Source: a virus. Taken from it: a stretch of DNA of 24,001 nucleotides. Both the position numbers and the translations under genes were made by a program. This document shows, piece after piece, positions 1 to 24,001 of the stretch. The stretch is taken from IMG/VR virus record IMGVR_UViG_3300029327_000005, positions 1 to 24,001 of that record; one strand, given 5' to 3'. Position 1 is the stretch's first letter, and the number at the start of each line of letters is the position of its first letter. The notes below the pieces were generated by a model that was not told where the DNA came from, did not search any database, and saw nothing but the letters and a program-made list of their open reading frames with translations.

Positions 1-885
1 CGCCAGTGGAATGCGGAAGAGGAAAAAGCCTGGATGGACGACGTTTACGCCTTTTACGGCGATGCCGCCGAGGAAGAGCTGGACGTGGTCCCGTCCCAGG
101 GAAGCGGCACCTATCTCACCAGGGCCATTATCGAGCGCTGCATGCGTCAGGACATCCCCGTATTGTCCTGGGAATGCAAAACCGAATTCGCCCTGCTGCC
201 CGACCATATCCGCCAGGCCGAAGCCAAAGACTGGTGTGATAAAAACCTGCAGCCGCTTCTTGCTCTGTGCGACCCCAATCACGCCCATTATTTCGGTGAA
301 GACTTTGCCCGCTCCGGAGACCTGACCATCTTTTTCCCCTTGGCGGAACAGCAAAATCTTACCTATCGCGCCCCGTTCGTGCTGGAACTCCGCAACGTTC
401 CCTTCAAGGAACAGGAGTTGATCCTCTATTACATCCTCGACCGGCTGCCGCGTTTCACCCACGGCTGTTTCGACGCACGCGGCAACGGCCAGTACCTGGC
501 CGAGCGGGCCATGCAGAAATACGGCGAAGCCCGCATCACCCAGGTCATGCTTTCCGAAGCCTGGTACCGCGAGAACATGCCGCGCCTCAAGAGCTTCTTC
601 GAGGACGGCACCATCGAAGTTCCCGCCGATGCCGGTCACATGGACGACTACCGGGCCCTCAAGATGATCAAGGGTGTTGCCAAGCTGCCCGACGTGCGCA
701 CCACCGACAAAACCGGCAAGAAGCGTCACGGCGACGCCGGGATCGGTTGCGCCATGGCCATAACGGCAACGCGGCAAGACGTACAAGAATACGCCTATCA
801 CCCGGTAACCGAAAAAGAACAGCGCGACCTGGGCCGCCAAATCACTTGCACTACCGGATTCAACCGGCACGAAGGAGTCATGTAA
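1..885 (+). CDS. Terminase large subunit, Mu gp28-like (5' partial)
   Basis: This is the C-terminal nuclease half of the DNA-packaging motor; the ATPase half is outside the window. The frame is open back to base 1, so the ATG at 34 is internal and not a start. Counting codons from base 1, three acidic residues fit the RNase H-like nuclease site of large terminases: Asp101 in GEDFAR, Asp158 in CFDARGNG and Asp245 in RHGDAG. The last of these sits in the usual RHGDA context near the C terminus. The stop directly abuts the ATG of the portal gene at 886, as expected for co-translated packaging genes. Mu gp28 is about 550 residues, so roughly half is present. The protein packages DNA by headful cutting into flanking host DNA in Mu-type phages (family knowledge). 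Confidence 0.9.
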   Translation, partial: RQWNAEEEKAWMDDVYAFYGDAAEEELDVVPSQGSGTYLTRAIIERCMRQDIPVLSWECKTEFALLPDHIRQAEAKDWCDKNLQPLLALCDPNHAHYFGEDFARSGDLTIFFPLAEQQNLTYRAPFVLELRNVPFKEQELILYYILDRLPRFTHGCFDARGNGQYLAERAMQKYGEARITQVMLSEAWYRENMPRLKSFFEDGTIEVPADAGHMDDYRALKMIKGVAKLPDVRTTDKTGKKRHGDAGIGCAMAITATRQDVQEYAYHPVTEKEQRDLGRQITCTTGFNRHEGVM

Positions 886-3180
886 ATGGTGTTATACGAC
901 GCATACGGACAGCCGGTTAAACCGCAGGAGCTAACCCGCGAGATAGCTGCACCATCAATCACCGGCATCCGCCGTGTATGGGACGAAACAGTTGCCAACG
1001 GCATGACTCCCTATCGTCTGGCCCGTATCCTCCGGTCCGCAGCCGGAGGTGATGCCGACGACTACCTGACCCTGGCGGAAGAAATGGAGGAAAAAGACCT
1101 CCACTACGCCTGTGAGATGGGGAAACGCAAGTTGGCTGTCTCCCGGCTGGACATCTCCGTTGAATCCTTCAGCGACTCTTCCCGCGACATCGAACTGGCC
1201 GATGCAGTGCGGGGCTTGGCACGACGTTTCGGCATTCGGGGATTGATCAAAGATCTACTCGATGCACTTGGCAAAGGCTATAGCGTCGTCGAAATCATGT
1301 GGAACCGCACACAACCACAATGGACGCCAGAACGCTATAAATGGCGTGACCCCAGGTTCTTTATGTTCGACCAGGCAACCCGCCACGAAATCAGGCTGCG
1401 TGATGAAGCCAATATGGTGGAAGGTATTGCCCTTGCACCCTATAAATTCATTCGCCACATCCACAAAATGAAATCGGGTATACCGTTACGCGGCGGGATA
1501 GCCCGTCTGGCCGCCTGGGCATGGATGTTCAAAAACTATACGGTCAAGGATTGGATGGCATTTGGGGAAACATTCGGCATGCCTTTGCGCATCGGTAAAT
1601 ACGGTTCCGGAGCCATGCCCGAAGACATAAACATACTCAAAATGGCCGTTGCAAACCTGGGCAGCGATGCCGCCGCAGTAATCCCCGACTCCATGATTAT
1701 CGACTTGGTCGAAACCGCCAAAGCAACCGGCGGAGAATCCTTCTATCAACGAATGGCCGACTGGTTCGACGCCCAGGTCAGTCGCGGTATTCTCGGACAA
1801 ACCGCCACCACACAGGGTACGCCCGGCAAACTTGGGAACGAAGAGGCCCAAAAAGAAGTTCGGGAAGACATTAGAGACGACGATGCCGAACAAATAGAGG
1901 AAACCATCAACCGCGATCTGGTCAAGCCGTTCATTGATCTCAACTTCGGGCTTCAAGAAAACTACCCGCTTATCCAGGTCCGGGCCACAAAACAGGAAAA
2001 TATAGCCACACTGTCCGAGGCATTAAGCAAGCTTGTGCCTCTCGGCCTGCGGGTAGAACAGAGCGTAGTTCGTGACCGCATGGGTATTCCCGACCCCAAT
2101 CCTAACGCCAAGCCTGAAGACTTGCTGGGACAGTTTTCAACTTCCGTCGTCCCCTCAAAAAAGCCCGACATCGCCACAAACCACGAAACCGCCTGTCCTC
2201 ACTGCCGGGCGCTGAACAGCGAAACCGCCGCCCAGCCCGACCAGATTGATCAAGTCGCGCAAAAAGCCCTCGACCAGGACGACGGCAGCTACATCGCCGC
2301 GCAGATTTACCACGTCATTGCCGGCGCTCGTACCATAGAGGTTGCCGCGACCCAACTCGCCAACTATCGCCCCGATCTGATTGATATCAAACCTGTAGCC
2401 AATGCTCTTGCCAACGGACAGCTTCTCGCCAACCTCATAGGCCGCGACGAAATCATGACCGACTTGGCCCTGAACGCCGAGGCCCAGCCGATCAGCTTAC
2501 CCTTTGACGAGGCGATCCAGTTTTTCCGGCAAAAGCTGAATATCAAATCAGACGTCTGGTCCGCCCTCTATGCCGAAGAGCATGACCACGCCTTCACCGT
2601 GGCCGGAGTCATGCGCGACGACATGCTGGAAGACTTCCGCACCGCCATTGATCAGGCCATTGCCGAGGGAACCACCTACCAGGCGTTCCTGGCCGACTTC
2701 GACACCATCGTCGCAAAATACGGCTGGAGTTACAACGGCTCTCGCGGCTGGCGCACCCGCACCATTTACGAAAACAACATCCGCCCCGCCTACAATGCCG
2801 GTCGCTACAGCCAGATGACCGACCCCGACGTACTCAGATACCGTCCCAACTGGATGTACCAGCACGGCGACAGCATCCACCCGCGCCCCATGCATCTGGG
2901 ATGGAACGGCACCGTCCTCCCTGCGGACGATCCCTGGTGGGACACCCACTTCACTCCCAACGGCTGGGGCTGCAAGTGCCGCATCATTGCATTGTCAAAC
3001 CGCGACCTGACCCGCCTGGGCAAAACAGTAGGCACAGCCCCGAATGACGGCAGTTTCGAATGGGTCAACCCCTCCACCGGAGAGGTACGCGACATCCCGC
3101 GCGGCATTGATCCCGGCTGGGACTACAACCCCGGCAAACAGTGGCTCAACCCGGCAACCGGCACATTGGAGAACAGGTAA
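886..3180 (+). CDS. Portal protein (DUF935, gp29-like) fused to Mu F-like head morphogenesis protein
   Basis: A 764-residue protein that appears to join two proteins separate in Mu (gp29 portal and gp30/F). Residues 1 to about 430 resemble the DUF935 portal family, which forms the DNA gateway and docks the terminase. Residues about 540-720 match the Mu F / SPP1 gp7 domain, with the signature HPRPMHLGWNGTVLPADDPW followed by NGWGCKC at about residues 665-702. The two halves are linked by a stretch with a CPHC pair (Cys437, Cys440) and an acidic, Gln-rich segment. The frame is continuous with no internal stop. Start is the ATG directly after the terminase stop, with GGAG in the preceding coding end (873-876). 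It is shorter than the sum of the two Mu proteins, so one or both parts are trimmed. F is thought to enter the head in a few copies near the portal. Confidence 0.88.
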   Translation: MVLYDAYGQPVKPQELTREIAAPSITGIRRVWDETVANGMTPYRLARILRSAAGGDADDYLTLAEEMEEKDLHYACEMGKRKLAVSRLDISVESFSDSSRDIELADAVRGLARRFGIRGLIKDLLDALGKGYSVVEIMWNRTQPQWTPERYKWRDPRFFMFDQATRHEIRLRDEANMVEGIALAPYKFIRHIHKMKSGIPLRGGIARLAAWAWMFKNYTVKDWMAFGETFGMPLRIGKYGSGAMPEDINILKMAVANLGSDAAAVIPDSMIIDLVETAKATGGESFYQRMADWFDAQVSRGILGQTATTQGTPGKLGNEEAQKEVREDIRDDDAEQIEETINRDLVKPFIDLNFGLQENYPLIQVRATKQENIATLSEALSKLVPLGLRVEQSVVRDRMGIPDPNPNAKPEDLLGQFSTSVVPSKKPDIATNHETACPHCRALNSETAAQPDQIDQVAQKALDQDDGSYIAAQIYHVIAGARTIEVAATQLANYRPDLIDIKPVANALANGQLLANLIGRDEIMTDLALNAEAQPISLPFDEAIQFFRQKLNIKSDVWSALYAEEHDHAFTVAGVMRDDMLEDFRTAIDQAIAEGTTYQAFLADFDTIVAKYGWSYNGSRGWRTRTIYENNIRPAYNAGRYSQMTDPDVLRYRPNWMYQHGDSIHPRPMHLGWNGTVLPADDPWWDTHFTPNGWGCKCRIIALSNRDLTRLGKTVGTAPNDGSFEWVNPSTGEVRDIPRGIDPGWDYNPGKQWLNPATGTLENR

Positions 3181-3713
3181 TGTCCGGAGTGTTCACCCCA
3201 TACGTCGCCATCGACGACAAAGACCTCATGCGCAAACTCGCCACGCTGGAGAAACGCGCAGGCGGCCTAGCTCCGATACTCAAGAACATCGGCGAATACA
3301 AAGTCGAGGCCACGCAAGCGCTCTTCGACAAACAGGAAGATCCGCAAGGCGTCAAGTGGGCGGCATTGTCCGATCGTTACAAAAAGAAAAAGAAAGGCCC
3401 CCGAATACTCACCGAAAGCCGCCGCCTGCGCGACTCCATTATCTACGCCGTGCAAAACGGCAACCTCCGCATCGGCACGCCGGTCGTCTATGGAGCCGCC
3501 CATCAATTCGGCTTTAATAAAAGCGTAGCTGTCCCGGCCCACAAGCGCCTGGTCAAAAAAGCCTTCGGTCATGCGCTCAAGTTCCCGGTCTGGTCGCAAG
3601 TCCGCGCCCACACCTTCAATCCCAAGCTTCCGGCCCGGCCATACCTGGGATGGAACGACGCCGACCGGGCAGAAATCCGGGCAATAGTCCAGGACCATTT
3701 GGAGATGGATTGA
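3180..3713 (+). CDS. G: Phage virion morphogenesis protein, Mu gpG-like
   Basis: 177 residues. The motif set is typical of the gpG/tail completion family: DPQGVKWAAL, then basic KKKKKGPRILTES, RLRDSI, a GTPVVYGAAHQFG segment and C-terminal PARPYLGW. In Mu, gpG is a minor morphogenesis protein between F and the I protease, which is its place here. I chose the ATG at 3180, which overlaps the portal stop as TAATG and has GGAG at 3168-3171, over an in-frame GTG at 3141. Its exact job in head completion or head-tail joining is not settled for the family. Confidence 0.85.
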   Translation: MSGVFTPYVAIDDKDLMRKLATLEKRAGGLAPILKNIGEYKVEATQALFDKQEDPQGVKWAALSDRYKKKKKGPRILTESRRLRDSIIYAVQNGNLRIGTPVVYGAAHQFGFNKSVAVPAHKRLVKKAFGHALKFPVWSQVRAHTFNPKLPARPYLGWNDADRAEIRAIVQDHLEMD

Positions 3714-3926
3714 CAAAAGCGCGAAATTCGCCTTCTAGGGCCCGCATGGGCAACAAGGCCACATACCCTCGCGCAAGATACCGGTCGGCGCACACACGGA
3801 AATTTAAACGGGGTTTAAATGGGGTTTCGGAAACGGGCGCACCAAAAAGTTGAACGGCTTCAAGTCGAGCTGACAAAGAAGGGGGTGTACGGTGCGGATA
3901 TCGCACCGTACCAAACGGAGAGTTGA
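3714..3926 (+). promoter_or_regulatory. Non-coding gap between G and I, candidate late regulatory region
   Basis: 213 bp without a credible gene inside a tightly packed operon. A perfect TTGACA overlaps the G stop codon (3710-3715), but the matching -10 is poor. There is a GCGAA-A-TTCGC palindrome (3721-3731), two direct repeats TTTAAAYGGGG (3803-3813 and 3814-3824) followed by TTTCGGAAACGGG, and a 10-bp perfect hairpin at 3887-3911. Mu has a late promoter (PI) between G and I that needs the activator C, so a comparable promoter here is plausible but not shown. A 67-codon reading frame over the gap has no coding features. Confidence 0.4.
3887..3911. repeat. Perfect 10-bp palindrome before gene I
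   Basis: GTACGGTGCG and CGCACCGTAC flank a five-base spacer (GATAT), ending 15 bases before the I start codon. No T-run follows on either strand, so it is not a classical intrinsic terminator. It could be an mRNA hairpin that protects the transcript or affects I translation, or a binding site for a dimeric regulator. Confidence 0.75.
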
Positions 3927-4952
3927 ATGAAGATTTTGATAATGGATAACGGGCTTGGTCGGGCACTCAACAATGCCATCACAGATGCCTGCCGCATGGC
4001 GCTCAATTACGAAATGCCCCAGGACGGCACAGCTCCGGAATGGATTGAACTCCTTCCCGCCGGACAGGTCATCACCGGCCGCGATGGCCGCACCTGGATC
4101 AACGAACAGCCTGAAGCAGTGCTGGCCGCCTTTGCCGCCGAAGGCAAGGACATTCCCATCGACTGGGAACATTCCAGCGAATTGAAAGCCCGCGAGGGCG
4201 AAGAAGCTCCGGCAGCCGCTTGGATCAAACAAATGGAAATCCGCGACGGCGGGTCCATCTGGGGCCGGGTCGAGTGGACCGCCAGGGGAGCGGCAAGCGT
4301 ATCCAGCAAGGAATATCGCTATCTCTCGCCCGTGTTCGCCTTCGACATCCAATCCCGCCGCATCATGCGCATCACATCCTGCGGCCTGACCAATCAGCCG
4401 AACCTTTATCTGGACGCCCTTAACCGCGCACAAACCAAGGAGGAATCACCTATGGATTTAGCCCAGCTGCTGGCGGCCCTCGGATTGCCGCCCACCGCCA
4501 CATTCGCCGAAGCCCTCAACCACATTACCAAAGTCAAGGGAGAACTCGCCACAGCCCTCAACTCGGCGCAATCCCCGCCCCTGGACAAATTCGTCCCGCG
4601 CGCCGATTACGACACCGCCCTCAACCGCGCCACCGCCGCCGAGTCCAAACTGGCCGACCAGGCCAAGGCCCGGCTTGAAACCGCCATCAACACCGAGATC
4701 GATGCCGCGCTCAAAGCGGGCAAGATCACCCCGGCCACCAAGGATTATCACATCGCTTCGTGCCGGGCGGAGGGCGGCCTGGAACGGTTCAAGGCCTTCG
4801 TCGCAGCCGCACCGGCAATCGCAGGCGACAGCAACCTGGACGACAAAGACCCCAGCAAAACCACCACCGCCCTGAATGCTGAAGAGCAAAAAATCTGCGA
4901 CATGATGGGTCTCAGTGTCGAAGACTACAAAAAAGCCAACGGCATCAAATAA
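3927..4952 (+). CDS. I: Mu gpI-like capsid maturation protease
   Basis: 341 residues. The N-terminal half has the I-protein pattern DWEHSSE, then PAAAWIKQMEIRDGG, GRVEWTARG and KEYRYLSPVF. This family cleaves the scaffold and itself during capsid assembly. The C-terminal half is Ala-rich and probably coiled (about residues 176-300), and doubles as the scaffold domain with its own start (see 4452). GGAG at 3917-3920 sits six bases before the ATG at 3927. A second ATG at 3942 lacks a comparable site. It follows the G-I gap and precedes the cement and capsid genes, the normal Mu order. Confidence 0.88.
   Translation: MKILIMDNGLGRALNNAITDACRMALNYEMPQDGTAPEWIELLPAGQVITGRDGRTWINEQPEAVLAAFAAEGKDIPIDWEHSSELKAREGEEAPAAAWIKQMEIRDGGSIWGRVEWTARGAASVSSKEYRYLSPVFAFDIQSRRIMRITSCGLTNQPNLYLDALNRAQTKEESPMDLAQLLAALGLPPTATFAEALNHITKVKGELATALNSAQSPPLDKFVPRADYDTALNRATAAESKLADQAKARLETAINTEIDAALKAGKITPATKDYHIASCRAEGGLERFKAFVAAAPAIAGDSNLDDKDPSKTTTALNAEEQKICDMMGLSVEDYKKANGIK
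4437..4443 (+). promoter_or_regulatory. Internal ribosome binding site for the nested scaffold
   Basis: AAGGAGG, a near-ideal Shine-Dalgarno sequence, lies eight bases before an in-frame ATG (4452) in the middle of the I gene. It is stronger than the site of the full-length start. Confidence 0.8.
4452..4952 (+). CDS. Z: Nested scaffold protein, Mu gpZ-like (in-frame internal start in I)
   Basis: 166 residues identical to the C-terminal half of the I product, beginning MDLAQLLAALG. In Mu, gpZ is made from an internal start within I and serves as the assembly scaffold, so the protease carries a scaffold tail and is recruited into the prohead. The AAGGAGG at 4437-4443 and the position just after the last protease motif support the same arrangement here. 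The protein is rich in Ala, Lys and Glu with predicted helices (ATAAESKLADQAKARLETA), as expected of a scaffold. It should be made in excess over full-length I because its ribosome site is stronger (inference). Confidence 0.8.
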   Translation: MDLAQLLAALGLPPTATFAEALNHITKVKGELATALNSAQSPPLDKFVPRADYDTALNRATAAESKLADQAKARLETAINTEIDAALKAGKITPATKDYHIASCRAEGGLERFKAFVAAAPAIAGDSNLDDKDPSKTTTALNAEEQKICDMMGLSVEDYKKANGIK

Positions 4953-4983
4953 AGACCGGTGAACCCGGCAAAGGAGCAACTGA

Positions 4984-5382
4984 ATGGCACTAACCGCAGA
5001 CAGAACAACACCGCGCCGTGGCGGCGACCTGCTCGAACGTCCCGCAGCCGCGTCAAAGAAGTTTTACGCCGGTTCCCTGGTCGCCGTGGACGCCTCCGGC
5101 AATGCCACCCCCGGCGCAACCGCCACCGACATCCTGGGCGTAGGCCGCTGCCGCGAACAGGTCGACAACTCCAGCGGAGCGGCCGGAGCAGTCACCGTCC
5201 CCATTGAAAAAGGCGTTTTCCGCTGGACGAACTCCGCCACCGATCCGGTCACCGCCGCAGACATCGGCAAGGATTGCTACATCGTCGACGACTTCACCGT
5301 GTCCCATACCGACACCAATCAGTCCGTGGCAGGCAAGGTGTTCGATGTGGACTCGCAGGGTGTCTGGGTCGACATGAGATAA
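4984..5382 (+). CDS. Probable capsid cement (decoration) protein, DUF2190-like
   Basis: 132 residues, lying between scaffold/protease and major capsid, where many phages encode the capsid decoration protein. A small beta-rich sequence with KKFYAGSLVAVD near the N terminus, GVFRWTN in the middle and a C-terminal GKVFDVDSQGVWVDM fits the DUF2190-type cement fold. AAGGAG stands just before the ATG (4970-4975). No signal peptide or membrane segment is seen. The assignment rests mostly on context and general resemblance. A head fibre or other capsid-surface protein is the main alternative. Confidence 0.6.
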   Translation: MALTADRTTPRRGGDLLERPAAASKKFYAGSLVAVDASGNATPGATATDILGVGRCREQVDNSSGAAGAVTVPIEKGVFRWTNSATDPVTAADIGKDCYIVDDFTVSHTDTNQSVAGKVFDVDSQGVWVDMR

Positions 5383-5413
5383 CCATTACCAACTGATCAA
5401 AGGAGCAAAATTC

Positions 5414-6307
5414 ATGGATATTAACGCAACTAATTTTCAAGCCCTTTACCGGGCGTTTAACACCGCGTTTCAGAGCGGTTTTGCTGGCGTTTCTCCGCAG
5501 TGGCAGAAAATTGCCACACTGGTTCCCTCCAGCGCATCCCAAGAAGATTACGGTTGGATCGGTGATATCCCCGCCATGCGGGAATGGATCGGGGACCGAG
5601 TAATCAACGCGCTAAAAAATCACGGCTACAGCATTAAAAACAAAAAGTTCGAACTGACCCAGGCAGTAGATCGAACCAAGATCGAAGACGATCAAGTCGG
5701 TATTTATACACCTCTGTTTCAGATGATGGGCGACTCAGCCGCCCGTCACCCCGATGAACTGATTTTCGCCCTACTGCTGTTGGGTTTCAGCACCAACTGC
5801 TACGACGGCCAATACTTCTTCGACAGCGATCATCCCGTGGTCCAGGCCGATGAAACCACCGCCAGCATTTCCAACTATCAGGCCGGAACCGGTAACGCCT
5901 GGTTTCTCCTGGACACCAGCCGTCCCCTGAAACCGCTCATTTTTCAGCGCAGAAAAGCGCCCAAATTCGTGGCGTTAAATCAGGAAACCGACACAAACGT
6001 CTTCATGCGTGACGAATTCCTCTACGGCATCGATTGCCGCGATAACGCCGGATTCGGTTTCTGGCAAATGGCTTTTGGCAGCAAGGATACTCTTGATTCC
6101 GCAAATTTCGAGGCGGCCTATGACGCTATGACGGGGTTCAAAAAAGACAAAGGCGCTCCCCTGGGCATCAAACCCAACCTCCTGGTAGTCGGCTCAACCA
6201 ACGCCAGCGCAGGCCGCAAGATCGTCGAAGCCCAGTTGATCAACGGCGGCGACAGCAACACCAATTTCAAGCGCGTCGAACTGCTCGAATGCCCCTGGTT
6301 GCCGTAA
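5414..6307 (+). CDS. T: Major capsid protein, Mu gpT-like
   Basis: 297 residues, close to the usual 300 or so of the Mu gpT family. Recognisable features are the N-terminal NATNFQALYRAFNTAFQSGF, the WIGDIPAMREWIGDR segment and a C-terminal GIKPNLLVVG followed by LECPWL. It is the shell subunit of the icosahedral head. AAAGGAG lies before the ATG (5399-5405). It is followed by a long inverted repeat (6313-6375), which could attenuate or stabilise transcription after this highly expressed gene (inference). Confidence 0.93.
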   Translation: MDINATNFQALYRAFNTAFQSGFAGVSPQWQKIATLVPSSASQEDYGWIGDIPAMREWIGDRVINALKNHGYSIKNKKFELTQAVDRTKIEDDQVGIYTPLFQMMGDSAARHPDELIFALLLLGFSTNCYDGQYFFDSDHPVVQADETTASISNYQAGTGNAWFLLDTSRPLKPLIFQRRKAPKFVALNQETDTNVFMRDEFLYGIDCRDNAGFGFWQMAFGSKDTLDSANFEAAYDAMTGFKKDKGAPLGIKPNLLVVGSTNASAGRKIVEAQLINGGDSNTNFKRVELLECPWLP

Positions 6308-6312
6308 AAACA

Positions 6313-6375
6313 GGAACTGGGGATTAGGGACCGGGGACTGGTAAAGGCTTGTTCCGGTCCCTGGTCCCCGGTTCC
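6313..6375. repeat. Long intergenic inverted repeat, copy 1
   Basis: Two 22-base arms (6313-6334 and 6354-6375) pair with only three differences, and all three would be G-U pairs in the transcript. The core is GGGACCGGG-like. The loop is 19 bases. The same family recurs at 8229-8284, 9750-9791 and 10660-10705. No T-run follows, so it is not a typical intrinsic terminator. Confidence 0.85.
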
Positions 6376-6398
6376 CGGTCTCAAACAAAGGAGTCACT

Positions 6399-6797
6399 AT
6401 GAAAAAACTGCTTATCTGCATCATCACCTTGCTGGCCTTCGCCGCCACCGCCCTGGCCGCCGGAAAGGTCGTCGTCGATCCCAATAACCGCACCCTCGGC
6501 TATCACTCCCCGGCTCCCGCCTCGGCTGTCTGCACGACAACCACAACCACCAAGGGGACCATCGCCACCGTCAATACCGCCGGTTACAGCACACTCTGCT
6601 GGGAAGCGTCCGATAGCACCAACGCGGCCAAGCGCGTCAAGCGCCACCTCAACAGCAACACCGCCTACCTGCCCGGCACCGGCGGCTGCTTCGGTCTCAA
6701 CAACAATGTCAGCGCGGTAACCTGGAAACCTTATAGCAGCGCATCAGCCGCCTACACCGTCTGCTACGACCTCCAGAGCGGAGGCAAAACGCCATGA
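6399..6797 (+). CDS. Exported small protein of unknown function (phage accessory gene)
   Basis: 132 residues with a clear Sec signal peptide: MKKLLICIITLLAF, a hydrophobic core, then ATALAAG, with likely cleavage near residue 21. The mature part (about 110 residues) is Thr/Ser/Asn-rich, apparently beta-structured, and has four cysteines (in AVCTTT, TLCWEA, GGCFGL and TVCYDL) that could form two disulfides in the periplasm. AAAGGAG precedes the ATG (6387-6393), and the last codons overlap the next gene as ATGA. Mu has nothing obvious here between T and gp35, so it looks like an inserted accessory gene. A Sec signal is unusual in a capsid operon. A cell-surface role, such as exclusion of other phages, is conceivable but unproven. 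I do not recognise a family. Confidence 0.75.
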   Translation: MKKLLICIITLLAFAATALAAGKVVVDPNNRTLGYHSPAPASAVCTTTTTTKGTIATVNTAGYSTLCWEASDSTNAAKRVKRHLNSNTAYLPGTGGCFGLNNNVSAVTWKPYSSASAAYTVCYDLQSGGKTP

Positions 6798-7006
6798 TCC
6801 GGATCACCTCAAAACAGGACGGTTTCCGCCGTTGCGGGATAGCCCATTCCAAAGGTCCAACCGAGCATAAAGACGAGACATTTACTCCCGATCAAATCAA
6901 AGCTCTCCAAGAAGAACCGATGCTGGTGATTGAGATTGTCAATGAAGACCAGAAAGAAGGGGAAGGAAAATCGGGAAAGAAAAAAGGCGAAACCGACTCC
7001 AAATAG
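6794..7006 (+). CDS. Mu gp35-like protein (FluMu N-terminal domain type)
   Basis: 70 residues. The first half (MIRITSKQDGFRRCGIAHSK, then FTPDQIKALQEEPMLVIEIV) resembles the small FluMu/gp35 domain found after gpT in Mu-like phages. The C terminus is a short charged tail (DQKEGEGKSGKKKGE). It starts inside the end of the exported-protein gene (ATGA overlap), so translation is probably coupled. The function of the family is not firmly known. Some relatives extend into a longer protein, so this is a minimal version. Confidence 0.7.
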   Translation: MIRITSKQDGFRRCGIAHSKGPTEHKDETFTPDQIKALQEEPMLVIEIVNEDQKEGEGKSGKKKGETDSK

Positions 7007-7050
7007 TCCCTTGCGTCCCTGGAGTCCTTGAAGTCCCTGAAGTCCCTGAA
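7006..7050. repeat. Tandem 9-bp repeat, about five units of GTCCCTGAA
   Basis: Five head-to-tail nine-base units begin at 7006, 7015, 7024, 7033 and 7042. The last two are identical (GTCCCTGAA) and the earlier three differ by one to three bases. It begins at the last base of the gp35-like stop codon and fills the gap before gp36. Such a microsatellite is open to slippage, but since it is non-coding the effect would be on spacing only. Confidence 0.85.
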
Positions 7051-7063
7051 GCAAACAAACAAA

Positions 7064-7083
7064 GGCGGCCCCTCCGGGCCGCC
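7064..7083. repeat. GC-rich hairpin before gp36
   Basis: GGCGGCCC and GGGCCGCC form a perfect 8-bp stem with loop CTCC, ending 14 bases before the gp36 start codon. No T-run follows. Its position just upstream of a start with no clear Shine-Dalgarno sequence suggests it could influence translation of gp36, or act as a 3' protecting structure for the upstream message. Confidence 0.75.
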
Positions 7084-7097
7084 CGGATCACAACACC

Positions 7098-7529
7098 ATG
7101 CCCTACACCACACTCGACAACATAATCAACCAGATCAGCGAAGCAACCGTCATTCAGCTTACCGACGATTATCAATCGGAAGCCGTCGACGGCAACCGCA
7201 TCGCCGAAGCCATCACCGACGCCGACGCCATCATCGACGGCTATTGCTCCGGCCGGTACGTGGTCCCGTTCAATCCGGTACCGGCCATCATCGCCAAATG
7301 CAGCCTGGACATAGCCATTTACAACCTGTACGCCCGCCGGGTCGAAACCATGCCCGAGCTGCGAAAGGATAACTACAACAACGCCGTCAAGCTGCTGCAA
7401 TCCATCGCCAGGGGCGACATCCTTCTCAACGGCACGACAACCCCGCCGCCAGCGCCCGACACGGCCCGTAGCGGGATGACAACAACTCAACCACGACAAT
7501 TCACCCGCGACACCCTGCGAGGGTTTTAA
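7098..7529 (+). CDS. Mu gp36-like protein (DUF1320)
   Basis: 143 residues. The pattern MPYTTLDNIINQI, then DDYQSEAVDG, AITDADAIIDGYCSGRYVVP and CSLDIAIYNLYARR is that of DUF1320, a head-tail connector-like family following the capsid gene. It probably sits at the neck, by position. The start has no clear Shine-Dalgarno sequence and is preceded by the 7064-7083 hairpin. No alternative in-frame start lies nearby. The C-terminal tail after residue 120 is Pro/Thr-rich and likely flexible. Confidence 0.85.
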   Translation: MPYTTLDNIINQISEATVIQLTDDYQSEAVDGNRIAEAITDADAIIDGYCSGRYVVPFNPVPAIIAKCSLDIAIYNLYARRVETMPELRKDNYNNAVKLLQSIARGDILLNGTTTPPPAPDTARSGMTTTQPRQFTRDTLRGF

Positions 7530-7531
7530 AT

Positions 7532-8071
7532 ATGTCCGACGAACAACCCGACATGCTCACCGCCATCGAACAAGCCGTACTTACGCGCCTGACCGATAAT
7601 ATCCCGGCCTTCAAAAGCTCCGCCGTCCAAAAGGACAGCCGCCAGCTTTTGCGCGACACCTCCGTGGCCGTAGCCGTCCTTGACGGTAAATTCAACAAAC
7701 TCGGCCAGGCCTGTTTCCGCAACGAATGCACGGTCAGCGTACTGCTCAAGTTCAAAAACATGCAATCCGAGGAAGCCCGGCGCAAGGGTATCAATCCCCT
7801 GGTCATTGCCGCTGTCCAGTATCTGCTCGGTCAAAAGCTCGGCCTCTCCATCGGCGCACTGGAACCGGTCAGATTCCGCGACGTCACCACCGAGGACAAG
7901 TATGAAGCAGGCATCATCGAATACCTGCTGGAGTTCTCCACCTGGTTCGATATCCGCAGCAAACTGGATGACGAAGCCCTGGGCGATCTGGTGACCATGG
8001 CAATCGATTACCTGCTCAAACCCGGCGACGACAATGTCGACGCAACCGATATCCTGACCACCATTGTTTAA
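7532..8071 (+). CDS. Mu gp37-like protein (DUF1834)
   Basis: 179 residues. The N-terminal LTAIEQAVLTRL and the middle AVAVLDGKFN followed by FRNECTVSVLLKFKNMQSE fit DUF1834, the gp37 family between gp36 and the sheath. By position it is a tail terminator or neck protein (inference). It starts two bases after the gp36 stop, with GAGGG overlapping the end of gp36 (7519-7523). No membrane segment is seen. Confidence 0.82.
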   Translation: MSDEQPDMLTAIEQAVLTRLTDNIPAFKSSAVQKDSRQLLRDTSVAVAVLDGKFNKLGQACFRNECTVSVLLKFKNMQSEEARRKGINPLVIAAVQYLLGQKLGLSIGALEPVRFRDVTTEDKYEAGIIEYLLEFSTWFDIRSKLDDEALGDLVTMAIDYLLKPGDDNVDATDILTTIV

Positions 8072-8081
8072 GGAGGCTTCA

Positions 8082-8318
8082 ATGCTCGTTAAAACCAATC
8101 CCGGCGAAAAATGTCCCCGCGAGGACAATCCCCGCACCTACATCACCGATGACCCGCAAGGCGTAACGGTCCCGGACAATGCTTACTACCGCCGCCTGGT
8201 CGCCGACGGCAGCCTGATCCTGGTACCAGGTACCGGGGACCAGGAACCGGCAGAAGCCGTTACCGGTTCTCAGCCCCAAGTTCCCAGTTCCCGTGCGACT
8301 GAAAGGAGCACCAAATAA
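8082..8318 (+). CDS. Mu gp38-like small protein (DUF2635) with a repeat-encoded tail
   Basis: 78 residues. The first 50 or so (MLVKTNPGEKCPREDNPRTY, then VTVPDNAYYRRLVADGSLIL) match the small DUF2635 family placed before the sheath gene in Mu-like phages. I chose ATG 8082, with AAGGAGG at 8070-8076, over a TTG at 8064. The remaining 25 or so residues (Pro/Gln/Gly-rich, from about LVPGTGDQEP) are encoded by the copy-2 inverted repeat (8229-8284), so the natural C terminus seems to have been replaced or extended by repeat DNA. The stop overlaps the sheath start as TAATG. Confidence 0.8.
   Translation: MLVKTNPGEKCPREDNPRTYITDDPQGVTVPDNAYYRRLVADGSLILVPGTGDQEPAEAVTGSQPQVPSSRATERSTK
8229..8284. 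repeat. Inverted repeat, copy 2, inside the gp38-like gene
   Basis: Left arm 8229-8250 and right arm 8263-8284 are 22 bases each, with about seven mismatches, and have the same GGxACCGGGGACCAGGAACCGG-type core as the other copies. It is the most degenerate of the four and lies within coding sequence, which it reads through in frame. Confidence 0.7.
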
Positions 8319-9739
8319 TGGCATCCGAAAACATCAGTTTCGACAACATCCCCAGCACGATCCGCAAGCCGGGCGCATACTTCGAATTCAACACCACATT
8401 GGCTGTCAACAGCCTCCCGGCCAATGTGCAGCCCGCCCTGATCATAGCCCAGCGCCTCACCGCCGGAACCGTCGCCGCCCTGCTGCCGACGCGGGTCTAT
8501 TCGTCCAGCGACGCCGCCACCTACTTCGGCCGCGGCTCCCTGGCTCACCGCATGGTCAAGGCTGCGCTCAAAGCAAACCCGTATCTGGATCTTACGGTCT
8601 GCGCCCTTGACGACGGAGCCGGAGCCGCCGCAACCGGCACCATCACCATCGCCACTGCGGCCACCGGTTCCGGCGCCCTCTCGCTCTACATCGGCAACGA
8701 TCTGATCCAGATCGCCATCGCCTCCGGAGACGCCGTCGCCGCCATTGCCACCGCGCTGGCCGCCGCTGTCAACGACCTTCCCGATCTGCCGGTCACCGCC
8801 GCCGCCAACCTGGGCGTCGTCACCCTCACCGCCCGCAACAAAGGCCTGGTTGCCAACCAGATCGACATCGAGGCCAGCATCACCGCCAATATCGGCAGCA
8901 CCGTCACCGTCGTGGCCATGGCAGGCGGCACCATTGCCCCCAGCATCCAAACCGCCCTGGACAAGGTCTACGCCAGCCAGTACAGCCTGATCGTCACCCC
9001 CTACAATGACGCAACCAGCCTGGCCACCCTGCGCGACCATCTCGACGCCGTATCCGGTCCCATCGAGCAGCGCCCCGGCGTCGGCTACTACGCCATCGAC
9101 ACATCTCTGGCCAGCGCCATCACCCTGGCCACCGGCATCAACAGCGGCCGCATCGTCGGCGCATTGTTGCGCGGCACCCGTTCCCCCAGTTTTGAACTAG
9201 CAGCCGCCTATGCCGCCATACGCGCCTCCGAATCCGACCCGGCCCGGCCGCTCAACTACCTAGTGCTCACAGGAATCGCCGCCCCGCTTCAAGCCCAACG
9301 CCTCACCAGGCAAGAGCAGGAAAGCGCCCTTGCCAACGGCGTAGCGCCGCTCCAGGTCAACTCCAGCCAACAGGTGCAGATCGTCCGCGCCATCACCACC
9401 TACGTCGAGAACATCGCCGGAGTCCCCGATATCAGCCTGCTGGACGTCACTACCATCGACACCCTCGATTACACCCGCAGATCAGTGCGCGAACGCCTGC
9501 TGCTCCGCTTTCCCAGGGCCAAGCTCAGTACCAAAACCCCGCCCAGGGTGCGCACCGAAGTGCTTGACGTCCTGCGCAAACTGGAGCGCCTGGAAATCCT
9601 CGAAAACGTCGACGCCTACAAATCCGGCGTCATCTGCGAGCGTGACGAACAGGACCCGAACCGCCTCAACATCCGCATCCCTGCCGACGTTGTCAACGGC
9701 CTGCACGTCTTCGCCGGTAGAATCGATTTGATTCTGTAA
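8318..9739 (+). CDS. L: Contractile tail sheath protein, Mu gpL-like
   Basis: 473 residues, near the length of Mu gpL (about 495). The N-terminal ISFDNIPSTIRKPGAYFEFN, the central YSLIVTPYNDATSLATLRDH and the C-terminal NRLNIRIPADVVNGLHVFAGRIDL are typical of the sheath family. It polymerises around the tube and contracts to drive the tube into the cell. Start ATG 8318 overlaps the previous stop and has AAGGAG at 8303-8308. Ala/Thr-rich stretches at about residues 105-200 form the variable outer domain. A copy of the inverted repeat follows the stop. Confidence 0.93.
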   Translation: MASENISFDNIPSTIRKPGAYFEFNTTLAVNSLPANVQPALIIAQRLTAGTVAALLPTRVYSSSDAATYFGRGSLAHRMVKAALKANPYLDLTVCALDDGAGAAATGTITIATAATGSGALSLYIGNDLIQIAIASGDAVAAIATALAAAVNDLPDLPVTAAANLGVVTLTARNKGLVANQIDIEASITANIGSTVTVVAMAGGTIAPSIQTALDKVYASQYSLIVTPYNDATSLATLRDHLDAVSGPIEQRPGVGYYAIDTSLASAITLATGINSGRIVGALLRGTRSPSFELAAAYAAIRASESDPARPLNYLVLTGIAAPLQAQRLTRQEQESALANGVAPLQVNSSQQVQIVRAITTYVENIAGVPDISLLDVTTIDTLDYTRRSVRERLLLRFPRAKLSTKTPPRVRTEVLDVLRKLERLEILENVDAYKSGVICERDEQDPNRLNIRIPADVVNGLHVFAGRIDLIL

Positions 9740-9749
9740 TCAGGAATCG

Positions 9750-9791
9750 GGAACCGGGGACGGGAAAAAGATTTTTCCGGTCCCCGGTTCC
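9750..9791. repeat. Inverted repeat, copy 3, between L and M
   Basis: Two 20-base arms (9750-9769, 9772-9791) pair with one mismatch, with the same GGAACCGGGGAC core and an AAAAA/TTTTT inner end. The apparent loop is only two bases, so the innermost A-T pairs would open. The 93-bp L-M gap has no gene. Confidence 0.85.
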
Positions 9792-9832
9792 TGGTCCTTC
9801 GTCCCCATAGCGACAAAAAGGGGCGTATACCC

Positions 9833-10192
9833 ATGGAAGCATACATCACCTCAGTAACCCTCGAAATAAACGGCGAGTTGCTGGAAGACTTCAACGCCTT
9901 TACCGAAAAAGAGCGCGTCTTCAAAAAGACCGTCAACCTGATGAACACCACCGGTACCATCAAGGTAAAAGGCCGCCACAATTTCAGCCTCGATTATGTC
10001 GTCCCTGCCGACAAGGCCGAATTCGATTTTGAAGGGGTCGAGGACGGCACCGTCACCATCGACTACGAAAACGGCAAGCGCATCAGTTTCGGCGAAGTTG
10101 AATGCCTCTCCATCGGTGAAGCAAAATTCGACGGCGACAAGGAAGTCGTAAAAACAATCGAATTCGCCGCCGGCACCCGGACAGAGGAGTAA
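9833..10192 (+). CDS. M: Tail tube protein, Mu gpM-like
   Basis: 119 residues, matching the length of Mu gpM (118). Small and beta-rich, with EAYITSVTLEINGELLEDF, an FKKTVNLMNTTGTIKVKGRH segment and a C-terminal DGDKEVVKTIEFAAGTR. It forms the inner tube inside the sheath. AAGGGG precedes the ATG by about 11 bases. It lies directly after the sheath gene, as in other contractile phages. Confidence 0.9.
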   Translation: MEAYITSVTLEINGELLEDFNAFTEKERVFKKTVNLMNTTGTIKVKGRHNFSLDYVVPADKAEFDFEGVEDGTVTIDYENGKRISFGEVECLSIGEAKFDGDKEVVKTIEFAAGTRTEE

Positions 10193-10195
10193 GCC

Positions 10196-10570
10196 ATGGA
10201 ACAAACCGGATCATTCCCCAACGGCATCATCAACGAAAAAGGTGCAATTTGCCGGGATTTCACCCTGGTTGAACGCACCTTCCGTCAGATCCTCGAGGTA
10301 GCCCACGACAAGGCCATTAATAAAGATCTGTTATCAGATCCGTCCTACTACGACGCCGCCATCATCTCCAAGCGTCTGAAGATTGATGGCATCGACAGCC
10401 TGACCCCCGACATGGTTCTGGATCTGGACGGCGCTGACGGCGACACCCTGGCCAATGCAATAATGGAACTCGACCAGCGGAGGGCGGAGTTTCGAAAACA
10501 ACAACAAGCCGCTCCGAAAACAACTGATAGCACTGGTGAAGCTGGGAGTCCCCTGGAAGACTGCACTTGA
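10196..10570 (+). CDS. Tail assembly chaperone, Mu gp41-like
   Basis: 124 residues. A segment ICRDFTLVERTFRQILEVA and a following ITRKLK-like helix (AAIISKRLKIDGIDSLT) with MVLDLDGADGDTLANAI fit the phage tail assembly chaperone family between tube and tape measure. In Mu this gene is translated on by frameshifting into a longer product, and the same layout is visible here (see 10464). GAGGAG precedes the start. The final 25 residues after RRAEFRKQQQ are probably noise downstream of the shift site. Confidence 0.8.
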   Translation: MEQTGSFPNGIINEKGAICRDFTLVERTFRQILEVAHDKAINKDLLSDPSYYDAAIISKRLKIDGIDSLTPDMVLDLDGADGDTLANAIMELDQRRAEFRKQQQAAPKTTDSTGEAGSPLEDCT

Positions 10571-10688
10571 CATGCCCCTGGCGGAAGGCGACAGCCTGCT
10601 GCTGAATCACCAGGAAATAGTAGATTCCAAACCGGACAAACAGAAAGTACGTAAAAAAACTGGGACCAGAAACCGGAAAAAGCAGTAA
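10464..10688 (+). CDS. Frameshift extension of the gp41-like chaperone
   Basis: This frame (one base ahead of gp41, that is +1 or -2) is open from 10464 to the TAA at 10686 and encodes RKQLIALVKLGVPWKTALDM, then PLAEGDSLLLNHQEIVDSK, which reads like the second part of a two-part chaperone. It has no good start codon of its own: the only ATG (10572) would lose the conserved part. A +1 or -2 shift within 10464-10567 would fuse it to gp41. Candidate sites are TTT-C at 10490-10493, just after an SD-like GGAGGG (10479-10484), and AAA-A at 10517-10520. Mu is known to use a frameshift of this direction. The last dozen residues come from inverted repeat copy 4. Confidence 0.7.
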   Translation, partial: WNSTSGGRSFENNNKPLRKQLIALVKLGVPWKTALDMPLAEGDSLLLNHQEIVDSKPDKQKVRKKTGTRNRKKQ

Positions 10689-10705
10689 CCGGTCCCCGGT
10701 CCCAG
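10660..10705. repeat. Inverted repeat, copy 4, before the tape measure gene
   Basis: Left arm 10660-10676 and right arm 10689-10705 are 17 bases each with three mismatches; core CTGGGACC...ACCGG. It spans the stop codon of the frameshift extension (10686-10688). Confidence 0.8.
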
Positions 10706-10727
10706 ATCCCCAGTCCCCGAGGCAACA

Positions 10728-12593
10728 ATGGCTGACATGAAACTGTTCATAGAACTGCTGGCCCGTTCCACCGGCCTGAAACGTGAACTCAGCGACTCCG
10801 AAAGCAGATTTCGCCGTTTCGGCGGCGTGGCCCAACAGGAAATGTCAAGGATCAAACAGGCCTCAAGCTCGCTCCAGGGCAAACTGGCCGCACTCGGCCT
10901 CACCGTCGGAGCGCTCCAGCAGCTCCGCATGTCTGCACAATTGGACAAAGGCCTCACGCAGATCAAACAGACTGCCGGGGAAACCGGCGACGTAGTTAAA
11001 GGGCTACGCAAGGAATTTTTCGAGATGTCCCGCCAGACCGGCCGTGACGTGGACGGGATGAAGACCGGCTTCGATTCCCTGATCCAGTCCGGCCAATCCT
11101 GGAGAGCGGCCCTGGAATCGACCAAAGGCATCAACATCGCCAACGCCGTCACCGGAGCCAATGAAAAGACCCTGGCCGGAGGCCTCACCGTCGGTGCAAC
11201 CGCCTACAACATCGATCTGGAAAAACCGGGGCAAGCCCTGGCACTGCTGGACAAAATGACCGTTGCCGGACGTTTGGGCAATGCCGAGCTGGAAAACCTC
11301 TCCGACATCTTCGCCCGAGTCGGCGTCAACGCTTCCAGCGCAGGCATGAGTTTTGACAAAACTCTGGCTTTTATCGAAGCCCTTTCCATGGTCGAGCGTC
11401 AGCCCGAACGCCTGGCCACCCTGGCCGATTCCACCCTGCGGTTATTCACCAATCTGCGTTATATGGCACAAGCCCAGAAAAGCACAGGCGTCAAGTTCTT
11501 CGACGCCAAGGGCGCACGCCGCGACACCGTTGAGGTATTCAAGGATATCAAAACCAAATGGGACAAGCTCAAGACCGACCGCGACCAAGCCATCTTCATC
11601 CAAAAAGCATTCGGCAAGGCCGACCTTGACACCATCAAGGGCTTGAAAACCCTGTTGCAAGGGAACTCGCTTAACAAGATTCAGGATTTTTCCAAACAGA
11701 TCGGGAACGCATCGGGCACCCTTGAAAAAGACCTCCCCGATGCCATCAACAACGCCATTGACCAGACCGGACGGTTGAAAACCGTTCTGCGACAGGCGGC
11801 CGATGAATTCGCCCAGCCAATCAACCGGACCATTTCCAACATCGTACAATTCGGCCTCGATAAAAAAACAAATGGCGGCCTGGAGCTATCCGGAAAACAA
11901 ATGCTGGGGGGCACTGCCGCCCTTGTTGGCGGCACCTATCTGGCCGCCCGCATTGGCAACACAGCACTACGGGGCATCGCTCAGCGCCTTCTGTCAAAAG
12001 GCGCTTCCACCGCCATCGGAGTGGCCGAAGGCAAAGCCCTTCAGGCCGCTGCCGGTGTTACCCCGGTATTCGTCACCAACTGGCCCGGCTCAATGGGCGG
12101 ATCAGCGTTCGGACCGAAAACCAGCGGCCCATTCAACCCCAAGCAGTGGGGCGGCGGATCAATACGAACGGCAGGCAGCGTCGCCGGTGGAGCCGCAAGC
12201 ACACACATTGGCGCGGCAATTGGCACCATCGCCCCTGCCGCCTTTGCCGCCACCGTCGCTTATGGATCAGTCAAAACCGGTCAATATCTGGCAAAAAACG
12301 AAGCGTCATGGCGCAGCACCAAAGACCTGAATGATATCCGTGCGAGACAAATGGTCATGGGCGGCGGCCCAAATTCATTTCAGGTGCGGACAATTGACGC
12401 CGAACTGGCCCGCCGTTGGCAAAATGGATCGAACGCCCGCCCCCAGCCGCAGAAAAACGAAATCAAGATCGAATTGCAGATTGATAGCGGCGGTCGAGTT
12501 TTTGCCCGCAGCAACGACATGAACACCAGCGCCGTCATTGGCGGCAAACGCGGCGATTTCTTCAGCGCCCTCATGACCACCGAGGCAATGTGA
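10728..12593 (+). CDS. Tail tape measure protein, Mu gp42-like
   Basis: 621 residues. The N-terminal half (about residues 60-330) has the TP901-type tape measure core, with SAQLDKGLTQIKQTAGETGD, LRKEFFEMSRQTG and a FIEALSMVERQPERLATLAD segment. Hydrophobic Gly/Ala-rich stretches lie around residues 390-415 and 490-515 (AAIGTIAPAAFAATVAYG) and may insert in the membrane during DNA entry. It sets tail length and is folded by the gp41 chaperone encoded just before. The stop TGA overlaps the start of the next gene (TGATG). The start ATG at 10728 has only a weak GAGG upstream (10719-10722); a second ATG at 10737 is in frame. Confidence 0.88.
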   Translation: MADMKLFIELLARSTGLKRELSDSESRFRRFGGVAQQEMSRIKQASSSLQGKLAALGLTVGALQQLRMSAQLDKGLTQIKQTAGETGDVVKGLRKEFFEMSRQTGRDVDGMKTGFDSLIQSGQSWRAALESTKGINIANAVTGANEKTLAGGLTVGATAYNIDLEKPGQALALLDKMTVAGRLGNAELENLSDIFARVGVNASSAGMSFDKTLAFIEALSMVERQPERLATLADSTLRLFTNLRYMAQAQKSTGVKFFDAKGARRDTVEVFKDIKTKWDKLKTDRDQAIFIQKAFGKADLDTIKGLKTLLQGNSLNKIQDFSKQIGNASGTLEKDLPDAINNAIDQTGRLKTVLRQAADEFAQPINRTISNIVQFGLDKKTNGGLELSGKQMLGGTAALVGGTYLAARIGNTALRGIAQRLLSKGASTAIGVAEGKALQAAAGVTPVFVTNWPGSMGGSAFGPKTSGPFNPKQWGGGSIRTAGSVAGGAASTHIGAAIGTIAPAAFAATVAYGSVKTGQYLAKNEASWRSTKDLNDIRARQMVMGGGPNSFQVRTIDAELARRWQNGSNARPQPQKNEIKIELQIDSGGRVFARSNDMNTSAVIGGKRGDFFSALMTTEAM

Positions 12594-13900
12594 TGTCCCT
12601 CTACGACGCAGCCATAGACGACATTCCCCTGGAGATAGAAACCCTCGACGATCAATTCGAGGTTTCCATCGCCCGGCACGAATTTCCCTGCAAAGACGGC
12701 GCATTGCTGGAAAACATGGGCCAAAAGGCCCGCACGGTAAACATCCGCTGTCACTTCTGGGATAACGGCAGCCATCTGACCTACAACAACCACATCAAAC
12801 TGGTCAACCACCTCAAGGAAAAGTCGCTGTTCACTCTGATTCATCCCATGTACGGCTCTATGCAAGGCATGGTCGAGCGCGTAGGAGTCCGCGCCGATGA
12901 TCGGGAGATGACCGCCGAAGTCGATATTGCCTTTGTCGAAAACCTTCGCCAGGATACGGCCGAGGTGGAATACGAAGATGTCGAAGTAGCCGCCGATCAG
13001 GCGTTGATAGACACCCAGGACGAACAGATGGACCAGTTCTTGAACGATGCCCAAAACGAGCTGGGCGCAGAGGCTACCGAAATCAATGACCAGGATCTGG
13101 ACTCGGAGCAGGGCATTCTGGAGCAATTCAGCAGCATCAGTCAGAAAGCCCGCGCCTGGCTCAAAGAAGTTGAATCCGCCGTGTCCACCTTTGAAGCAAC
13201 ACTTAACGACGTAACCCAGCCGGTAAACAGCCTGATCTCCACCATCACCTATGGCCTCAAGTTGCCCGGCCGGGTAATCGGCTCCATAGCCCGCATGGTC
13301 GACCGCTTCGTTGCGCTCTATAAAACAGTCACCACAGCGCCCAGCCGGTTCATGCGCAACCTGCGCAGCGCGGTCGACAATCTGATCTCCAAATTCGGTT
13401 TTTCCAGCAGCATCCAGAAACACCTCCGCGTCGCCGTTGCCACCCAGGGCGCTCAGGCCGTGGCCCAGTACTACGCCACTGACGAAACCCAGCGCCAGAA
13501 ATTGCGCAGGCTGGAAAAGCAAACCACCTTCGACACCCTGGGCCGCTATATCAATCCGCCCGTCGCCGAACCGGTCTATACCGTGAACGAGCTTGAGGAC
13601 TCCGTCTACATCACCCGCGACATGCTCCAGGAAGCCATCGACAGCGACGGAGGACGAAGCATTTCCAGCCTGAAAACCATGGCGCGCATTCTCATCGATC
13701 ACGTCAGCAACATCAAACTGGAGCGCGAAAAGATCATTACCGTATCGCTGGATAACCCCATGCCGCTGCACATCGTCTGCCTGCGTTACGGTCTTGATTA
13801 TCACTACGCCGACCGCATCGTCGCCATCAACAGCATTCCCCGGCCCAACTACACCAGCGGCTCTTTGCAAATCTACATCAACTCAGGAAGCGCAGCATGA
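12593..13900 (+). CDS. N: DNA circularisation / baseplate protein, Mu gpN-like
   Basis: 435 residues. The N-terminal region, about residues 10-110 (EIETLDDQFEVSIARHEFPC, ENMGQKARTVNIRCHFW and FTLIHPMYGSMQGMV), matches the DNA circularisation N-terminal domain, which in contractile phages includes the baseplate-tail adaptor role. The middle (about 150-330) is helical. Near the end, PLHIVCLRYGLDYHYADRIV resembles the LysM-like module of tail hub proteins. I chose ATG 12593, overlapping the tape measure stop with GAGG at 12582-12585. A GTG three bases earlier is less likely. Its stop overlaps the next ATG (ATGA). Confidence 0.85.
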   Translation: MSLYDAAIDDIPLEIETLDDQFEVSIARHEFPCKDGALLENMGQKARTVNIRCHFWDNGSHLTYNNHIKLVNHLKEKSLFTLIHPMYGSMQGMVERVGVRADDREMTAEVDIAFVENLRQDTAEVEYEDVEVAADQALIDTQDEQMDQFLNDAQNELGAEATEINDQDLDSEQGILEQFSSISQKARAWLKEVESAVSTFEATLNDVTQPVNSLISTITYGLKLPGRVIGSIARMVDRFVALYKTVTTAPSRFMRNLRSAVDNLISKFGFSSSIQKHLRVAVATQGAQAVAQYYATDETQRQKLRRLEKQTTFDTLGRYINPPVAEPVYTVNELEDSVYITRDMLQEAIDSDGGRSISSLKTMARILIDHVSNIKLEREKIITVSLDNPMPLHIVCLRYGLDYHYADRIVAINSIPRPNYTSGSLQIYINSGSAA

Positions 13901-14970
13901 GCGATACCGTCAGCCTCCATATCGGCAATCAAAAGATCGAGAACTTTATCAGCTATGACATCGAGGCCGATCTCTACCAAGCCGCCGACAAATTCACCCT
14001 GGAACTGGCCAATCCCGAAGCGCCGGTCACGCGCGGCATGCAATGCAAACTCTACGTCAACGGCCAATTGGAGCTAACCGGCCTGATCGACAAAACCGCT
14101 AAAAAATACGACAAGAACGGCCTTTCCCTGACCGTGGAAGGTCGCGACCTGATGGGGCTGCTGGTGGACAGCCATGTCGAACAGTTTGTCACCGTCCAGG
14201 GCAAGACCGTCAAGCAACTGGCAGAGATGCTTTTAAAAACTGTGCCGTACATCCAGCGGTCACAAATCATCTACCAGCAAAACGTCGTCGGCAAACTCAA
14301 GGGTAAAAAGAAAGCCGTCGACTCTCCGCTGACCGGCTTTATAGACACCCCGCAAAAATTCAGCCAGATCGAGCCGGGCATGACCGTGTTCGAAGTCTTG
14401 GCCGTCTATGCCGCCAGCCGCGGCCTGATGTTCTTTGCCTTGCCAGACGGCACCCTGGTGTTCGGCAGACCGAAAATCACCGGAGACCCGCTTTTCAGCA
14501 TCATCAGCCGTCTGAACGGCCAGGACAACAATGTGGAAAGCGGCGAGGAAATCGACGACATCTCCCGGCGCTATTCCAAAATAACCGTTGTCTCCCAGGT
14601 GCAGGGCAGCGACGACATGGGACTGGATCACAGCAAGATCAACGTCAAAAAGAGCATCACCGACCCGGATTTCCCCTTTTACAAACCGCTGGTGGTCAAG
14701 CTCAACAACGACAGCCAGACCCCGGCGCTGCATGCCCGCATGCTCATGGAAAAACAGCGCCATGACGGCTACGGCCTGACGTACACCGTGCCCTTGCACA
14801 GTCAGAACGGCCGCAACTGGGCGCTCAACGAACTCTGCACCGTCAATGACGAAATATTGGACGTCCGCCGCACCCTGCTGGTCTTCAACAGGAAGTTTCG
14901 CAAAACCAAACAGGGCAGTTGGACCGACATCAAGCTCGGCCCTCCCGGACTCGTGGCGGCAAGCTCATGA
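13897..14970 (+). CDS. P: Baseplate hub protein, Mu gpP-like
   Basis: 357 residues, near Mu gpP (379). It starts VSLHIGNQKIENFISYDIEA and contains LYVNGQLELTGLID, then GLSLTVEGRDLMGLLVDSHV and the SRRYSKITVVSQVQGSDD segment, all typical of the hub (GpD-like) family that forms the ring above the spike. It is coupled by ATGA overlap at both ends to N and gp45. The hub joins the tube to the spike trimer. Confidence 0.9.
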   Translation: MSDTVSLHIGNQKIENFISYDIEADLYQAADKFTLELANPEAPVTRGMQCKLYVNGQLELTGLIDKTAKKYDKNGLSLTVEGRDLMGLLVDSHVEQFVTVQGKTVKQLAEMLLKTVPYIQRSQIIYQQNVVGKLKGKKKAVDSPLTGFIDTPQKFSQIEPGMTVFEVLAVYAASRGLMFFALPDGTLVFGRPKITGDPLFSIISRLNGQDNNVESGEEIDDISRRYSKITVVSQVQGSDDMGLDHSKINVKKSITDPDFPFYKPLVVKLNNDSQTPALHARMLMEKQRHDGYGLTYTVPLHSQNGRNWALNELCTVNDEILDVRRTLLVFNRKFRKTKQGSWTDIKLGPPGLVAASS

Positions 14971-15530
14971 TTAGAGGAGTCGTTAAAAGTGTCGTTGAAG
15001 GCGTCATTAAACGCTTCAGCGCCAGCGGCCGCGCCGATGAAACCATCGACAACCGCGAGTACTTCCAGCATTACGGGTACACCTCCCGGCCGTTGGCAGG
15101 TGCTGAAATCATCATCATCCGTGAAGGCGGTCACTTCATCGCCGTGGCTTCCGACGACCGCCGCTACCGCATCAGCCTGGAAAACGGCGAAGTGGCCTTA
15201 TACGACGACCAGGGGCAGAAAATACACCTCAAGCGCAACAAAACCATAGAAATCAGCGGCTGCGACACACTGGTGGCCACGGTCGGCGTAAGCACAACCG
15301 TCACCTCTCCGACAGTCACAATTGTGGCGTCCACCAAAGTGACCCTGCAGACACCTTTGGTGGAATGCACACAGGATCTCAAAGTCGGCGGCAATATCGT
15401 CGCAGTAGGCGACATCAGCGACGCCAACGGTACAAAGAGCATGTCCGGCATGCGACAGGTCCACGACGCCCACACCCATCCTCACCCGGCGGACGGCGTC
15501 ACGATCCCCGCGCCAAACGAGGTGATGTAA
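14967..15530 (+). CDS. Baseplate spike, Mu gp45-like
   Basis: 187 residues. The N-terminal part begins MIRGVVKSVVEGVIKRFSAS, followed by an OB-like region and then a beta-helix stretch (VATVGVSTTVTSPTVTIVAS). The C terminus carries H169-T-H171-P-H173, an HxH type motif. In P2 gpV and Mu gp45 such histidines bind iron at the spike tip, and this fits. The protein forms a trimeric needle that pierces the outer membrane, consistent with a Gram-negative host. I chose ATG 14967 (ATGA overlap) over an upstream in-frame codon at 14919. Confidence 0.88.
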   Translation: MIRGVVKSVVEGVIKRFSASGRADETIDNREYFQHYGYTSRPLAGAEIIIIREGGHFIAVASDDRRYRISLENGEVALYDDQGQKIHLKRNKTIEISGCDTLVATVGVSTTVTSPTVTIVASTKVTLQTPLVECTQDLKVGGNIVAVGDISDANGTKSMSGMRQVHDAHTHPHPADGVTIPAPNEVM

Positions 15531-15889
15531 TGAGCATCGGCATTCAAACTGAAAACGGTTACCTGGTGATGTCGTTTGCCGGCGGCGACGATCTGCTGAC
15601 CAACGTGATTACGTCCCTCGAGATTGAAAAAGGATCCTGGTTCGCCGCCCCTGAGTTCGGGATGCTCAAACGCAGCCGCATGAAAAACACCGACCGGACC
15701 GCCCGGCTGATCGAAGGCGACATCCGCGCGGCGCTGCAATGGCTGCTGGACAGCAACCGCGCTACCGCAATCGATGTCGTTATGGAACGTGACACCACCA
15801 TTAATCTCAATCGCCTGATAGCCAGGATAAGCGTCACCGGCAGCAAGGGGAACCGGATCACCTACGAAAAATTTATGGAGGTCGTGTGA
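15530..15889 (+). CDS. Baseplate wedge protein, Mu gp46-like
   Basis: 119 residues. The pattern FGMLKRSR, then NTDRTARLIEGDIRAALQWL and NLNRLIARISVTG is that of the gp46/gpW-type wedge family. Start ATG 15530 overlaps the spike stop as TAATG, and GAGG is at 15519-15522. It links hub and wedge components of the baseplate. The stop overlaps the GTG of gp47. Confidence 0.88.
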   Translation: MSIGIQTENGYLVMSFAGGDDLLTNVITSLEIEKGSWFAAPEFGMLKRSRMKNTDRTARLIEGDIRAALQWLLDSNRATAIDVVMERDTTINLNRLIARISVTGSKGNRITYEKFMEVV

Positions 15890-16677
15890 ATACCCCCTAC
15901 GACAAAACATTTGATGAGTTGTTAAACGAAATTTTAACCGACTATTCAAATCAGCAGGATGAGTCCGGCACCCCGATTGATATCAGCCAGGGCGGCTTGG
16001 CGTTTATCAAATCATCCTGCATAGCCAGCGCGATGTGGGGTATTTACCAGGCGCAAAACTTTATTGCCGACCAGATTTTCCCCGATGACGCCAATACCGC
16101 CAACCTGGAACATCACGCCTATGTCAGAGGGTTGACCAGGAAATATGGTGAAACCGATGCCGCTTTGCTGGCCCGGTTGCTGGAATATATCCGCAGGCCG
16201 CCGGCAGGCGGTAACCGTTATGACTATGTGAAATGGGCCAAGGAAATTACCGGCGTTGCATCAGCCATCTGCATCCCCACAGGTCAGGGACCGGGCACCG
16301 TTGATGTGGTGGTTTTGGCCGATACTGCTGCAACCGGATCGGAAGTGCCCACCAGCGCCCTGCTGGAAGAGGTATATGCCTACATCATCGACCAGCATCC
16401 GGCAGCGAGTCTGCTCACCAGGGTGCTTCCGCCCACGGTGGTCACCCAGGACGTCACCATGGCCCTCGCGATTCCAGGCGTGAATCCGGCAACCATCGCG
16501 CAATCGGTAACCAGTTACATGAATTCGCTGGAGCTGGGGCAATCATTGTATCTCTCGCAATTGATCGCCCTGGCCCTGGGTACCAGTTACGGTAATGTCA
16601 CCATCTCCGTGCCGTCTGCCGATGTGATTTTAACCGAGTACCAATTAGTCAGGCCGGGGGTAATCAATGTCTCATAA
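15886..16677 (+). CDS. Baseplate J-like protein, Mu gp47-like, shortened
   Basis: 263 residues. The N-terminal part NTPYDKTFDELLNEILTDYS up to ANLEHHAYVRGLTRKYGETD and the C-terminal part ALLARLLEYIRRPPAGGNRYDYVKWAKEI, GPGTVDVVVLA are both recognisable baseplate J signatures. In the family a central domain of about 90-100 residues normally lies between LERHA..RGL and the ALRxR segment. Here the two meet directly after about ten residues, explaining why it is shorter than Mu gp47 (about 360). The frame is intact, so the protein is probably functional in this form. The start is GTG 15886 with GGAGG at 15877-15881. The stop overlaps the next gene. Confidence 0.86.
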   Translation: MNTPYDKTFDELLNEILTDYSNQQDESGTPIDISQGGLAFIKSSCIASAMWGIYQAQNFIADQIFPDDANTANLEHHAYVRGLTRKYGETDAALLARLLEYIRRPPAGGNRYDYVKWAKEITGVASAICIPTGQGPGTVDVVVLADTAATGSEVPTSALLEEVYAYIIDQHPAASLLTRVLPPTVVTQDVTMALAIPGVNPATIAQSVTSYMNSLELGQSLYLSQLIALALGTSYGNVTISVPSADVILTEYQLVRPGVINVS

Positions 16678-17224
16678 ACAAATCCTTGCCCAACTGTTGC
16701 CGCTGGAACTCTCCGGAGACAATGACACCGACTTGGCTGTTGAAGGCACTATTTTAGACCGTGCCATGGATAGTGCCGATTCGTTGCTCGGCGAAATGTT
16801 TCCTTACAGCAGCAGTCGCCTGTTGATGGCCTGGGAGCGTGTCACCGGCATAATCCCCCTGGTGGATGAACCGGTGCAACGCCGCCGGGACAAGGTGATA
16901 CGGCAGCTTCGCACGCTGGGCGATATCAAAAAGCCCTATTTCGAGGCATTGCTTGCGTCATTGGGCTATTCGATGACCATCCAGGAATATATCCCCTCCA
17001 TGTCCGGATGGACGGGAGCCGGTGACGAACTGATCCCCGATGGCATCCCGGAAATATTGTTCATGTGGAATTGCCACATTCATAACAAGAGCGTCTATCG
17101 TTTCAGATCAGGCATGTCGGCTGCCGGAGAGCGGCTCACCTGGTGGGTTCCCGACACCGCTATTGAAGATCTGTTGACCGAACTCAGACCGGCCCATGTA
17201 GCGCTGATATTTTCATATTCGTGA
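16667..17224 (+). CDS. Baseplate protein, Mu gp48-like (DUF2313)
   Basis: 185 residues. The MSHKQILAQLLPLEL start, LLGEMFPYSSSRLLMAWERV, VQRRRDKVIRQLRTLGDIKK and ALLASLGYSMTIQEYIP segments are those of the DUF2313 family following gp47. It corresponds to the P2 gpI position at the baseplate edge, where it anchors the fibres. The ATG lies inside the last codons of gp47. Confidence 0.88.
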   Translation: MSHKQILAQLLPLELSGDNDTDLAVEGTILDRAMDSADSLLGEMFPYSSSRLLMAWERVTGIIPLVDEPVQRRRDKVIRQLRTLGDIKKPYFEALLASLGYSMTIQEYIPSMSGWTGAGDELIPDGIPEILFMWNCHIHNKSVYRFRSGMSAAGERLTWWVPDTAIEDLLTELRPAHVALIFSYS

Positions 17225-17231
17225 GGTAGAT

Positions 17232-17861
17232 ATGGCAAAAACCACCTTTATTGACGGCGATTCAAGCCAGGGAATCATGGGCACTATCTTATTGGCCGCT
17301 TGGCTGAATCTCGTATTCAACCACCGCCACACCGGACAGGATGCCGACGGTTTTGCGCCGAAAATAGATCTCAATGAGGTAACTGACGCGATCCTGGCAC
17401 GCCTGGTACCGGCAGGGACAATTATCCATACGGCAGCGGTGGCCGCGCCAACGGGCTACCTGGCGGCAGATGGTTCGGCAGTGTCACGCACAACCTATGC
17501 TTCCCTTTTTGCCGCCATCGGGACTACCTACGGAGCCGGGGATGGTTCGGCCACGTTCAACCTGCCCGATCTGCGCGGAGAATTCATTCGTGGATGGGAT
17601 GGCGGGCGTGGTGTGGACAATGGCCGCGTGCTCGGTTCGGGACAAGCGGACTCTTTTAAAACCCATAATCACATGGTTCCAAGGGACTGGAAAACCCCGA
17701 CACAATTAGATGCACTTAATGCTGGTTTAGAATCCGGGGGCACGCCGGATAACGTGGGTTCTTCGGGCGGGTTTGATTTTATGACGGTGCGTAATTCAGA
17801 CGGCGGCGGCACGGAAACCAGGCCACGCAACGTGGCGCTGCTGGCATGCATCAAATATTGA
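17232..17861 (+). CDS. Short tail fibre with phage tail collar domain
   Basis: 209 residues. Residues about 55-120 contain the tail collar pattern PAGTIIHTAAVAAPTGYLAA through DGSATFNLPDLRGEFIRGWD. Near residue 140 a THNH motif matches the iron-binding HxH found in trimeric fibre tips such as the collar proteins. A C-terminal RPRNVALLACIKY is the usual family end. The first 30 residues, with GTILLAAWLN, resemble the start of the next fibre gene (GTTITADWLN), suggesting a shared baseplate anchor. GAGG is at 17223-17226. It may be a receptor fibre or a pilot for the larger one. Confidence 0.85.
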   Translation: MAKTTFIDGDSSQGIMGTILLAAWLNLVFNHRHTGQDADGFAPKIDLNEVTDAILARLVPAGTIIHTAAVAAPTGYLAADGSAVSRTTYASLFAAIGTTYGAGDGSATFNLPDLRGEFIRGWDGGRGVDNGRVLGSGQADSFKTHNHMVPRDWKTPTQLDALNAGLESGGTPDNVGSSGGFDFMTVRNSDGGGTETRPRNVALLACIKY

Positions 17862-17871
17862 GGAGTTAAAC

Positions 17872-20595
17872 ATGCAACGACCTGACACTCCCGATGGATT
17901 GTTCCACAATGGCAATCCCGCAACCGGTGTAAAAGGCACAACAATCACAGCGGATTGGCTGAATGCCCTGTTAGATATTGGGGCGCTCTTCAGCGGAGAT
18001 ACAGAGCCGCCCCCTGCCAATCTTGGTGATGAAGGTGACCACTATTTATATCGTGGCACGCCCCGGAAACTGTACGGTCCAAAAACCAGCGGCTCATGGG
18101 GGACCGGAGTAAGCCTCAAGGGAGATAAAGGGGATATCGGCCTGACCGGCAACCCCTATAAATCCTATCCAACCCTGGCCGACGCCAACACGGATCTGGC
18201 GAACATCCCGGCTGATGCATTGATATGGGTAAATGCCGATCCCACTGCTGCCAATATAGGTTATTGGACAAAAACCGGCGGGGTGTTGGTGCAATCGTCA
18301 TATGACCGGGTCGCACTAGCTGAAACCAATCTTGCCAACATTCAGGGACGGGTTACGACGACTGAAACTGATCTATCGAGTGTTCAAACAAACCTATCGG
18401 ATTTAAATGATTTATTTCCTCTTGCACCGGCGTCAACTAATTTTATGACGGGGGTTACCGGAAAAAACTTGTTTAACCTTGCCACTGTTACAACCGGGTA
18501 CTATGTAAGTTATTTGACTGGGCTTGTCGGCGCCAACGCTTCATATGACGTCTCGGATTACATACCCATATTGCCCGGCGTTAATTATTATACCAACAAA
18601 GGTCATGGTTTAGCTTTTTATACCAGCAGCAAAGTATTTATAAGCGGTCTCAACCCAACCGCGGGTGTGGGTTATGCCTTCACAACACCGTCAAACGCCG
18701 CATACATGAGATTAAATGTTCTTCCGTCCGAATTATCTGTGTATCAATTGGAATTGGGTTCCGCAGGCACGGCTTATGAGGCGTATAGCTTTGCATATTT
18801 TCTGTTGGACCAATATATTCCCGTACTCTCTAACAACAAAATACCTGCACTGACCACTGACAAAATACCGAATATCACCCCTCCAATGACCAGTTTTATG
18901 ACACTGGGCAAAAATTTATTCAACCTGTCAACCATTACAACAGGGCATTACGTAAACTATGTAAACGGCAATTTAGACGCAAATGCTTCCTATCATGCAT
19001 CTGACTATATCCCGGTATCTCAAAATACTGATTATTTTACATCTTATGCCTATATGATGGCGTTTTACACCAGCAGCAAGGTTTTTATAAGTGGCCTCCT
19101 TTCAACGCAACGCGAATCAGGCGCCACATTCACTACCCCCGCAAATGCGGCGTACCTGCGAGTCACATTGACTCCATCTGTATTGTCCAGCATGCAGGTC
19201 GAATTAGGAACCATCAAGACAATTTATGAAGCGTTCGGATACAAGCTGGGCAACGCATATGCCCCGCAGGGAGTCTATGCATCCGCTGCCAGTTTGGCAA
19301 ATTTGATTCCTAGTATTATTTTACCCAATGAATTTGTCGCGGTAGTTGGGGATGAGCTACAGATTTTTGTTCGTGGTGTGATAGAGGCCATGGACCCCTA
19401 TGCCGCCCCTTACGAATTCGTCTCCGCTGTTGGAGCCAGCTATCCACGGTATTGGGATTACATACCTACTATTGGAGACGTTGGCACTAAAACATTAACG
19501 GCAAATGTACTCGACAACAGGGCCAATATTATCGCAACAAAAACCACGAACATTGTTGTGGTAAACCCTGCTGGTGCTCCTTCAACAAGCAAAAACGTAT
19601 TATGCGTTGGGGATAGTTTAACCGATGCCAAACCCTGGCCCCAGGAAGCATACAGAAGACTAACACAATCGGGGGGAAATCCGGCCGGTCTGGGCTATGG
19701 GAACATAAACTTTGTTGGAAACAAGGCCATGGCAAGCTACCCTACGCAGAGATATGTCGGATATGGTGGCTGGACCTGGGCCATGTACAATGGCAGTCAA
19801 ACTGGATACGTTGTGACCGCCGCCGGACATGATAAGGATAGCACCGATCAGCATAGCACATGGACTGACAGCAATGGGCATAATTGGTCGCTGGAGTCCG
19901 TCTCAGGTAATGATATCAAGTTCATGCCGCTGCTTGGATCGTGGACAATGCCGAATGCACCAGGAGCCTTGACATGGGTCAGCGGGGGTGTTCACCATAC
20001 TGCAATCAGCTACACAGCTATTGAGGCCGAGGCGTCTACGCCATTTTGGGACAGCGTAAACAATGAAATGTCATTTACGTCATTTGCTGCAAACGAGGGT
20101 ATCACGGGCGGGATTGACATTATGTATGTACTTTTAGGCTGGAATGGGATGACAATACCGTGGCCTGATATGTCTAATGTGGATCTCACGGCGGCAAAAG
20201 CCTTCATAGATCAATTCCATTCCGACTACCCATCAGCCAAAGTTCGTATTATGGGTATCCAGTTGCCGTCAGTCAATGGCGGCCTTGGTGCGAACTACGG
20301 CGCAAATGGCGGGTATTCTGCTTATTATAAAGTGGTTCGGAATGTCAATGCCCTCAACGCTGCCTATCAAGCACTTGCCAGTTCTGCTCCGTATAGCAGT
20401 TTTGTAAAATATCTTGCTGTAGCACCACAATTTGACTCTGAGTACAACATGCAGGCTTCGGCAAAAGCGGTCAACACGCGAAGCGCAACAACGGAATTGG
20501 TTGGAATAAATGGTGTACATCCGTTGAACCCTGATGGTTATTACCAAATTGGAGACGTTGCATTCCGGGATTTCGTCAGGACTTTTTGCAGCTAG
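17872..20595 (+). CDS. Long tail fibre with duplicated binding modules and SGNH/GDSL hydrolase domain
   Basis: 907 residues. In order: an N-terminal anchor (GTTITADWLN) shared with the preceding fibre; a short collagen-like GDKGDIGLTG at about 84-93; a coiled coil at about 150-185; two related modules beginning GKNLFNL at residues 197 and 346 (149 apart), each with AFYTSSKVFISGL; and an SGNH hydrolase domain from about 570. The catalytic pattern is Ser582 in VGDSLT, GGW near 625, Gly756/Asn758 in LGWNGM and His883 in GVHP. The residue three before His883, normally Asp, is Asn880. Such domains typically remove acetyl groups from surface polysaccharide (family knowledge). From about 18400 the sequence is visibly richer in A and T than its neighbours. 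GAGGAG (17861-17866) lies before the start. Confidence 0.85.
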   Translation: MQRPDTPDGLFHNGNPATGVKGTTITADWLNALLDIGALFSGDTEPPPANLGDEGDHYLYRGTPRKLYGPKTSGSWGTGVSLKGDKGDIGLTGNPYKSYPTLADANTDLANIPADALIWVNADPTAANIGYWTKTGGVLVQSSYDRVALAETNLANIQGRVTTTETDLSSVQTNLSDLNDLFPLAPASTNFMTGVTGKNLFNLATVTTGYYVSYLTGLVGANASYDVSDYIPILPGVNYYTNKGHGLAFYTSSKVFISGLNPTAGVGYAFTTPSNAAYMRLNVLPSELSVYQLELGSAGTAYEAYSFAYFLLDQYIPVLSNNKIPALTTDKIPNITPPMTSFMTLGKNLFNLSTITTGHYVNYVNGNLDANASYHASDYIPVSQNTDYFTSYAYMMAFYTSSKVFISGLLSTQRESGATFTTPANAAYLRVTLTPSVLSSMQVELGTIKTIYEAFGYKLGNAYAPQGVYASAASLANLIPSIILPNEFVAVVGDELQIFVRGVIEAMDPYAAPYEFVSAVGASYPRYWDYIPTIGDVGTKTLTANVLDNRANIIATKTTNIVVVNPAGAPSTSKNVLCVGDSLTDAKPWPQEAYRRLTQSGGNPAGLGYGNINFVGNKAMASYPTQRYVGYGGWTWAMYNGSQTGYVVTAAGHDKDSTDQHSTWTDSNGHNWSLESVSGNDIKFMPLLGSWTMPNAPGALTWVSGGVHHTAISYTAIEAEASTPFWDSVNNEMSFTSFAANEGITGGIDIMYVLLGWNGMTIPWPDMSNVDLTAAKAFIDQFHSDYPSAKVRIMGIQLPSVNGGLGANYGANGGYSAYYKVVRNVNALNAAYQALASSAPYSSFVKYLAVAPQFDSEYNMQASAKAVNTRSATTELVGINGVHPLNPDGYYQIGDVAFRDFVRTFCS

Positions 20596-20704
20596 TTGAT
20601 TTTTTTGAGCGGTTCAGGATGGAGACAGCGGATATCAATTGCAGAATTGTGGGGCTGGCAAGGGCCAAACAGGCTGGAACTGATCTTTAAAAATTGGTGA
20701 TAAA
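20596..20704. other. Non-coding gap after the long fibre gene
   Basis: 109 bp between the fibre stop and the terminator. It has a T-run at 20600-20606 without a stem before it. I see no gene, and no third copy of the 20-bp repeat. Fibre assembly chaperone and DNA invertase genes seen in Mu here are absent. Confidence 0.6.
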
Positions 20705-20737
20705 AAAGGGGGCTTAAATTTACGTTTAGCCCCCTTT
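20705..20737. terminator. Terminator at the end of the phage late operon
   Basis: AAAGGGGGCT pairs with AGCCCCCTTT around a short AT-rich loop (stem 20705-20714 and 20728-20737), with A-rich sequence before and TTT after, so it can work in both directions. It would stop late transcription from entering the tRNA-Gly gene, which reads toward the phage. Confidence 0.8.
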
Positions 20738-20750
20738 ACTGATGTTTCTC

Positions 20751-20792
20751 TTACTACCAAATCTCGCGCCACTTACTACCAAATCTCGCGCC
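20751..20792 (-). repeat. Two 20-bp direct repeats, probable transposase sites R1 and R2
   Basis: TTACTACCAAATCTCGCGCC occurs exactly twice (20751-20770 and 20773-20792), 22 bp apart start to start. In Mu the right end carries two adjacent 22-bp MuA-binding sites in the same orientation. Read inward from the end, the sequence begins TGTAAAGCGGCGCGAG, which resembles my recollection of the Mu right end (TGAAGCGGCGC). A third site is not seen. Confidence 0.8.
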
Positions 20793-20805
20793 GCTTTACA
20801 ATAAA
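20793..20805. other. Phage right terminus and likely target duplication
   Basis: The inner sequence GCTTTACA ends at 20800, with the CA-3' (5'-TG on the other strand) terminus of Mu-type elements. The following five bases, ATAAA (20801-20805), would be the target duplication. The other copy, at the left end, is outside the window. Confidence 0.65.
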
Positions 20806-20851
20806 ACGACGAAACCCCGGCCGCATGCGAAAGAACATGCGAAAGCCGGGG
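20801..20851 (-). terminator. Intrinsic terminator of tRNA-Gly
   Basis: On the minus strand CCCCGGC and GCCGGGG (20845-20851 and 20815-20821), extended by inner GCATG/CATGC pairs, form a strong hairpin followed by TTTCGTCGTTTTAT. It lies about 38 bases downstream of the tRNA 3' end. The phage terminus adjoins the end of this T-rich tract. Confidence 0.8.
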
Positions 20852-20889
20852 CTTTGTATCCATAACCGCTTGAAACGGTCGATGTTATT

Positions 20890-20964
<75 letters not shown>

Positions 20965-20975
20965 ATTCGGACTTG

Positions 20976-21006
20976 TATAAATGCCAAGAGATTGCGGATT
21001 TGTCAA
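20976..21006 (-). promoter_or_regulatory. Candidate promoter of tRNA-Gly
   Basis: A perfect TTGACA lies at 21001-21006 on the minus strand, with AT-rich TTTATA at 20976-20981, about 12 bases before the tRNA. The spacing (19) is a little long, so the -10 is uncertain. Confidence 0.4.
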
Positions 21007-21056
21007 CTGTAATTTAGCTCAAAGCATCCCAAGCCGACATTATTCCGGCAGGCTCC

Positions 21057-21851
21057 TCACCCTCCCCTGCCACGAAAGGGAAGCACCAGCAGGTCAAGCA
21101 ATCTCAGTCGAAGGGGATCGCGGAACTCCTTCAGACCGATGACGATTCCATCATGGCCATGTTTGGGCTGATCGCGATAGGTGCCCAGAAGACGATCCCA
21201 CCAGGGCAGATTGAAACCGAAATTGCTGTCGGTTTCTTGCGGAATGGTTGAATGATGCACGCGGTGCATGTCAGGCGTGACGATGCCGAGCCGCAGCCAG
21301 CGGTCAATGGCAACCGGAATGCGCAGGTTGCCATGATTGAAAAGCGAGGTGGCGTTGAGTACGATCTCGAAAACCAGCACTGCCGCGGCCGGAGCGCCGA
21401 GCAGCATCACGGCAGCCGTTTTGATAAGTAGGGATAACAGTATTTCCAAAGGATGAAAGCGGTTGCCGGTGGTGACATCCAGCTCCAGATCGGTATGATG
21501 CATGCGGTGAAAACGCCAGAAGAGCGGGATACGGTGAAAGAGGCGATGTTGCAGGTAGATCAGCAGGTCCAGCGCTAAAAGAGTCAGGATGAACGTGAGC
21601 TGACACGGAAGAGCCAAGAGGTTGAAAAGTCCCCGGCCGCGAGTGTTGGCCATGAGGGCGGTAGCGATGGGCATTACTGGCGTTGCCAACCGGACAACGC
21701 CCACATCAATGGCGGCAATGGCCAGATTAGACAGCCAGCGCGCTATCTTGGAAACAGTGGGCTGGCGGCGTGGCCAGAAGAATTCCGAGCACGCCACCAG
21801 CGTAAATACGATCAGGAAGGAGATGAGGCGTACAACGCTTCCATCTCCCAT
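21057..21851 (-). CDS. Sterol desaturase / fatty acid hydroxylase family membrane protein
   Basis: 264 residues with several hydrophobic segments (about 5-22, 78-100, 138-168). The histidine clusters of this di-iron family are present: H102-x3-H106 (HRLFH), H115-x2-H118-H119 (HRMHH), His133, His173 and H196-x2-H199-H200 (HRVHH). Members oxidise lipid substrates in the membrane with oxygen and an electron donor. The bacterial substrate cannot be named here, and desaturase, hydroxylase or alkylglycerol-type oxygenase are all possible. Its ATG (21849-21851) is three bases after the thrC stop, so the two are probably co-transcribed. tRNA-Gly lies about 90 bp downstream on the same strand with its own promoter candidate. 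Confidence 0.85.
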   Translation of the reverse strand: MGDGSVVRLISFLIVFTLVACSEFFWPRRQPTVSKIARWLSNLAIAAIDVGVVRLATPVMPIATALMANTRGRGLFNLLALPCQLTFILTLLALDLLIYLQHRLFHRIPLFWRFHRMHHTDLELDVTTGNRFHPLEILLSLLIKTAAVMLLGAPAAAVLVFEIVLNATSLFNHGNLRIPVAIDRWLRLGIVTPDMHRVHHSTIPQETDSNFGFNLPWWDRLLGTYRDQPKHGHDGIVIGLKEFRDPLRLRLLDLLVLPFRGRGG

Positions 21852-21854
21852 GTG

Positions 21855-23240
21855 CTATACCGCGTGGTCTATGACAAACCGGCGGACCTGCTCCAGATCG
21901 GCGTCCATTACGGCACAGCGCGTCTCCTTGCCTGACAGGGCGGCGATTGATTCGGGCACCGGAGCCGGCGTTCCGACAGCCTTTTCCACAGCATCGCTGA
22001 ACTTGGCCGGATGTGCCGTAGCCAAACAGACACGGGCCACGTCGGCCGGAAACAGGTCCAATGCCGCCCGAACGCCAACTGCAGTGTGCGGATCAAGCAG
22101 ATAACCGGTTTCTTTATTGAAGCTGCCAATGGTTTCCAGTGTCGCGGCCTGATCCACCGAAGCGGAACAGAAATCAGCACGAACCTGCTCCATCTCTGCG
22201 GGCGAGAAGGTAATCCGTCCGGTTTCCTTCAGTTCTGCAAAGGCGCGCCGTACGCGGGCAGGGTCTTCGTTGTACAGATGGTACAGATAGCGCTCAAAGT
22301 TGGAGGCCAACTGGATATCCATTGAGGGGGAAACAGTGGCAACCACATTGGCAAGGGAATAATCGCCTTCGTTGATAAAACGGGTCAGAATGTTATTTTC
22401 ATTGGTGGCCAGGAGTAGTTTGCCGATGGGCAGCCCCATGCGTTTTGCCACATACCCGGCAAAGATGTCGCCGAAGTTGCCGGTGGGGACCGAGAAGGAT
22501 ACCGGCTGATCGCCTTTGTCGGTCACCCGCAGCCAAGCGTAGAAGTAATAGACCACCTGGGCCAGAACACGGGCCCAGTTGATGGAGTTGACCGCACCCA
22601 GGGAGTACTTTTCCTTGAAATCCAGGTCATTGAACAGGGTCTTGACGATATTCTGGCAATCGTCGAAGGTACCGCGAATAGCGATATTGTGAACATTGGC
22701 ATCCGTAACGGTTATCATCTGCTGTGCCTGCACCGGCGAGGTCTTACCGTGAGGGTGCAGAATGAAGATGGTAATTCCCTTTTTGCCGCGAACCCCATGG
22801 ATGGCGGCACTGCCGGTATCTCCCGACGTAGCTCCTACAATATTGAGATGTTGTTCCCGCTCCGCCAGGATATACTCGAACAAATTGCCCAAAAGTTGCA
22901 GGGCTACGTCCTTGAACGCCAATGTGACGCCGTGGAAGAGTTCGAGGATATGGACCCCGTCCTGACGCACCACCGGTGTCACCTCGGGGTGGCTGAACGT
23001 GGCATAGGAACGGTCGATCAACCCTTTGAGCACATCAGCCGGGATGTCGTCCACAAATCGCGATATAATCTGCCAGGAAAGCTCGGGATAGGAAAGCGAG
23101 CGCCAGCTATCCAATTGCTGGCAGCTGATGTGGGGGTATGATTCAGGCAGAAGCAAGCCGCCATCGGTGGCCAGCCCCATCATGACGGCATCCTTGAAGC
23201 CGATTGGCTGTATGCCGCCGCGAGTACTGATGTAACGCAT
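21855..23240 (-). CDS. thrC: Threonine synthase
   Basis: 461 residues. It converts O-phospho-L-homoserine to threonine and phosphate with pyridoxal phosphate, the last step of threonine synthesis in the cytoplasm. The N terminus MRYISTRGG and the early TDGGLLLPE are typical of the long (E. coli/fungal type) class. The PLP lysine is Lys110 in HGVTLAFKDVA, and the phosphate-binding loop is SGDTGSAA at about 139-146. SVPTGNFGDIFAGYVAKRMG is the conserved region near residue 248. I chose ATG 23240 over a GTG at 23243, because AAAGGAA is well placed for it. Length is normal with no frameshift. It heads a probable two-gene unit with the downstream desaturase-family gene. Confidence 0.96.
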   Translation of the reverse strand: MRYISTRGGIQPIGFKDAVMMGLATDGGLLLPESYPHISCQQLDSWRSLSYPELSWQIISRFVDDIPADVLKGLIDRSYATFSHPEVTPVVRQDGVHILELFHGVTLAFKDVALQLLGNLFEYILAEREQHLNIVGATSGDTGSAAIHGVRGKKGITIFILHPHGKTSPVQAQQMITVTDANVHNIAIRGTFDDCQNIVKTLFNDLDFKEKYSLGAVNSINWARVLAQVVYYFYAWLRVTDKGDQPVSFSVPTGNFGDIFAGYVAKRMGLPIGKLLLATNENNILTRFINEGDYSLANVVATVSPSMDIQLASNFERYLYHLYNEDPARVRRAFAELKETGRITFSPAEMEQVRADFCSASVDQAATLETIGSFNKETGYLLDPHTAVGVRAALDLFPADVARVCLATAHPAKFSDAVEKAVGTPAPVPESIAALSGKETRCAVMDADLEQVRRFVIDHAV

Positions 23241-23278
23241 CACGTATTCCTTTCAGGATAAATTCGAGACAAAAGAGC

Positions 23279-23308
23279 TTATCATGATTTATTAAATTTT
23301 GAAAGCAA
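23279..23308 (-). promoter_or_regulatory. Candidate promoter of thrC
   Basis: On the minus strand TTGCTT (23303-23308) and TGATAA (23279-23284) are 18 bases apart within an AT-rich gap, about 39 bases before the thrC ATG. A match by eye only. Confidence 0.3.
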
Positions 23309-23345
23309 AGGGACTTATTTTCGAAGCATTCCCGATAGCCATTGA

Positions 23346-23960
23346 TCAGTTGGCGGAAGCATTCTGACTCGGAGCCGGGCGTAATTCACCGGGCGCAAAC
23401 AGAAAAAATACGCGAAACATGCAGTATTTGTAGAATTCGCCGAAGAGCAACTGAAAACTTCCCTGATGACTCCACCAATCTTCTTTCAGATTTTTGGAAT
23501 CGACCGGATAGGGGTAGATGGCTATATCCTTTGGCAGCGCGTTGCGCAGCAGGATCGAAGCACGCTTCATGTGATACCGGGACGTAATCAGCACTATCGA
23601 ACGAACTTCCTTTGACATGATCACGTCCCGGCCGAAAATGGCGTTTTCCAGCGTGTTGCGTGAAGCTCTTTCCAGAATCACCCCATTTGCCGAGGGATCT
23701 CCTGGACGGGGATGGTACAAGTCGGAACGACGCACTGTGGGATCGACTCCGATGAAAAACAGCCACTGTCCCTTGCCTTCGCGGTAAAGCCGCACCCCCT
23801 CATCCACCCGCCCCTTGCCGCCGGCCAGAACGACAATCGCATCGGCCTTTACGTCGCGTTGGCGATAGGAAAATGTCTTATAGGTAAAATCGATAAACAA
23901 CATGGCAATGAGAACCAGTGCGAGGAACAGCAATGTGATAAAAGCCTTGATGATATTCAT
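23346..23960 (-). CDS. DUF218 family protein (YdcF/SanA-like), membrane-anchored
   Basis: 204 residues. One N-terminal membrane segment (about residues 5-25, FITLLFLALVLIAMLFI) is followed by a periplasmic or cytoplasmic domain with the DUF218 pattern: ADAIVVLAGG at about 39-48, EGVRLYREGK, ERASRNTLENA and ITSRYHMKRA at about 124-133. Relatives (SanA, ElyC, YdcF) affect envelope integrity and vancomycin sensitivity, but the substrate is not settled. The start ATG 23958-23960 has GGAG six bases upstream. A 105-bp AT-rich gap separates it from thrC, so the two need not share a transcript. Confidence 0.85.
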   Translation of the reverse strand: MNIIKAFITLLFLALVLIAMLFIDFTYKTFSYRQRDVKADAIVVLAGGKGRVDEGVRLYREGKGQWLFFIGVDPTVRRSDLYHPRPGDPSANGVILERASRNTLENAIFGRDVIMSKEVRSIVLITSRYHMKRASILLRNALPKDIAIYPYPVDSKNLKEDWWSHQGSFQLLFGEFYKYCMFRVFFLFAPGELRPAPSQNASAN

Positions 23961-24001
23961 CCTGTCTCCAAATGTTTTTCTTGCAACTCTTCTAACAATT
24001 T

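Follow-up and report, generated by a model that had tools for sequence, protein, structure and literature searches.

The question raised by this locus is why a phage of the Mu type should end a short distance behind a tRNA gene, when Mu is the textbook random inserter. The DNA analysed (hereafter the window) is a 24,001-bp IMG/VR fragment, which holds the right phage end while the left end lies beyond the record. Its features are the following:

1 to 20595, plus strand: Mu-like late region with terminase end, portal/minor head, protease, major head, tail sheath, tape measure, baseplate and tail fibre genes (PHROG)
about 20706 to 20740, plus strand: terminator-like hairpin followed by T, at the end of the late region and left of the repeats (sequence, fold)
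20750 to 20770, plus strand: inner transposase-type end site, R2-like (exact repeat, 22-bp period; homologous pairs in relatives)
20772 to 20792, plus strand: outer transposase-type end site, R1-like (exact repeat, 22-bp period; homologous pairs in relatives)
20793 to 20800, plus strand: phage right terminus GCTTTACA, last base 20800 (..ACA conserved in relatives; boundary of the G652 prophage pair)
20801 to 20805, plus strand: predicted target duplication, ATAA or ATAAA (from relatives; left copy beyond the record)
20801 to 20889, minus strand: host DNA from the phage end to the tRNA gene, with a hairpin resembling a tRNA terminator (minus-strand fold, -29.8 kcal/mol)
20890 to 20964, minus strand: host tRNA-Gly(CCC) gene, 3′ end toward the phage (ARAGORN; syntenic in Desulfuromonadales)
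21057 to 24001, no strand assigned: host chromosomal genes (3.1 kb matching genome G001 at 79% nucleotide identity)

A first reading of this DNA from the sequence alone had described two exact 20-bp direct repeats lying eight bases inside a CA-3′ end, and taken them for the right terminus of a Mu-like phage. The repeats are real: exact copies of TTACTACCAAATCTCGCGCC lie at 20751-20770 and 20773-20792, the window has no third site at up to 3 mismatches, and none of 100 dinucleotide shuffles contained one, although the true identity extends to 21 bp instead of 20 (the preceding C is common to both copies), with a period of 22 bp. Past the second copy, GCTTTACA runs up to the CA-3′ terminus at 20800, eight bases beyond the outer repeat, and ATAAAACG comes next. 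An exact scan of IMG/VR found no exact copy of the 20-mer. Upstream, the PHROG matches to portal (1.5e-131), major head (1.9e-125) and tail sheath (1.7e-164) place the window among Mu-like transposable phages by its Mu-type head and tail genes. The MuA-type DDE transposase and MuB-type ATPase fall beyond the window and were found in relatives with the same ends.

These relatives were gathered by searches with the baseplate protein gpJ, the portal and MuA, one of them (G1386) coming from a search of the alphaproteobacterial class; a gpJ search of 369 genomes of the gammaproteobacterial class gave no match at 1e-40. Aligned with the window, their right ends show the same layout of two sites of about 20 bp spaced 22 bp apart, followed by (T/A)ACA or, in some, GACA, as in the prophage G166 (GTTAGCGCCAAACCTCGCGTCA GTTAGTGCCAAATCTCGCGTCG GCTTACA). 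Left termini, in those relatives long enough to include them, read TGT..., and in five relatives (G166, G098, G142, G241 and G1386) an inverted half-site lies there at a fixed distance. The transposition modules of the relatives encode a transposase of the MuA type and an ATPase of the MuB type, in most cases with a small winged-helix protein as well. With Mu-type genes upstream and the same two-site ends in about twenty relatives, the Mu-like terminus that had been proposed is well supported, and 20750-20800 is the right end of a Mu-like prophage.

The length of the target duplication was likewise approached through the relatives. Genome G652 carries two near-identical prophages whose right parts align at 99% and both stop exactly at GGTACA, whose left ends begin TGTGCC, and whose flanks (CCTGG/CCTGG and TTTAT/TTTAT) are exact 5-bp duplications; G066 also fits a 5-bp duplication, CTTGC/CTTGC. 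Five prophages, if their ends are taken as TG...CA, share four flanking bases only: CTCA in G166 (records L134/L135), GTCG in G098 (L130/L131/L283), ACAG in G142 (L327/L334), GTGC in G241 (L136/L137) and AGAT in G1386 (L369/L373). Shifting the right end by one base recovered a five-base match in only two of the five. The end sites of these five resemble those of the window (CCAAA-type), and because they fit 4 bp better the window duplication may be ATAA. In the same line, the MuA of a gpJ-related record (G690) groups with that of G236 on the side of the MuA tree that holds the five 4-bp prophages, so that ATAA may apply rather than ATAAA. Altogether, we predict either length with equal likelihood, where only ATAAA had been expected. 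Duplications of 5-6 bp have been described for Mu and B3, and the 4 bp of G166, G098, G142, G241 and G1386, if their ends are TG...CA, would be shorter.

As for the surroundings, the window phage ends 89 bp from the 3′ end of the tRNA-Gly(CCC) gene, a neighbour that the first reading had not mentioned, and the similarity to the Desulfuromonadales genome G001 (79% over 3.1 kb) starts at this gene; none of the genomes matched by the host flank was similar enough to reveal the empty site of the window itself. A Mu-like remnant, consisting of the end of A, B and the winged-helix gene, lies in the same orientation at this tRNA-Gly locus in the Desulfuromonadales genome of another species (L009 11143-12203, minus strand).

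In 14 relatives, too, the right end follows a tRNA gene at a distance of 69-232 bp (median 98), and these genes are of many types. With the phage read as the plus strand, the tRNA gene or fragment lies on the minus strand in 15 out of 15 cases, counting the window. This geometry was found at genes for tRNA-Leu (L002), Arg (L158 and L217) and Lys (L171), at the 3′ half of a tRNA gene only (L189) and at a partial tRNA at the contig end (L197). Among prophages of bacterial genomes it was found at tRNA-Arg (G166), Ala (G066), Phe (G098, G142 and G236), Ser (G1386) and, for the two copies within the single genome G652, Asn (G652a) and Pro (G652b). Eight of the 12 genomic prophages with resolved right ends sit behind tRNA genes, against a random expectation of 0.125% per insertion (from the 44 tRNA genes in the 4.39 Mb of G652, with a 250-bp span behind each and orientation counted). 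This gives a binomial tail of 3e-21, which rises to 2e-20 when two prophages left out of the 8/12 (G1238 and G1323, with unresolved right ends and without a tRNA gene in the DNA retrieved) are entered as failures; the kinship of the phages and the attention drawn by tRNA genes weaken these figures but could not plausibly abolish them. The tRNA fraction is inflated in that certain right ends were identified only once a tRNA gene had drawn attention to them.

In seven of 14 intervals between phage end and tRNA gene, the window included (20824-20845), direct repeats of 8-12 bp occur 10-12 bp apart (the others are L002, L171, L217, L189, G142 and G236), which may be integrase arm sites or duplications of terminator loops.

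Not every relative follows the pattern, and the exceptions count against targeting of tRNA genes. Four genomic prophages (G241, G548, G1136 and G1329) are not at such genes, and no tRNA gene was seen at about ten viral contigs (L202, L218, L220, L212, L213, L164, L181, L256, L258 and L262), some with short flanks; some of these contigs may come from virions and represent junctions made in lytic transposition. A degenerate pattern of the ends gave matches in ten stretches of contigs, and no tRNA gene was detected next to any of them. The distance to the tRNA gene is also more variable than in targeting of the Tn7 type.

The explanation that best survives beside target choice, which we nevertheless hold to be unlikely, is that insertion is random as in Mu and that only lysogens at harmless places, such as the 3′ flanks of tRNA genes, persist. 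It would accommodate the relatives found elsewhere in host DNA, including within genes, and the behaviour of Mu itself, whose widely spread insertion undersamples tRNA genes themselves, avoiding the mature sequence, and samples their flanks (PMC7350765). However, 250-bp flanks 3′ of tRNA genes make up about 0.25% of the genome, far below the total of intergenic DNA, and therefore general harmlessness cannot yield eight of 12; nor would survival readily give a single orientation in 15 of 15 cases or both G652 copies at tRNA genes. Slightly less probable still is that the true target is debris of tyrosine-integrase elements at tRNA genes, whose arm sites would attract the transposon. The doubled repeats of half of the intervals, together with the lone tRNA 3′ half of L189, are what such debris might leave, but the other half lack doubled repeats and still lie behind tRNA genes, and the identity of the repeats as arm sites is a guess. 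That the repeats belong to an unrelated IS or transposon adjoining the phage, a reading for which the missing left end leaves room, is highly improbable given that G166, G098, G142, G241, G1386 and the G652 pair each show one Mu-like phage bracketed by ends of the same architecture. The phage itself was also considered as a tRNA-integrating prophage of the tyrosine-recombinase kind and rejected as such, because instead of an attachment core within the tRNA gene there is an end 69-232 bp outside it, and the relatives are bounded by TG...CA and flanked by duplications of 4-5 bp.

We thus return to target choice, which the positions appear to reflect, and put at roughly 80% the probability that the 55 bp are the integrated right end of a Mu-like phage whose lineage selects its target behind tRNA genes in a fixed orientation. 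In this model, the two adjacent sites would bind the MuA-type transposase, with the cleaved CA-3′ end following them, and the phage would have entered the chromosome by transposition just behind the tRNA gene with its right end facing it. The lineage would select target DNA about 70-230 bp downstream of many different tRNA genes in one orientation, by means of a putative target-capture factor that recognises some feature shared by tRNA genes and brings in the transposition complex. Such a common feature is pointed to by the many tRNA types used, and could be the conserved T-arm region or tRNA transcription itself. Candidate selectors are part of MuA, the MuB ATPase and the small winged-helix protein whose gene follows that of MuB. 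The winged-helix protein (phrog_2030) occurs in each of the ten tRNA-inserted modules and is missing from G241, G659 and G660. As the sole selector it was rejected, and it stays only a candidate, because it also occurs in two prophages away from tRNA genes (Fisher p 0.022, phylogenetically confounded) and in D3112-like phages. In the MuA and MuB trees the tRNA-inserted phages do not form one clade. The MuB and winged-helix proteins of a third relative, beside G166 and G066, match Mu-type PHROGs, and neither the winged-helix nor the MuB protein has a sequence relative in the Protein Data Bank. The scanned subset of early proteins from G166 and G066 contained no TniQ, their Pfam results being MuA/MuB-type, DUF3164 or no match. 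It seems to us rather more probable than otherwise that a widespread Mu-like group carries a dedicated selector of tRNA genes of any amino-acid type, placing the phage about 100 bp behind them and belonging to a class outside TniQ/TnsD.

Several known systems help to place this behaviour. Tn7 inserts in a specific orientation downstream of a conserved gene with a transposase and an AAA+ ATPase. The window group would work alike, but it is a phage with MuA/MuB and a looser gap of 69-232 bp, and no TniQ/TnsD was recognised among the few early proteins scanned in its relatives. The yeast elements Ty1 and Ty3 and the Dictyostelium TRE integrate at a distance from many tRNA genes by targeting the Pol III machinery, which, to our knowledge, bacteria do not have; the likeness is only functional and the elements are unrelated to the window phage. 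With Mu the group shares the virion genes, the adjacent end sites of about 22 bp (R1, R2 and R3 in Mu) and, in the relatives, the TG...CA ends, a short duplication and MuA/MuB-type proteins. It differs in site sequence, in the 4-bp duplications that fit some relatives, and in its frequent position behind tRNA genes in a single orientation, in contrast to the widely spread insertion of Mu. The closest named MuA matches, at about 34-35% identity, are the Pseudomonas phages of the D3112/DMS3 type, which have the same winged-helix protein after MuB (phrog_2030). However, lytic insertion of the D3112-group phage Ab30 is widely distributed with BIME-linked hotspots, no orientation bias being shown at hotspot 11 and no link to tRNA reported (PMC5977238), in contrast with the tRNA genes and fixed orientation of the window group. 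The Citromicrobium phages phiA and phiB also combine biased sites at integration (a 40-bp zone of one hypothetical gene for phiA, six hotspots for phiB, with 5-bp duplications) with chromosome-wide lytic transposition, although tRNA genes are not implicated there (PMC12486242). In the open full-text literature, a coverage that leaves out most subscription papers and bioRxiv, we found no earlier report of Mu-like phages targeting tRNA genes.

If target choice is confirmed, transposition of the MuA/MuB type would be steerable to a universal safe site, as with Tn7, offering a natural source of safe-harbour insertion systems. Moreover, it would explain how such phages become lysogenic without breaking genes, and transposable phages would join the elements that compete for tRNA loci.

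Two viral records also show phage ends or modules close to one another. On the minus strand of L258, inverted copies of the end-site motif occur within about 200 bp after the right end at 4460-4492, which suggests adjacent or tandem phage ends. In L272 (G674:C1), two complete MuA-MuB modules lie close together at 3585-12893, as would be expected had a transposable phage or element inserted next to or within another one.
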